Assembly (NCBI GenBank): GCA_017448825.1
Contig: JAFSKR010000024.1
Location: forward strand, 1-50,599
Length of the DNA stretch: 50,599 nt
Direction of reading: 5' to 3'
From: Bacteroidaceae bacterium
Lineage (GTDB): Bacteria; Bacteroidota; Bacteroidia; Bacteroidales; Bacteroidaceae
Every line of letters begins with the position of its first letter. Position 1 is the first letter of the stretch. Shown here piece by piece: positions 1 through 50,599 of this stretch. The position numbers were made by a program, and so were the translations under genes. A model generated the notes under the pieces. That model made no database searches and was not told the DNA's origin. It saw only the letters and a program-made list of their open reading frames with translations.

Positions 1-102
1 CAAAGGGGGAAGGAGGGAGGGGGCGATGCCTTGTCTCTTCTTGTCTTGTTCGCAGTCTGTCAAAGAACCATTCTTTGGTGCCTCCCGTTTGGAAAGCGAG
101 TG

Positions 103-133
103 CAAAGGTACGACGACTTTGCGAATTGGCAAA
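103..133 (-). promoter_or_regulatory. Leftward Bacteroidetes promoter at the window edge
   Basis: On the minus strand a TACCTTTG -7 element (103-110) is preceded, 19 bases upstream, by a TTTG -33 box (130-133). It fires leftward and would serve a gene or RNA lying mostly outside the window. Positions 1-100 hold no convincing ORF, only a G-rich stretch in the first 25 bases. Confidence 0.6.
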
Positions 134-221
134 ATTTTTCGAAAGGAAAAACACTTTTCTTTGAATATTTTTCATTTTTTGAGATTTTGCAAGCCCTAAT
201 TTTAAGTAAAGCTGCTGGTTT

Positions 222-253
222 TTTGGTCAAAAGACAAAAAAAGCGTACCTTCG
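222..253 (+). promoter_or_regulatory. Promoter of the DUF5063 gene
   Basis: A TTTG -33 box (222-225), a 20-base spacer and a TACCTTCG -7 element (246-253) match the Bacteroidetes housekeeping promoter. Transcription would begin near 258-260, leaving a leader of about 25 bases. Together with the promoter at 103-133 it forms a divergent pair. Confidence 0.6.
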
Positions 254-284
254 CACTCATTATGTGAGCATCAAGAGTTAATTC

Positions 285-821
285 ATGAACAAAGAAGATC
301 AATCACCCGTATATGGAAGAGATGCGATGGAGTTTGTGACCGTCGCGGTTGAGTATTGTGCCTTTTTGGAGCAGGCGGATACGAAAGAACGCCCGAACTT
401 TGTTGACACCTTGACAAAGATGATTCCCCTACTCTATTTGAAAGCCGCCCTATTACCTCAATATGAGATTCTGGATGCTGAGTATGTGCCAGAAGATTTT
501 GTCACCGAAGATAATTATAATATTGTACGCGCGAACATTAATGTAGTGATGGGAGAAAAGGATGACTATCTAGATGTTTTCATGGAAGACATGAAGTACA
601 GCGAGGCTCCCATCTTGACCACTGTCAGCGAGAATCTGTCAGACATCTACCAAGAACTGAAAAATTTTGCTCTGAGCTACAAACACGCTTCGGATGAAGA
701 ACAGATGATGAACGCCCTTGCCATTGTGAAGGAGGAATTCCAATACAGTTGGGGGCAAAAAGCGGTGAATGTGCTACGAGCATTACATGAAGCGAGATAC
801 ACAGAAGAAGATGAGTATTAG
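285..821 (+). CDS. DUF5063 domain-containing protein
   Basis: A 178-residue, acidic, helical protein with no signal peptide or membrane segment, so probably cytoplasmic. It resembles the DUF5063 family found in Bacteroidetes, whose function is not established. The start at 285 is the first ATG after a good promoter (222-253). Its stop codon overlaps the likely start of the exonuclease gene by 11 bases (811-821), so the two genes are probably translated together. The stable pairing with an RNase D-type exonuclease suggests a nucleic-acid-related role, but that is inference from context only. Confidence 0.8.
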   Translation: MNKEDQSPVYGRDAMEFVTVAVEYCAFLEQADTKERPNFVDTLTKMIPLLYLKAALLPQYEILDAEYVPEDFVTEDNYNIVRANINVVMGEKDDYLDVFMEDMKYSEAPILTTVSENLSDIYQELKNFALSYKHASDEEQMMNALAIVKEEFQYSWGQKAVNVLRALHEARYTEEDEY

Positions 822-1470
822 CGAAACGAAAATCATTCAAGACAAATACGACAAGAAGAAGATACAGACACTGCCAAGAGAGCTTTTTGGCGGTAGAATC
901 ATTGTGGTGTTCACCGAGAGAGAAGCTGACAGAGCTGTTACGTATTTGCTTCAACAGAAGATTTTAGGTATTGACACCGAGACCCGTCCCTCTTTCCGCA
1001 AGGGCGACTTGCATCAAGTGGCATTGTTGCAAGTGGCAAGCCATGACACCTGTTTCCTGTTCAGAATCAACAGAATAGGACTTACAGATTCCATTGTCCG
1101 CTTGTTGGAAGACCAACACGTCACCAAAGTGGGACTATCCCTGCAAGATGACATCAGGATGCTCCGTCAAAGGAGGTCATTCACTCCAGGCGCCTTCATT
1201 GAGTTGCAAAAGGAGGTGAAAGACATCGGCATCGAGGACAACAGCCTTCAGAAGATTTATGCCAACCTCTTCGGCATGAAAATATCGAAGAATCGACAAC
1301 TATCCAACTGGGAGGCAGACATCCTCACCGATGCTCAACAAAAATATGCAGCGACCGATGCCTGGGCTTGTATCCAGATACATGAAACCGTGAGCGAGAT
1401 GAAGAAGAATGGCAATTTCGTACTCGAAAAGACTGTAGATGAGAACGAATCATCTGCCCCAGTCAGATGA
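811..1470 (+). CDS. 3'-5' exonuclease, DEDD (RNase D-like) family
   Basis: A 219-residue single-domain DnaQ/RNase D-type exonuclease. Exo I is visible as DTE (Asp55, Glu57, context LGIDTETRP), Exo II near residues 106-116 (VGLSLQDDIRML) and Exo III as YAATDAW near the C-terminus. The family removes 3'-terminal nucleotides of RNA or DNA with two metal ions. There is no HRDC domain, so it is shorter than classical RNase D. An upstream in-frame ATG at 769 lies inside the DUF5063 gene; 811 was chosen because it gives the usual short overlap. The substrate (tRNA 3' ends, DNA or other) cannot be read from the sequence. Confidence 0.85.
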   Translation: MSISETKIIQDKYDKKKIQTLPRELFGGRIIVVFTEREADRAVTYLLQQKILGIDTETRPSFRKGDLHQVALLQVASHDTCFLFRINRIGLTDSIVRLLEDQHVTKVGLSLQDDIRMLRQRRSFTPGAFIELQKEVKDIGIEDNSLQKIYANLFGMKISKNRQLSNWEADILTDAQQKYAATDAWACIQIHETVSEMKKNGNFVLEKTVDENESSAPVR

Positions 1471-1508
1471 CGGCATCCTAAGAATCATAACAAGTAAACA
1501 CCATAAAA

Positions 1509-2690
1509 ATGTCAATGAAAAGCATTTTCTTAAAACGAGGCAAAGAAGAGTCCCTCAAGCGTTTCCACCCGTGGGTCTTCTCTGGAGCCATCCACCATAT
1601 GAGCGAAGAGCCAGAAGAAGGCGAGAAGGTGATGGTCTATACCAGCGACAACGAATACATCGCCACGGGACATTTCCAGATTGGCAGCATCATGGTGAGA
1701 GTCCTCACCTTCACCGATGAGCCGATAGACCAATCTTTCTACGAGCGCAAACTGGCCATCGCTTCCGACGTAAGGCACAGCATCGGGGTGATTGGCGGCA
1801 ACAACAACACCTATCGTTTGGTGCACGGCGAAGGCGACAACTTGCCAGGGTTAGTGATAGACATCTATGGTGAAACGGCAGTCATGCAGGCACACTCCGT
1901 AGGCATGCACCTCGACAGGTTCCTCATCGCACAGGCATTGAAGGAAGTGATGGGCGACGAACTACAAAACATCTTCTACAAGTCGGAAACCACCCTACCC
2001 TTCAAGGCAGACCTCGGACAGGAAAACGGGTTCCTGCTTGGTGGCAATGCCGACGACGTGGCGATGGAGAACGGGCTCAAGTTTCATGTCGATTGGCTTC
2101 GTGGGCAGAAGACCGGCTTCTTTGTTGACCAGCGCGAAAACCGAAGCCTGCTGGAACGCTATTCCAAAGACCGGAAAGTGCTCAATATGTTCTGCTACAC
2201 AGGCGGATTCTCCTTCTACGCCATGCGCGGAGGTGCCACCCTCGTCCACTCAGTCGATTCCTCCCAGAAAGCCATCGACCTGACCCAAGCCAACGTGGCA
2301 CTCAACTTCCCCAACGATGACCGCCACCAAGCCTATGCCGAAGATGCCTTCCGTTTCCTTGACCAAATGCAGACCCCCTACGACCTCATCATCCTCGATC
2401 CGCCCGCATTTGCCAAACACAAAGACGCTCTTCGCAACGCACTGAAAGGCTACACACGGCTGAACAAGAAAGCCTTCGAGAAAATCCAACCCGGCGGCAT
2501 CCTCTTCACGTTCAGTTGTTCACAAGCCGTCAACAAAGACCAGTTCCGTGCCGCCGTCTTTACCGCAGCCGCCATGGCGGGGCGCAACGTGCGCATCCTC
2601 CACCAACTGCATCAACCCGCCGACCATCCCATCAACATCTACCATCCCGAGGGTGAATACCTGAAAGGCTTAGTGCTCTACGTGGAATAG
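1509..2690 (+). CDS. rlmI: Class I SAM-dependent rRNA methyltransferase (RlmI type)
   Basis: A 393-residue protein of the RlmI/YccW family, which methylates C1962 of 23S rRNA in E. coli. The N-terminal ~75 residues form a PUA-like RNA-binding domain (HPWVFSGAI near residue 19). The middle holds GQKTGFFVDQRENR, the SAM-binding motif (FCYTGGFSFYAMRGG) and the catalytic-type DPPAF. Length matches the family (396 in E. coli). The start could also be the second ATG at 1515. The last 13 codons are duplicated 1.6 kb downstream (4289-4348), with the acyltransferase cassette between the two copies. The E. coli target is assumed, not shown. Confidence 0.85.
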   Translation: MSMKSIFLKRGKEESLKRFHPWVFSGAIHHMSEEPEEGEKVMVYTSDNEYIATGHFQIGSIMVRVLTFTDEPIDQSFYERKLAIASDVRHSIGVIGGNNNTYRLVHGEGDNLPGLVIDIYGETAVMQAHSVGMHLDRFLIAQALKEVMGDELQNIFYKSETTLPFKADLGQENGFLLGGNADDVAMENGLKFHVDWLRGQKTGFFVDQRENRSLLERYSKDRKVLNMFCYTGGFSFYAMRGGATLVHSVDSSQKAIDLTQANVALNFPNDDRHQAYAEDAFRFLDQMQTPYDLIILDPPAFAKHKDALRNALKGYTRLNKKAFEKIQPGGILFTFSCSQAVNKDQFRAAVFTAAAMAGRNVRILHQLHQPADHPINIYHPEGEYLKGLVLYVE

Positions 2691-2712
2691 CGGGCATATC
2701 CCGTTTTTCATT
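2652..2712 (+). repeat. Direct repeat copy 1: 3' end of the methyltransferase gene
   Basis: These 61 bases cover the last 13 codons of the methyltransferase plus 22 bases downstream. They recur at 4289-4348 with three substitutions and a one-base deletion. The two copies bracket the acyltransferase region, as expected for a cassette that brought or created a duplicated gene end. Confidence 0.9.
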
Positions 2713-2959
2713 AAAGGGAGGGGCGTATCAAAAGAACATTTTGGTCGCCCCTATTGAGTCGCGTATGATGTGTTGAGCCTTATTTCTAAAATGTAACAAA
2801 AACGCGCCCCTCAATATCCACAGAATTCGTTCACCCATGTTCCACGAATTTATTATCAGTAATTTTTATCAAACTGACGTTATATTGAATTGGAGAGTTA
2901 AAAATGTCCCGCAACAGGGGTGATTAGAATTTGACCATACGACAAAAAAGGCTCTATTC

Positions 2960-4120
2960 CTACACCCCAACAATATATTTGCTATATGGCACGACCTTAC
3001 CTATGACCCACACTAACAAAAAAGATATAAGCGCAGTCATAAGAGTTATTAAGGGAACAGCTATAACATGATTTATCTCTATAGGTTCCAAAATTGGCCA
3101 CAAAACACTCCTCATGACCAATATATGTACAAGATAAATTCCAAAACTATGCTGTGCAAAAACATAAACAAACTTTTTCATCTTTGTGGAAAAATGCGTA
3201 TGTTTAATTATCAGGAAATGAAAAGAAGCAAGGATTACAGTATGTAGAGCCATACGATCTTGCAAAACACTATGAGGAATCAAATTCGTAGGGTAAACTA
3301 TTAAAAACACCATAAAGAGTCCCAGCGGAACGACCTTTTTCCTCCAATCCATATTCATCCACGTAACATATTTTCTTAAATAATAACCCAATACCGCAAA
3401 TCCTAAGTAGCCATAAAAGTAATAGAAATACCCATGAGAGAAATTTATCATTATCTTGACACATCCGTCACCTATAAATGGAAACAACAAAGTGATTCCC
3501 CATAGCCCTAAAACAAACTCTACTTCTCTTTTGGATGTGTGTGCCAGCCATGTCGAAAGAAGCGGGGTTAGCAAATAGATGCCAAATATGACATAAATAA
3601 ACCAGTATGTCCCCACTTGAGGGGCAAAAGGAATCATCAAAATCTTTCCAAACATGTCACCCCATTCAGCCTTACCTTCAAAACATTCCACCACTAATGA
3701 TATGAGAGTCCACAAAACCATAGGGAAAAAAATCCGACTGACTCTCTTTTTGATAAAAAGGAGAAACTCTTGTTGTCTATACAATACTAATGCTCCTGAA
3801 ATCATAAAGAAAAGAATGGATGCCCCACTAACTGCAAAGAAGTTATATACAGGCAACACGATACGCCCCCCTTCAGTACTGGGTATAGGTGAATGGGACA
3901 TCAATACGCACAAACACGCAAATGACCTCACTGCATCAATCCAATACTCTCTTTTATCAGATTTCAGATTAGACTTGGTTACCGACATCAAAGGGGAATG
4001 CCTATCCGATTCGGCTTGAACATCACTTCGTACTCCCGCCCCATGGAGATTGGTTTGTACATATGGCTGAATCTGGTGTACTTCCTGCTTGACTTTGACA
4101 CCGACTTCGGTTTGTCTCAT
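2960..4120 (-). CDS. Acyltransferase 3 family integral membrane protein
   Basis: About 386 residues; an integral membrane acyltransferase of the family that transfers acetyl or similar groups to sugars of O-antigen, capsule or other glycans. The domain starts at REYWIDAVRSFACLCVLMSH, carrying the conserved Arg (64) and His (76) of the first helix, followed by roughly ten membrane helices. An ATG at 4171 lies upstream in frame, but 4120 follows the stop of a truncated gene fragment (4138-4281) by 17 bases. A start at 3988, just before the domain, is also possible, since the 44 residues before it look unconserved. The gene is visibly AT-richer than the methyltransferase and is flanked by direct repeats, so it was probably acquired. 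The acceptor glycan is unknown. Confidence 0.8.
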   Translation of the reverse strand: MRQTEVGVKVKQEVHQIQPYVQTNLHGAGVRSDVQAESDRHSPLMSVTKSNLKSDKREYWIDAVRSFACLCVLMSHSPIPSTEGGRIVLPVYNFFAVSGASILFFMISGALVLYRQQEFLLFIKKRVSRIFFPMVLWTLISLVVECFEGKAEWGDMFGKILMIPFAPQVGTYWFIYVIFGIYLLTPLLSTWLAHTSKREVEFVLGLWGITLLFPFIGDGCVKIMINFSHGYFYYFYGYLGFAVLGYYLRKYVTWMNMDWRKKVVPLGLFMVFLIVYPTNLIPHSVLQDRMALHTVILASFHFLIIKHTHFSTKMKKFVYVFAQHSFGIYLVHILVMRSVLWPILEPIEINHVIAVPLITLMTALISFLLVWVIGKVVPYSKYIVGV

Positions 4121-4137
4121 TGGTTTCTTAATAATTA

Positions 4138-4281
4138 TTAATTGCAAAAGTACAAAACTTTCTTGAACCACACAACAATTCTTGAGAAAATCTTCTTGGC
4201 AATCTCAAATCGTGCAGGCTTATAGAGCTCAGGGGTATTGTACACCATTGCCGCACGGATGAGAAGGCTAACTAGGCACAT
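4138..4281 (-). pseudogene. Truncated 3' remnant of an unrecognised gene
   Basis: On the minus strand, 47 codons read like a natural C-terminus (residues such as MCLVSLLIRAAMVYN, then a basic amphipathic tail) and end at a TAA just before the acyltransferase start. The reading frame has no plausible beginning: it abuts the repeat copy at 4289-4348. I interpret it as the tail of an upstream operon neighbour carried in with the acyltransferase and cut off at the junction. I do not recognise the parent family. Confidence 0.45.
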
Positions 4282-4288
4282 AATGAAA

Positions 4289-4348
4289 GGTGAATACCTG
4301 ACAGGCTTAGTGCTCTATGTAGAATAGGGGCATATCCCGTTTTTCATT
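4289..4348 (+). repeat. Direct repeat copy 2: duplicated methyltransferase gene end
   Basis: Sixty bases matching 2652-2712. The coding part would give GEYLTGLVLYVE and a stop, differing from the true gene end by Lys to Thr; the other two substitutions are silent. The following 23 bases also match (GGCATATCCC onward), so the original terminator region of the methyltransferase gene was probably here before the cassette arrived. Confidence 0.9.
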
Positions 4349-4453
4349 CGGCCCCATCACATTCGAGCAATTCCAGCCATTCTCCCGACACCGTATCGTT
4401 CATAGCATGGTCACGGCAGGAATTCTCCCCTCCATGCCATAGCCAGATACTCC

Positions 4454-4522
4454 CGTGAGCTTTTGCCGCAGAAGCTCGTGAGCTTTAGCCGCAGAAGCTC
4501 GTGAGCCTTAGCAGCAAAGTCT
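4454..4522 (+). repeat. 23-base tandem repeat, three units
   Basis: Units at 4454-4476, 4477-4499 and 4500-4522, followed by a partial fourth. Units 1 and 2 differ at one base; unit 3 is more diverged. Each unit begins CGTGAGC and contains AAGCT/AGCTT inverted halves across unit borders. The array lies in the non-coding stretch 4349-4996. It shares its period, but not its sequence, with arrays at 18671, 35096 and 50246. Confidence 0.85.
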
Positions 4523-4660
4523 GTGAGCCAATAGAGCCTTCCGCCCCGAGGGAATGGAAGATGATGGTAGCGAGAGGGTGCACCGCCTCTGAAAAGGTTT
4601 GATTTTATATATCATTTTTGCCAAAATTTTGGTCTAAAGGTTTGAAAAGAGGGAGGAAGA

Positions 4661-4911
4661 AGGGAGGAAAAAGGGAGGACGAGGCATCCAACTCCCTGAT
4701 TCAACCATCTGTTTACCAATAAATTACATCGAAGTAAGGGAGGAAAGGGAGGTCTTTGCCTATAAACTTCTATATTTTTTTCATATATAAGTTTTTAGCC
4801 CGTTTCCTCCCCCTCCTCCCTGAATTGATTTCATTAATAAATGAAATTCAATCGATTAACCATTATTTATTAAAGTTATTCTCCTCCCCTTTTCCTCCCT
4901 TTTTCCTCCCT
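4661..4911. repeat. Polypurine/polypyrimidine inverted repeat
   Basis: An 18-base GGGAGGA-type purine tract at 4661-4678 has a perfect reverse complement at 4894-4911. Shorter relatives (GGGAGG or CCTCCC) are scattered through 4650-4935. The intervening ~215 bases are AT-rich and hold no convincing ORF. The arms could pair in single-stranded DNA or RNA; function is unknown. Confidence 0.7.
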
Positions 4912-4996
4912 TCTCCTCCCTGTTTTCTCCCCTTTTTCTTACCTTATGACTTCAATTTGACTCATCCGACAAATGCGTAGATTTGTCGGACGAACC

Positions 4997-6070
4997 TTAT
5001 TTTTTCCGTCGATAGAAGAAACTGCCAATGGCAATGAGGATGACGAGGAGAGTGGCAATGTATGCCCAGATGTGGGTGACACGTGAGGTGGCAGAGATGA
5101 TGTAGTCGCCAGGGATAAGACGTTCGCCTGTCAGCTGATAGTGAATGGCACCATCCCTGATGACTCCTGTGCCTGGATTGATTACCCAACCTGGCATCGT
5201 GAGAACGTAAGGGACATCGAACCCGAAGATATTCAACTGGGTGGAAAGTTTGTCGGAAAGTCCCTCTCCAAGAGGTGTCTCATCATTAAAGAAATCAGCG
5301 TAGGCGTCAGAATGGAAATATTCTTTGTAACAGTCCTGAGCTTCATAGTTTAATGAATTATCATATTTACTGATGATGTAATGGTACATAGAGTCACGTA
5401 ATTCCACGAAACGTTCCTTGTTGACAGGTGGATTAGAGATGGAATCGTAGTTGTCCACCATGTATTCAAAGACAGATTGATACAAGTTGGCATTCACCCA
5501 TTTGTCCACCCAAGTTCCCATCGTGTCGATTCGTTGCGCCACCTCTGCGCCTGTGAGTCCCTGCATCAGGTTGGGATGTCCTGTGAACCAATAGCTAATG
5601 ACATCCTTATCCGCATAATCGGAAACAGGAATCTTGAAGGTGTCTGCCACGCTGATGAAGGTTTCCGTATAGGTGTATTCCGTGTAGAACCAGCGGAAAT
5701 GCTTCTCCAGTGATGCCTTCGACTGGATGCGACTGCCGTTCAGGTTCAGCGGAGTCATCTGGCACATCTCCTCCACAGAGTTGAAGATGTTGGAGAAGGT
5801 GGTGGTCACCGTGTCGCCATCCACATCGGTGTGTGAACCCATGAAGGCATCGATGTTCAGGCATTCAGGCAATGGGTAAGCCCAAGCCACATTATCCCCC
5901 CCCCACAAGGAATCACGCTCTTCCTTCGACATGACGGTGTGGTAAGAAACCTTACGCTCACACCTGCCGTTTTCGTGAATGATGGTGTGCAACTGCACGT
6001 TGGGTTTGTCGCAAGAAGCGACGAACGCTGCTGATGTCAGGAGCATCAGGTATAAACTAATCTTTCGCAT
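4997..6070 (-). CDS. Hypothetical lipoprotein with C-terminal membrane helix
   Basis: About 357 residues. The start at 6070 gives a classical lipoprotein signal (MRKISLYLMLLTSAAFVASC, Cys20); the longer frame to 6184 runs back into the previous gene and is not needed. The body is a soluble, acidic domain without recognisable motifs, and the last ~25 residues are a membrane helix ending in YRRKK. It is the last gene of a leftward operon behind an ECF sigma factor and an anti-sigma-like gene, overlapping the latter by 14 bases (6057-6070). Such lipoproteins may sense or respond to envelope conditions that the sigma factor controls; this is inference. Confidence 0.75.
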   Translation of the reverse strand: MRKISLYLMLLTSAAFVASCDKPNVQLHTIIHENGRCERKVSYHTVMSKEERDSLWGGDNVAWAYPLPECLNIDAFMGSHTDVDGDTVTTTFSNIFNSVEEMCQMTPLNLNGSRIQSKASLEKHFRWFYTEYTYTETFISVADTFKIPVSDYADKDVISYWFTGHPNLMQGLTGAEVAQRIDTMGTWVDKWVNANLYQSVFEYMVDNYDSISNPPVNKERFVELRDSMYHYIISKYDNSLNYEAQDCYKEYFHSDAYADFFNDETPLGEGLSDKLSTQLNIFGFDVPYVLTMPGWVINPGTGVIRDGAIHYQLTGERLIPGDYIISATSRVTHIWAYIATLLVILIAIGSFFYRRKK

Positions 6071-6428
6071 AGAGCATTCTTTTGATTTGAGTGTAACTGA
6101 TTGGTTTGGGTTGACTTGCCTGCAAGTAGCGTGTGTACATATTCTCGAGCGTGCTACTGCGTGGGAAGTCGGTTGTATATGCATAGGTGCTTTGTACCTC
6201 AGTCTTCACGGATTGGTTGACATAGATGAACAGCCCTATCAGCAGAACGGCTGCCGCAGAGGTGACGGTGCGCAAAGCCACCAAGAGAGCCTGTCCTTTC
6301 GATGCTTTCTCGGCCAGGGCATCCCTGTCGGGAAGGTTTGCCATGATGTCGTCCACCATCGCATCGGGGTTTTTCAACATTGGCATCTGCCCCTGAAGCC
6401 TGTCTAATAATTCATCTGTCTGTGTCAT
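6057..6428 (-). CDS. Small membrane protein, probable anti-sigma factor
   Basis: A 123-residue protein with a soluble N-terminal half, one membrane helix at about residues 54-71 (VTSAAAVLLIGLFIYV) and a ~50-residue periplasmic tail. It overlaps the ECF sigma gene by 17 bases and the lipoprotein gene by 14, so all three are translationally coupled. Size, topology and position are those of a membrane anti-sigma factor. No zinc-binding anti-sigma (HxxxCxxC) motif or FecR domain is visible, so the assignment rests on context. Confidence 0.6.
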   Translation of the reverse strand: MTQTDELLDRLQGQMPMLKNPDAMVDDIMANLPDRDALAEKASKGQALLVALRTVTSAAAVLLIGLFIYVNQSVKTEVQSTYAYTTDFPRSSTLENMYTRYLQASQPKPISYTQIKRMLYAKD

Positions 6429-6972
6429 ATCCTAATTGCTTTAATCGTTCACGTATCGTTTGTCGAGCCACATACAGGTTGCTCTTCACTTGCTTGGCAT
6501 CCATGCCCGTGATGGTTTCCACTTCCGACGAGGGCAATCCTTCCAACTGGCATAGGGTGAAGACCAAGCGTTGCTTGGGACTTAGGCGGTCGGCCAGCAC
6601 TCTGACGATAGACACCCATTCCCTGTTTTCCAACGCCCTCTGATGGTCAACATCGGAGGCAAAACGTCGTAGTGTGGACTCATCTTCTGGCAGGGGAACG
6701 GTGTGCCTCATGCTTTTGAGCCTGTCGAGACATAGGCGTGTGGCAATGGTGTAGAGCCACGTAGAGAATGTCTTTCGGACATCATACGCAGAGAGGCTTT
6801 GCCATGCACGGATGAACGTTTCCTGCACGATGTCCTTGGCCTCCTCTTCGTCGCACAGCATCTTCAGTGCCACCGAGAAAACCATCCGCTGGTGTGTCTG
6901 CACCACCAGTCGAAATGCTTCCTTGTCGCCACGCTGGCACCTAATCACGATGTCCTCTTCTATCTGAATCAT
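6412..6972 (-). CDS. RNA polymerase sigma-70 factor, ECF subfamily
   Basis: A 186-residue two-domain sigma factor. Region 2 is seen near residues 25-90 (VALKMLCDEEEAKDIVQETF, then TFSTWLYTIATRLCLD), and region 4 near 130-180 (LSPKQRLVFTLCQLEGLPSSEV). It directs RNA polymerase to a small regulon, usually envelope or stress genes. It heads a three-gene leftward operon with a putative anti-sigma factor and a lipoprotein. The upstream region carries an E. coli-like -35/-10 pair (6993-7021) instead of the usual TAnnTTTG element. Confidence 0.93.
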   Translation of the reverse strand: MIQIEEDIVIRCQRGDKEAFRLVVQTHQRMVFSVALKMLCDEEEAKDIVQETFIRAWQSLSAYDVRKTFSTWLYTIATRLCLDRLKSMRHTVPLPEDESTLRRFASDVDHQRALENREWVSIVRVLADRLSPKQRLVFTLCQLEGLPSSEVETITGMDAKQVKSNLYVARQTIRERLKQLGYDTDR

Positions 6973-6992
6973 TTTGATGTGTCTCTTTGCCC

Positions 6993-7021
6993 ATTATACG
7001 ATTGAGATGAGGAAAAGTCAA
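6993..7021 (-). promoter_or_regulatory. Possible promoter of the ECF sigma operon
   Basis: Reading leftward, TTGACT (7016-7021), a 17-base spacer and TATAAT (6993-6998) lie 20 bases before the sigma gene. This is the E. coli sigma-70 consensus, unusual in a phylum whose main sigma factor prefers TTTG/TAnnTTTG. It may be coincidence or a site for an alternative factor. Confidence 0.4.
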
Positions 7022-7046
7022 ATGAGAAACAACTTTTTTTACGATG

Positions 7047-7087
7047 AAAAAAAACAGGGGAGAAAGTGTGCACCTTCTCCCCTGTTT
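7047..7087 (-). terminator. Rho-independent terminator of the SRP RNA / tRNA-Thr unit
   Basis: A perfect 13-base-pair stem (7052-7064 with 7075-7087), a 10-base loop and, reading leftward, a run of eight T follow tRNA-Thr. It ends the leftward RNA transcript before the sigma operon. Confidence 0.85.
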
Positions 7088-7088
7088 C

Positions 7089-7111
7089 ATCCTTGAGCCT
7101 CTTGTCGGATT
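7089..7111 (-). repeat. Duplicate of the tRNA-Thr 3' end
   Basis: Twenty-three bases identical to 7203-7225, which comprise the acceptor strand, part of the T arm and flanking bases of tRNA-Thr. The copy sits 114 bases downstream, between the tRNA and its terminator. It could be the scar of an integrative element or the remnant of a second tRNA. Confidence 0.85.
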
Positions 7112-7209
7112 ACATATCCGAAAAACCTGCCGGTAGCAGACTTTCAAGCCTTCCATTTCATTTTTCATCTGAAAGCTCGCTTTCCGCTGACAAATGAAAT
7201 AAATCCTTG

Positions 7210-7283
7210 AGCCTCTTGTCGGATTCGAACCAACGACCCCGAGATTACAAATCACGTGCTCTGGCCAACTGAGCTAAAGAGGC
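7210..7283 (-). tRNA. tRNA-Thr (anticodon TGT)
   Basis: A 74-base cloverleaf read leftward. The acceptor stem pairs GCCTCTT with AAGAGGC, the D arm is intact, the anticodon loop is TTTGTAA (anticodon TGT), and the T loop is TTCGAAT. No CCA is encoded. It begins only four bases after the end of the SRP RNA and must be released from a common transcript. Confidence 0.93.
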
Positions 7284-7287
7284 GGGT

Positions 7288-7383
7288 GGGTAAGCTGACT
7301 ACATCGCGCCGCTACAACCGAGTACCCTTGCTGCGGTCAAGCCCTGGGGGATTCCAAGGGAGCTGGCCGTATAGGACTTACCC
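7288..7383 (-). ncRNA. ffs: Signal recognition particle RNA (4.5S, bacterial small type)
   Basis: About 96 bases read leftward. The ends pair GGGTAAG with CTTACCC. The interior forms one long imperfect hairpin containing CCAGG on the 5' side and GCAGCAAGG on the 3' side, as in the Ffh-binding domain, and GATGTAG near the 3' end as in E. coli 4.5S RNA. The apex reads C-TTGA-C instead of the common GGAA tetraloop. Orientation is confirmed by a strong promoter just upstream (7418-7449). It is fused in transcription to tRNA-Thr, and ffh, whose product binds this RNA, lies 1 kb away on the other strand. Confidence 0.8.
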
Positions 7384-7417
7384 ATATTGCTCGGATGCTT
7401 TTTCCGTTAAGCGGGTG

Positions 7418-7449
7418 CAAAGGTAGGCCTTTTTGTCGAACCGACCAAA
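7418..7449 (-). promoter_or_regulatory. Promoter of the SRP RNA / tRNA-Thr unit
   Basis: Reading leftward: TTTG (7446-7449), a 20-base spacer, then TACCTTTG (7418-7425), an exact Bacteroidetes consensus. Transcription would begin about 25 bases before the SRP RNA stem. Confidence 0.85.
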
Positions 7450-7563
7450 CTTTTTGGGCGAAAAATGAGGAACGAAAAGTGAAAAAGCATTTTTAACAGG
7501 CGTTCAGATAGGAGGAAACTTAGATTTTTTACTTTTCACTCTTCACTTTTCACTGAAAATTCG

Positions 7564-7571
7564 TACCTTTG
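7564..7571 (+). promoter_or_regulatory. -7 element of the DedA-family gene
   Basis: TACCTTTG lies only eight bases before the ATG at 7580, so the mRNA must be leaderless or nearly so. No good TTTG box is seen at the expected distance. Confidence 0.55.
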
Positions 7572-7579
7572 CAGCCATT

Positions 7580-8224
7580 ATGGAAGAAATCATCCTTAAC
7601 CTTACAAACGGAGCACTCGACAACCTGAACTACGGGTGGGTAATACTGTTCATGGCCATCGAGAGTTCATTCATTCCCTTTCCATCGGAAGTCGTCATGA
7701 TACCAGCAGCGTATATGGCTGCGGAAACGGGGGAAATGACTTACCCCATGATTATCTTGTGCGGCACGATTGGTGCCTTGATTGGCGCACTGGTCAATTA
7801 CGGCCTTTCCTATTCGCTCGGCCGTCCGATAGTGTATGCATTTGCCAACAGCCGCATGGGGCACGTCTGCCTGATTGACGCGGAGAAGGTGGAAAAGGCT
7901 GAGAAGTACTTTGACAAGAGAGGTGCTATTTCCACGCTGATAGGCAGGATGATTCCTGCCATCCGCCAACTCATCAGCATCCCTGCAGGTCTGGCAAAGA
8001 TGAACCTTCTGTCGTTCTGTCTCTACACAAGCCTCGGCGCAGGGCTTTGGAACAGCATCTTGGTGGGCATCGGAGCAGCGTTCCACTCAACGATGCCGAA
8101 GCAGGAACTCATCGACATCATAGCTCACTATTCCCACATCATCGGCATTGCTGCCATCGTGATTGTAGTAGCTATTATCGCCTACCTTATATATAAAGGA
8201 GTGAAAAGACCCTCTCTGTCCTAA
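7580..8224 (+). CDS. DedA family inner membrane protein
   Basis: A 214-residue integral membrane protein of the DedA/SNARE-associated (VTT) superfamily, implicated in undecaprenyl phosphate or phospholipid flipping. The sequence shows the family's N-terminal FIPFPSEVVMIPA motif, the central re-entrant region with GRMIPAIRQLISIPAGLAKM, and a C-terminal helix (IIGIAAIVIVVAIIAYLIYK). Length is typical. It is the first gene of a rightward group ahead of ffh; a 111-base gap with two palindromes separates them. The transported lipid cannot be read from the sequence. Confidence 0.9.
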   Translation: MEEIILNLTNGALDNLNYGWVILFMAIESSFIPFPSEVVMIPAAYMAAETGEMTYPMIILCGTIGALIGALVNYGLSYSLGRPIVYAFANSRMGHVCLIDAEKVEKAEKYFDKRGAISTLIGRMIPAIRQLISIPAGLAKMNLLSFCLYTSLGAGLWNSILVGIGAAFHSTMPKQELIDIIAHYSHIIGIAAIVIVVAIIAYLIYKGVKRPSLS

Positions 8225-8230
8225 CGGATA

Positions 8231-8285
8231 TCTTCCCCATCATGGGGAGAACCATCCTGCCAGTCACCCTCCCCATTATGGGAGG
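8231..8285. repeat. Two related palindromes between dedA-like gene and ffh
   Basis: Hairpin 1 (8231-8250, CCCCAT/ATGGGG) and hairpin 2 (8268-8285, CCTCCC/GGGAGG around CATTATG) are near-copies of the same core 37 bases apart. They may attenuate or terminate transcription between the two genes, although no T-run follows. Just before ffh the leader has a 7-base repeat (TTGTAAA twice, 8310-8323). Confidence 0.6.
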
Positions 8286-8335
8286 CTGAGAAGCGGGTTG
8301 GGGATGGAAAAATTGTAAATTGTAAATGAAAAGAT

Positions 8336-9670
8336 ATGTTTGAAAACTTGAGCGAAAGACTTGAACGGTCTTTCAAGATACTGAAAGGTGAAGGCAAAAT
8401 CACCGAAATCAACGTGGCAGAGACGCTGAAGGACGTGCGCAAGGCACTTCTGGAGGCTGACGTGAACTATAAGGTGGCCAAGACATTCACGGACACCGTG
8501 AAGCAGAAAGCCTTGGGCCAGAACGTGCTGACCGCTGTGAAGCCAGGGCAGATGATGGTGAAAATCGTTCACGACGAGCTGGCAGAACTGATGGGCGGTC
8601 AGGCTACGGAACTGAACCTGACAGGCCACCCGACGGTGATTCTGATGGCAGGTCTGAACGGTGCCGGCAAGACAACCATGTCGGGCAAACTGGCCCTGCG
8701 CCTGAAGACTCAGAATCACAAGAAGCCCCTGCTGGCCGCTTGCGACACTTTCCGCCCTGCGGCTATGGAACAGTTGCGCGTGCTGGCAGAACAGGTGCAA
8801 GTGCCTTGCTATCTGGAAGAAGGAGCGACCGACCCGATTGCCGTAGCCAAGAACGCCATCCAAGAGGCGAAGTCGAAGGGCTATGACGTGGTGATTGTCG
8901 ATACGGCTGGTCGTCAGTCGATTGACGAGGAACTGATGGTGCAGATTGAACAAATCAAGGCAGCCGTCAACCCGAACGAGACCCTGCTGGTGGTGGATGC
9001 CATGACCGGTCAGGATGCTGTCAACACCGCCAAGACGTTCAACGAACGGCTGGAGATAGACGGTGTGATTCTCACGAAACTGGATGGTGACACCCGTGGT
9101 GGTGCAGCCTTGTCCATCCGCACCGTGGTCGATAAGCCTATCAAGTTCGTCGGTACGGGCGAGAAGATGGAAGCCCTCGATGTGTTCCACCCTGAACGCA
9201 TGGCAGACCGCATCCTCGGCATGGGCGACATCGTGTCGTTCGTGGAACGCGCCCAACAGCAGTTCGACGAGGAAGAAGCCAAGCGGCTGGAGAAGAAAAT
9301 TGCCAAGAACAAATTTGACTACAACGACTTTCTCAGTCAAATCAACCAAATCAAGAAGATGGGCAACATCAAGGACTTGGCATCGATGATTCCCGGCGTG
9401 GGCAAGGCTTTGAAGGATGTCGATATCGACGACAACGCCTTCAAGTCAGTCGAAGCCATGATCGGTTCAATGACCCCCTACGAGCGCGAACATCCCGAGT
9501 GCATCAATATGTCACGCAAACAGCGCATCGCGAAAGGTTCGGGCAACAGCATCGACGAAGTGAACCGCATCACGAAGCAGTTTGAGCAGATGCGCAAGAT
9601 GATGCGTCAGATGACCAACCCAAAGATGGCAAAGGCAATGGCACAGATGCAGAGAATGAGAAAATTCTAA
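8336..9670 (+). CDS. ffh: Signal recognition particle protein Ffh
   Basis: A 444-residue SRP54-type GTPase that binds signal peptides of nascent membrane proteins and the SRP RNA, and delivers ribosomes to FtsY at the membrane. The N domain is followed by the G domain with [15 protein letters not shown] (P-loop), [16 protein letters not shown] and [16 protein letters not shown]. The Met-rich M domain with the RNA-binding helix ([12 protein letters not shown]) and a C-terminal MRKMMRQM tail complete it. It is 13 bases upstream of folD, and the SRP RNA gene is 1 kb upstream on the other strand. Confidence 0.98.
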
Positions 9671-9683
9671 TTACACTAAAGAC

Positions 9684-10562
9684 ATGCAATTGATAGACGG
9701 AAAAGCAACAGCAGCAGCCATCAAGGCAGAAATAGCAGCAGAAGTCAAGAAAATCGTAGAATCAGGGGGCAAGCGTCCCCATTTGGCAGCCATCCTTGTA
9801 GGGCACGACGGAGGAAGCGAGACGTATGTGAAAAACAAGGTTCTGGCGTGTGAGGCATGCGGGTTCACCTCCACCCTGCTCCGCTTTGAAGACGACATTA
9901 CCGAGGAGTTCCTTCTGAAGCAGGTGGACAAGCTCAACAAGGACACCGATGTGGATGGCTTCATCGTGCAGCTACCACTCCCCAAACATATCTCCGAACA
10001 AAAAATAATCGAAGCCATCGACTACCGCAAAGATGTGGACGGTTTCCACCCCATCAACGTGGGACGCATGGCGATTGGCCTCCCCTGCTATGTCTCAGCC
10101 ACTCCACTGGGCATTCTCACCCTGTTAAGACGTTACGGAATCGAGACAAGTGGCAAAAAGTGCGTCATCCTGGGACGTTCCAACATCGTGGGAAAACCTA
10201 TGGCGCAACTGATGATGCAGAAGCAGCATGGCGACAGCACCGTGACCGTCTGCCACAGCCGTTCGAAGACGTTGAAACAAGAATGCCAGCAAGCCGACAT
10301 CATCATTGCCGCCATCGGCAAGCCCAATTTTGTAACAGCCGACATGGTGAAGGATGGCGCTGTCATCATCGACGTAGGCACCACACGCGTACCTGATTCG
10401 TCACGTAAATCGGGCTTCCGCCTGAATGGCGATGTGGACTTTGAAAATGTGGCTCCCAAATGTTCCTTCATCTCGCCTGTTCCCGGCGGCGTTGGCCCCA
10501 TGACCATCTGCTCACTGATGAAGAACACCTTGAGTGCTGGCAAGAAGGAATTTTACAAATAA
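9684..10562 (+). CDS. folD: Bifunctional methylene-THF dehydrogenase / methenyl-THF cyclohydrolase
   Basis: A 292-residue FolD, interconverting 5,10-methylene- and 10-formyl-tetrahydrofolate in one-carbon metabolism. Visible motifs are [14 protein letters not shown] (catalytic Lys), QLPLPKHI, the NAD(P) site [13 protein letters not shown], and [18 protein letters not shown] near the C-terminus. It follows ffh by 13 bases and is probably co-transcribed. A terminator hairpin (10602-10642) ends the unit. Confidence 0.97.
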
Positions 10563-10601
10563 AAGACCTCCTCGCCCTCAGCAAAGGCATCAGCCCCCAC
10601 C

Positions 10602-10646
10602 AAACGAAGAAAAATCAGCCCATCACTGCATTTTCTTCGTTTTTTA
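10602..10646 (+). terminator. Terminator after folD
   Basis: A perfect 12-base-pair stem (10602-10613 with 10631-10642), loop of 17 bases, followed by T-rich sequence. It separates ffh-folD from the tRNA-His promoter, whose -33 box begins at 10648. Confidence 0.75.
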
Positions 10647-10647
10647 T

Positions 10648-10678
10648 TTTGTCATTCAAAAAAAACTCCCTACCTTTG
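10648..10678 (+). promoter_or_regulatory. Promoter of tRNA-His
   Basis: TTTG (10648-10651), 19 bases, TACCTTTG (10671-10678): a full Bacteroidetes promoter about 30 bases before the tRNA. Confidence 0.85.
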
Positions 10679-10708
10679 CACTCGCAAATCATAAGTGATT
10701 GCTACATG

Positions 10709-10782
10709 GTGGATGTAGTTCAGTTGGTTAGAGCGTCAGATTGTGGTTCTGAATGTCGTGGGTTCGAGCCCCACCCTCCACC
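10709..10782 (+). tRNA. tRNA-His (anticodon GTG)
   Basis: A 74-base cloverleaf with anticodon loop TTGTGGT (GTG) and T loop TTCGAGC. A G precedes position 1 and can serve as the histidine-specific G-1 opposite C73. Acceptor pair 6 is a T/C mismatch (10714/10776); the other six pairs are normal. No CCA is encoded. Confidence 0.93.
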
Positions 10783-10784
10783 CT

Positions 10785-10828
10785 ACCAGAAAACCCTTGT
10801 AAACAGCGTTTTACAAGGGTTTTCTGGT
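10785..10828 (+). terminator. Terminator of tRNA-His
   Basis: A perfect 19-base-pair hairpin (10785-10803 with 10810-10828) with a six-base loop, starting two bases after the tRNA. The following T-run is short (TT), so termination may rely on the very stable stem. Confidence 0.8.
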
Positions 10829-10849
10829 TTCAGACAGCATCTCCGTTTT

Positions 10850-10882
10850 TTTATTCAATTTGACATAATACAGTTATAACCC
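10850..10882 (+). promoter_or_regulatory. Shared ~32-base element, copy 1 (before first TraB/GumN gene)
   Basis: Pattern TTTATT-AA-TTGACATAA, four to six bases, then TTATAA. Near-identical elements lie at 11891-11923 (same strand), and on the minus strand at 34921-34951 and 33874-33906. Here it ends 17 bases before the ATG. No TAnnTTTG element is present, so it may be the promoter or operator of this gene set. Confidence 0.6.
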
Positions 10883-10899
10883 ATCAAAAACAAAGAAAA

Positions 10900-11874
10900 A
10901 TGAACAAGAAGACCATCATCACCGCACTGCTGGCTGTCTTGACTTTAACGGCTTTCTCACAATGCACATCAACAACGGCAGAAAGCACCCCTGGCTGGCT
11001 CTGGGAAATCAGCGGCAATGGGCTTCAACAGAAGTCCTACCTCTTCGGCACATGCCACGGAGGTGGACACAGTTTCACGTATGAGGACGTATTTGGCTTT
11101 AGGGGGGTAGATGACGCATTGTCAAATGTGAAGACGGTGTACTTTGAGACAAATTTGACCGTGGGGAAGCGTTTGGCAGCCAAGGAGATGAGCATAGCGG
11201 AGTGGCTGGGATGCCCGAATGATGCCACAAAGGATGATTTGATGCCCGAGGGCGTGACCTACGAGAGCTTCTTCGACAGCGTGGCGCAATATCAGGAGGT
11301 GCATCAATTCCTGACTCAGAAAATGGGCGATGCGGAGTATTGGAAAAAGACCCCGCTCTATTGGTTCAATCATCTTGTCGGATACAATTTTGCAAAGGGG
11401 TATTATGGCATTCAATCCGTAGAGGGCGTATTGTCCACAGAAGCCGCCAAGCGAGGAATTGAAATCAGTCAGTTGGAAGATGTGGAGCAACACGCACAAT
11501 GGTTTGGTCGTCCCCGAACACAACGACAGCGTCCTAACATTCCGCTGAAAACTCAAGCCTGGATGCTTTACATCGGCATACACAATGATGACGACCAAGC
11601 GCCTGAGCCTGTCCGACAACTTGCTGCGGCCTATCTGAAGGATGACACGTGCAGCGTTCACGATTGGTTGGAGAGTCATGCGGAGTACAACATACCCATT
11701 CCAAATGGATCCCTGCCCACTCTTGCCATGAACCAGGCATGGTGTCCCGTCATCGAGCAAAACATCGCCAAAGGCGCTTGCATGGTGGCAGTGGGTGCCC
11801 GCCACCTGCTGGGCAACGACGGGCTGATTGCCATGCTGCGCAAGAAGGGATATACCGTAGAGCCAGTGAAATAA
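10900..11874 (+). CDS. TraB/GumN family lipoprotein (first copy)
   Basis: A 324-residue member of the TraB/GumN (Tiki-like) family, thought to be metal-dependent peptidases though rarely tested in bacteria. A lipoprotein signal ends at Cys22 (AFSQC). The family's first motif is GTCHGG (50-55) and the C-terminal motif is VAVGARHLLGNDGLIAMLRKKGYTVEP. An extra internal segment around residue 200 (RPRTQRQRPNIP) is basic. A second, weakly similar gene of the same family follows 57 bases later, and both have the same 32-base upstream element. Confidence 0.85.
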   Translation: MNKKTIITALLAVLTLTAFSQCTSTTAESTPGWLWEISGNGLQQKSYLFGTCHGGGHSFTYEDVFGFRGVDDALSNVKTVYFETNLTVGKRLAAKEMSIAEWLGCPNDATKDDLMPEGVTYESFFDSVAQYQEVHQFLTQKMGDAEYWKKTPLYWFNHLVGYNFAKGYYGIQSVEGVLSTEAAKRGIEISQLEDVEQHAQWFGRPRTQRQRPNIPLKTQAWMLYIGIHNDDDQAPEPVRQLAAAYLKDDTCSVHDWLESHAEYNIPIPNGSLPTLAMNQAWCPVIEQNIAKGACMVAVGARHLLGNDGLIAMLRKKGYTVEPVK

Positions 11875-11890
11875 CGGCAAGGGCTGAGTT

Positions 11891-11923
11891 TTTATTTAAT
11901 TTGACATAACACTGGTTATAACC
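11891..11923 (+). promoter_or_regulatory. Shared ~32-base element, copy 2 (before second TraB/GumN gene)
   Basis: The best-conserved copy: TTTATTTAATTTGACATAAC followed by ACTGG and TTATAACC. GGTTATAACC within it is a perfect 10-base palindrome. It ends eight bases before the ATG at 11932. Confidence 0.65.
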
Positions 11924-11931
11924 TTAAAACT

Positions 11932-12888
11932 ATGACTATTCTTAAAAAATACTTGTTTTCATTGCCATCCATCGCAATAGTTCTATTTATGACATCGTGT
12001 AATAATGTCGTAAATAAAGATAGTTATCAATATATAGACCCTACATCTGCTCATACTCTGATGTGGAAAGTCGAGAATGCCGAAAAGAAGGAAATAGCTT
12101 ATGTTTTGGGGACGATGCATTTGCAGCATAAGAGTTTTTTGGAAAATGTAGAAGGATGGGACTCTGTGTTCAACTCATGTGACGCTGTTTGTATTGAAAG
12201 CTTCTTTGGTGCCAAAATGACAAGTTCTGACAACTCGCAAATGATGGGAAGAAAGATGATGCCTAATGATACGACATACGAAGATATCTTAGGCGAACAA
12301 ACAAAAGCTTTACTCCCATATGTCACGGATTGGAAATATCGCCCCTATGTGATAAGAAATGAATTTATTCTTTCATTGTATGCGGAGATATTCCCAAAAC
12401 TAATACATAATACAAAGAATCATATTGAATTATCCAAAGACTACATGTTTATGGATCAAGCGATACAAAACAGAACTTTAGCAAAGGGGAAGAAAATCGT
12501 ATTTTTGGATGGAGTGATACAAGAGGAAGACACTTCTAAGAATAACACACAAAGCAAATCTCTTCGAGAAGACGTGTTGGCATTATATGAAGAGGTGACA
12601 CATCGTGATTCTATTTTGCGTTTTCATTTAGCGGCGGATAGTGCTTACTATTTTCATGATTTAGAGCGGCTATCGATGCTTGTTAACCAGGATTCCTTAG
12701 TACATACCAAACAAATGATACATGATAGAAACGAGAAGTGGATGCCCCAGATTGTTTCGTCTATACAAAAGCAAAGTACATTTATTGCAGTTGGTATTGC
12801 CCATCTTATACCAACAAAACATGATAAAGGAATTCTACAAAGATTGAAAGAGTTGGGATATAATGTAACACCCTATAAAAAGGAATAA
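11932..12888 (+). CDS. TraB/GumN family lipoprotein (second copy)
   Basis: A 318-residue TraB/GumN-family protein with lipoprotein signal (FMTSC, Cys23), first motif YVLGTMHLQ (58-65) and C-terminal IAVGIAHLIPTKHDKGILQRL. It shares family and position with the gene just upstream but little direct identity, and it is clearly AT-richer, with codon use unlike its neighbours. It looks like a separately acquired relative rather than a recent duplication. The natural substrate is unknown. Confidence 0.83.
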   Translation: MTILKKYLFSLPSIAIVLFMTSCNNVVNKDSYQYIDPTSAHTLMWKVENAEKKEIAYVLGTMHLQHKSFLENVEGWDSVFNSCDAVCIESFFGAKMTSSDNSQMMGRKMMPNDTTYEDILGEQTKALLPYVTDWKYRPYVIRNEFILSLYAEIFPKLIHNTKNHIELSKDYMFMDQAIQNRTLAKGKKIVFLDGVIQEEDTSKNNTQSKSLREDVLALYEEVTHRDSILRFHLAADSAYYFHDLERLSMLVNQDSLVHTKQMIHDRNEKWMPQIVSSIQKQSTFIAVGIAHLIPTKHDKGILQRLKELGYNVTPYKKE

Positions 12889-12891
12889 AAC

Positions 12892-13012
12892 ATTGATAAC
12901 GGTATTGATACCATTAAGAGTTGATTCTGTAGAGCGACAAAGGCAAGAAACGCCAGGCATGAACATCGTCCGGTTCAGTGACGGAACCATCAAGAAGGTT
13001 TTGCAGAAGTGA
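12892..13012 (+). pseudogene. Frameshifted remnant of a secreted-protein C-terminus
   Basis: Two overlapping frames give IDNGIDTIKS and then VDSVERQRQETPGMNIVRFS followed by DGTIKKVLQK and a stop (13010-13012). This resembles the C-terminal tail common on large surface or secreted Prevotella proteins (GI-TIK ... DGRR ... G-NIVR--DGT-KK). The change of frame near 12919-12922 and the lack of any upstream body show that only a relic of the gene end remains, squeezed between the GumN gene and rlmH. Confidence 0.55.
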
Positions 13013-13019
13013 TTGGATG

Positions 13020-13493
13020 TCACTCATGATGGTAAGGTTCGCCTCGCATGATGGTCATGGCACGATAGAGTTGTTCCACAAAGATGAGGCGAATCATCTG
13101 GTGAGAGAAGGTCATCTTGGAGAGGGACAATTTCTCGTTCGCCTTGGCATAGACATCGGGAGAAAAGCCGTAGGGACCTCCGATGATGAAGACAAGACGC
13201 TTGCCGACCGTCTGCATCTTCTGTTCCATGTACTTCGAGAACTCGATGCTGCGGAGTTCCTTGCCATGCTCGTCCAACAGCACCACCTGGTCGCCCACCT
13301 GAAGCTGACGGAGGATGAGCTCACCCTCCTGTTGCTTCTGCTGGTCGATAGTGAGGTTTTTCGTATTCTTCAGTTCCGGGATGGTGATGATGTCGAAGCC
13401 GATATAGTGTTTCAGCCGCGAGGCATAATCGTCCACCAATTCCACGAAATGCTTGTTGACCGTCTTGCCAACCAAAAGCAGAGAGACCTTCAT
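13020..13493 (-). CDS. rlmH: 23S rRNA pseudouridine-1915 N3-methyltransferase RlmH
   Basis: A 157-residue SPOUT-class methyltransferase acting on pseudouridine 1915 in helix 69 of 23S rRNA on assembled ribosomes. Family features are LLDEHGKELRSIEFSKY in the middle, the knot motif FIIGGPYGFSPDVY, and a C-terminal LSLSKMTFSHQMIRLIFVEQ with YRA and YHHE. Length matches E. coli (155). The start overlaps the stop of the Rel gene by four bases (ATGA), so the two are translated together. Confidence 0.97.
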   Translation of the reverse strand: MKVSLLLVGKTVNKHFVELVDDYASRLKHYIGFDIITIPELKNTKNLTIDQQKQQEGELILRQLQVGDQVVLLDEHGKELRSIEFSKYMEQKMQTVGKRLVFIIGGPYGFSPDVYAKANEKLSLSKMTFSHQMIRLIFVEQLYRAMTIMRGEPYHHE

Positions 13494-15709
13494 CTTGCTA
13501 TGTTTTTTACTCCCTTCACAGTGGAGAGTTTCTTCATCAACTGTGTCAGTTGGTTCTGGTCGTCAATCATCACAGTCAGGGTGCCAGAGAAAAGTCCATC
13601 TTCTGACGAGTGGATGCTGATGCCTCTCAACATGACATTCTTTTCCTTGTTGATAATGGAGGTGATGTTGTTCACGATGCCGATGTCGTCGTGCCCCACC
13701 ACATGCAGGGTCACAGGGTATTGCTTCGTGCCTTTCCCTGCCCAACGCGCCCGAAGCACACGATAGCCCATGCGCTCTCTCAGCAAGGAGGCGTTGGGGC
13801 AGTCCTGACGATGTACCTTGATGCCTCGGTTCACCGTGACGAAACCGAAGACATCGTCGCCATAGATGGGGTTGCAGCACTTGGCGAGGCTGTAATCGAC
13901 CCCTTTCAGATTATTGTCCAGCACCAACACGTCGGCATTGCCTCCAGCATGGTCATCGGGCACCGTGGCGACATAGCCATCAGCACTGCGTTGTTCCGTC
14001 GAGTAGGCGTTGGGATTCGCTTCTCGTTCCACCATCTCTTGATAGTGCTCGATGACGGTGTTCACGTCAAGCACCTCCTCCGCAATCGCCTTGTAGAACT
14101 CAGTCACGTGCTTATAACCCATCTTCTTGATGAGTTTCATCATGATGGATTCCTCTGGCTCTATCTTCTTGTTCTTGAACTTGCGTTCCAGTGCCTCCTT
14201 GGCAAAGGTGGACACTTGCATCTCCTGTTCTGTGAGCGACTGACGAATCTTCGCCCTTGCTTTCGGCGTGATGGCGATGTTCAGCCAGTCACGTTTGGGC
14301 TGCTGCTTGGCCGAGGTGAGGATTTCCACTTGGTCGCCACTTTGCAATTTCGTTCGGATGTGGACATTCTTGCCATTCACCTTTCCACCCGTGCAGTGCG
14401 AACCCACCGTCGTGTGTATCTGGAAGGCAAAGTCAAGCACGGTGGCTCCCTTGGGCAGTTTGAAGAGGTCGCCTTTCGGGGTGAACACGAACACCTCATC
14501 GCTGTAGAGGTCCACCTTGAACCTGTCCACCAACTGCTCGTCGCTCTCAGTGTGGCTCTCCAGGGCAGAACGTATATCCTTCAACCAATCCTCCAACTTG
14601 CTGCCACTATCTTTCACTCCCTTATATCGCCAGTGTGCCGCCAAACCACGCTCGGCAATCTCATCCATGCGCTCGGTACGAATCTGTATTTCCACCCACT
14701 TTCCCTCTGGTCCCATCACCGTGATGTGCAGCGACTCATAACCATTTGATTTCGGCACACTGAGCCAGTCACGCAGACGTTTCGGGTTCGGACGGTACAT
14801 ATCTGTGACGATGCTGAACACCTGCCAGCAGTCCTGTTTCTCCTTCTCCAGCTCCGAGTCGAGGATGATGCGGATGGCAAAAAGGTCGTAAATGCCCTCA
14901 AACTTGCATTTCTGCTTCTGCATCTTCTGCCAGATGGAATGGATGGACTTGGTGCGCCCCTTGATGTGGAACTTCAACCCCGTCCCCTTCAGTTTCTCCT
15001 CAATCGGCGCGATGAAATTGGCGATGTAAAGGTCGCGCGCTGCCCGCGTAGCACTCAGTTTCTCCTTGATCATGTAGAAGACATCAGGCTCCAGATACTT
15101 CAATGAAAGGTCTTCCAGCTCCCTCTTAATCAGGTAGAGGCCCAACTTGTGTGCCAATGGGGCATACAGATGAGCCGCTTCGGTTGCCACGCGGGTACGT
15201 TCCTCCACCGCTCCCTTGTCCTTAATCTGGCGCATCAGATTCACCCTGTCAGCAATGATGATGAAGATGACCCTCATGTCTTCGGCAAACGAAAGCAGCA
15301 AGTCGCGGAAGTTCTCTGTCTCGATGGACGGGTTACGGGCATAGAGTTCGTTCACGCGCAGGATGCCGCGAATGATGTGTGCCACGTCTTCGCCAAACTC
15401 ACGTTCCACTTCCTCAATGCTGACAACTCCCATCGACACGCAATCGTGCAACAGGATACTGACGATGGAAGCCCGATTCAGTCCGATTTCTTCCGCTGTG
15501 ATGACAGCCGTCTGGAGGTCAAACAGGATGGGATTCAAGCCAAATTGGTCTCGGCGCAACGCATCAGCCTCCACCGTCCTCAGCAGGATATGCCTTATTT
15601 TTTGGAAATCATCGGGATTGAGCACCTCTGTCACCAACCCCTGCAACCGACGAACTACAGCCAGCAATGCTTTCTGCTCATCACTCTTCAAGTTTGCCAA
15701 TTCTTCCAT
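13490..15709 (-). CDS. relA: RelA/SpoT-family (p)ppGpp synthetase, hydrolase site degenerate
   Basis: A 739-residue long Rel protein controlling the stringent response. The HD domain retains only HD (88-89); the usual following ED and the N-terminal catalytic His are not visible, and LHNMR of the last motif reads VNLMR (156-160), so ppGpp hydrolysis is probably lost. The synthetase domain is intact: GRTKSIHSIW (251), IYDLFAIRII (273), RLRDWLSVPKSNGYESLH (311-328), VEIQIRTERM. TGS (about 400-462), a zinc-finger-like region with CC (611-612) and an ACT domain (664-739) follow. It is co-translated with rlmH. A second, bifunctional Rel elsewhere in the genome is expected but not visible here. Confidence 0.93.
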   Translation of the reverse strand: MEELANLKSDEQKALLAVVRRLQGLVTEVLNPDDFQKIRHILLRTVEADALRRDQFGLNPILFDLQTAVITAEEIGLNRASIVSILLHDCVSMGVVSIEEVEREFGEDVAHIIRGILRVNELYARNPSIETENFRDLLLSFAEDMRVIFIIIADRVNLMRQIKDKGAVEERTRVATEAAHLYAPLAHKLGLYLIKRELEDLSLKYLEPDVFYMIKEKLSATRAARDLYIANFIAPIEEKLKGTGLKFHIKGRTKSIHSIWQKMQKQKCKFEGIYDLFAIRIILDSELEKEKQDCWQVFSIVTDMYRPNPKRLRDWLSVPKSNGYESLHITVMGPEGKWVEIQIRTERMDEIAERGLAAHWRYKGVKDSGSKLEDWLKDIRSALESHTESDEQLVDRFKVDLYSDEVFVFTPKGDLFKLPKGATVLDFAFQIHTTVGSHCTGGKVNGKNVHIRTKLQSGDQVEILTSAKQQPKRDWLNIAITPKARAKIRQSLTEQEMQVSTFAKEALERKFKNKKIEPEESIMMKLIKKMGYKHVTEFYKAIAEEVLDVNTVIEHYQEMVEREANPNAYSTEQRSADGYVATVPDDHAGGNADVLVLDNNLKGVDYSLAKCCNPIYGDDVFGFVTVNRGIKVHRQDCPNASLLRERMGYRVLRARWAGKGTKQYPVTLHVVGHDDIGIVNNITSIINKEKNVMLRGISIHSSEDGLFSGTLTVMIDDQNQLTQLMKKLSTVKGVKNIAR

Positions 15710-15751
15710 GATTCAGTGCAATTTTTGCATGATAAAACACTTTTTTCTTTG

Positions 15752-15759
15752 CAAAGATA
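15752..15759 (-). promoter_or_regulatory. -7 element of the relA-rlmH operon
   Basis: Leftward TATCTTTG 42 bases before the start codon; no good TTTG box at the expected spacing. It is divergent from the TATCTTTG at 15804-15811. Confidence 0.5.
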
Positions 15760-15803
15760 GGAATTTCCTCGCGCTTCCCCATCCTATTTGAGTTTTAATT
15801 TGT

Positions 15804-15811
15804 ATCTTTGG
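15804..15811 (+). promoter_or_regulatory. -7 element of the DUF4301 operon
   Basis: TATCTTTG 36 bases before the ATG at 15848. It also supports that start over the longer frame beginning at 15788, which would begin upstream of transcription. Confidence 0.55.
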
Positions 15812-15847
15812 CCACAATTTTTCACATACATTAAATCTAAAAGAATC

Positions 15848-17335
15848 ATGTTTACACAAGAAGACAAAGATTTTCTCGCGAAGAAAGGGATTTCTGAGGA
15901 GAAGCTGAACGCACAGTTGGAATGTTTCAAGAAAGGTTTCCCATGGCTCAAGTTGGCAGGCGCAGCATCGCCTGAGAATGGCATCACCATCCCATCGGAT
16001 GAAGAAAAGAAAGCGTATCTCGCTGCCTGGGACGCATATCTCGATGGCACAGGAAAGGTGTTGAAGTTCGTGCCGGCATCGGGTGCGGCAAGCCGTATGT
16101 TCAAGAACCTGTTCGAGTTTCTTGACACAGAAGAGAAGACCGACTTCATCAAGACCTTCGAAGACAACCTGGAGAAGTTTGCCTTTATCGACGACCTCAA
16201 GGCCGCCATCGCCAAGCGTGGTGGCGACGCATCGGTGAAGACAGCCATTGCCACCCTGCTGGGCGAGGAAGGGCTCTCCTACGGCAAGCTGCCGAAAGGC
16301 CTGCTGAAGTTCCACAAATACGAGGACGGTGCCCGCACCCCTGTGGAAGAGCATCTGGTGGAAGGCGCACTCTATGCCGGCGGCAAGAATGGCAACGTGA
16401 GTGTCCACTTCACCGTCAGCCCCGAGCATCGCCCCTTGTTTGAGGCATTGGTGGCAAAGGTGGCACCAAAATATGAGGAGAAGTTTGGGGTGAAGTACTC
16501 CATCAGTTTCTCTGAGCAGAAAGCAAGTACAGACACAGTGGCTGCCAACCCCGACAACACGCCTTTCCGAGGCAAGGACGGCAAGATACTCTTCCGCCCG
16601 GGCGGTCATGGCGCACTCATCGAGAATCTCAACGACCTCGATGCCGATGTCATCTTCATCAAGAACATCGACAACGTGGTGCCCGACCGCTTGAAGCCAG
16701 AAACCGTTGAATACAAGAAGCTGATTGCCGGTGTGCTGGTCAGCAAGCAGAAGAAGGCGTTCCAATACCTCGAACTGCTCGATAGCGGCAAATACACCCA
16801 TGCACAACTGGAGGAAATCATCCGCTTCCTGCGCGACGAACTCTCATGCCGCAATCCGGAACTGAAGGATTTGGAGGATGCAGAGCTGGCCATCTACCTG
16901 AAGAAGAAACTGAATCGCCCCATGCGCGTGTGCGGCATGGTGAAGAACGTGGGCGAACCAGGTGGCGGTCCCTTCCTTGCCTACAACCAGGACGGCACCA
17001 TCAGCCTGCAAATTCTCGAGAGCAGCCAAATCGACAAGAACAACGCCGAGTACCTGCAGATGTTCCAGAACGGCACCCACTTCAACCCCGTTGACCTGGT
17101 GTGTGCCGTGAAGGACTACAAGGGTGGCAAGTTCGACCTCACCAAGTATGTTGACCCACAGACAGGCTTCATCTCCAGCAAGAGCAAGGACGGCAAGGAA
17201 CTGAAAGCCCTTGAATTGCCAGGCCTCTGGAATGGTGCCATGAGCGACTGGAACACCATCTTCGTGGAGGTTTCACTGGGCACATTCAACCCCGTGAAGA
17301 CCGTGAACGACCTCCTGCGTCCACAACACCAGTAA
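15848..17335 (+). CDS. DUF4301 family protein
   Basis: A 495-residue cytoplasmic protein matching the Bacteroidetes DUF4301 family in length and composition. Recognisable stretches are FVPASGAASRMFKNLFEFLD near residue 75, FRPGGHGALIENLNDLDADV in the middle, and GGGPFLA near residue 380. The SGAASR and GGHGAL pieces resemble nucleotide- or sugar-phosphate-binding loops of nucleotidyltransferases, but no function is established. The frame extends upstream to 15788, yet the promoter at 15804 favours MFTQEDK at 15848. It is four bases from rsmG. Confidence 0.85.
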   Translation: MFTQEDKDFLAKKGISEEKLNAQLECFKKGFPWLKLAGAASPENGITIPSDEEKKAYLAAWDAYLDGTGKVLKFVPASGAASRMFKNLFEFLDTEEKTDFIKTFEDNLEKFAFIDDLKAAIAKRGGDASVKTAIATLLGEEGLSYGKLPKGLLKFHKYEDGARTPVEEHLVEGALYAGGKNGNVSVHFTVSPEHRPLFEALVAKVAPKYEEKFGVKYSISFSEQKASTDTVAANPDNTPFRGKDGKILFRPGGHGALIENLNDLDADVIFIKNIDNVVPDRLKPETVEYKKLIAGVLVSKQKKAFQYLELLDSGKYTHAQLEEIIRFLRDELSCRNPELKDLEDAELAIYLKKKLNRPMRVCGMVKNVGEPGGGPFLAYNQDGTISLQILESSQIDKNNAEYLQMFQNGTHFNPVDLVCAVKDYKGGKFDLTKYVDPQTGFISSKSKDGKELKALELPGLWNGAMSDWNTIFVEVSLGTFNPVKTVNDLLRPQHQ

Positions 17336-17339
17336 AGCC

Positions 17340-17972
17340 ATGACAATTATTCAGAAGTATTTTCCCCATCTGACAGAGCTTCAAGCCGAGCAATTCGCTC
17401 AGCTTGAAGCTCTTTATAATGACTGGAACGCCAAAATCAACGTGATTTCGCGCAAGGACATCCAGAACCTCTACGAGCACCACGTGCTGCACTCGCTGGG
17501 CATCGCCAAAGTGGTGAACTTCAAGGATGGCACCACCATCATGGACCTCGGAACAGGTGGCGGCTTCCCGGGCATCCCCTTGGCGATTCTCTTCCCAAAC
17601 GCGCAGTTCCATCTGGTCGATAGCGTCGGCAAGAAAGTGAAAGTAGCACATGAAGTGGCAGAGGCTATCGGTCTGAAAAACGTGAAGTTCAGCCATGCCA
17701 GGGCGGAGGACATCAAAGACCGCTACGACTTTGTGGTCACCCGTGCCGTGATGCCGATGGTGGACCTCGTGAAGGTGGCACGAAAGAACATCAGCAAGGA
17801 GCACCACAACGCCGTCCCCAATGGCATCTTCGCCCTCAAGGGGGGTGAACTGCACAGCGAGATTGCGTCCATGAAGAACATCGCCACTGTGTGGGAACTG
17901 AGCGATTTCTTCGACGAAGAGTACTTCAAGACCAAAAAGGTGGTGCACGTCACCATCGTCAACAAGAAATGA
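17340..17972 (+). CDS. rsmG: 16S rRNA (guanine-527-N7)-methyltransferase RsmG
   Basis: A 210-residue Rossmann methyltransferase modifying G527 of 16S rRNA. Motifs are NVISRKDIQNLYEHHVLHSL at the N-terminus, SAM site DLGTGGGFPGIPLA, LVDSVGKKVKV, and the catalytic region TRAVMPMVDLVKVARK. Four bases separate it from the DUF4301 gene, and its stop overlaps the next start by ATGA (17969-17972), indicating one operon. Confidence 0.97.
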   Translation: MTIIQKYFPHLTELQAEQFAQLEALYNDWNAKINVISRKDIQNLYEHHVLHSLGIAKVVNFKDGTTIMDLGTGGGFPGIPLAILFPNAQFHLVDSVGKKVKVAHEVAEAIGLKNVKFSHARAEDIKDRYDFVVTRAVMPMVDLVKVARKNISKEHHNAVPNGIFALKGGELHSEIASMKNIATVWELSDFFDEEYFKTKKVVHVTIVNKK

Positions 17973-18616
17973 ACATGGACATCAAGACATTCGAAGTCAA
18001 TCCGCTGGGCGAGAACTGCTATGTGGTGAGCGACGAAACGCAAGAGGCTGTCATCATCGATTGCGGCTGCTCCACTGAAAGCGAGTGGGCGAACATCAAG
18101 AAACACATCGCCGCCAACGACCTGCAAGTGAAGCATCTGCTGAACACCCACCTGCACTTCGACCACGTGTGGGGCAACTCGTTTGTTTTCAGAGACTTAG
18201 GACTTCGTCCTGCTGCCAACTACGAAGACCTGCGCATCTACGAGAACATGGATGAGCAGATTCGTTCCGTAGTGGGCATCAGCATCCCCCATCCTCCCAT
18301 GCCACCGCTCGGGACATCCCTGCTGGACGGCTGCGACATCACTTTCGGCAACACGACCCTGAAGGTGCTCTCCACGCCCGGGCATTCACGTGGCAGCGTT
18401 TGTTTCCACTCCGAGCGGGATGGCGTCCTCTTCTCTGGCGACACCCTCTTCTGCGGCAGCTGCGGGCGCACCGACCTTGCCGGCGGCAGCTACACTGACA
18501 TCATGCTGAGCCTCAAGCGACTCTCCACCCTACCCGACTCCACCAAGGTGCTCTGCGGCCACGGCCCTGCCACCACCATCGGTCGGGAGAAGATGTACAA
18601 CCCGTATCTGCAATAA
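17969..18616 (+). CDS. MBL-fold metallo-hydrolase (glyoxalase II-like)
   Basis: A 215-residue metallo-beta-lactamase-fold hydrolase. The metal-binding signature THLHFDHVWG (His61, His63, Asp65, His66) is followed by STPGHSRGSVCF, FSGDTLFCGSCGRTDL and a final CGHGPATTIGREK. It resembles the short YcbL/GloB-like hydrolases acting on thioesters, though the substrate is unknown. An ATG six bases later (17975) is also possible. It is the last gene of the DUF4301-rsmG operon, and the 23-base repeat array follows 55 bases downstream. Confidence 0.9.
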   Translation: MNMDIKTFEVNPLGENCYVVSDETQEAVIIDCGCSTESEWANIKKHIAANDLQVKHLLNTHLHFDHVWGNSFVFRDLGLRPAANYEDLRIYENMDEQIRSVVGISIPHPPMPPLGTSLLDGCDITFGNTTLKVLSTPGHSRGSVCFHSERDGVLFSGDTLFCGSCGRTDLAGGSYTDIMLSLKRLSTLPDSTKVLCGHGPATTIGREKMYNPYLQ

Positions 18617-18670
18617 GCGCACAAACGTTTTTCCCGAAACATCTTTACTGGGAGCTTACACAACCTCTTG

Positions 18671-18739
18671 ACCGACGTGCCCCATGTCGGTCAACCGACG
18701 TGCCCCACATCGGTCAACCGACGTGGGGCACGTCGGTTT
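18671..18739 (+). repeat. 23-base tandem repeat, three palindromic units
   Basis: Units 18671-18693, 18694-18716 and 18717-18739, each beginning ACCGACGTG and ending with TCGGT plus two or three bases; the first two differ at two bases. Every unit is itself an imperfect palindrome, and the second with the third can form a 12-base-pair stem (CCGACGTGCCCC with GGGGCACGTCGG). The array may act as the terminator of the preceding operon. It shares only its period with the other three arrays. Confidence 0.88.
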
Positions 18740-18773
18740 TGAGGGGGCGAAATACAATTTATGGAGGTAAAGA

Positions 18774-18805
18774 TTTGCGAGTATCAAATTTTATTCGTAA
18801 CTTTA
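18774..18805 (+). promoter_or_regulatory. Promoter of the HU-like gene
   Basis: TTTG (18774-18777), 20 bases, TAACTTTA (18798-18805). The leader of about 40 bases leads to the ATG at 18850 and excludes the longer frame from 18700. Confidence 0.75.
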
Positions 18806-18849
18806 CAGCACCAAAACAAATGTATAACCATTCATATAATATCTTAGTT

Positions 18850-19263
18850 ATGTCAATACCTTACAGAAAGACAAAAAAGAAGGTGCTCGCGCCCGATGGC
18901 ACGATGCATGAGGCGTGGGTGCTGCAGCAAGTGAGTTACCCTCCCATCAAGTTTGAGGACTTCGTGAAAGAGTGTGTAGAGTCACAAGGCGTTTCAGGTT
19001 CGCAAGTGAAAGGCATTGCAAGCGCCATGTCAGACCGTTTGCGCCACTACCTGACGTTGGGGCACAGCGTGCAAATTGAGGGCATAGGCACGCTCAAGCC
19101 CGTGTTCAATGCACACAGTTCGGAGAATCCTGAAGCATTGAGCAACGACAACGTGTATAAAGTGAAAGTGCAGTTCTACCCTCACCAAGACTTCAAAACG
19201 ATGCTGCAGAAAATGGAGTTCGTGGACATGGACGCGTTGAACGAGGAGGGAGAGGAATCTTGA
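18850..19263 (+). CDS. HU-family DNA-binding protein (Bacteroidetes long type)
   Basis: A 137-residue protein of the divergent HU/IHF-like group common in Bacteroidetes. It begins MSIPYRKTKKKV, continues with the helical part FEDFVKECVESQGVSGSQVK, and shows the HU beta-arm context HSVQIEGIGTLKPVF. Members bind DNA non-specifically and are numerous in this phylum. The ATG at 18850 lies 44 bases after a good promoter and is preferred over upstream in-frame starts. The C-terminus is acidic (EEGEES). Confidence 0.85.
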   Translation: MSIPYRKTKKKVLAPDGTMHEAWVLQQVSYPPIKFEDFVKECVESQGVSGSQVKGIASAMSDRLRHYLTLGHSVQIEGIGTLKPVFNAHSSENPEALSNDNVYKVKVQFYPHQDFKTMLQKMEFVDMDALNEEGEES

Positions 19264-19330
19264 CAAATCCATAAAAAGGGGACGGATGTCGGGAAAAGAG
19301 GGCTGAAACCTCAAAAACTGACAGAATTTC

Positions 19331-19361
19331 ATTGCCAGTTGGGGAAAAATGTGTAATTTTG
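19331..19361 (+). promoter_or_regulatory. Possible promoter of the sigma-54-type activator operon
   Basis: TAATTTTG (19354-19361) is preceded 19 bases upstream by ATTG (19331-19334), a one-base variant of the -33 box. It lies about 20 bases before the ATG at 19383. Confidence 0.5.
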
Positions 19362-19382
19362 TCACGATTTTCAAAACAGGAC

Positions 19383-20693
19383 ATGGACGAAAAGGCTATA
19401 CAACAAATCAAGCAACGCTATGGCATCGTGGGCAACTACGAGGGGCTGAACCGCAGCATCGACATTGCCATACAGGTGGCACCCACCGAACTGTCGGTGC
19501 TCATCTACGGCGAGAGCGGCGTGGGCAAGGAGGTGTTGCCGAGGGTGATTCACGACAACTCGACGCGCAAGCACAACAAGTACTTTGCCATCAACTGCGG
19601 CTCGCTGCCCGAAGGGACGATAGATTCCGAGCTGTTTGGCCACAAGAAGGGCTCTTTCACGGGTGCGCTCGATGACCGCGAGGGCTATTTTGGCGTAGCC
19701 AACAACGGCACCCTCTTCCTTGACGAGGTGGGCGAACTGCCCCTTGCCACACAGGCACGACTGCTGCGTGTGCTGGAGACGGGCGAGTACATCCGCGTGG
19801 GCGAAAGCGAGGTGAGGAAAACCAATGTGCGCATCGTGGCAGCCACCAACGTGAATATGCAGAAAGCCATCCGTGAGGGAAAATTCCGCGAGGACCTCTA
19901 CTACCGCCTGAACACCATCCCCATCAGCATGCCCCCACTCCGCGAGCGTGGGAGGGACATCGAACTGCTGTTCCGAAAGTTTGCCTACGACATCTCGGAG
20001 AAATACCACATTGAGCCTGTACGGCTGACGGACAACGCGCGCGCGTTATTATTAAAGTATAAATGGCCGGGCAACATCCGCCAGCTGCGCAATCTGGTGG
20101 AGCAAATCAGCGTCATCAGCCAGGAGCGCGAAATCACGGCTGACATCTTGAAGAGTTACGGCGTGACGGACGACTCGCTGGGCGAGACAGGACTGGTGCT
20201 GCACGGGACAAACCGCGACCTCCACTCCACGCCCGAAGCACACAGCTATGAGAAGGAACGAGATATGCTCTTCCAGCTGCTGTCGAGCATCGGCAAGGAG
20301 GTGAAAGACCTCAAGGAGCTGGTGCACAGCAACATGGAGAACCTGCACAACACGCAGCAGGAAAACTACCGAGTGTTCGACGAAGAGCCTCAACCCATGA
20401 GCGCGCCCCTGTCCTATCCCCATTCGCAGGTCATCCCCTCGTCGCAACCCTACATCATGAACGAGCAGGGTTACGCTGCCTCAAGCCGCATGGCATACAA
20501 CCGAAACAACATACAAGACGTTGACATCGAGACGATAGAGGAAGCCCCCATGTCGAACAAGGAACTGATGAAAAAGAACATCATCGAATCCCTCAGACGC
20601 AACAACGGCAACCGCAAGAAGACGGCAAGGGAGCTGGACATCTCGGAACGCACGCTTTACAGAAAAATCAAAGACTACGGACTGGATATATGA
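19383..20693 (+). CDS. Sigma-54 interaction domain transcriptional activator
   Basis: A 436-residue AAA+ activator of sigma-54 RNA polymerase without an N-terminal receiver domain. Walker A is GESGVGKE (43-50), the sigma-54-contacting loop is GSFTGA (90-95, canonical GAFTGA), Walker B is TLFLDE (110-115), and the arginine-finger region is REDLYYRLN. A ~90-residue linker of low complexity separates it from a FIS-type helix-turn-helix (KKTARELDISERTLYRKIKD). The lack of a sensor domain suggests control by level or by a partner. It is translationally coupled (ATGA) to lptE. In-frame sequence upstream to 19332 is rejected because it precedes the promoter. Confidence 0.93.
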   Translation: MDEKAIQQIKQRYGIVGNYEGLNRSIDIAIQVAPTELSVLIYGESGVGKEVLPRVIHDNSTRKHNKYFAINCGSLPEGTIDSELFGHKKGSFTGALDDREGYFGVANNGTLFLDEVGELPLATQARLLRVLETGEYIRVGESEVRKTNVRIVAATNVNMQKAIREGKFREDLYYRLNTIPISMPPLRERGRDIELLFRKFAYDISEKYHIEPVRLTDNARALLLKYKWPGNIRQLRNLVEQISVISQEREITADILKSYGVTDDSLGETGLVLHGTNRDLHSTPEAHSYEKERDMLFQLLSSIGKEVKDLKELVHSNMENLHNTQQENYRVFDEEPQPMSAPLSYPHSQVIPSSQPYIMNEQGYAASSRMAYNRNNIQDVDIETIEEAPMSNKELMKKNIIESLRRNNGNRKKTARELDISERTLYRKIKDYGLDI

Positions 20694-21205
20694 GAAGACA
20701 CATCATACCCTTCGCCCTCACACTGCTCGTTGCCGTGGCACTGGTGGCGTGCACCGTCAGCTACAAGTTCACAGGCACCAGCATCGACTACACCAAGGTG
20801 AAGACGGTGAGCCTCGACAAGTTCCCCATCCGTGCCAACTATGTGTGGAGCCCGATGGAGTCGATGTTCTACAACTCGCTGAGCGATGCCTTTGCCCAAA
20901 AGACCAAACTCACGGTGCTGAAGCGCAATGGAGACCTGCAGCTGTCGGGCGAAATCGTGGAATACAGCCAGACGAACAAGAGCATCAGTTCGGAAGGCTA
21001 CTCGTCGATGGTGCAGCTGAAAATCACGGTGAACGTGCGATTCGTCAACAACACGAAGCACGATGAAGACTTCGAGCAGCGATTCAGCGCCACCGCCGAT
21101 TACGAATCCTCGCAGCAACTCTCCGCCGTGCAGGAAACCCTGGTGCAAGAGATGATAGACGACATCATCGACCAGATATTCAACGCCACTGTAGCCAACT
21201 GGTAA
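20690..21205 (+). CDS. lptE: LPS-assembly lipoprotein LptE family
   Basis: A 171-residue outer membrane lipoprotein with signal ending VALVAC (Cys21). The mature part begins VSYKFTGTSIDY and continues with VKTVSLDKFPIRA, the usual start of Bacteroidetes LptE. LptE plugs the LptD barrel that inserts lipopolysaccharide into the outer membrane. Its start overlaps the activator's stop by four bases. LptE assignment in Bacteroidetes rests on structural family membership; sequence similarity to E. coli LptE is low. Confidence 0.85.
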   Translation: MRRHIIPFALTLLVAVALVACTVSYKFTGTSIDYTKVKTVSLDKFPIRANYVWSPMESMFYNSLSDAFAQKTKLTVLKRNGDLQLSGEIVEYSQTNKSISSEGYSSMVQLKITVNVRFVNNTKHDEDFEQRFSATADYESSQQLSAVQETLVQEMIDDIIDQIFNATVANW

Positions 21206-21211
21206 TCAAAA

Positions 21212-21991
21212 ATGATGAACATAAAAGAACTGATAGAAGACCCCTCGAAGCTCAATGCAGAAACTTTGCCCGAGCTGAAAGCGCTGGTGGAGAAATACCC
21301 CTTCTTCCAAGCGGTGCGCCTGCTCTATTTATCGAACCTTTACAGGCTTCACTCGCAAGACTTTGGTCCCGAACTGAAGCGGGCAAGTGTGCATGTGCCC
21401 GACCGCACCGCCCTATTTGCGCTGACAGAAGGTGTCAACTATGAACTGCCTAGCCAAAATAGTGCCACAGCCATCGAGACGGAAGGCGACAGCAACCGCA
21501 CCCTCTCGCTCATCAACACCTTCCTGACCCAAGGAGGCATCGAAACAGACAACGATTTCGGCCCAGAACGCAACCAACCCTCCGTGGCCGACCTCACCAA
21601 CGATTACGTCTCCTACCTCATGCGACAGGAGCAGCAAGGCACTCCCGAAGAGCCAGATGACATCAGCAAGGCAGACGACAACGCCCCACGCCTGAAAGGT
21701 GCCGACCTCATCGACATCTTCATCGAAGAGACCAAAGGCAAACAGCGGCTGGATATGCCCGAAATGAACGACGAAGAGTTCACTTCACCCGAACTTTCTG
21801 CCGAAGAGGAAGAAATTTATACCGAAAACATGGTCAATATCTACATAAAACAAGGCAGATATCAGCAGGCTTTAGAGATTTTGCGCAAAATTTGTTTGAA
21901 TAATCCGAAAAAAAGTTCTAACTTTGCAGCCGAAATGAATTTGCTTGAGATAATTCTCGGCGAACAAAACATCAAAAAACCAAACAACTAA
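21212..21991 (+). CDS. Helical repeat protein, function unknown
   Basis: A 259-residue soluble protein. The N-terminus (IKELIEDPSKLNAETLPELK) and the C-terminus (MVNIYIKQGRYQQALEILRK) have TPR-like helices, with an acidic, variable middle. It sits between lptE and secG in an arrangement frequently seen in Bacteroidetes. A second ATG at 21215 is equally possible. Its 3' part carries the secG promoter (21895-21926). I do not recognise a function; a scaffold or chaperone-like role is only a guess from the repeats. Confidence 0.75.
   Translation: MMNIKELIEDPSKLNAETLPELKALVEKYPFFQAVRLLYLSNLYRLHSQDFGPELKRASVHVPDRTALFALTEGVNYELPSQNSATAIETEGDSNRTLSLINTFLTQGGIETDNDFGPERNQPSVADLTNDYVSYLMRQEQQGTPEEPDDISKADDNAPRLKGADLIDIFIEETKGKQRLDMPEMNDEEFTSPELSAEEEEIYTENMVNIYIKQGRYQQALEILRKICLNNPKKSSNFAAEMNLLEIILGEQNIKKPNN
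21895..21926 (+). promoter_or_regulatory. secG promoter inside the preceding gene
   Basis: TTTG (21895-21898), 20 bases, TAACTTTG (21919-21926): a full consensus within the upstream coding sequence, 74 bases before secG. It would allow secG to be expressed independently of the activator-lptE operon. Confidence 0.7.
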
Positions 21992-21999
21992 ATAAAAAA

Positions 22000-22332
22000 A
22001 TGTATCCACTAATCATTGTACTCATCATTCTCGCATCCATCTTGATGTGCGGAATTGTCCTTATTCAGGAATCCAAGGGCGGTGGCCTTGCATCCAGCTT
22101 CGCTTCTTCAAATCAGATTATGGGTGTGCGCAAGACAACAGACTTCCTGGAGAAAGCCACTTGGGGGCTCGCCGTAGCGATGGTAGTGCTCAGCGTCGTC
22201 TCTGCAGCATTCGTCACCAAAGCAACGGTGGAAGAATCACCCATCAACATCACGGCTCCTGCTCAGTCCACCGATGCCGAGAATGTTCCATCATTCCCTG
22301 CCACAGGCGGTTCACAGGCACCTGCTGAATAA
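22000..22332 (+). CDS. secG: Preprotein translocase subunit SecG
   Basis: A 110-residue membrane protein, the SecG partner of SecYE that aids protein export. Two helices are visible: residues 1-22 (YPLIIVLIILASILMCGIVL) and about 53-74. Between them lies the conserved loop IQESKGGGLASSFASSNQIM with GVRKTTDFLEKATW. The ~35-residue Pro/Thr-rich tail is typical for Bacteroidetes. A strong terminator follows at 22354-22384. Confidence 0.95.
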   Translation: MYPLIIVLIILASILMCGIVLIQESKGGGLASSFASSNQIMGVRKTTDFLEKATWGLAVAMVVLSVVSAAFVTKATVEESPINITAPAQSTDAENVPSFPATGGSQAPAE

Positions 22333-22353
22333 GTAACACATGGGACAGGTAAC

Positions 22354-22384
22354 AAAGGGCTGCATTTTTCTCATGCAGCCCTTT
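22354..22384 (+). terminator. Terminator after secG
   Basis: A 12-base-pair stem (22354-22365 with 22373-22384), seven-base loop, then TT. The stem starts AAAGGGCTGCAT. Confidence 0.85.
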
Positions 22385-22457
22385 TTGTACAATCCACCCT
22401 GTGATAAATGCGTCCATTGATAGAAAAATGGGACATTTCATTAAAAAAATTAAGAAT

Positions 22458-22492
22458 TTTGGTGCTCGAAACAAAAATAAGTACTATCTTTG
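22458..22492 (+). promoter_or_regulatory. Promoter of the HU-CCDC81/SPOR gene
   Basis: TATCTTTG (22485-22492) ends four bases before the ATG at 22497; TTTG at 22458-22461 is 23 bases upstream, slightly far. The transcript must be almost leaderless, and the longer frame from 22401 is excluded. Confidence 0.6.
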
Positions 22493-22496
22493 TGAC

Positions 22497-23618
22497 ATGA
22501 TTTCTTTGGCAAGACATATAGAATTGCTGTTACTTGAACACGATTGCGTCATCGTTCCGGGGTTGGGTGGTTTCATCGCCAACCATGCTGACGCACGATA
22601 CAGCGGCAGCGAGGAAGAACTTTTCCTGCCTCCCTATCGCACCATCGGGTTCAACCAACAACTGCAAGTGAACGATGGTTTGCTGGTTCAGTCATACATG
22701 GCAGCCTACGATGCCTCCTACCCCGCAGCACAGTTGCAAATGGAGGCCGACATCGAAAAGATGATGTATGAACTGGAGATGAAAGGCGAATACACGTTCG
22801 AGCATATTGGCGTTGTGAAGAAAGGGCTGAATCACAACATCACATTCGCAGCTCCCGAGACAGGCATCATGACACCCTCGTTATATGGATTGTACTCTTA
22901 CGAGCTGAAATCGCTGAATCGCGTAGTGAAGGAAAAGGAAGTGGAGAAAGCCTTGCAGATAGCAGCTGTGGCTTCCACCATCCGTAGCGACGAGACGCAT
23001 CCAGAGCCCACGGAGAAAGAGAAAACCAAGAGAACCAAGGACATTGTCATACGCCTGAATCGTCATTGGCTCGATGTCAGCATCGCTGCCGCTGCAGCCG
23101 TGCTACTCCTCTTCTGTTTCTCTTACCCAGCCATGAAGAATATCAGCACAGAGACAGACACGGTGGTGGCGACGTTCTATCCCATCAATGAAAGGGTGCA
23201 GGCACCAGCGCATCCAGACATGACTCCGACCGCTCCAACTGCCCCCAAGCAGAAAGAGAACGCCACCGCTGAAAATAAAGGCCTCACCATAGAAGAAACT
23301 GCACAGGAGAAAGCAGAAACCCCATCCATCGAGGAAAAGCCATCAGGCAAGGCTTCCGACACCCCAACCTCCACACAGAAAGCGGATGAAGCCCAGTTCA
23401 CCATCGTACTCGCCAGTTATGTAAGCCAACACAATGCTGAAATCTTCATAGAGAATCTGACGAAAGCAGGTTTCGCGGAAGGACGATATGCGAAGAATGG
23501 CAAAGTGAGCCGTATTCTTTATTCGAACTACGCCAGTGAAAAGGATGCACAAAGTGCACTACAATCCCTACGTCAACAGAACACAGAATTTGCAGAAGCC
23601 TGGGTGTTGGAACTGTAA
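22497..23618 (+). CDS. HU-CCDC81 and SPOR domain membrane protein
   Basis: A 373-residue protein with three parts. Residues 1-~140 form the HU-CCDC81 domain (HIELLLLEHDCVIVPGLGGF, later FEHIGVVKKGLNHNITF), related to DNA-binding HU proteins. One membrane helix lies at about 192-213 (DVSIAAAAAVLLLFCFSYPA). A Pro/Glu/Thr-rich linker leads to a C-terminal SPOR domain (299-373; FTIVLASYVSQHNAEIFIEN), which in other proteins binds denuded septal peptidoglycan. The protein may link the cytoplasm or DNA to the division-site wall. The start is fixed by the promoter just upstream. Confidence 0.9.
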   Translation: MISLARHIELLLLEHDCVIVPGLGGFIANHADARYSGSEEELFLPPYRTIGFNQQLQVNDGLLVQSYMAAYDASYPAAQLQMEADIEKMMYELEMKGEYTFEHIGVVKKGLNHNITFAAPETGIMTPSLYGLYSYELKSLNRVVKEKEVEKALQIAAVASTIRSDETHPEPTEKEKTKRTKDIVIRLNRHWLDVSIAAAAAVLLLFCFSYPAMKNISTETDTVVATFYPINERVQAPAHPDMTPTAPTAPKQKENATAENKGLTIEETAQEKAETPSIEEKPSGKASDTPTSTQKADEAQFTIVLASYVSQHNAEIFIENLTKAGFAEGRYAKNGKVSRILYSNYASEKDAQSALQSLRQQNTEFAEAWVLEL

Positions 23619-23695
23619 GCTGGTCAAGTGCAATTCAAGCCGCCATCTATCATTTTTTGAAGAAGGTGTCGAATATAAAATCAGAAAAAACAGAG

Positions 23696-24283
23696 ATGAA
23701 GAGAGTTCGTTGCCCCAAATGCGATAGTTACATTGTCTTCGATGAGACAAAATACACCAACGGACAATCGTTGGTGTTTGTCTGCAACCAGTGCCATAAG
23801 GAATTTGGCATTCGCATTGGCAAATCAAAACTGACGAACAGACATGAAGAGAAGACCCTTGATGAGCAGGCATACAAGAAAGACTTTGGCAGCATTGTCG
23901 TCGTGGAAAACAAGTTCGCTTTCAAGCAAGTGATTCCACTGGACGAGGGTGAAAATGAAATCGGCAGGTACCTGAAGGGAACCAACATCAACAAACCCAT
24001 CGAAACCCGTGACCCCAGCATTGACACGTTTCATTGTGTCATCACCGTGAAAAGGAACAAGCAGGGAGAATTGCAGTATATCCTGCGCGATGCCCCCAGT
24101 GACACAGGAACTTTCTACATGAACAAGATTCTGCGTGACGTTGACCGCATCAATATGGAAGACGGCGCCATCATCACCATAGGCGCAACAACGCTAATTC
24201 TGCGGAAGGCACAGGAAATCAATCCTAATTCCACACAAGGAGCGACACGAACCAGCACCCCACCCATCACAAATGGTGAATGA
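23696..24283 (+). CDS. Zinc-ribbon and FHA domain protein
   Basis: About 195 residues. The N-terminus has a zinc ribbon (CPKC at residues 5-8, CNQC at 29-32). The C-terminal half is a forkhead-associated domain, with IPLDEGENEIGRYLKG (GR at the strand turn), HCVITVKRNKQGELQYILRD and a final GAIITIGATTLILRK, which binds phosphothreonine peptides. The alternative start at 23657 adds 13 residues before the ribbon. The gene is 77 bases after the SPOR protein on the same strand. The interaction partner is unknown; an associated Ser/Thr kinase is not in the window. Confidence 0.85.
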   Translation: MKRVRCPKCDSYIVFDETKYTNGQSLVFVCNQCHKEFGIRIGKSKLTNRHEEKTLDEQAYKKDFGSIVVVENKFAFKQVIPLDEGENEIGRYLKGTNINKPIETRDPSIDTFHCVITVKRNKQGELQYILRDAPSDTGTFYMNKILRDVDRINMEDGAIITIGATTLILRKAQEINPNSTQGATRTSTPPITNGE

Positions 24284-24330
24284 AAAAATAATGATAAACA
24301 CACAACAACCCCATAAAGTGTTTCGTAACC

Positions 24331-25269
24331 ATGAAGGATCGTGACGTAACAGATTTTAACAAATGGATAACCAAGGGATGTCCCAAAGCCACCTACTTTT
24401 CTTCCTTCGAAGACAAGTATCTTGTGGTAGATAACCTTGATGAAAAAGAAGACCCCCTCATTTCTCCATGCGAGGCCTCCTATAACTCCGAGTATTTCTA
24501 CATGCTTATCGTATTGAGAGGAACGCTCCATATTGTGATAGGTGGAACGGAAATAGAAGTAAAGGCAAACGAATACCTGTCTGTTCGGCCTTGTATGACA
24601 ATCAAATTGCAGGAGTCACGGTGTTTTTATGTCTCCCTCATTGCCCGCAACTGTCTGATGACCGACATCTTAGAACACAGCACACTCTGCAAGATGAACA
24701 AATTTCATGCTTTCTCGTTCAGCCATCTGCGCTTCGACCCAGAACAAATCAATGCCCTTCTACATTGCTACAGAACCATTAAGAATGAGCACATGCGTGA
24801 TCACTACCCGATGATGGAAATGGTGCATCGAGCATATATCACAGCCTTTCTTGCAAAGCTCTGTTCATTCATCCAACCAACGACCTATATACCTCACACG
24901 AATAATTCCAAACAATATAGTGTCTTCACAAAATTCCTCGATATTCTCAGTAATGACCACAAGCAGGAAAGGTCTGTTCAGTACTATGCCAAGACATTGA
25001 AAATCACGCCCAAGTACCTTTCCACCATCGTCCACAATTTCACAGGATTGTCCGCTTCCCAAGTTATTGACAATTATGTCATCTATGCAGTCAAGCAGAT
25101 GCTCTATGCCAATGACTGTAATATCAAGACCATCAGTGAAGATTTCCATTTCCCAAGCCAGAGCTTCTTCGGACGCTACTTCAAACGCATCACGGGAATG
25201 TCTCCCAACAAGTATGTAAAGGAGAACAATAGGAAGTCACTCAATTTCATGTCAAAAAATAGAATGTAA
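24331..25269 (+). CDS. AraC-family transcriptional regulator (first of a pair)
   Basis: A 312-residue regulator: an N-terminal cupin-like sensing domain (FYMLIVLRGTLHIVIGGTEI near residue 56) and a C-terminal double helix-turn-helix (VQYYAKTLKITPKYLSTIVH near 210-235, then FHFPSQSFFGRYFKRITGMS near 270-290). Five bases separate it from a second AraC gene of the same layout; nhaA follows. The ligand is not known. Sodium or pH control of nhaA is a guess from position. Confidence 0.92.
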   Translation: MKDRDVTDFNKWITKGCPKATYFSSFEDKYLVVDNLDEKEDPLISPCEASYNSEYFYMLIVLRGTLHIVIGGTEIEVKANEYLSVRPCMTIKLQESRCFYVSLIARNCLMTDILEHSTLCKMNKFHAFSFSHLRFDPEQINALLHCYRTIKNEHMRDHYPMMEMVHRAYITAFLAKLCSFIQPTTYIPHTNNSKQYSVFTKFLDILSNDHKQERSVQYYAKTLKITPKYLSTIVHNFTGLSASQVIDNYVIYAVKQMLYANDCNIKTISEDFHFPSQSFFGRYFKRITGMSPNKYVKENNRKSLNFMSKNRM

Positions 25270-25274
25270 ACGCC

Positions 25275-26207
25275 ATGCCATACGTAACACCAACACCCCC
25301 ACACAACACGGGCTATATAGAATATGTGGACGTGTTCACAAAAAAGGAGATTCAGCCATCAGCAGGCATACCGAACTTCATGCTTCTGTTTGACACGTTC
25401 GATGGCAGAAATCCCCTGGAGTCGCTCTATGCTTCTGATAGCCAAAAGATGTATCAGAAAATCAACCTCTATGTGAGAAAGGGCGAATGCCTTCTCGAAG
25501 TAAATGGTAATGAAGCTGCGGTCAATGCCAACACACTGATCACAATCATGCCTGAGAGCATCACACGCCCCAAGCACATCAGCCATGACATCGAGTATTT
25601 CATGCTGGTCATCTACCCGAAGCTGTCCAATATGACCTATAACGATCTGGGCATCACTTATAGCAACGCACAGATGTCCCTCCGCCATTTCATTGCCCCG
25701 GTATCTCCTGACCACATGCAACGGGCACTCAACATCTACAATGAAATCAAGCGCGACATATTGGCTCCACCATACGAGTTCCAAGGCATATACCTACGTT
25801 CTATGCTGAATGCTCTCTATGTTGAAAATATCAACATCCATCAGTACAATCCCATGCCACTTACAGGCACCAACCATTCACGTCAGTATGATGTCTATTG
25901 CCGTTTCTTGGCTGCTCTCAATAAACACAGCATCGAGCATCGTTCTGTACAATTCTATGCAGACTTGCTTGGCATCTCCAGCAAATATCTGTCTTTCGTA
26001 AGCATCAGTTATAGCAACCGAAACGCTTCGGGATGGATTGACCTATCGGTTATACAGAAAGCCAAGGCTTTCATGGTGGTTCATCACTATAGCCTCAGCG
26101 AAACCAGCGAGATGCTTCATTTCCCCACAGTCAGCAGTTTCAGCCGTTTCTTCAAACGTGTTACTGGCATGACGCCCAAAACGTTCCTGCAATCACCCAA
26201 CAACTAA
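25275..26207 (+). CDS. AraC-family transcriptional regulator (second of a pair)
   Basis: A 310-residue regulator with the same two-domain plan as its neighbour: sensing domain with KINLYVRKGECLLEVNGNEA, and C-terminal helix-turn-helix pair (VQFYADLLGISSKYLSFVSI, then LHFPTVSSFSRFFKRVTGMT). It is distantly similar to the first regulator, so the tandem probably arose by an old duplication. It lies 113 bases before nhaA on the same strand. Confidence 0.92.
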   Translation: MPYVTPTPPHNTGYIEYVDVFTKKEIQPSAGIPNFMLLFDTFDGRNPLESLYASDSQKMYQKINLYVRKGECLLEVNGNEAAVNANTLITIMPESITRPKHISHDIEYFMLVIYPKLSNMTYNDLGITYSNAQMSLRHFIAPVSPDHMQRALNIYNEIKRDILAPPYEFQGIYLRSMLNALYVENINIHQYNPMPLTGTNHSRQYDVYCRFLAALNKHSIEHRSVQFYADLLGISSKYLSFVSISYSNRNASGWIDLSVIQKAKAFMVVHHYSLSETSEMLHFPTVSSFSRFFKRVTGMTPKTFLQSPNN

Positions 26208-26320
26208 CACACAAATTCAAAAAATAACATAATCATTCACAAACGTAAAAATTCCAAACATAAGGAAACACATTTATGCGACTCATTCCGCTCTATACAT
26301 GGAACAAAGGTCTGCATTCG

Positions 26321-27697
26321 ATGAAACTCTCCAGCAAGAATTTCATGAATCAGCCTTGGGCAGGAGGTGTAACACTACTCCTATGCGTCATTGTGGCAAT
26401 GTTGCTTGCCAACCTCCCTGCCACCTCACATCTCTATCATGAATTGTTGGAAACCAACCTATCCATGACTATCAGCAACGAACGTTTCTCGGTCAGTTTC
26501 CCTGCAGAGATGACTGTTGAGAAGTTCATCAACGACATTCTGATGGTGGTGTTCTTTTTCACGGTCGGTCTCGAAATCAAACGCGAAATCATCTGCGGTG
26601 AACTTTCCAGTGTAAAGAAAGCACTCCTTCCTGTCATTGCCGCAGCAGGTGGAATGGCTGTCCCTGCCCTCTTCTACACCCTCTTCAATGCTGGTACCAG
26701 CACAGTAGGTGGATGGGGTATTCCGACCGCTACCGACATTGCTTTTGCGGTGGGCATCATGTCCATCCTCGGCAACAAAGTGCCCATATCACTCAAGATT
26801 TTCCTCACAGCACTTGCCATTGCCGACGATTTGGGCGCCATCCTTGTGGTAGCATTCTTCTATGGCGGTGAGATCAATATTCCCCTACTTCTCATCGCCT
26901 TGATGCTGCTCGGTGCCATCATCTTGATGAACCGACTGGGAGAAAAACGTATGATGTATTACCTCATCCCAGCCATTGCTGTATGGTTCCTTTTCTACTA
27001 TTCTGGCATCCATTCCACCATGTCAGGCGTAGTCATGGCATTCACAATTCCGATGGATGCACGTTTCAGCCGCTCCTATCTCAACCGCAGCAACCACAAG
27101 TACCTCGCACGGCTGACGCACTACGATGACGACGAGTATGAAGCAGGTGTTCCGTTTCCCAATGGTCCCCAGCGCCATTGCCTTCGCCGAATGAGCTACA
27201 TCACCAACAACTCCATCGGCATGTCCTATCGTCTCGAGCACGCGCTCAACCCTTGGGTCAACTTCCTTATCATGCCAATCTTCGCATTAGCCAATGCCGG
27301 TGTTGTCATTCCCGACCTTAGTTTCTTCAACATCTTCCAAGCACTTCCCATCGAGGGTATTGGCATGGTGGGTATGGGTATCTTCCTCGGGCTCCTGTTG
27401 GGCAAACCCATCGGTATCACGCTTGCAAGTTTCATTGCCATCAAGTGCAAAGTGGGAGCCATGCCCGAAGGTGCCACATGGAAAATGCTCTTTGCAGTCG
27501 CCTGTCTCGGTGGTATCGGATTCACCATGTCCATCTTTGTCGATACTCTTTCCTTTGGCGAGTTCGATCCCCACACTACCGACCTCATTCGTTCTTCGGG
27601 CAAGATAGCCGTCCTGCTCGGTTCCCTCTGTGCAGGCATTCTCGGTTCCCTGCTCATCACCCTCTTCCATCGGATGGAAGTATCCCCAAAAGCATAA
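26321..27697 (+). CDS. nhaA: Na+/H+ antiporter NhaA
   Basis: A 458-residue, twelve-helix antiporter that expels sodium in exchange for protons. The paired aspartates of the ion site are visible in ALAIADDLGAILVV, and the unwound helix IV in GIPTATDIAFAVGIM. FFFTVGLEIKREI marks helix II. An insertion of about 45 hydrophilic residues (HYDDDEYEAGVPFPNGPQRH) lies between helices. A start at 26276 adds 15 residues; 26321 (MKLSSKNFMNQPWAGG) matches the length of the E. coli N-terminus. The two AraC genes upstream may regulate it. Confidence 0.94.
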   Translation: MKLSSKNFMNQPWAGGVTLLLCVIVAMLLANLPATSHLYHELLETNLSMTISNERFSVSFPAEMTVEKFINDILMVVFFFTVGLEIKREIICGELSSVKKALLPVIAAAGGMAVPALFYTLFNAGTSTVGGWGIPTATDIAFAVGIMSILGNKVPISLKIFLTALAIADDLGAILVVAFFYGGEINIPLLLIALMLLGAIILMNRLGEKRMMYYLIPAIAVWFLFYYSGIHSTMSGVVMAFTIPMDARFSRSYLNRSNHKYLARLTHYDDDEYEAGVPFPNGPQRHCLRRMSYITNNSIGMSYRLEHALNPWVNFLIMPIFALANAGVVIPDLSFFNIFQALPIEGIGMVGMGIFLGLLLGKPIGITLASFIAIKCKVGAMPEGATWKMLFAVACLGGIGFTMSIFVDTLSFGEFDPHTTDLIRSSGKIAVLLGSLCAGILGSLLITLFHRMEVSPKA

Positions 27698-27855
27698 AGA
27701 AGATAGGAAAAGAGGCTGTGTATCACAATCATCAGGTACCTTCAATGATAAAAAAAGGGCACATATAATATCATGTGTTTTCGTGAAGAGATAGTTTTTT
27801 TCATGTTGGAGGAAGATAATGTGTAAGGTTTTCACGCTATTCGGTATTTTTTTCG

Positions 27856-27863
27856 TACCTTTG
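27856..27863 (+). promoter_or_regulatory. -7 element of the his-ftsE-lys operon
   Basis: TACCTTTG 30 bases before hisH. The -33 region is T-rich (TTTT at 27829-27832) but lacks a clear TTTG at standard spacing. The rest of 27698-27855 shows nothing recognisable. Confidence 0.6.
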
Positions 27864-27893
27864 CAACGCTTTTATGTGGTTTAGTATGGCAAG

Positions 27894-28484
27894 ATGAAGG
27901 TAGCAATTGTAAAATATAATGCTGGAAACATCGGTTCGGTGGAAAATGCTGTTCGGCGCTTAGGCATTGAGCCTATGGTGACGGATGATGCAGAGTTGAT
28001 ACGGTCGGCAGACCGTGTCATATTCCCTGGCCAAGGGGAGGCTTGCAGCACAATGACATATCTGAAAGCGCACGGACTGGACGAGGTGATTGTAAACTTG
28101 AAGCAGCCAGTGCTGGGCATCTGCATCGGCATGCAGCTGTTGTGCCGCCACAGCGAGGAACAGGACACGGATTGTCTGGGTGTGTTCGATGTGGAGGTGA
28201 AGCGTTTTGTCCCTAAAGTGCATGAGGACAAGGTACCACAGATGGGGTGGAATACGATTGAGGACACGAAGTCGCCGCTCTTTAAGGGCTTTGAAAAGAA
28301 GGAATTTGTGTATTTCATCCATAGTTTCTATGTACCGACATGCGACTGGACGATTGCCTCAACGAACTACATTCAACCATATTCTTCTGCTCTGCACAAA
28401 GACAATTTCTATGCTACTCAGTTTCATCCAGAAAAGAGCGGAGCAGTGGGTGAAAGGATTTTGAAGAATTTTATGGAACTATGA
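27894..28484 (+). CDS. hisH: Imidazole glycerol phosphate synthase, glutaminase subunit
   Basis: A 196-residue class I glutamine amidotransferase that supplies ammonia to HisF in histidine synthesis. The nucleophile Cys is in LGICIGMQLL, and the catalytic His and Glu are in TQFHPEKSG. First gene of a compact histidine block; its stop overlaps hisA by four bases (ATGA). Confidence 0.97.
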   Translation: MKVAIVKYNAGNIGSVENAVRRLGIEPMVTDDAELIRSADRVIFPGQGEACSTMTYLKAHGLDEVIVNLKQPVLGICIGMQLLCRHSEEQDTDCLGVFDVEVKRFVPKVHEDKVPQMGWNTIEDTKSPLFKGFEKKEFVYFIHSFYVPTCDWTIASTNYIQPYSSALHKDNFYATQFHPEKSGAVGERILKNFMEL

Positions 28485-29203
28485 TAGAAATCATTCCTGC
28501 AATAGATATCATCGACGGAAAATGCGTGCGACTGACGAAGGGTGACTATGACACGAAAAAGGTGTATAGTGAAGACCCTTTGGAGGTGGCGAAAATGTTT
28601 GAGGCTCATGGCATCCGACGTTTACACACGGTGGACTTGGACGGTGCTCGTTCACAGCACATCGTAAACTACAAGGTGATTGAACGCATAGCCGACCACA
28701 CCAGCTTGGTGATTGATTTCGGTGGCGGCATCAAGTCGGACGAAGACATTGACATTGCTTTTGCCAGCGGTGCCACGATGGTGACCATCGGCAGTGTAGC
28801 GGTAAAGAAACCCACACTGTTTGAAACATGGCTGGAGAAGTATAACGACAACAAAATCATCTTAGGTGCAGATGTGAAAAACGGACGAATCAGCATCAAC
28901 GGATGGAAAGAAGAGGGAGAGGATGAATTGATGCCGTTCCTGCAACGCTATGTGAAGAAAGGTGTGGATAATGTGCTCTGTACAGACATCAGCAAGGACG
29001 GTATGCTGGAGGGACCAGCCATCCAGTTGTATGAAGAGGTGATGAGGGAACTGCCTAACTTGTATCTGATAGCAAGTGGTGGTGTGAGTTGCATTGAGGA
29101 CATCGACCAGCTGAACATGGCAGGCGTTCCTGCCGTAGTGTTCGGCAAGGCTATCTATGAGGGGCGCATTAAAATGGAGGAACTGGAAAAATATGTTGGC
29201 TAA
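28481..29203 (+). CDS. hisA: ProFAR isomerase (phosphoribosylformimino isomerase) HisA
   Basis: A 240-residue TIM barrel that isomerises ProFAR to PRFAR, the HisF substrate. The first catalytic Asp is in [14 protein letters not shown] and the second in [13 protein letters not shown]; phosphate-binding loops are [11 protein letters not shown] and [12 protein letters not shown]. It overlaps hisH by four bases and hisF by 11. Confidence 0.97.
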
Positions 29204-29966
29204 ACGTATCATACCATGTCTTGACATCAAGGACGGGCAAACTGTGAAGGGGACAAACTTCGTGAACCTTCGCCAAGCAGGTGACCCTATCGAACTGGGT
29301 AAACTATACAGTGAGCAAGGAGCGGACGAATTGGTGTATCTTGACATTACCGCCTCGCACGAAGGACGAAAGACTTTCACAGAACTGGTGAAGCGCATCG
29401 CAAGGGAAATCAATATCCCATTTACTGTGGGCGGTGGCATCAACGAACTCTCAGATGTGGACAGGCTCTTGAATGCTGGGGCAGACAAGGTAAGCATCAA
29501 CTCGGCGGCATTGCGTCGTCCTGAACTGATAGACGAAATAGCCAAAAACTTTGGCAGTCAAGTGTGCGTAGTGGCAATTGATGCGAAATACAACCCTCTT
29601 ATGGGAGTCGAGGGGCTTGACTGGATTTGCTACATCAATGGCGGACGTGTGCCGACCGAACACCAGCTCTTCGATTGGGCGAAAGAAGCGAACGAAAGAG
29701 GTGCTGGAGAGATTCTGTTCACGTCGATGAATCATGATGGTGTGAAACATGGTTTTGCCGATGCTGCTTTGCGAAAACTCACTGATTCACTGACCATCCC
29801 TGTGATAGCTTCGGGTGGAGCAGGAGCCAAGGAGCATTTCCGCGACACCTTCATCAATGGACACAGTGACGCAGCCTTGGCGGCCAGTGTGTTCCACTTT
29901 GGCGAAATACCCATTCCCGAATTGAAGCTGTATTTAGCCAACGAGGGAGTGAATGTAAGATTATAG
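29193..29966 (+). CDS. hisF: Imidazole glycerol phosphate synthase, cyclase subunit
   Basis: A 257-residue TIM barrel forming IGP and AICAR from PRFAR and ammonia. [20 protein letters not shown] holds the first catalytic Asp and [13 protein letters not shown] the second (more usually TSMDxDG; here Asn precedes His-Asp). The frame extends back to 29157 inside hisA, but MLAKRIIP is the universal family start. Confidence 0.97.
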
Positions 29967-29981
29967 AAAAGTAAACAAATA

Positions 29982-30593
29982 ATGGAAATTGATTTCAAGA
30001 AAATGGACGGTCTTGTGCCTGCCATTGTGCAGGATGCCAAGACGTTGAAGGTGCTGATGCTCGGCTTCATGAACGAAGAGGCATACAACAAGACGGTAGA
30101 GACAGGAAAAGTGACTTTCTATAGCCGTACTCGCCAAACACTCTGGACGAAGGGCGAGACGAGCGGCAACTTTCTCAACGTGGTGGAAATCCTGAATGAC
30201 TGCGACAAGGACACGTTGCTCATCAAAGCCAACCCTGTAGGCCCCGTTTGCCACACAGGTGCTGACACTTGCTGGAACGAGAAGAACGACAACCCTATCA
30301 TGTTCTTGGTAGAATTGCAGCGTTTCATCGAGAAGCGTCACGAAGAAATGCCAGAGGGCAGCTACACCACTTCCCTCTTCAAGGATGGCTGTCACCGCAT
30401 GGCACAGAAAGTAGGCGAAGAAGCCTTGGAGGCTGTCATCGAAGCGGTTGCCAACAACAATGAACGACTGGTGTATGAGGCTGCGGATATGCTCTACCAC
30501 CTCATCGTATTGCTCACCTCGAAAGGCTTAAAGATTGAGGACTTGGCTACCGAATTGGCAGAACGTCATGACCCGAACTGGCATAAGCATTAA
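29982..30593 (+). CDS. hisIE: Bifunctional PR-AMP cyclohydrolase / PR-ATP pyrophosphatase
   Basis: A 203-residue fusion. The HisI part (about 1-110) has FYSRTRQTLWTKGETSGN and zinc ligands in VCHTGADTCW. The HisE part (about 115-203) has SYTTSLFKDGCHRMAQKVGE and EEALEAVIEAVANN. It performs histidine steps 2 and 3 and follows hisF by 15 bases. The four steps here (HisH, A, F, IE) are contiguous; hisG, D, C and B are not in the window. Confidence 0.97.
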   Translation: MEIDFKKMDGLVPAIVQDAKTLKVLMLGFMNEEAYNKTVETGKVTFYSRTRQTLWTKGETSGNFLNVVEILNDCDKDTLLIKANPVGPVCHTGADTCWNEKNDNPIMFLVELQRFIEKRHEEMPEGSYTTSLFKDGCHRMAQKVGEEALEAVIEAVANNNERLVYEAADMLYHLIVLLTSKGLKIEDLATELAERHDPNWHKH

Positions 30594-30597
30594 GGAA

Positions 30598-31299
30598 ATG
30601 GTATTGATTGACTACAAAAACGTAAATGTTTACCAAGAGAGCCAGCTCGTCTTGCAAGGTGTCAACCTTCAAATTGATGAAGGTGAGTTTGTCTATATCA
30701 CGGGTAAGGTAGGCACAGGCAAAAGTTCCTTCCTCAAGACGCTTTATGGTGAGCTTCCCGTGAAAGAAGGCGAGGCAAAAGTACTCGACTATGACATGGT
30801 GGGGTTGCGCCGTCGTCATCTGCCCGACTTGAGAAAGAAGCTTGGCATCATCTTTCAAGACTTCCAACTGCTGACCGACCGCACCGTGGATGCCAATCTT
30901 CGCTTTGTACTGAAGTCAACAGGATGGAAGAACAAGATAGAAATCAACCAACGCATCAGTGATGTGCTGGAACTGGTAGGCATGGCAACAAAGGGCTACA
31001 AAATGCCGTCGGAATTGTCAGGAGGCGAACAGCAGCGCATTGTTATCGCACGTGCCATTCTCAATCGTCCGAAGCTTATTCTTGCAGATGAACCGACAGG
31101 CAACCTTGATGCAGAGACAGGCAAACAGATAACAGAACTGTTGCAGCAAATCTGCAAGGCAGGCAGCACCGTTATCATCATTACCCACAATCTAAACCTG
31201 CTTGACCAGTTCCCTGGCAGACAACTCAAATGTGAAAATCATCAGTTAGTAGAAGTAGAGCGACTGAACGAGGAAGAATCGACAGAAGAAATAGATTAA
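30598..31299 (+). CDS. ftsE: Cell division ATP-binding protein FtsE
   Basis: A 233-residue ABC ATPase. Walker A is GKVGTGKSS, the Q-loop IFQDFQLL, the signature LSGGEQQR, Walker B LILADEPTGNLD, and the switch His IITHN. FtsE with FtsX controls septal wall hydrolases. There is no ftsX beside it; the gene is five bases after hisIE and 19 before lysC, so it is expressed with amino acid synthesis genes. The longer frame from 30535 overlaps hisIE and was not used. Confidence 0.93.
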   Translation: MVLIDYKNVNVYQESQLVLQGVNLQIDEGEFVYITGKVGTGKSSFLKTLYGELPVKEGEAKVLDYDMVGLRRRHLPDLRKKLGIIFQDFQLLTDRTVDANLRFVLKSTGWKNKIEINQRISDVLELVGMATKGYKMPSELSGGEQQRIVIARAILNRPKLILADEPTGNLDAETGKQITELLQQICKAGSTVIIITHNLNLLDQFPGRQLKCENHQLVEVERLNEEESTEEID

Positions 31300-31318
31300 A
31301 AACAACACATTATAGATT

Positions 31319-32632
31319 ATGAAAGTACTCAAGTTTGGCGGAACATCCGTAGGCACTCCTCAACGAATGAAGGATGTCGTAAAGCTTATCACTAACGGCG
31401 ACCAGAAGATTGTCGTCCTTTCAGCCATGTCGGGCACAACCAACTCGCTTGTGGAGATTTCCGACTATCTTTACAAGAAAAATCCAGAAGGCGCAAACGA
31501 GACTATCAACACACTCGAAAGAAAATACAAGAAGCATGTGGACGAACTCTACACCACTGTAGAGATGAAGCAGAAGACACTCGACTTCCTCAAAGAAGAA
31601 TTTGACTACCTGCGCTCGTTCACCAAAGGTATCTTCACCATGTTTGAAGAGAAAATCATTGTTGGTCAGGGCGAAATCATCTCCACCAACATGGTGACAA
31701 ACTATCTCATCGAACAAGGTTATAATGCCGTACTGATTCCCGCGCTGGAATTCATGCGCACAGACAAGAACGCAGAACCAGACTTAGAGTATATCCGCGA
31801 AAAGCTGAAGGTGCAACTCGACGAGAACCCTAATAAGGATATCTATATCACACAGGGCTTCATCTGCCGCAATGCCTACGGAGAGATTGACAACTTGCAA
31901 CGTGGCGGCAGCGACTACACAGCTTCGCTCATCGGTGCGGCTGTTGGTGCTTCGGAAATTCAGATTTGGACAGACATTGACGGTATGCACAACAATGACC
32001 CTCGCTTCGTTAACAAGACATCGCCTGTCAACCACCTACACTTTGAGGAAGCTGCTGAGTTAGCATACTTTGGAGCCAAAATTCTGCACCCCACCTGTGT
32101 GCAGCCTGCCAAATATGCAGGTATTCCTGTAAAGCTGCTCAACACTCTGGATCCATCAGCTACAGGCACCATCATCAGCAACGAGACTGAACACGGGAAG
32201 ATTAAGGCTGTAGCTGCCAAGGACAACATCACCGCTATTAAGATTACCTCCTCCCGAATGCTCCTCGCGTATGGTTTCTTGCGCAAGGTCTTCGAGATAT
32301 TCGAGTCTTACAAGACCTCTATTGACATGATTGCCACTTCAGAAGTGGGTGTCAGCGTATCCATAGACAATGCGACTCATTTGGATGCCATTGTGAATGA
32401 ACTGAAGAAGTTCGGACACGTGCAGGTGGATAAAGAGATGTGCATCATCTGCGTGGTCGGTGATCTTGACGCACAAAATGTAGGTTTTGAAAGCAAGGCA
32501 ACCGAGGCACTCAAGGATATTCCAATCCGTATGATTTCATACGGTGGCTCTAACCATAATATATCGTTTCTCATCTCAGCCGAGGATAAGAAGAAAGCAC
32601 TCCAGTCACTCAGCGACCACTTGTTCAACTAA
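31319..32632 (+). CDS. lysC: Aspartate kinase
   Basis: A 437-residue monofunctional aspartokinase, first step of the lysine/threonine/methionine/diaminopimelate pathways. KFGGTSVGTPQRM at the N-terminus is the kinase signature, with GRGGSDYTA-type RGGSDYTASLIGA in the middle and WTDIDGM. Two ACT domains occupy about residues 300-437 (MIATSEVGVSVSID, VCVVGDL-like IICVVGDLDAQN) and imply feedback control. It is followed by lysA 22 bases downstream. Confidence 0.95.
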   Translation: MKVLKFGGTSVGTPQRMKDVVKLITNGDQKIVVLSAMSGTTNSLVEISDYLYKKNPEGANETINTLERKYKKHVDELYTTVEMKQKTLDFLKEEFDYLRSFTKGIFTMFEEKIIVGQGEIISTNMVTNYLIEQGYNAVLIPALEFMRTDKNAEPDLEYIREKLKVQLDENPNKDIYITQGFICRNAYGEIDNLQRGGSDYTASLIGAAVGASEIQIWTDIDGMHNNDPRFVNKTSPVNHLHFEEAAELAYFGAKILHPTCVQPAKYAGIPVKLLNTLDPSATGTIISNETEHGKIKAVAAKDNITAIKITSSRMLLAYGFLRKVFEIFESYKTSIDMIATSEVGVSVSIDNATHLDAIVNELKKFGHVQVDKEMCIICVVGDLDAQNVGFESKATEALKDIPIRMISYGGSNHNISFLISAEDKKKALQSLSDHLFN

Positions 32633-32654
32633 TACACATTATTATTTATAATAT

Positions 32655-33821
32655 ATGGCATTATCAATCAACGTAGATAGAATGGCAGGCATCCGCACGC
32701 CATTCTACTACTATGACACAAACATCCTGCGTCAGACACTTGACGCCATCAACACAGAGACAAAGAAATACGACAAATACTTCGTTCACTATGCAGTGAA
32801 AGCCAATGCCAACATGAAAGTGCTTAAAGTCATCAACGAAGCGGGATTAGGCATCGACTGCGTATCGGGCGGAGAGATAGAACAGGCACTCGCAGCAGGA
32901 TTCCCAGCCAACAAGATAGTCTTTGCAGGTGTGGGTAAAAGCGATTGGGAAATAGAACTTGGGCTTGACAAAGACATCTTTTGCTTCAATGTCGAAAGCA
33001 TCCCCGAACTCGAAATCATCAACGAGATTGCAGCCCAAAAAGGGAAGGTTGCGACTGTATGTTTCCGCATCAATCCGAATGTGGGTGCTCATACACATGC
33101 ACACATAACCACCGGGTTGGCTGAGAACAAATTCGGCATTGACATGAAGGATATGGAGAAAGTCATACAACAGGCACAATCCATGACGAATGTACAATTC
33201 AAAGGCTTGCACTTCCACATTGGTTCACAGATTCTGGAAATGGATGACTTCATCGCCTTAGCCGAACGCATCAATGAACTACAAGACAGACTTGAATCAG
33301 AAGGCATCCATTTGGAGATCATCAATGTGGGTGGAGGTTTAGGCATTGACTACAAGGAACCACAAACACACACCATCCCCAATTTCAAGGATTACTTCGC
33401 TACCTACCACCAACACCTGAAACTGAGACCTGGACAAACCGTCCACTTCGAACTCGGACGTGCCGTTGTAGCTCAATGCGGAGCCCTCATTACCAAAGTG
33501 AACTTCGTAAAAGAAGGGTCTGTCAAGAAATTCGCCATTGTCGATGCTGGATTCACAGACCTCATCCGCCCTGCCCTCTACGATGCCCATCACAAAATCA
33601 TCAACCTCACCAGCACTACGACCGAGACGGACACCTACGACGTGGTAGGCCCCATCTGTGAGTCCAGTGATGTGTTCGACAAGGACATCCAACTCCCTAA
33701 GACACAACGTGGAGACCTACTTGCCATCCTCTCTGCTGGTGCCTATGGTGAAATCATGGCTTCGTGCTACAACTGCCGTCCCCTTCCAAAAGGATACATC
33801 AGTGAGGAGATACAAAATTGA
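32655..33821 (+). CDS. lysA: Diaminopimelate decarboxylase
   Basis: A 388-residue PLP enzyme converting meso-diaminopimelate to lysine. The PLP lysine is in FVHYAVKANAN, the phosphate loop in NVGGGLGIDY, the substrate Arg in LRPGQTVHFELGRAVV, and the dimer-interface Cys-Glu in GPICESSD. Last gene of the operon starting at hisH. The 105 bases to the convergent lipoprotein gene hold copy 4 of the shared 32-base element. Confidence 0.96.
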   Translation: MALSINVDRMAGIRTPFYYYDTNILRQTLDAINTETKKYDKYFVHYAVKANANMKVLKVINEAGLGIDCVSGGEIEQALAAGFPANKIVFAGVGKSDWEIELGLDKDIFCFNVESIPELEIINEIAAQKGKVATVCFRINPNVGAHTHAHITTGLAENKFGIDMKDMEKVIQQAQSMTNVQFKGLHFHIGSQILEMDDFIALAERINELQDRLESEGIHLEIINVGGGLGIDYKEPQTHTIPNFKDYFATYHQHLKLRPGQTVHFELGRAVVAQCGALITKVNFVKEGSVKKFAIVDAGFTDLIRPALYDAHHKIINLTSTTTETDTYDVVGPICESSDVFDKDIQLPKTQRGDLLAILSAGAYGEIMASCYNCRPLPKGYISEEIQN

Positions 33822-33873
33822 TTCGTGTCCGCTAAACAATAAAGCCTTGTTAGGTGGATATGGAGGATTTCCA

Positions 33874-33906
33874 GTTTATAATCAGCATTATGTCAATTTA
33901 CATGAA
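33874..33906 (-). promoter_or_regulatory. Shared ~32-base element, copy 4
   Basis: Reading leftward: TTCATGTAAATTGACATAAT, then GCTGA and TTATAAAC. It lies just past the 3' end of the leftward lipoprotein gene and points into lysA. With copy 3 (34921-34951) it forms direct repeats flanking that gene, about 1.05 kb apart, nearly the distance between copies 1 and 2. Confidence 0.5.
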
Positions 33907-33926
33907 ACAAAGAGTCAACTGTAAAA

Positions 33927-34739
33927 TTATTCTGCTTTAACCTCGAAAATTGTACCACAAGACCTGGTGTATTCTATGCTGTCTTGTGGAATATGAAAAC
34001 TTTCATAGCCCGTATAATGTTTAGTGAGAACTGACGTATTTGTAAACTCTATGTAATATTGGCCAGGCATTGTTGGAGCCGTGAATTTGTAGATAGGCTC
34101 ATTGGTCGGGTGGAAAGAGCCTGAAGATAGCGTGTCGGAAGAATAAAGCTCGCTTTCTCTATCATAATAGTAGATAGAAACCGATTGGCTCACATACTTG
34201 AAATATTGTCCAGGAGAAAGGAAGGAAATAGATGCTGTCACTTTTTCCCCTGGCTTGCAGGGGTTAGGCGACACAACAAGTTCCTTGGCGATGGGGAAAA
34301 ATGGGGCAAAGGTTGTGGAAGGGCGAACCATTTTACTTCCCATTGCATATAAAGTATCTCCAGCCAATACGCTCAAGCTCCACCCCTTAGATTCATAGCC
34401 GTTTTTTAAGATGTTGTAATAGAAAAGAGTGTCACCATTGATGTGCCAGTCAAATTCAGTTGCAGACGCTATGAAAGTAGGTAAATTATTATATGAGTAT
34501 GAGTATAACATACCGACTCTTGTATTCCACATCGCACCTGTATGGTCGGCATTGAAAAGCAGGTGGAAAAAATCTTTACCATCATTGGATCCAGACACCC
34601 ATTCTCCTAAAACAGAGTTGTATGGTTCGTAATAGGAATGATTTGTTGGGGAGTAACTGTCGTCATCGTCGGAACATGCGATGAACAGAGAGGCTGAAAA
34701 CAGAAAAGATATGACCTTGCAAATGTTAATCCATCTCAT
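33927..34739 (-). CDS. Hypothetical lipoprotein
   Basis: About 270 residues. The lipoprotein signal ends FIACSDDDD (Cys22 from the chosen start); the Asp-rich stretch after Cys is typical of outer membrane-exported Bacteroidetes lipoproteins. The N-terminal half (LGEWVSGSNDGKDFFHLLFN, AMWNTRVG) resembles small beta-barrel lipocalin-like domains. The C-terminal half (SPNPCKPGEKVTASISFLSP) looks like an Ig-type domain. The ATG at 34790 overlaps the promoter's -7 element, so 34739 is preferred. It is isolated, AT-rich and flanked by the 32-base element. Function unknown. Confidence 0.8.
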   Translation of the reverse strand: MRWINICKVISFLFSASLFIACSDDDDSYSPTNHSYYEPYNSVLGEWVSGSNDGKDFFHLLFNADHTGAMWNTRVGMLYSYSYNNLPTFIASATEFDWHINGDTLFYYNILKNGYESKGWSLSVLAGDTLYAMGSKMVRPSTTFAPFFPIAKELVVSPNPCKPGEKVTASISFLSPGQYFKYVSQSVSIYYYDRESELYSSDTLSSGSFHPTNEPIYKFTAPTMPGQYYIEFTNTSVLTKHYTGYESFHIPQDSIEYTRSCGTIFEVKAE

Positions 34740-34789
34740 ATTTTTTACTTGTTTTGTAAAATACATAATGACATAAAAATTTGTATTCA

Positions 34790-34817
34790 CAAAGTTACAC
34801 GAAAATAATGATTCGTG
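34790..34817 (-). promoter_or_regulatory. Promoter of the lipoprotein gene with abutting palindrome
   Basis: Leftward TAACTTTG (34790-34797) is directly preceded by the inverted repeat CACGAA-8-TTCGTG (34798-34817), and TTTC replaces the TTTG box at the right distance. The palindrome between the two promoter elements is a good candidate operator. Confidence 0.55.
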
Positions 34818-34920
34818 AAAAAGATGAGGATGATTTTTGTCGCTCTCCTCTCTCCGTTCCGCATTTTGTTGTGCTTTTGTTCACCGCATGTATCAGTTGC
34901 AGTTTTTCTTTCGAACTTTG

Positions 34921-34951
34921 TTTATAACCAGTTTATGTCAACTTAAATAAA
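34921..34951 (-). promoter_or_regulatory. Shared ~32-base element, copy 3
   Basis: Reading leftward: TTTATTTAAGTTGACATAAA, then CTGG and TTATAAA. It is 182 bases upstream of the lipoprotein gene and separate from that gene's own TAACTTTG promoter. Confidence 0.6.
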
Positions 34952-34966
34952 ACATAACGAATTACA

Positions 34967-35006
34967 AAGAAAAGCGTAAACGAAGCAATTTGTTTGCGCT
35001 TTTCTT
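34967..35006. terminator. Hairpin, possible terminator
   Basis: Imperfect 17-18 base-pair stem (34967-34984 with 34990-35006; AAGAAAAGCG pairs with CGCTTTTCTT) and a five-base loop. No strong T-run on either side. It may insulate the PAP2 operon and its repeat array from the lipoprotein gene. Confidence 0.4.
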
Positions 35007-35095
35007 GCGAGGGGGACTTCACACGATAAAACGAGGTCTTTACAACAAACACCATGAAAACTCTATATGAAACCCTCTGAAAACACCTCCTCAGA

Positions 35096-35325
35096 AGACA
35101 CGAGCATGAGAGCGAAGTGATGACGAGCGTGAGGGCAAAGTGATGACGAGCATCGGAGCAGAGTGATAACGGGCAAGAGGACTCGGAAGACACGGGCAAG
35201 AGGCGGAGCAAGATACGGGCATGAGAACTCGGAAGACACGGGGCACAGTCTTCCGAGACGACGGGCATGAGGACGAGGAAGACATTGGCAACAGAGTTAG
35301 GAAGACATTGGCAATTGAGTTCGCT
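35096..35325 (+). repeat. 23-base degenerate tandem repeat, ten units
   Basis: Ten units of 22-24 bases (average 23.0) can be laid end to end, each starting A(G/T)(A/G)-AC and carrying a GGGCA or GAGCA core about six bases in. Unit starts are 35096, 35120, 35143, 35166, 35188, 35211, 35234, 35256, 35280 and 35303. Units are diverged from each other, so the array is old or under loose constraint. It lies immediately downstream of the leftward PAP2 gene, whose stop codon falls in the last unit. Between 34822 and 35095 I see only the elements listed separately. Confidence 0.8.
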
Positions 35326-36016
35326 ATCCTATTCCAAGCGTCATGGCGACAATGAGGACACAGATGTAATTGAAGAAGATGATGGTCATGAACGTATCGA
35401 GGTCGCTCTTAAGGTAACCTGATGATGTGAATTGTGCAGAGATGAGCCGCTTGGTACCTATACGCGGATGAACATAATGCTCCATTAGCCAATAAAAAAT
35501 CCAGCCGAGAAGAGCACCTATGGTGAACCCTACACAGACATCACCCAAATAGTGAACACCCAGATAAAGACGTGTGAAGGTTGTGGTGAGCGACCAAAAG
35601 AAAAGGGTGAAGGCAACCTTGCCGCTACGGAAAAGCCATGAGAGAAACATTGCCATGCACATGGTGTTGCAGGCATGGCCGGAAAAGAATCCAAAACGTC
35701 CCCCCCGATAGTTACGCACAACATCAACAAAATACATGAGTTGCGGGTCTTGGGTAGGTCGCCAACGTGCGACCATCGGTTTGACAAGTCCAGAACAGAT
35801 GCGGTCTGCTACGAATATGAGCAAAGCGATGGTGAGATACACCATGAGAGCCTCTTTCCAAGTGTTGTTCTTGAAAATGATAATAAGCAAGGTGAGGATG
35901 ACCAATGACCATGAGAAAGTGTCGGTCACAGTGTACATCACATTGTCCCAAAAAAGGCTGTCGCTGCCATTGATGGCAAGCGTAAGCTGATGGTCGAGTT
36001 CGTTGAGTTCGTTCAT
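35324..36016 (-). CDS. PAP2 family membrane phosphatase
   Basis: A 230-residue membrane protein with the three phosphatase motifs: KPMVARWRP (Kx6RP), FSGHA (usually PSGH), and RLYLGVHYLGD (Rx5Hx3D). The family dephosphorylates lipid phosphates such as undecaprenyl diphosphate or phosphatidylglycerol phosphate. Five to six helices are visible. Its start overlaps the batE stop by four bases, making it the last gene of the moxR-bat operon. The substrate cannot be decided from sequence. Confidence 0.9.
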   Translation of the reverse strand: MNELNELDHQLTLAINGSDSLFWDNVMYTVTDTFSWSLVILTLLIIIFKNNTWKEALMVYLTIALLIFVADRICSGLVKPMVARWRPTQDPQLMYFVDVVRNYRGGRFGFFSGHACNTMCMAMFLSWLFRSGKVAFTLFFWSLTTTFTRLYLGVHYLGDVCVGFTIGALLGWIFYWLMEHYVHPRIGTKRLISAQFTSSGYLKSDLDTFMTIIFFNYICVLIVAMTLGIG

Positions 36017-36768
36017 ATCGTTTCTGCGACATTGACAGGAATCCAGCCTTGTTTGCCTTCTTCAAATTTCACTTCCATCCATTCCTTCATTGAGGCATCG
36101 AGTATCTCCACTTTGGAACCCTCGTGAATGAGGAAAAGGTCGGTACTCTTTTCGCTGGGAGAACTTTTCACTGTGACAGCTGGAGCAAGAATGATGGCGG
36201 TGTTGCGACGGGTCTGGTCGATGTGCTGTGAGACCGCTGCCAGATTGGCTATAACCGCCATCACAAAAAGTACCATCGCCCCATAAACTCCTATCTTACG
36301 CGCTACCAGTTGGGGTACAAACATATAGACGAGCACTCCTATCAGCATGAGGATGAAAGCCGTGATGCCCAATATCGTCCACGCATCCATGCTCATACAG
36401 TTGGTGAGGTCGCGCCACCAAGTGACAAAGAACATCTCAGAGGGAGGAACGACTTTATCAATAGTTTTCCCACGTGCCAATGCAAGATTTGCTCGAATAT
36501 CCGCATCACCTGGGTCAAGCAGGAAAGCACGCTCATAGTTGAGCACAGCGAGGGGTATCTCATCAAGTTTGTAATAGCAATTACCAAGGTTGTAATACAC
36601 TCCTGCGGCTACACCTTGTTCTTTCAAGACTGCTTCGTAGGCGGCAGCTGCCTCACGGTATTGCTCTTGCTCGTAAAGTGCATCGGCTTCCACCTTGGTG
36701 GCTGCAACGGAAACCAAAGACAAACAACTAAAAACGAAAAGTAGAAATATCTTCTGAACTGACCGCAT
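36013..36768 (-). CDS. batE: BatE: TPR and SH3-like domain protein
   Basis: About 251 residues: signal peptide (SVQKIFLLFVFSCLSLVSVAA), TPR repeats (EADALYEQEQYREAAAAYEA, YYNLGNCYYKLDEIPLAVLN), two membrane helices (about 115-165) and a C-terminal bacterial SH3 domain (GSKVEILDASMKEWMEVKFE, QGWIP). In Bacteroides fragilis the Bat operon was linked to aerotolerance. An ATG at 36810 overlaps the batD stop (ATGA) and adds 14 residues; the intervening codons derive from a 7-base AT-rich repeat, so 36768 with its clean signal peptide is preferred. Confidence 0.85.
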   Translation of the reverse strand: MRSVQKIFLLFVFSCLSLVSVAATKVEADALYEQEQYREAAAAYEAVLKEQGVAAGVYYNLGNCYYKLDEIPLAVLNYERAFLLDPGDADIRANLALARGKTIDKVVPPSEMFFVTWWRDLTNCMSMDAWTILGITAFILMLIGVLVYMFVPQLVARKIGVYGAMVLFVMAVIANLAAVSQHIDQTRRNTAIILAPAVTVKSSPSEKSTDLFLIHEGSKVEILDASMKEWMEVKFEEGKQGWIPVNVAETI

Positions 36769-36806
36769 GGCAAATCGTAAATTGTAAATTGTCAAATCGT
36801 CTATTT

Positions 36807-38672
36807 TCATAGGTTGTCCTCCATTTTACTGATGGCATCGATGGCACTGTTATACACATTCTCCATGTTCTCGTTGACATCGCCTGGAGCATAACGGGCA
36901 AACTCGCAATCGTTGAGCACTTTCATAAACTGCTGGATATTCTCATCAGGCACATGACGTGAAGAGAGTGACTGTTCGATGTTCTCCTTATTAAGCGACT
37001 CTTGCGACATATTGAACTTATCGCCCACATATCCCCAAAGAGCACGGAGCACTTCGTCGTAGAACTGTCCGATGTCATGGCTGTCCAGCAGCTTTTTGGC
37101 AGTCTTCATTCTGCGAAGCGCCACCTTGTTGGCTTTCTTGCCACGGGAGAGTGCCACATTGGCACTTGCTTTCATCTGCTTGCGGCCCATGATGAGTATC
37201 AGCATAAAGAGAAGGAGAGGCAAGAGATATGCCATCCAGTATTTCCATGTGCCAAAGAAGGTATCGCCTGGCTGATGAAGCACGACTTCTCCTTTCTTGA
37301 TGAAACGTACATCTTGGTTGAGTTGCTGCACATCCTGCTGCTGACCACTATAATTAGATACACTCTGTCCTGTCCCTCCCTTGCCTTTGTTTACTTTTAG
37401 TGTATAAGCTTCTGTGGTGAGCGTTTTATAAGAGCGGGAATCAGTATCGAAGTAGATGAACTGGGCAGCAGGTATTTCATACGTGCCTGCATGACGCGGC
37501 ACAAATAGGTACTCAAACTCCTTGGTGCCAGCCAGTCCTGTGCGTGTCAGGTCAAAACGGTCGTTCACCTTGGCATCATAAGTTTCAAAATCTTTCGGGA
37601 AAGCCACCTCGGGGGTTGAGATAAGCTTCATGTTGCCATTTCCCTTGACACTGATTTTCAACGTGACAGCATCGTTGGCATCCACCTCTTGCTTACTGAT
37701 GGTTGAGGAGACAGAGAACTTACCCACAGCTCCAGAGAAACCTGCTGGCTGGTTAGGCAGTGGCGACACATGAATAGTCAAGGCAGGTGTGGTGATTTTT
37801 CGTTTCACCTCCATCAACCCTCCTGTTCCATTGAAGAAGGCCTCGATAGGGTCGATGTTGCGGTTGCGAGTCACAACCACTCCTTCGTAGGTAATGGCAG
37901 GAATGGTGAGATTACCCGACTTCTGCGGGAACAAGAGGTATTCGCTCCACACCACTGTACGGTAATTTCTGCCGTTATACTGCTCTATACCAAACTCCTT
38001 GGTGCGTGGCAACGGTATTTCCTGTATCTGGAATCCGTCGAGTGTTGGCAATTTACCATCCAGTTGCGTCAAATCCAACAATGTATAAATCTTGTAAGTC
38101 AGCAAAATTGCTTCCTGTTCATGCACATTGGTACGTGATGCCGTGGCTGTCATGAAAAGGTCTTTAGCAGAGATGTTTTGAGCCGACGAAGCGTTTCTTC
38201 CATCACTCCCATTGTTGGAAGAGCCATTTCCCGAAGCAGAGCCGTTGGTCGAATTGCCACCAGAAGAACCTGCTGAGGGACTTTGACCCGAGGGAAGCAC
38301 TCTGACCTGCACGGGTTTCGACTTGACAGCCTTTCCATCCACCTGTACACTGGCACTTCCAATCGTAAAGGTGCCGGGCGATTCACTCAAGAGCACGTAG
38401 GTGTAAATGATGCTACTACTCTGAGAAGTGCGTCCGTTAATCATTTGAAAACTGCTCTGAGAGGAAGTTGCGGGTCCGTATATCACTTCAAAACCCTTAA
38501 AATCAGGGGCACTGAAATTTGACACATTCTGTGTGTTCACCGTGAACTGCACTCTGAATTTGCCACCAGCCTCTACCGTGGATGGGGCACTCACCTTAAA
38601 TGTCACATCTCCATCAGCAAACATACTGACAGAGATTAAGACAAATACCAATATGTGTATAATTCGTTTCAT
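36807..38672 (-). CDS. batD: BatD family protein
   Basis: A 621-residue periplasm-facing protein: signal peptide (about 1-20), Ig-like domains (VSAPSTVEAGGKFRVQFTVN), a Ser/Gly/Asn-rich linker at about 125-165, more beta-rich domains (FSVSSTISKQEVDANDAVTL), a membrane helix near residue 480 (WMAYLLPLLLFMLILIMGR) and a cytoplasmic helical tail. It follows batC with no gap (TAAATG). BatD likely links the TPR proteins to the VWA proteins at the membrane; this is inferred from co-occurrence. Confidence 0.93.
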   Translation of the reverse strand: MKRIIHILVFVLISVSMFADGDVTFKVSAPSTVEAGGKFRVQFTVNTQNVSNFSAPDFKGFEVIYGPATSSQSSFQMINGRTSQSSSIIYTYVLLSESPGTFTIGSASVQVDGKAVKSKPVQVRVLPSGQSPSAGSSGGNSTNGSASGNGSSNNGSDGRNASSAQNISAKDLFMTATASRTNVHEQEAILLTYKIYTLLDLTQLDGKLPTLDGFQIQEIPLPRTKEFGIEQYNGRNYRTVVWSEYLLFPQKSGNLTIPAITYEGVVVTRNRNIDPIEAFFNGTGGLMEVKRKITTPALTIHVSPLPNQPAGFSGAVGKFSVSSTISKQEVDANDAVTLKISVKGNGNMKLISTPEVAFPKDFETYDAKVNDRFDLTRTGLAGTKEFEYLFVPRHAGTYEIPAAQFIYFDTDSRSYKTLTTEAYTLKVNKGKGGTGQSVSNYSGQQQDVQQLNQDVRFIKKGEVVLHQPGDTFFGTWKYWMAYLLPLLLFMLILIMGRKQMKASANVALSRGKKANKVALRRMKTAKKLLDSHDIGQFYDEVLRALWGYVGDKFNMSQESLNKENIEQSLSSRHVPDENIQQFMKVLNDCEFARYAPGDVNENMENVYNSAIDAISKMEDNL

Positions 38673-39431
38673 TTACCAGTCCTTTTCAAGATTGCGTCTC
38701 CTGTTATTCTGCTGCTGATTGATTTTACGCTGTACCCCCTTCTCGTCCTGCTGGGCAGAGTTCAAAAGTTGTTCAGCTGCTTGGTCGCTCATCTCATCCT
38801 TTTTCTTTTCAGGTTGTTGCTGCTGTTGGTCTTGCTTCTGTTCATCCTGCTTTTGCTGCTCTTCCTTCTTTTGTTGGTCTTGCTGATTCTGCTTTTGCTT
38901 GTCCTTATCCTGCTGCTGATCCTGATTCTTGTCATTGTTGCCACCTCCACCATTCTGGTCTTGGTTCTTCTTCAACTGATATTGTGCCATCGCCAGATTA
39001 TAGCGGGTTTCGTTGTCCTCAGGGTTGCAACGAAGAGAACTTTTGTAGAAATTGACGGCATTCTGGAAAGCACCTGCTGCATTTCCTCCTTGCTGATGGC
39101 TGGCAGCCAATCCCTGTGCATACCAGATGTTACCCATATTGTGAAAGTTCTTAGCTTTCCTCATCGGGTCATTGGTTCCCACCGAATCTGCCTTCTTATA
39201 GTTCTCAAAAGCAGTGGAATCCTTCTGCTGCATCACATAAGTATTGCCCAAATTGTAATAGCCTTCAAAAGATGGGTCTTTCTCCACCGATTTCAGATAG
39301 AGCGTCTCTGCTTGGTCATATTGCCCATTGCGATATGCCACGTTGCCCAAACGAATGAAATCACGGGCACTTTGAGCCATCATGGGCATGAGCATCATCA
39401 TCGTCAATATGCTAATAATCAGTCGTTTCAT
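38673..39431 (-). CDS. batC: BatC: tetratricopeptide repeat protein
   Basis: A 252-residue exported protein: signal peptide (LIISILTMMMLMPMMAQS), three to four TPR units (LGNVAYRNGQYDQAETLYLK, YYNLGNTYVMQQKDSTAFEN), then a ~75-residue tail made almost only of Gln, Lys, Asp and Asn (QQQDKDKQKQNQQDQQKKEE). The low-complexity tail is common in BatC. It sits 52 bases after batB and directly abuts batD. Confidence 0.92.
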   Translation of the reverse strand: MKRLIISILTMMMLMPMMAQSARDFIRLGNVAYRNGQYDQAETLYLKSVEKDPSFEGYYNLGNTYVMQQKDSTAFENYKKADSVGTNDPMRKAKNFHNMGNIWYAQGLAASHQQGGNAAGAFQNAVNFYKSSLRCNPEDNETRYNLAMAQYQLKKNQDQNGGGGNNDKNQDQQQDKDKQKQNQQDQQKKEEQQKQDEQKQDQQQQQPEKKKDEMSDQAAEQLLNSAQQDEKGVQRKINQQQNNRRRNLEKDW

Positions 39432-39483
39432 CTACTTCCATTTGATTACGATAAAGTCTTCATTTTCTATTTCCTTCAATCTG

Positions 39484-40503
39484 TCAAAACAGCTTCCATT
39501 TCTTATACACATGGTTTTGCCGCTCCATGATGCAAAGCTCTATCACCAATACGATGAAGAGCAGCAGAGCCACTGCCACAAATTGCTCGTCATACTCTGA
39601 ATACATCGACTGCGAGATGTCTTCCTTCTGCATCTTCTCTATTTCTTTCTCCAAAAGCGACTGTGCCAAGTCGGTCTTATCCACATGGACATAAAGCCCG
39701 CCTCCTGCCTGAGCGATACCCTTACCTATCTGCTCGTTCAGTTTAGTGGTCACCACATTGCCCGACAGGTCTTTCTTATAGCTTCCATCCCCCATCGGGA
39801 TAGGACCACCCTGTTCCGTTCCCACCGATAGCACAAATATCTGTATGCCTTCCTTCCGAGCTTGCTTGGCAGCTTCGATAGCACCAGGCTCATTGTCTTC
39901 GGCATCGGTGATGAGGATGAGTGCACGACCCACATTCGTCTTCTTAGAGAATCCGGCAGTAGCACGAGTGATGGCTTCTGCCACATTCGTGCCCTGCATG
40001 GAGATGGTGGCTGGGTTCAATTGATCGAGAAACATCTTGGCAGACACATAGTCGCTGGTCATAGGCAAAAGCGTGATGGCACTACCTGCAAAGGCAACCA
40101 ATTCCATTTTGTCCTCGTCAAACTGCTCCACCAACTTGCTCACTATCATTTTTGACTTTTCCAGTCGGTTGGGGCTGACATCCTGACATAGCATAGAGTT
40201 CGACACATCGACCGCAATAGCCACCTCAATCCCAGAGCGTTTCACCTCTTCGTTACGGGTTCCGAACTGAGGTCGAGCCAGCACCACAGCCAAGAGTCCC
40301 AAGGCCAACATCATCAACAAAAACTTGACATGACGGCGCATGGGCGACACATCTGGCATGAGATAACGCATCAGGTCGGGGTCACCAAACAGCTTCACCT
40401 GTTTTCTCATCTTCACCTGCACCATCACATAGACAGCAGTCAGCACAGGGATAAGCAATAACAGATATAAATATATAGGGCTTGCAAATCTAAACATAAT
40501 CAA
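39484..40503 (-). CDS. batB: BatB: von Willebrand factor A domain membrane protein
   Basis: A 339-residue protein with two N-terminal membrane helices, a periplasmic or cytoplasmic VWA domain with MIDAS motif DVSNS (about residue 98) and ITDAEDNEPG, and a C-terminal helix (FVAVALLLFIVLVIELCIM). VWA domains bind a divalent metal and protein partners. A second start (MFRFASP) lies six bases downstream. It is eight bases after batA. Confidence 0.94.
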   Translation of the reverse strand: MIMFRFASPIYLYLLLLIPVLTAVYVMVQVKMRKQVKLFGDPDLMRYLMPDVSPMRRHVKFLLMMLALGLLAVVLARPQFGTRNEEVKRSGIEVAIAVDVSNSMLCQDVSPNRLEKSKMIVSKLVEQFDEDKMELVAFAGSAITLLPMTSDYVSAKMFLDQLNPATISMQGTNVAEAITRATAGFSKKTNVGRALILITDAEDNEPGAIEAAKQARKEGIQIFVLSVGTEQGGPIPMGDGSYKKDLSGNVVTTKLNEQIGKGIAQAGGGLYVHVDKTDLAQSLLEKEIEKMQKEDISQSMYSEYDEQFVAVALLLFIVLVIELCIMERQNHVYKKWKLF

Positions 40504-40511
40504 TCATCATT

Positions 40512-41501
40512 TTAAGGCAGTCTTTTCAATACCACTGTTCTCAGCAATATCTCCAACAGGAGCACCACCAAGGCAGCCAACGCGTATGGCTGATACAACT
40601 CTCCACGACGGCTGAACTGCTTGACATTGAATTTAGTGCGTTCCATCTTGTCGATGTCCTGGTAGATGGCATCCAGTTCGTCATTCTTCTGTGCACGAAA
40701 GTACTGCCCACCTGTCTCTGTAGAGATTTTTGTCATGGTTTGCTCATCTATCTCCACAGGCAACATGGCTGTACCTCCTGTCGGGAGCGGATAAGGAGCC
40801 ATGCCGTTACGTCCAATACCAATCGTATAGATACGGATGCCATACTTCTTGGCTATCTCGGCAGCTGTCAGCGGAGAGATGTTTCCAGAGTTGTTCACAC
40901 CATCTGTCAAAAGAATAATCACTTTCGACTTTGCCTCACTGTCTTTCAGTCTCAAGATAGCGTTCATGATGCCATCCCCAATGGCTGTTCCGTCGTCGAT
41001 GATGCCACGGGCAGCCATATTGCAATCCACACTGTTGTAGAGATTCATCAGCACAACATGGTCGGCTGTGAGAGGACATTGAGTGTATGCCTCCCCTGCA
41101 AACATCGTCAAACCCATATTATCATTAGGTCGCCTTTCGATAAATCGCTGCGCAATCTCTTTCAGAGCCTCCACGCGGTTAGGCTTGAAATCTTGAGCCA
41201 ACATTGAGGTCGAAACGTCAACAGCCAGCATGATGTCGATGCCCTCTACATCCGTGTTGCTCCATGAATGCTTGCTCTGCGGACGAGCCAAGATGCACAC
41301 CACCAACGTAATGAGCACCAGCCGCAGCAGGAAAGGCAAGTGCATCAGATAGAGCCGGAACGTCTTTGGCACCTTCACATATTTAGTAGTGTCAGGCACC
41401 TTCAACGATGGCAGGCTCTGCTTAAACCTAAGCACATACCACACAATGTAAGGCACTAACACCAACAACAACAGGAAAAATAACGGGTTCTTAAATTCCA
41501 T
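40512..41501 (-). CDS. batA: BatA: von Willebrand factor A domain membrane protein
   Basis: A 329-residue paralogue of BatB: N-terminal helices (FFLLLLVLVPYIVWYVL, LRLVLITLVVCILARPQ), VWA domain with MIDAS DVSTS (about residue 95) and LLTDGVNNSG, C-terminal helix (YALAALVVLLLEILL). BatA and BatB probably form a membrane complex with the upstream MoxR ATPase. A 49-base gap with 7-base AT-rich repeats separates it from the upstream gene. Confidence 0.94.
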   Translation of the reverse strand: MEFKNPLFFLLLLVLVPYIVWYVLRFKQSLPSLKVPDTTKYVKVPKTFRLYLMHLPFLLRLVLITLVVCILARPQSKHSWSNTDVEGIDIMLAVDVSTSMLAQDFKPNRVEALKEIAQRFIERRPNDNMGLTMFAGEAYTQCPLTADHVVLMNLYNSVDCNMAARGIIDDGTAIGDGIMNAILRLKDSEAKSKVIILLTDGVNNSGNISPLTAAEIAKKYGIRIYTIGIGRNGMAPYPLPTGGTAMLPVEIDEQTMTKISTETGGQYFRAQKNDELDAIYQDIDKMERTKFNVKQFSRRGELYQPYALAALVVLLLEILLRTVVLKRLP

Positions 41502-41550
41502 CTTACTTCAAATCCTCATTCCTAATTTCTAATTCACTTTTAGTTTTCTC

Positions 41551-42633
41551 TTACAATGTCAACATATATATTCTGTATCCTACAAAGAGAAGCACAGCCA
41601 ACAGAGCAAGACTTGCCACCACTATGCTTCCAATCAGCAATCGCTTGGCTATCTTCGAGCGTCTCTCCTCCACCACAATCACTTCTGGCTGCGGTTTCTG
41701 CTCCACCTCCTCCAACTTCGTCTGGTTGATATACTCGATGGCACTCACCAAGTTGCGGTCGTTCTCATTGATAAGCGTGCTGTATTTCGCAAACTTCACC
41801 AAGTCGGCCGTCTGGAAGAGTTCCCTCAACTCGCTGATGGCCTCCTCGTCGTTCACCTCTTGTAAGTGTTGAATAATCTCATACGATGTCATCTCCATCG
41901 CATTGAATCCGTAACGCTCCTTAATGTAGTTGCGCAGCGTGTCGGTCAATTGCGTATAATACTCCTTCGAGTCCTCACTTTGCCACATCTTCTCCTCCTT
42001 GATTTGTTCAATCTTCTGCATAGCCACCTTGTGCGGAGCCAGCCGCTGCTTGTTGCGGATGCGGCGAATGATGGGCTTGTTGGTCTTCAGTCGATAAATC
42101 ACATAAGCAAGCACACCTCCCATCAACAACGCAAGCAACACCATCCACATGACTTCTCTCCACTCTGCCCAGTCGAACGGTGGAGCCAGTTCTGGCTTAA
42201 TGCCAAAGATGCTGTCAGCATGCAACGTGTCCACCTCAAACGTCAGCACCTTCAATGCCAACTTGTTGGAGTGATACACCTGTCCCCCCACCTTCACATC
42301 CAGTTCGGGGATGAGGTATAGCGCCGAATCAAACGACGTGAAATAGTAACGTCGGGAGAGCAACATCTGCTTCCCGTCGTTCAGATAGTTGGTGTCCGTC
42401 TGCTCAGCCCTGACAAACTCCAACCCCGGGATGACCAACTGCAAGGAGTCCCATTCGGGCAGTTCCACATCCTGTTTCGCCTCTGTACTCACCTCCAACG
42501 TCACTCCTATGCGCTGTCCGATGAAGATGCCAGCAGAGTCCAATTTTGCCTCCACAGTCACCTGAGCCATCACTTCAACACAGCTCATCAGCCAGCACAA
42601 AATCAACACGATAACACCGTTTCTTTTTTTCAT
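41551..42633 (-). CDS. Bat-operon membrane protein between DUF58 and BatA
   Basis: A 360-residue protein with a signal peptide (GVIVLILCWLMSCVEVMAQ), a beta-rich periplasmic domain (VTVEAKLDSAGIFIGQRIGV) resembling the first BatD domain, and a central helix (VMWMVLLALLMGGVLAYVIY). A cytoplasmic helical region (LTDTLRNYIKERYGFNAMEM) and a last helix follow (IGSIVVASLALLAVLLFVGY). Similar genes occupy this position in other Bacteroidetes Bat operons, without an agreed name. The helical region resembles the tails of BatD and DUF4381-type proteins. Confidence 0.8.
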   Translation of the reverse strand: MKKRNGVIVLILCWLMSCVEVMAQVTVEAKLDSAGIFIGQRIGVTLEVSTEAKQDVELPEWDSLQLVIPGLEFVRAEQTDTNYLNDGKQMLLSRRYYFTSFDSALYLIPELDVKVGGQVYHSNKLALKVLTFEVDTLHADSIFGIKPELAPPFDWAEWREVMWMVLLALLMGGVLAYVIYRLKTNKPIIRRIRNKQRLAPHKVAMQKIEQIKEEKMWQSEDSKEYYTQLTDTLRNYIKERYGFNAMEMTSYEIIQHLQEVNDEEAISELRELFQTADLVKFAKYSTLINENDRNLVSAIEYINQTKLEEVEQKPQPEVIVVEERRSKIAKRLLIGSIVVASLALLAVLLFVGYRIYMLTL

Positions 42634-42676
42634 AATTCCTGATTCCCAACTCCTAATTCTAACTCTTAATTTCCGT

Positions 42677-43546
42677 TCAAGCCCTCCTTCTGAACAAATT
42701 CATCAAACCCTTCACATAGTCCTCATCCGTACGGATAGAGATGTTGTCGATGTTCGACTTTGTGAAAGCATTCTTCAGCCACTGCTGATGTTGCACCCAC
42801 CACTCATGATGAGCACGGCGCACAGCACTCGATGAGGTGTCAACAAAAGTATCCTTACCCGTTTCGGCATCCAGCATCTTCACAATGCCCACATCAGGCA
42901 GTTCCACCATCCTGCGGTCATAAATCTGCAACGCCACCACATCATGCCTCCTGTTCGCTACGGTCAACTGGTTCGTATAATCCTGGGCATCAAAGAAGTC
43001 GCTCAGCAGAAACACCGTGCAACGTTTCTTGATAGCATTGGTCATAAACTCCACTGCCTGCCCCACATTGGTCTTGTTGCTTTCGGGTTGGAAACTCAGC
43101 AACTCGCGGATAATGAACAGGATATGCTTCCTGCCCTTCTTCGGAGGGATGAACTTCTCCACCTTGTCAGAGAAGAAGATGACACCAATTTTGTCGTTGT
43201 TCTGTATGGCAGAGAAAGCCAACGTGGCAGCCACCTCCGTAAGCAGCTGCCTCTTGGTTTGCACCTGTGTACCGAAGTCAAGCGAACCCGACACATCGAC
43301 CAGCAGCATCACCGTCAACTCACGTTCCTCCTCAAAGACCTTCACAAAGGGCTTGCCGAAACGGGCAGTCACGTTCCAGTCGATGTCGCGCACATCATCA
43401 CCATACTGATACTCGCGCACCTCGCTGAACGCCATTCCCCTACCCTTGAAGGCACTATGATATTCGCCCGCAAAGATGTTGTTCGAGAGTCCTTTGGTCT
43501 TAATCTCGATTTTCCTGACCTTCTGTAAAAGCTCTTCAGTATCCAC
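42677..43546 (-). CDS. DUF58 domain-containing protein (VWA-like)
   Basis: A 289-residue cytoplasmic protein. The DUF58 signature is GDDVRDIDWNVTARFGKPFV near residue 50, followed by a degenerate VWA-like fold with LLVDVSGSLDFG and FLLSDFFDAQDY. DUF58 genes always travel with MoxR ATPases and are thought to be adaptors or targets of them. It begins 31 bases after moxR. The leader shows the same heptamer-like AT repeat as its neighbours. Confidence 0.93.
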   Translation of the reverse strand: MDTEELLQKVRKIEIKTKGLSNNIFAGEYHSAFKGRGMAFSEVREYQYGDDVRDIDWNVTARFGKPFVKVFEEERELTVMLLVDVSGSLDFGTQVQTKRQLLTEVAATLAFSAIQNNDKIGVIFFSDKVEKFIPPKKGRKHILFIIRELLSFQPESNKTNVGQAVEFMTNAIKKRCTVFLLSDFFDAQDYTNQLTVANRRHDVVALQIYDRRMVELPDVGIVKMLDAETGKDTFVDTSSSAVRRAHHEWWVQHQQWLKNAFTKSNIDNISIRTDEDYVKGLMNLFRRRA

Positions 43547-43577
43547 GTTAAGAATTAGTATTTAGTTTTCCCTGTCC

Positions 43578-44573
43578 TTATGGCACTTCGACTTTGTTCA
43601 AAATCTTGCTGATGATTTCCTCGCTGGTCACGTTGCTTGCCTCAGCTTCGTAGGTCAGGCCGATGCGGTGGCGCAACACGTCCTGCGACACAGCTCTCAC
43701 ATCCTCGGGAATCACATAACCACGATGCTTGATGAAGGCATACGAACGGGCTGCCAATGCCAGATTGATGGATGCACGGGGCGAACCGCCAAAGCCAATC
43801 AGCCCTTTCAGCTCCTTCAATCCATACTTCTCAGGATAGCGAGTGGCAAACACGATGTCAGCTATATACTGTTCAATCTTCTCGTCAATATACACCTGAC
43901 GCACCACCTTACGGGCATCCTCTATCTCAGCCGTGCCCATGATAGGACGGATGTCCAGCTTCTCCTGCGCGATGTTCTGACGGATAATCTTCTTTTCCTC
44001 ATCCAGCTTCGGATAGTCGATGACCACCTTCAGCATGAATCTGTCCACTTGCGCCTCGGGCAGCGGATACGTGCCCTCCTGCTCAATGGGGTTCTGAGTG
44101 GCAAGCACCAAGAAAGGTTTCGGCAACTCATACGTAGTGGTTGAGATGGTCACCTGTCGCTCCTGCATAGCCTCCAGCAATGCGCTCTGCACCTTTGCCG
44201 GCGCACGGTTAATCTCGTCCGCCAACACAAAATTGGCAAAAATCGGACCTTTCTTCGACTTGAACTCCCCGTCCTTCTGCGAGTAAATCATCGTACCGAT
44301 GACATCGGCAGGCAAGAGGTCGGGCGTAAACTGAATACGGGAGAACTGTGCGTCGATGAGCGATGCCAATGTCTTGATGGCCTTGGTTTTCGCCAAACCC
44401 GGCACACCTTCGAGCAACACGTGTCCATCAGAAAGAAGTCCCAACAAAAGGGACTCCACCAGATGCTTCTGGCCGATGATGGCTTGATCCATTCCCGCCA
44501 AAAGGTTCGTCACAAACGCACTGTGCTTCTCAATGCGTTCGTTCAATTCACGAATATCAATAGCTTCTGCCAT
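43578..44573 (-). CDS. MoxR family AAA+ ATPase
   Basis: A 331-residue chaperone-type AAA+ ATPase. Walker A is EGVPGLAKTKAIK, Walker B VLADEINRAPAKVQSALLEA, sensor 1 ATQNPIEQEGTYPLPEAQ, and sensor 2 GSPRASINLALAARS. MoxR proteins remodel VWA-domain partners, here probably DUF58, BatA and BatB. It is the first gene of the nine-gene leftward operon ending with PAP2. A TAATTTTG element lies 53 bases upstream. Confidence 0.95.
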   Translation of the reverse strand: MAEAIDIRELNERIEKHSAFVTNLLAGMDQAIIGQKHLVESLLLGLLSDGHVLLEGVPGLAKTKAIKTLASLIDAQFSRIQFTPDLLPADVIGTMIYSQKDGEFKSKKGPIFANFVLADEINRAPAKVQSALLEAMQERQVTISTTTYELPKPFLVLATQNPIEQEGTYPLPEAQVDRFMLKVVIDYPKLDEEKKIIRQNIAQEKLDIRPIMGTAEIEDARKVVRQVYIDEKIEQYIADIVFATRYPEKYGLKELKGLIGFGGSPRASINLALAARSYAFIKHRGYVIPEDVRAVSQDVLRHRIGLTYEAEASNVTSEEIISKILNKVEVP

Positions 44574-44625
44574 ATATTTGTTTCTTTTATTTGTTGAATT
44601 TCTAAATTCTATATTTTTGAGTTCG

Positions 44626-44633
44626 CAAAATTA
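44626..44633 (-). promoter_or_regulatory. -7 element of the moxR-bat operon
   Basis: Leftward TAATTTTG 52 bases before the moxR start; no clear TTTG box at the standard distance. Confidence 0.45.
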
Positions 44634-44754
44634 CTGCTTTCTGAGCATTTCTCTTATTAAAATAATGTGAAAAAAACTTAACACCCACGCTGTTTAAGAG
44701 TTATTAAAAGTTCGAGTACAAGAAAATCTCCTATCTCAACACATCAACAAGAAT

Positions 44755-44798
44755 CCCTTCTCAAATTCCGCTGTATATGCTTCAAAATTTGAGAAGGG
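44755..44798 (-). terminator. Hairpin after the HU-LysM gene
   Basis: A perfect 13-base-pair stem (44755-44767 with 44786-44798, CCCTTCTCAAATT) and an 18-base loop, 54 bases past the stop at 44852. No T-run follows, so termination strength is uncertain. Confidence 0.5.
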
Positions 44799-44851
44799 TT
44801 CCACAAGTCCTTTCCATGCAACGATTTTTCCCAAAAAGGGAGAATTGGCAT

Positions 44852-46108
44852 TTAAGGCAACTTCACCACCGCCCCGATAGGAACATTGTTGGGATCGGAA
44901 AAATGGTTCTCCCGAATGATGGCACGAACAGAATCTTTAGTGCCGTAGTACTTTTGAGAGATGCGAGTAAGGGATTCCCCGCGTTGCATCTTATGCGTAG
45001 TGGGCCGAGTAGGATTCTGAGCCGCTTCCTTTTTCTGGGATCCCTTCTTTTCCGTATTCTCCTTGTTGACCTCAGCAACCTTCACCGAGTCGGCGGCAAC
45101 AGCCTTAGCAGTGTCCCCCAACTGCACCACTTTCAGCGAATCCTTCTTCGGCTTCGGAACAGGTTTGACGGGTTTTGCCACCGGTTGTTCCACGGATGGA
45201 ACTTTTTCCACCTTCTCGATATTTCGGGAAGTCCGATAGAGGAAGTACACAATAGCGGCAAAGAGCAGCAGCAATACTGCTATTAGCCAAAATAGCTTGT
45301 TCCCTTGCTTCTTCTGTGGCTCCACCTTTGTTTCTTCTTTCATCAAACGGTTAAAGGCTTCCTGACGCCTTTCATCCTCCATGCCCTGTCCTGACTCCTG
45401 ACCATCGGCACGCTCTTGAGGCTCCATTTCCTGATGAACCATCGTGGGCAAATCTTGCTGCTGTTCATCCTCTCCTTGCCCATCCTCCATGCCAACACTC
45501 TCATGTTCCGTCCCTCTTGTCATTTGCTCTGGCTGCACATTCGCCTCCAGCCTTGCCAGCAACTTCTCCAATTGAAGCTTATTTCTGTTCGCCTTACGGG
45601 CTTCCTCCACTGCCACCTCCATCTGCACCTTGGCCTCCTCATATTGCCGCCGAACATCCTCTACGCTTTCCGGCGTGGAAATCAGCATATCTATCCCACC
45701 AAATTCATCACGAGGAACCTCTACCTGCACAGGTTCTTCCACTTGTATCAGAGCTTCCACCTCCCCTTCTTTCGCATCATCACACTCATCATTTCCGCCA
45801 TCCTCATCCGTCTCATTCTTCCTGTTCAGCAACTCCACCACCGCATCGTCGGGTGTGAAAGACACTTTCTTGTATCCTGGGATGACGATACGCTCGCCAT
45901 TGGTCACATTGACGCTCTCTCGACTCTCTACCGAGACGAGCTTGAAGATGCCCAACCCTTTCACTTTGATAGCCTCCTCGCCACCGTAGAGGGCATCCAC
46001 AATGGTGTCGAAGAATGCCTTGGTAAAGGAGTCGGCCACCTTTTTCGACACACCAGCCCGCTGAGAGAGGGCATCAGAAATGTTTTGGAATGATACCTTT
46101 TCGTTCAT
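44852..46108 (-). CDS. HU domain - membrane helix - LysM domain protein
   Basis: A 418-residue protein with a striking layout. Residues 1-97 are an HU/IHF-type DNA-binding domain (FQNISDALSQRAGVSKKVAD, KVKGLGIFKLV). An acidic segment and a coiled coil (about 150-190) follow, then one membrane helix (272-291, FWLIAVLLLLFAAIVYFLY), a Pro/Lys/Val-rich linker, and a C-terminal LysM domain (371-418, HKMQRGESLTRISQKYYGTK) that binds peptidoglycan. It is the fourth gene of a leftward operon ftsY-rimO-HU-this, starting four bases after the HU gene. It could tie the nucleoid to the cell wall. Confidence 0.9.
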   Translation of the reverse strand: MNEKVSFQNISDALSQRAGVSKKVADSFTKAFFDTIVDALYGGEEAIKVKGLGIFKLVSVESRESVNVTNGERIVIPGYKKVSFTPDDAVVELLNRKNETDEDGGNDECDDAKEGEVEALIQVEEPVQVEVPRDEFGGIDMLISTPESVEDVRRQYEEAKVQMEVAVEEARKANRNKLQLEKLLARLEANVQPEQMTRGTEHESVGMEDGQGEDEQQQDLPTMVHQEMEPQERADGQESGQGMEDERRQEAFNRLMKEETKVEPQKKQGNKLFWLIAVLLLLFAAIVYFLYRTSRNIEKVEKVPSVEQPVAKPVKPVPKPKKDSLKVVQLGDTAKAVAADSVKVAEVNKENTEKKGSQKKEAAQNPTRPTTHKMQRGESLTRISQKYYGTKDSVRAIIRENHFSDPNNVPIGAVVKLP

Positions 46109-46112
46109 GTCG

Positions 46113-46391
46113 TTACTCCATATTTAATCGATCCTTAAGTGCGGCACTCATCTTGTATCCCAATGTGGTCTTGGAAGGCACCACTATGAAACTCTTGCTG
46201 GTGGGATTATACATCTTGCGGCGCGCCTTCTCACGGGGCTCAAACACGCCGAAGCCCTGAATAGCCACGCTATTGCCATCAACAATCTGGTCAAGCACCA
46301 CTTCTGTCAGAACCGCCGACAGAACCTTCACATCCTCCATCTCAAAACTGGTCTTCGTCGAGACCTTCTCCATAAACTCTTTGTTTGTCAT
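46113..46391 (-). CDS. HU family DNA-binding protein
   Basis: A 92-residue HU/IHF-type histone-like protein (TNKEFMEKVSTKTSFEMEDV, SVAIQGFGVFEPREKARRKM, then VVPSKTTLGYKMSAALKDRL). The DNA-intercalating proline region NP is present (YNPTSK). It overlaps rimO by four bases and precedes the HU-LysM gene, so a free HU and a membrane-bound HU are made from one mRNA. Confidence 0.93.
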   Translation of the reverse strand: MTNKEFMEKVSTKTSFEMEDVKVLSAVLTEVVLDQIVDGNSVAIQGFGVFEPREKARRKMYNPTSKSFIVVPSKTTLGYKMSAALKDRLNME

Positions 46392-47689
46392 CTTATTATC
46401 TTGCCATATAAATCAAAGTCATCTGAATCAGTCACTTGCACACGGTAGAAGCAACCTCTCCTCAATATCCCTTCTTCCATTGGAATCAGCACCTCGGGGT
46501 CCACTTCTGGAGAATCGAATTCCGTGCGACCCACATAGTAGCCACCCTCCCTACGGTCAATGATGACCTTGAGGGTCTTGCCCACTTTCTCGGCTTGCAC
46601 TTCTGCCGAAATCTCTTGCTGGAGAGCCATCAACTCATTGAGCCGCTGTTGCTTCACCTCGTCGGGTGTCTCATCCCGATAGTGGAGCTGGGCAGGCGTA
46701 CCTTCTTCCTCAGAATAGGCGAAAGCCCCCATCCTGTCAAACCTTGCCCAACGCACAAACGCTTTCAGTTCCTCAAACTCATCCTCTCCCTCGCCAGGGA
46801 AACCTACCATCAGGGTGGTTCTCAAGGCGATGCCCGGCACTTCACGCCTGATGCGCTCAATCAGTTCGTAGGTATCCTCCTTGGTCACATGACGCTGCAT
46901 CTGGGTCAACACCTTGGTGCTGATGTGCTGGAGGGCGATGTCGAGATACTTGCACACATTCTTCCGCTCACGGATGACACGAAGCAAATCCCACGGGAAA
47001 TTCATCGGATAGGCGTAATGAAGACGAATCCACTTCACACCCTTCACATCACTAATGCGTTCCACCAGCTCCGCTATTTTCTGCTCACCGTAAAGGTCAA
47101 CGCCGTAGTACGTCAGTTCCTGCGCAATCACCTGAAACTCTTTCACGCCCTCGCTCACCAGATGCTCCACCTCTGCCACAATATCTTCCATCGGACGGCT
47201 CTGATGCTTGCCCGTGATGATGGGGATGGCACAATAAGCGCAATGGCGGTCACATCCCTCCGACACTTTCAGATAAGCATAATGCTTCGGCGTGGTCAGG
47301 CGGCGTTCATACTGACGTTCCTGCTGGTACACCTTGCCCAAGTCATGCAGCAACTCTGTCCAATTGAACTTGCCGTAGAATTTATCCACCTGCGGAATCT
47401 CATGCCCCAGCTCCTTCATGAAACGCTGAGAGAGGCACCCCATCACATACACCTGCTTCACCCGTCCTTCCTCCTTCGCCTGACACAGCCCCAGAATCAT
47501 GTTGACGCTCTCCTCTTGGGCATCGGCAATGAAGCCACAAGTGTTCACCACCACAATCTCACCCTGTGGATGTTCGCTGTCATGTGTGACCCGATAGCCA
47601 TTCAACTCCAACTGACGGATAAGCCGCTCAGAATCAACCAGATTCTTCGAGCAGCCAAGCGTGATAATATCAACTGTATTCTTTCTCAA
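46388..47689 (-). CDS. rimO: Ribosomal protein S12 methylthiotransferase RimO
   Basis: A 433-residue radical SAM enzyme adding a methylthio group to an Asp of ribosomal protein S12. The N-terminal UPF0004 domain has cysteines in TLGCSKNLVDSE, NTCGF and GCLSQR. The radical SAM cluster motif is CDRHCAYC. A C-terminal TRAM domain (EKVGKTLKVIIDRREGGYYV) completes it. Length is typical. It follows ftsY by 41 bases and overlaps HU. Confidence 0.96.
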   Translation of the reverse strand: MRKNTVDIITLGCSKNLVDSERLIRQLELNGYRVTHDSEHPQGEIVVVNTCGFIADAQEESVNMILGLCQAKEEGRVKQVYVMGCLSQRFMKELGHEIPQVDKFYGKFNWTELLHDLGKVYQQERQYERRLTTPKHYAYLKVSEGCDRHCAYCAIPIITGKHQSRPMEDIVAEVEHLVSEGVKEFQVIAQELTYYGVDLYGEQKIAELVERISDVKGVKWIRLHYAYPMNFPWDLLRVIRERKNVCKYLDIALQHISTKVLTQMQRHVTKEDTYELIERIRREVPGIALRTTLMVGFPGEGEDEFEELKAFVRWARFDRMGAFAYSEEEGTPAQLHYRDETPDEVKQQRLNELMALQQEISAEVQAEKVGKTLKVIIDRREGGYYVGRTEFDSPEVDPEVLIPMEEGILRRGCFYRVQVTDSDDFDLYGKIIR

Positions 47690-47730
47690 CGCAAATCTTA
47701 AACCTTAAGCTCCATATACTTTATTTTCTC

Positions 47731-48687
47731 TCACTCTCCAAACAGGCTCTCCACAAAGGCTTTCCGGTTGAATGCCTGCAAGTCCTCCATCCCTTCGCCC
47801 AATCCGATGTACCGCACGGGAATCTTGAACTGGTCGCTGATGCCAATCACCACGCCACCCTTTGCCGTGCCATCCAGTTTCGTGATAGCCATCGATGTCA
47901 CCTCCGTTGCCTTCGTAAACTGCTTGGCTTGCTCAAAGGCATTCTGCCCCGTCGAGCCATCCAGCACCAGCATCACGTCGTCAGCATCATAACCCGCTGC
48001 CTTTTTCACGGCATTCTTTATCTTTGTCAACTCGTTCATCAAGCCCACCTTGTTGTGCAGACGACCCGCCGTGTCAATCAGCACCACATCGGCACCGTTC
48101 GCCTTGGCAGAAGTCACCGCGTCGAAAGCCACAGCCGCCGGGTCGCTGCCCATCTGCTGCTTCACCACAGGCACACCCACTCGTTCGCCCCAGATGCAAA
48201 TCTGCTCCACAGCAGCTGCACGGAACGTATCAGCCGCGCCCAAATACACCTGCAAGCCTGCTTCCTTGAACTGATAAGCCAACTTGCCGATGGTCGTCGT
48301 CTTCCCCACTCCATTCACGCCCACCACCAAGATGATGTAAGGCTTGTGGCCGCTTTCAGGTATCTGGAAGCCCTCGGTGTCCTCACTATTATTTTCCGTC
48401 AGCAAGGCGGCTATCTCCTCACGCAAAATCCCGTTCAGCTCGTCTGTGCCCACATACTTGTCGCGAGCCACACGCTCCTCAATGCGACGAATAATCTCCA
48501 GCGTCGTCTCCACACCCACGTCGCTCGTGATGAGCACCTCCTCCAAATCGTCCAGCACATCATCATCCACCTTCGACTTACCTGCCACCGCACGAGCTAT
48601 CTTGCCAAACACACTCTCTTTCGTCTTGGCAAGCCCATTATCCAGCGTCTCTTTCTTCTTCTTTGAAAACAAATCAAAAAATCCCAT
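47731..48687 (-). CDS. ftsY: Signal recognition particle receptor FtsY
   Basis: A 318-residue SRP GTPase at the inner membrane that receives SRP-ribosome complexes from Ffh. A short Lys-rich N-terminus (MGFFDLFSKKKKE) replaces the long acidic A domain of E. coli and probably binds membrane lipids. The NG domain shows GVNGVGKTTTIGKLA, DTAGRLHNK, TKLDGTAKGG and GLGEGMEDLQAFN. It has its own promoter with two overlapping -7 elements and is separated from the ribosomal genes by a terminator. Confidence 0.98.
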   Translation of the reverse strand: MGFFDLFSKKKKETLDNGLAKTKESVFGKIARAVAGKSKVDDDVLDDLEEVLITSDVGVETTLEIIRRIEERVARDKYVGTDELNGILREEIAALLTENNSEDTEGFQIPESGHKPYIILVVGVNGVGKTTTIGKLAYQFKEAGLQVYLGAADTFRAAAVEQICIWGERVGVPVVKQQMGSDPAAVAFDAVTSAKANGADVVLIDTAGRLHNKVGLMNELTKIKNAVKKAAGYDADDVMLVLDGSTGQNAFEQAKQFTKATEVTSMAITKLDGTAKGGVVIGISDQFKIPVRYIGLGEGMEDLQAFNRKAFVESLFGE

Positions 48688-48744
48688 GTTTTTACCCTTT
48701 CTTTAATCCTTTCTTTAATCCTATATATCTTATTGCTCCCTTAT

Positions 48745-48783
48745 CAAAGGTACAAAGGTAACAACTTTTGGCGAAAGCACAAA
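48745..48783 (-). promoter_or_regulatory. Promoter of ftsY operon with doubled -7 element
   Basis: Reading leftward, TACCTTTG occurs twice in immediate tandem (48753-48760 and 48745-48752). TTTG at 48780-48783 is 19 bases upstream of the first. Two start sites eight bases apart are possible. Confidence 0.7.
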
Positions 48784-48810
48784 AAAACCTCCCCTAAATA
48801 TGGAGAGGTT
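48780..48810 (-). terminator. Terminator of the rpmB-rpmG-DUF4295 operon
   Basis: A nine-base-pair stem with one mismatch (48786-48794 with 48802-48810, AACCTC/GAGGTT) followed, leftward, by a run of T. It overlaps the -33 box of the ftsY promoter. Confidence 0.8.
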
Positions 48811-48858
48811 AAGAATTTTTGGGCATTTGGCACGTTCAGTTGCCATTTCGCCACGCAT

Positions 48859-49011
48859 TTACTGTTTCAGATAATCCTTCACCAATTCAGCAGGAACCAT
48901 CTTCTCGTCAAAAGCGTATGCACCAGTCTTGGGAGACTTGAACATCTTGATAACCTTCGTGTAAGAACGTCCGTCCTTGTTCTGGAGGGTTGCGACTGTT
49001 TTCTTTGCCAT
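48859..49011 (-). CDS. DUF4295 family small protein
   Basis: A 50-residue basic protein (MAKKTVATLQNKDGRSYTKV, ending ELVKDYLKQ). DUF4295 proteins are found next to rpmG and rpmB throughout Bacteroidetes and are thought to be ribosome-associated. The gene starts ten bases after rpmG. It is short and easily missed, but composition, position and family fit are convincing. Confidence 0.9.
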   Translation of the reverse strand: MAKKTVATLQNKDGRSYTKVIKMFKSPKTGAYAFDEKMVPAELVKDYLKQ

Positions 49012-49021
49012 AGTACTCTAA

Positions 49022-49210
49022 TTATTTAATTTCCTTATGAACTGTCATTCGCTTAAGGATGGGGTTATACTTCTTCAACTCCAAGCGGTCGGGAGTGTTC
49101 TTGCGATTCTTAGTAGTGATATAGCGTGATGTACCAGGAAGACCGCTATCCTTCATCTCCGTGCACTCAAGGATGACCTGTACACGATTACCTTTAGCTT
49201 TCTTTGCCAT
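49022..49210 (-). CDS. rpmG: 50S ribosomal protein L33
   Basis: A 62-residue bL33 ([38 protein letters not shown]). The zinc-binding CxxC pairs of the C+ form are missing (only one Cys), so this is the zinc-free version. Middle gene of the rpmB-rpmG-DUF4295 operon. Confidence 0.97.
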
Positions 49211-49236
49211 TGCTTTGTTCTCCTTACTTTAATTGA

Positions 49237-49497
49237 TTAGCCAATAACCTGGATGTCTTTCCATTCGCAGTGACCCTTGGCCACAGCCTGCTTCAGCGCG
49301 GCGTCGAGACCGATGCGGTTGATGATTCGCAAACCTGCTGCACTCACCTTGAGCACAATCCAGCAATCTTCCTCTACATAGTAGAACTTCTTAGTGAACA
49401 AGTTGACATCGAAACGTCTCTTTGTTCTGCGCAGCGAGTGAGACACATTGTTACCAACCGCTGGCTTCTTACCTGTAATTTGACAAATTCTTGACAT
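49237..49497 (-). CDS. rpmB: 50S ribosomal protein L28
   Basis: An 86-residue bL28 ([36 protein letters not shown]). First gene of the small ribosomal operon. A TAGATTTG -7 element lies at 49523-49530 on the same strand, without an evident -33 box. Confidence 0.97.
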
Positions 49498-49656
49498 TTT
49501 CTTGTTATACTTTTTTAATTTTCAAATCTAATTTTACTTGGAGAAGTACAGGCTTTCACCATCCCCGCGAGCCCGCAATGCCCGCCTTGCGAAATTGGAA
49601 CGCTCCAGCCCTTTTGTTTTTTGAAAATTAGGGGTGTTTCTTTATTTCTTATCGTA

Positions 49657-49672
49657 TGATTCGGTTGGGATT
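49657..49672 (-). repeat. Partial duplicate of the tRNA-Arg 3' end
   Basis: Sixteen bases matching 49767-49782 (tRNA-Arg acceptor and T-stem strand) at 15 positions, 110 bases downstream of the tRNA. The rest of 49531-49766 is non-coding, with small hairpins at 49682-49700 (TGCCC/GGGCA) and 49730-49743 (GGAAAC/GTTTCC). Confidence 0.6.
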
Positions 49673-49766
49673 TAATGCCCCTTGCCCTGCCACGGGCAGT
49701 CAACCAAATCTTTTTTCTCCCTCAGAACTGGAAACGAGTTTCCATTCTTCATGGAAAAAATCTTTG

Positions 49767-49840
49767 TGATCCGGTTGGGATTCGAACCCAAGACCCACAG
49801 CTTAGAAGGCTGTTGCTCTATCCAGCTGAGCTACCGGACC
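49767..49840 (-). tRNA. tRNA-Arg (anticodon TCT)
   Basis: A 74-base cloverleaf read leftward. Acceptor GGTCCGG pairs with CCGGATC (one G-T pair), discriminator A, anticodon loop CTTCTAA (anticodon TCT), T loop TTCGAAT. No CCA is encoded. A full promoter lies upstream at 49921-49952. Confidence 0.93.
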
Positions 49841-49920
49841 ATCCTCCACTGGACTTTCGCATGAGTCAAAACTCACACAAAAACATCATGCACAGGTACT
49901 ACCCACGCATTTTGCGACTG

Positions 49921-49952
49921 CAAAGGTAGGAATTTTATTCCAACCACACAAA
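49921..49952 (-). promoter_or_regulatory. Promoter of tRNA-Arg
   Basis: Leftward TTTG (49949-49952), 20 bases, TACCTTTG (49921-49928): exact Bacteroidetes consensus, about 80 bases before the tRNA. Confidence 0.8.
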
Positions 49953-50137
49953 TTTCCCACCACTTTTTTCCTCCTCGCCCCGTTTTTTCTTGTTTTTGTT
50001 CATTTTTAACACCTCAAATGCGCCCCACACACATCGTGGTCACACCTTTCTGTTATAAACCCCTCCCTTCCCCACATAGCGAGAGTACGATTTGTGCATC
50101 GTTCCACCCATACCCATTTGCATAAGACATACTCAAG

Positions 50138-50226
50138 TCTCTGAAAACAAAAAAGATTGCCTTTCATCTTTTTGCGATAACATCCAAGACGGCTTTCTCT
50201 GAAAACAAAAAAACGATTGCCATTCA
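50138..50226 (+). repeat. Pair of ~30-base direct repeats
   Basis: TCTCTGAAAACAAAAAA followed by (AC)GATTGCC and TTCA occurs at 50138-50166 and again at 50196-50226, 58 bases apart. The region 49953-50599 has no convincing gene. Confidence 0.7.
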
Positions 50227-50245
50227 CCCCCTCCATTGCCGTGCC

Positions 50246-50337
50246 CTTCATCGCAATTACCTTATGCTCGTCATCGCAATTACCTTATGCTTGTTATCGT
50301 AATTACGTTAAGCCCTTCATCGTAATTACGCTGCTGA
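50246..50337 (+). repeat. 23-base tandem repeat, four units
   Basis: Units at 50246-50268, 50269-50291, 50292-50314 and 50315-50337, sharing ATCG(C/T)AATTAC. Units 1 and 2 differ at one base; 3 and 4 are more diverged. Same period as the arrays at 4454, 18671 and 35096, but unrelated sequence. Confidence 0.88.
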
Positions 50338-50409
50338 GGGTGGCATCGGCGCGGCGGCACGTATGTGTATCGTGCAATGTACAAATATAGGGAATCTTGG
50401 GGTTGCAAT

Positions 50410-50553
50410 GCTACAACGCTACAGTGCTACAGCTACAAATGCTACAGCGCTACAATGCTACAGCTACAAATACCACAGTGCTACAAATTGCTACAGTGCT
50501 ACAGCTACAAATACCACAGTGCTACAAATTGCTACAGCGCTACAGTGCTACAG
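50410..50553 (+). repeat. GCTACA-rich tandem repeat with 41-base period
   Basis: Short words GCTACA, GCTACAGTG and CTACAAAT alternate. A 41-base unit starting CAGCTACAAATACCACAG (50461 and 50502) is repeated twice almost perfectly. The ORFs that run through it only translate the repeat. Confidence 0.85.
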
Positions 50554-50599
50554 TTAAAAAAAGCAGGGACGAAAGAATGAAAAGTAATTTTTATATTTA

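Follow-up and report, generated by a model that had tools for sequence, protein, structure and literature searches.

Tandem 23-bp arrays in a Bacteroidaceae genome as probable non-autonomous hairpin elements under concerted evolution

Arrays and Genes of the Window

The window (the whole stretch of 50,599 nucleotides that was analysed) is contig 13 of a draft genome (G000) of 2.95 Mb in 75 contigs, estimated to be 86% complete. By diaminopimelate decarboxylase, the nearest named relatives are uncultured Bacteroidaceae/Prevotellaceae, many of them rumen-derived, at no more than 86% identity. Four tandem arrays are found in the window (Table 1), and a preliminary description had assigned all of them a period of 23 bases. 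TRF confirmed this period at each place (4454-4528, 18671-18737, 35100-35179/35169-35242/35276-35321 and 50248-50329). The ten units that had been counted at 35096 can be recognized as about ten 23-base blocks, but they are degenerate, several have drifted and TRF splits the array. The unit sequences had also been called unrelated, which holds for 18671 insofar as no match to the other three was noticed, but not throughout, since the consensus units of 35096 and 50246 (reverse-complemented) agree at 16 of 23 positions, as do the unit of the 35096 family in genome G019 and the 50246 unit, and the 4454 unit and that of another array of the same genome (L044:9730). The arrays had further been placed outside genes and near 3′ ends. 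This is true of 18671, which lies 55 bp past a stop codon, and of 35096, but 4454 is 469 bp beyond a 3′ end and 10 of 49 distinct arrays of the 18671 family overlap a called gene.

Table 1. Positions of the arrays and associated features in the window
Feature	Position	Strand	Basis or remark
23-bp array, three units CGTGAGCTTTAGCCGCAGAAGCT	4454..4528	unassigned	16/23 bases shared with array at L044:9730
F1 element with complementary ends ACCTCTTG ... TTTTGAGG	18661..18747	+	fold; end consensus from 49 arrays
F1 element, dialect a: three 21-bp palindromes ACCGAC-N9-GTCGGT, 23-bp pitch, loop of third inverted	18671..18737	+	TRF and units read directly
F5 leader: hairpin AAGAAAAGCGTAAAC ... GTTTGCGCTTTTCTT (by eye) and stretch common to copy at C6 (L032)	34966..35095	+
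F5 array, about ten degenerate 23-base blocks	35096..35325	+	copy of dispersed family
PAP2-superfamily gene, stop codon abutted by F5 array	35324-36016	minus
F6 array, four 23-bp units	50246..50337	minus	minus strand shares 16/23 bases with F5 unit

Rfam returned four matches within the window and none on any array. A Bacteroidales small SRP RNA gene adjoining a tRNA gene was seen at 7210-7390 on the minus strand, and a distinct array of GCTACA words (TRF periods 8, 31 and 41) lies at 50406-50560, close to the contig end.

The window arrays are not single cases, as the families of 35096 (F5) and 18671 (F1) are dispersed in the genome. The F5 array gave 15 BLAST matches in its own genome including itself, ten of the others being long with 92–98% identity. 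It occurs 19 times in G019 and weakly in G003 and G016, and was absent from the other 37 genomes searched. Long copies are located at contig ends (C14 at its start; C16, C21, C45 and C56 at their ends), so the draft assembly seems to be broken at repeats and copy numbers are lower bounds; short-read assemblies may lose repeat copies, and several contigs terminate inside repeats. F5 copies are preceded by differing upstream modules, three-unit palindromic elements among them, and one copy (L042) lacks 23 bp. By eye, the module upstream of the F5 array at L049 of G019 is a three-unit element with palindrome GGTGTGACTCAGACC and ends CCTCAAAA ... TTTTGAGG, and it occupies the place that an F1 element holds in some F5 copies of G000. 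When 52 units from G000 and G019 were compared, 123 of 1326 pairs agreed at 16 or more of 23 positions, versus 0.8 in shuffled sets; these pairs are mostly within families, with a few linking families.

Distribution of Repeat Lengths

Whether 23 bp is a special length was judged in a sample of 773,608 bp from the same genome, consisting of the window, 20 stretches mostly around repeat hits (378 kb) and 20 contig starts picked without regard to repeats (345 kb), together with stretches of related genomes. Array position was scored against gene calls that were longest ORFs, later codon-scored. Of 83 intergenic TRF arrays in the own-genome sample, 28 have period 23, while 3, 2 and 2 have periods 21, 22 and 24; in the contig starts alone, period 23 accounts for 12 of 49 TRF arrays. 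G019, of the same genus, has 15 of 34 intergenic arrays at 23 in a sample that was partly hit-selected. Period 22 is the mode in 46 loci of more distant genera (17 of 59 arrays plus three at 44, with two at 21 and three at 23), and the 39 arrays sampled from other Bacteroidales families form no clear peak, two of them being at 22, two at 23 and one at 46.

The peak persists when each unit sequence is counted once (grouping at 70% identity, with periods 44 and 46 counted as 22 and 23). There are 21 distinct intergenic unit clusters at 23 in the own-genome sample, compared with 2, 2 and 1 at 21, 22 and 24, and 17 clusters at 22 in the distant set, compared with 2 at 21 and 4 at 23. The pitch thus differs by lineage, with a ratio of 23-bp to 22-bp clusters of 21:2 in the one and 4:17 in the other (Fisher p 1.6e-6). 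A TRF-independent lag scan of the own-genome sample yielded 49 intergenic tandem runs, of which 20 fell at lag 23, and shuffled DNA gave none, which bears out the claim that the arrays are beyond chance; in distant and intermediate loci 18 of 41 runs fell at lag 22 (at most 0.5 runs per shuffled set). The broad distribution without a peak that would have spoken against a special length was not seen; the 23-bp peak is sharp and independent of sequence.

The preliminary description had also suggested a polymerase-like process that measures 23 bases. Two-copy arrays, the freshest kind of duplication, have no comparable peak, with the modal pitch in 6 of 26, versus 32 of 52 among arrays of 2.35 or more copies (Fisher p 0.0017; p 0.06 for the distant set alone). 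This speaks against a process making duplications of such length. In the 18671 family, the fixed length reflects how the element is built, as a 9+3+9 stem-loop plus two bases. This does not account for the near-equal pitch of other families and genera, whose spacing may be set by a bound protein, as had been suggested as well.

Palindromic units are concentrated at these periods: 25 of 75 at periods 22–24 versus 7 of 85 at other periods and, among intergenic arrays only, 29 of 93 at 22/23 versus 12 of 135 otherwise, repeated families being included in both counts. Hairpin-centre spacing is of little use as a measure of pitch because the linker between tandem palindromes forms a second dyad. 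Arrays of period 22/23 (or double) between co-directional genes are nearer the 3′ end of the upstream gene by 30 to 19 in the genus and by 12 to 1 in distant and intermediate loci, in a count for which 28 of 128 arrays fell outside called gaps. Of 63 own-genome arrays that a crude gene set scored as apparently in-gene, 13 have period 23 or 46.

The next commonest intergenic period of the genus is 14 (and 7), with several AT-rich AATTTTTCACTTTT-like copies (e.g., L058:6874, L060:40 and L062:47 among own-genome loci L029-L074). In Bacteroides acidifaciens (L165:5195-5355), the space that separates two co-directional genes is taken up by seven palindromic units of 22 bp, and the second gene starts like HisA by eye. 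Two Prevotella species have 22-bp arrays in a similar place (L176:15412 and L183:15391) with like arms GATTACA ... TGTAA and differing middles, a possible 22-bp counterpart of the dialects described below.

Architecture and Fold of the F1 Element

The F1 core was found at 91 sites in its own genome, versus none for the reversed pattern (one mismatch allowed). The units are 21-bp ACCGAC-N9-GTCGGT palindromes joined by 2-base linkers, and the spacing is 23 or 46 in 57 of 57 listed arrays, a count over all loci in which some entries are one site fetched twice; a lone neighbour spacing of 45 bp (G013, C18) occurs in a longer F1 hit list. With units counted by a permissive rule, 35 of the 49 distinct arrays have three units, 12 have four and two have five. 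At their ends, these 49 carry inverted repeats that are imperfect (consensus CTTCCACAACCTCTAA) and come close to perfect in L339, L342 and L343, and a CCTC left end together with a GAGG right end is present in 17 of them only.

The window copy with its ends is predicted to fold into a single long hairpin whose top is formed by the middle unit (-65.5 kcal/mol, z -8.6, none of 200 shuffles as stable). Departures from symmetry that allow G-T pairing are one-sided, i.e., confined to one strand, in many F1 arrays; across 28 palindromic arrays of periods 21–24, there are 39 G-T and 23 A-C departures. The one-sided departures agree with the direction of the nearest upstream gene in 18 cases and disagree in 10, and the evidence for an RNA form of F1 is mixed. 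A pattern that covers only dialects a and b of F1 had no match in viral_contigs.

Dialects Across Related Genomes

When the F1 palindrome was searched with its inner nine bases left free in 45 genomes of the same genus, 11 were rich in the element (at least 20 sites and at least fivefold over a reversed control) and most others were near background. Sites versus reversed control were 120 vs 8 in G012, 58 vs 5 in G000, 56 vs 7 in G013 and 53 vs 3 in G047. A genome is dominated by one or two palindrome dialects, and at shared sites neither the pitch nor the number of units changes. Among the matches listed, type b (GTCCCCGAC) makes up 44 of 50 places in G012 (the rest being one type c and five unrelated) and 32 of 44 in G013 (two of a minor palindrome and ten unrelated); type c (GTCGTCGAC or its inverse) prevails in G010 and G047, G003 holds types a and c, and the 26 places in G019 comprise 13 of type d (CACGACGTG-like), three b, one a and nine unrelated. 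In seven genomes the mean unit identity between arrays was 0.89 within a genome versus 0.77 between genomes, values into which the outer bases fixed by the detection pattern enter; copies are thus more alike within than between genomes, with the exception of G003 (0.76 within).

Arrays of different sequence at syntenic sites, which the preliminary description had proposed to look for, were found. The same gene is accompanied by another dialect in L057/L351, in L359/L362 and in the window/L283, where the right-hand neighbour differs, and genome pairs that share a dialect carry it at shared sites (e.g., L328/L348 and L320/L323). Arrays with 23-bp pitch were present in four of 22 loci at the PAP2 site and two of 26 at the gidB site, too few to convince alone, and it is the glycerate kinase site that settles the point. 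Loci around diaminopimelate decarboxylase showed no synteny with array sites.

The Glycerate Kinase Site

One F1 array sits inside a glycerate kinase family gene (PF02595). A search with its G000 protein gave a match in 34 of 45 genomes, and 21 genomes were compared at the site (four loci and 17 short regions from the better matches, a set that leans to carriers). In 13 of the 21, exactly 3 × 23 bp is found at one place in the gene, with five palindrome types: type a in G000; type b in G012 and G013; type c in G003, G009, G010, G016, G045, G047, G055 and G059; type e (ATCGCACCCGACGGGTGCGAT) in G057; and type f (near ATCGGTGTGGGGCACACCGAT) in G017. The array is missing in the other eight (G002, G019, G022, G024, G041, G042, G052 and G054). 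In all 13 carriers the reading frame of the gene passes through the array free of stops, although in 11 of them a stop occurs in another forward frame; the gene match of G003 contains one TGA. The flanks differ in length at a point ~30 bases to the left of the array.

Genomes of different type (49 pairs) are 0.60 identical in the array and 0.83 in the right flank, and genomes of the same type (29 pairs) are 0.82 identical in the array, slightly below the 0.87 of the flank. The 13 arrays align without gaps, and in this alignment both partners vary in 16 of the 27 stem pairs. The covariation score, which kinship of the sequences can inflate, was 0.313 versus 0.166 and was reached by none of 500 shuffles, with slid controls at 0.114 or less.

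Types e and f, which were met for the first time at this site, were predicted to be abundant in their own genomes, and this was borne out, with 47 sites in G057, 34 of them exactly e, and 55 in G017, where 11 are exactly f and 23 belong to a second palindrome; close neighbours are 23 or 46 apart. The same search gave 4, 0 and 1 sites in G000, G012 and G045, none of them e or f. In 10 of the 13 genomes, the dialect of the glycerate kinase site matches that of the genome's other arrays (for G016 and G055 on the basis of one other array each), so that sequence follows genome and not site. Of the remainder, G003 is mixed, G059 has type c here and type b at the one other array seen, and no other arrays of G009 were seen. 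A side match of the pattern for another dialect was a further palindrome, CGGACTGGAGCAGTCCG, with variants at 23-bp spacing in G000 (C59:35870-35932).

Discussion

We consider it probable (about 0.6) that the arrays are MITE/REP-like non-autonomous hairpin elements under concerted evolution. For F1, the reading is based on dispersed palindromes (91 core sites as 67-bp arrays without transposase coding capacity), fixed pitch, imperfect inverted ends, dominant dialects, covarying stems and persistence within a gene; by analogy, the same explanation may also hold for F5 and F6 and, in other genera, for the 22-bp arrays. A new palindrome would spread through a genome by in-register replacement of array blocks, either through ectopic gene conversion of one copy by another or because a putative transposase re-inserts the element in trans, while selection on the folded strand, as RNA or single-stranded DNA, would keep each unit palindromic. 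With blocks replaced whole, the pitch would be fixed, and it would stay so because a shifted unit would spoil the long hairpin and, within a gene, the reading frame. Several observations count against this explanation. Palindromes that differ as much as a and e do are hard to interconvert by homology alone. G003 has two dialects, G059 is mismatched, G019 is a mixture and there is a pair at 45 bp. The array of same-type genomes is slightly less conserved than its flank, and the right neighbour at L283 differs. The pitch common to unrelated families is also left unaccounted for.

That common pitch, and its dependence on lineage (p 1.6e-6), would be explained if the arrays were binding sites of a dimeric DNA-binding protein whose contacts hold neighbouring units about two helical turns apart and whose changes in specificity drive the change of dialect. 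Palindromic units suit a dimer, and dialects vary by genome as this would require, but we regard it as unlikely, given that several unrelated palindromes occur in one genome, that in-frame sites in a metabolic gene change too, that the many one-strand G-T departures within arrays better fit a folded strand than a duplex site and that there is no candidate protein. An enzyme making tandem duplications of fixed length blind to sequence, e.g., through paired nicks 22 or 23 bases apart and fill-in, would likewise produce a sequence-independent and lineage-specific peak; the lack of a comparable peak in two-copy arrays (6/26 vs 32/52, p 0.0017) and the inheritance of arrays at orthologous sites make it improbable. 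Ordinary slippage minisatellites of no special length deserve next to no credence. Whole units are indeed gained and lost, as in the F5 copy without 23 bp, but the sharp peak over 21 distinct unit sequences, the usual unit number of three and the dialects common to dispersed loci are against it, and as a full account slippage is ruled out by the period distribution.

Short dispersed palindromes with inverted pairs, hairpins and families specific to a genome are also what true REP/REPIN elements mobilized by RAYT, a Y1 tyrosine transposase, would show, and a PF01797 match is full-length in G019 and weaker in G003. This origin is nevertheless improbable in our judgement, as six of the eight element-rich genomes searched (G000, G002, G009, G010, G012 and G013) gave no PF01797 match, a search in which G002 is 99% and G000 86% complete and which covered neither G045 nor G047 nor G059, and as palindromes e and f are without GTAG or CGTC.

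The reading as MITE/REP-like elements can be set beside known systems. The nearest is BrickBuilt, a MITE of Porphyromonas gingivalis, of the same bacterial order, with 23-nt tandem repeats at 19 intergenic loci in one strain, predicted stem-loops and inverted ends; a single repeat family, in 1 to 22.8 copies, lies there between a leader and a tail, with IS5-like ends GAGACCTTTGCA (PMC4596501). Tandem repeats of 22, 23 and 41 nt are mentioned for strain W83, and BrickBuilt parts are reported by default BLAST from P. gingivalis only, with homologues later in P. gulae (PMC4596501). The likeness is one of description: F5, with ten 23-nt blocks and dispersed copies, shares the tandem 23-nt intergenic units, whereas here there are many unit sequences, usually three units in F1, copies within genes and dialects. 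Near four F5 copies, the end GAGACCTTTGCA matched at best at 9 or 10 of 12 positions in the forward direction, while shuffles average 8 and reach 10 or 11. From the 22/23-bp peak, BrickBuilt may be one case of a wider Bacteroidales class.

REP, BIME and REPIN sequences are dispersed palindromes of 20–40 bp that form mosaics and hairpin-forming inverted copies, lie mostly after genes and sometimes within them, and comprise several families per genome (Refs. PMC3733652, PMC3116915, PMC2817692). F1 resembles them as dispersed hairpin-forming palindromes with inverted copies, mostly after genes and some within genes, but its exact pitch of 23 contrasts with their head-to-tail dimers, which are stated there to be absent or rare in most families (PMC3733652). 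It also differs in that dialects e and f lack the GTAG/CGTC tag, the CGTC of a to d lying inside the stem, and in that RAYT was not found in most element-rich genomes searched. Rickettsia palindromic elements are palindromic repeats in-frame within protein genes; here the insert is a tandem block of 3 × 23 bp whose palindrome depends on the species at the same site. The DNA uptake sequence dialects of Neisseria are short repeats that differ by species and are common across the genome, while the present arrays have far fewer copies and are tandem palindromes. No description of dialect replacement at orthologous sites, or of an order-wide 22/23-bp peak, was recognized in the open-licence literature searched, which was judged mostly in outline.

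A stronger proposal, which is tentative and which we hold to be possible but doubtful, is that scattered palindromic arrays are actively rewritten to a new dialect genome-wide, at fixed sites and even in-frame, while the length and number of units are held. The length would be taken from a ruler that acts in trans (23 for this genus and 22 for other Bacteroidales) and not from descent of one sequence. Such a ruler, if true, would also account for the pitch common to unrelated families. A dispersed repeat of ~70 bp that is replaced at orthologous sites in step with most other copies in its genome, at fixed length, would be a clear case of bacterial concerted evolution. The glycerate kinase site, with its codons as a control, would provide a yardstick for the mode of replacement and for finding the enzyme responsible.
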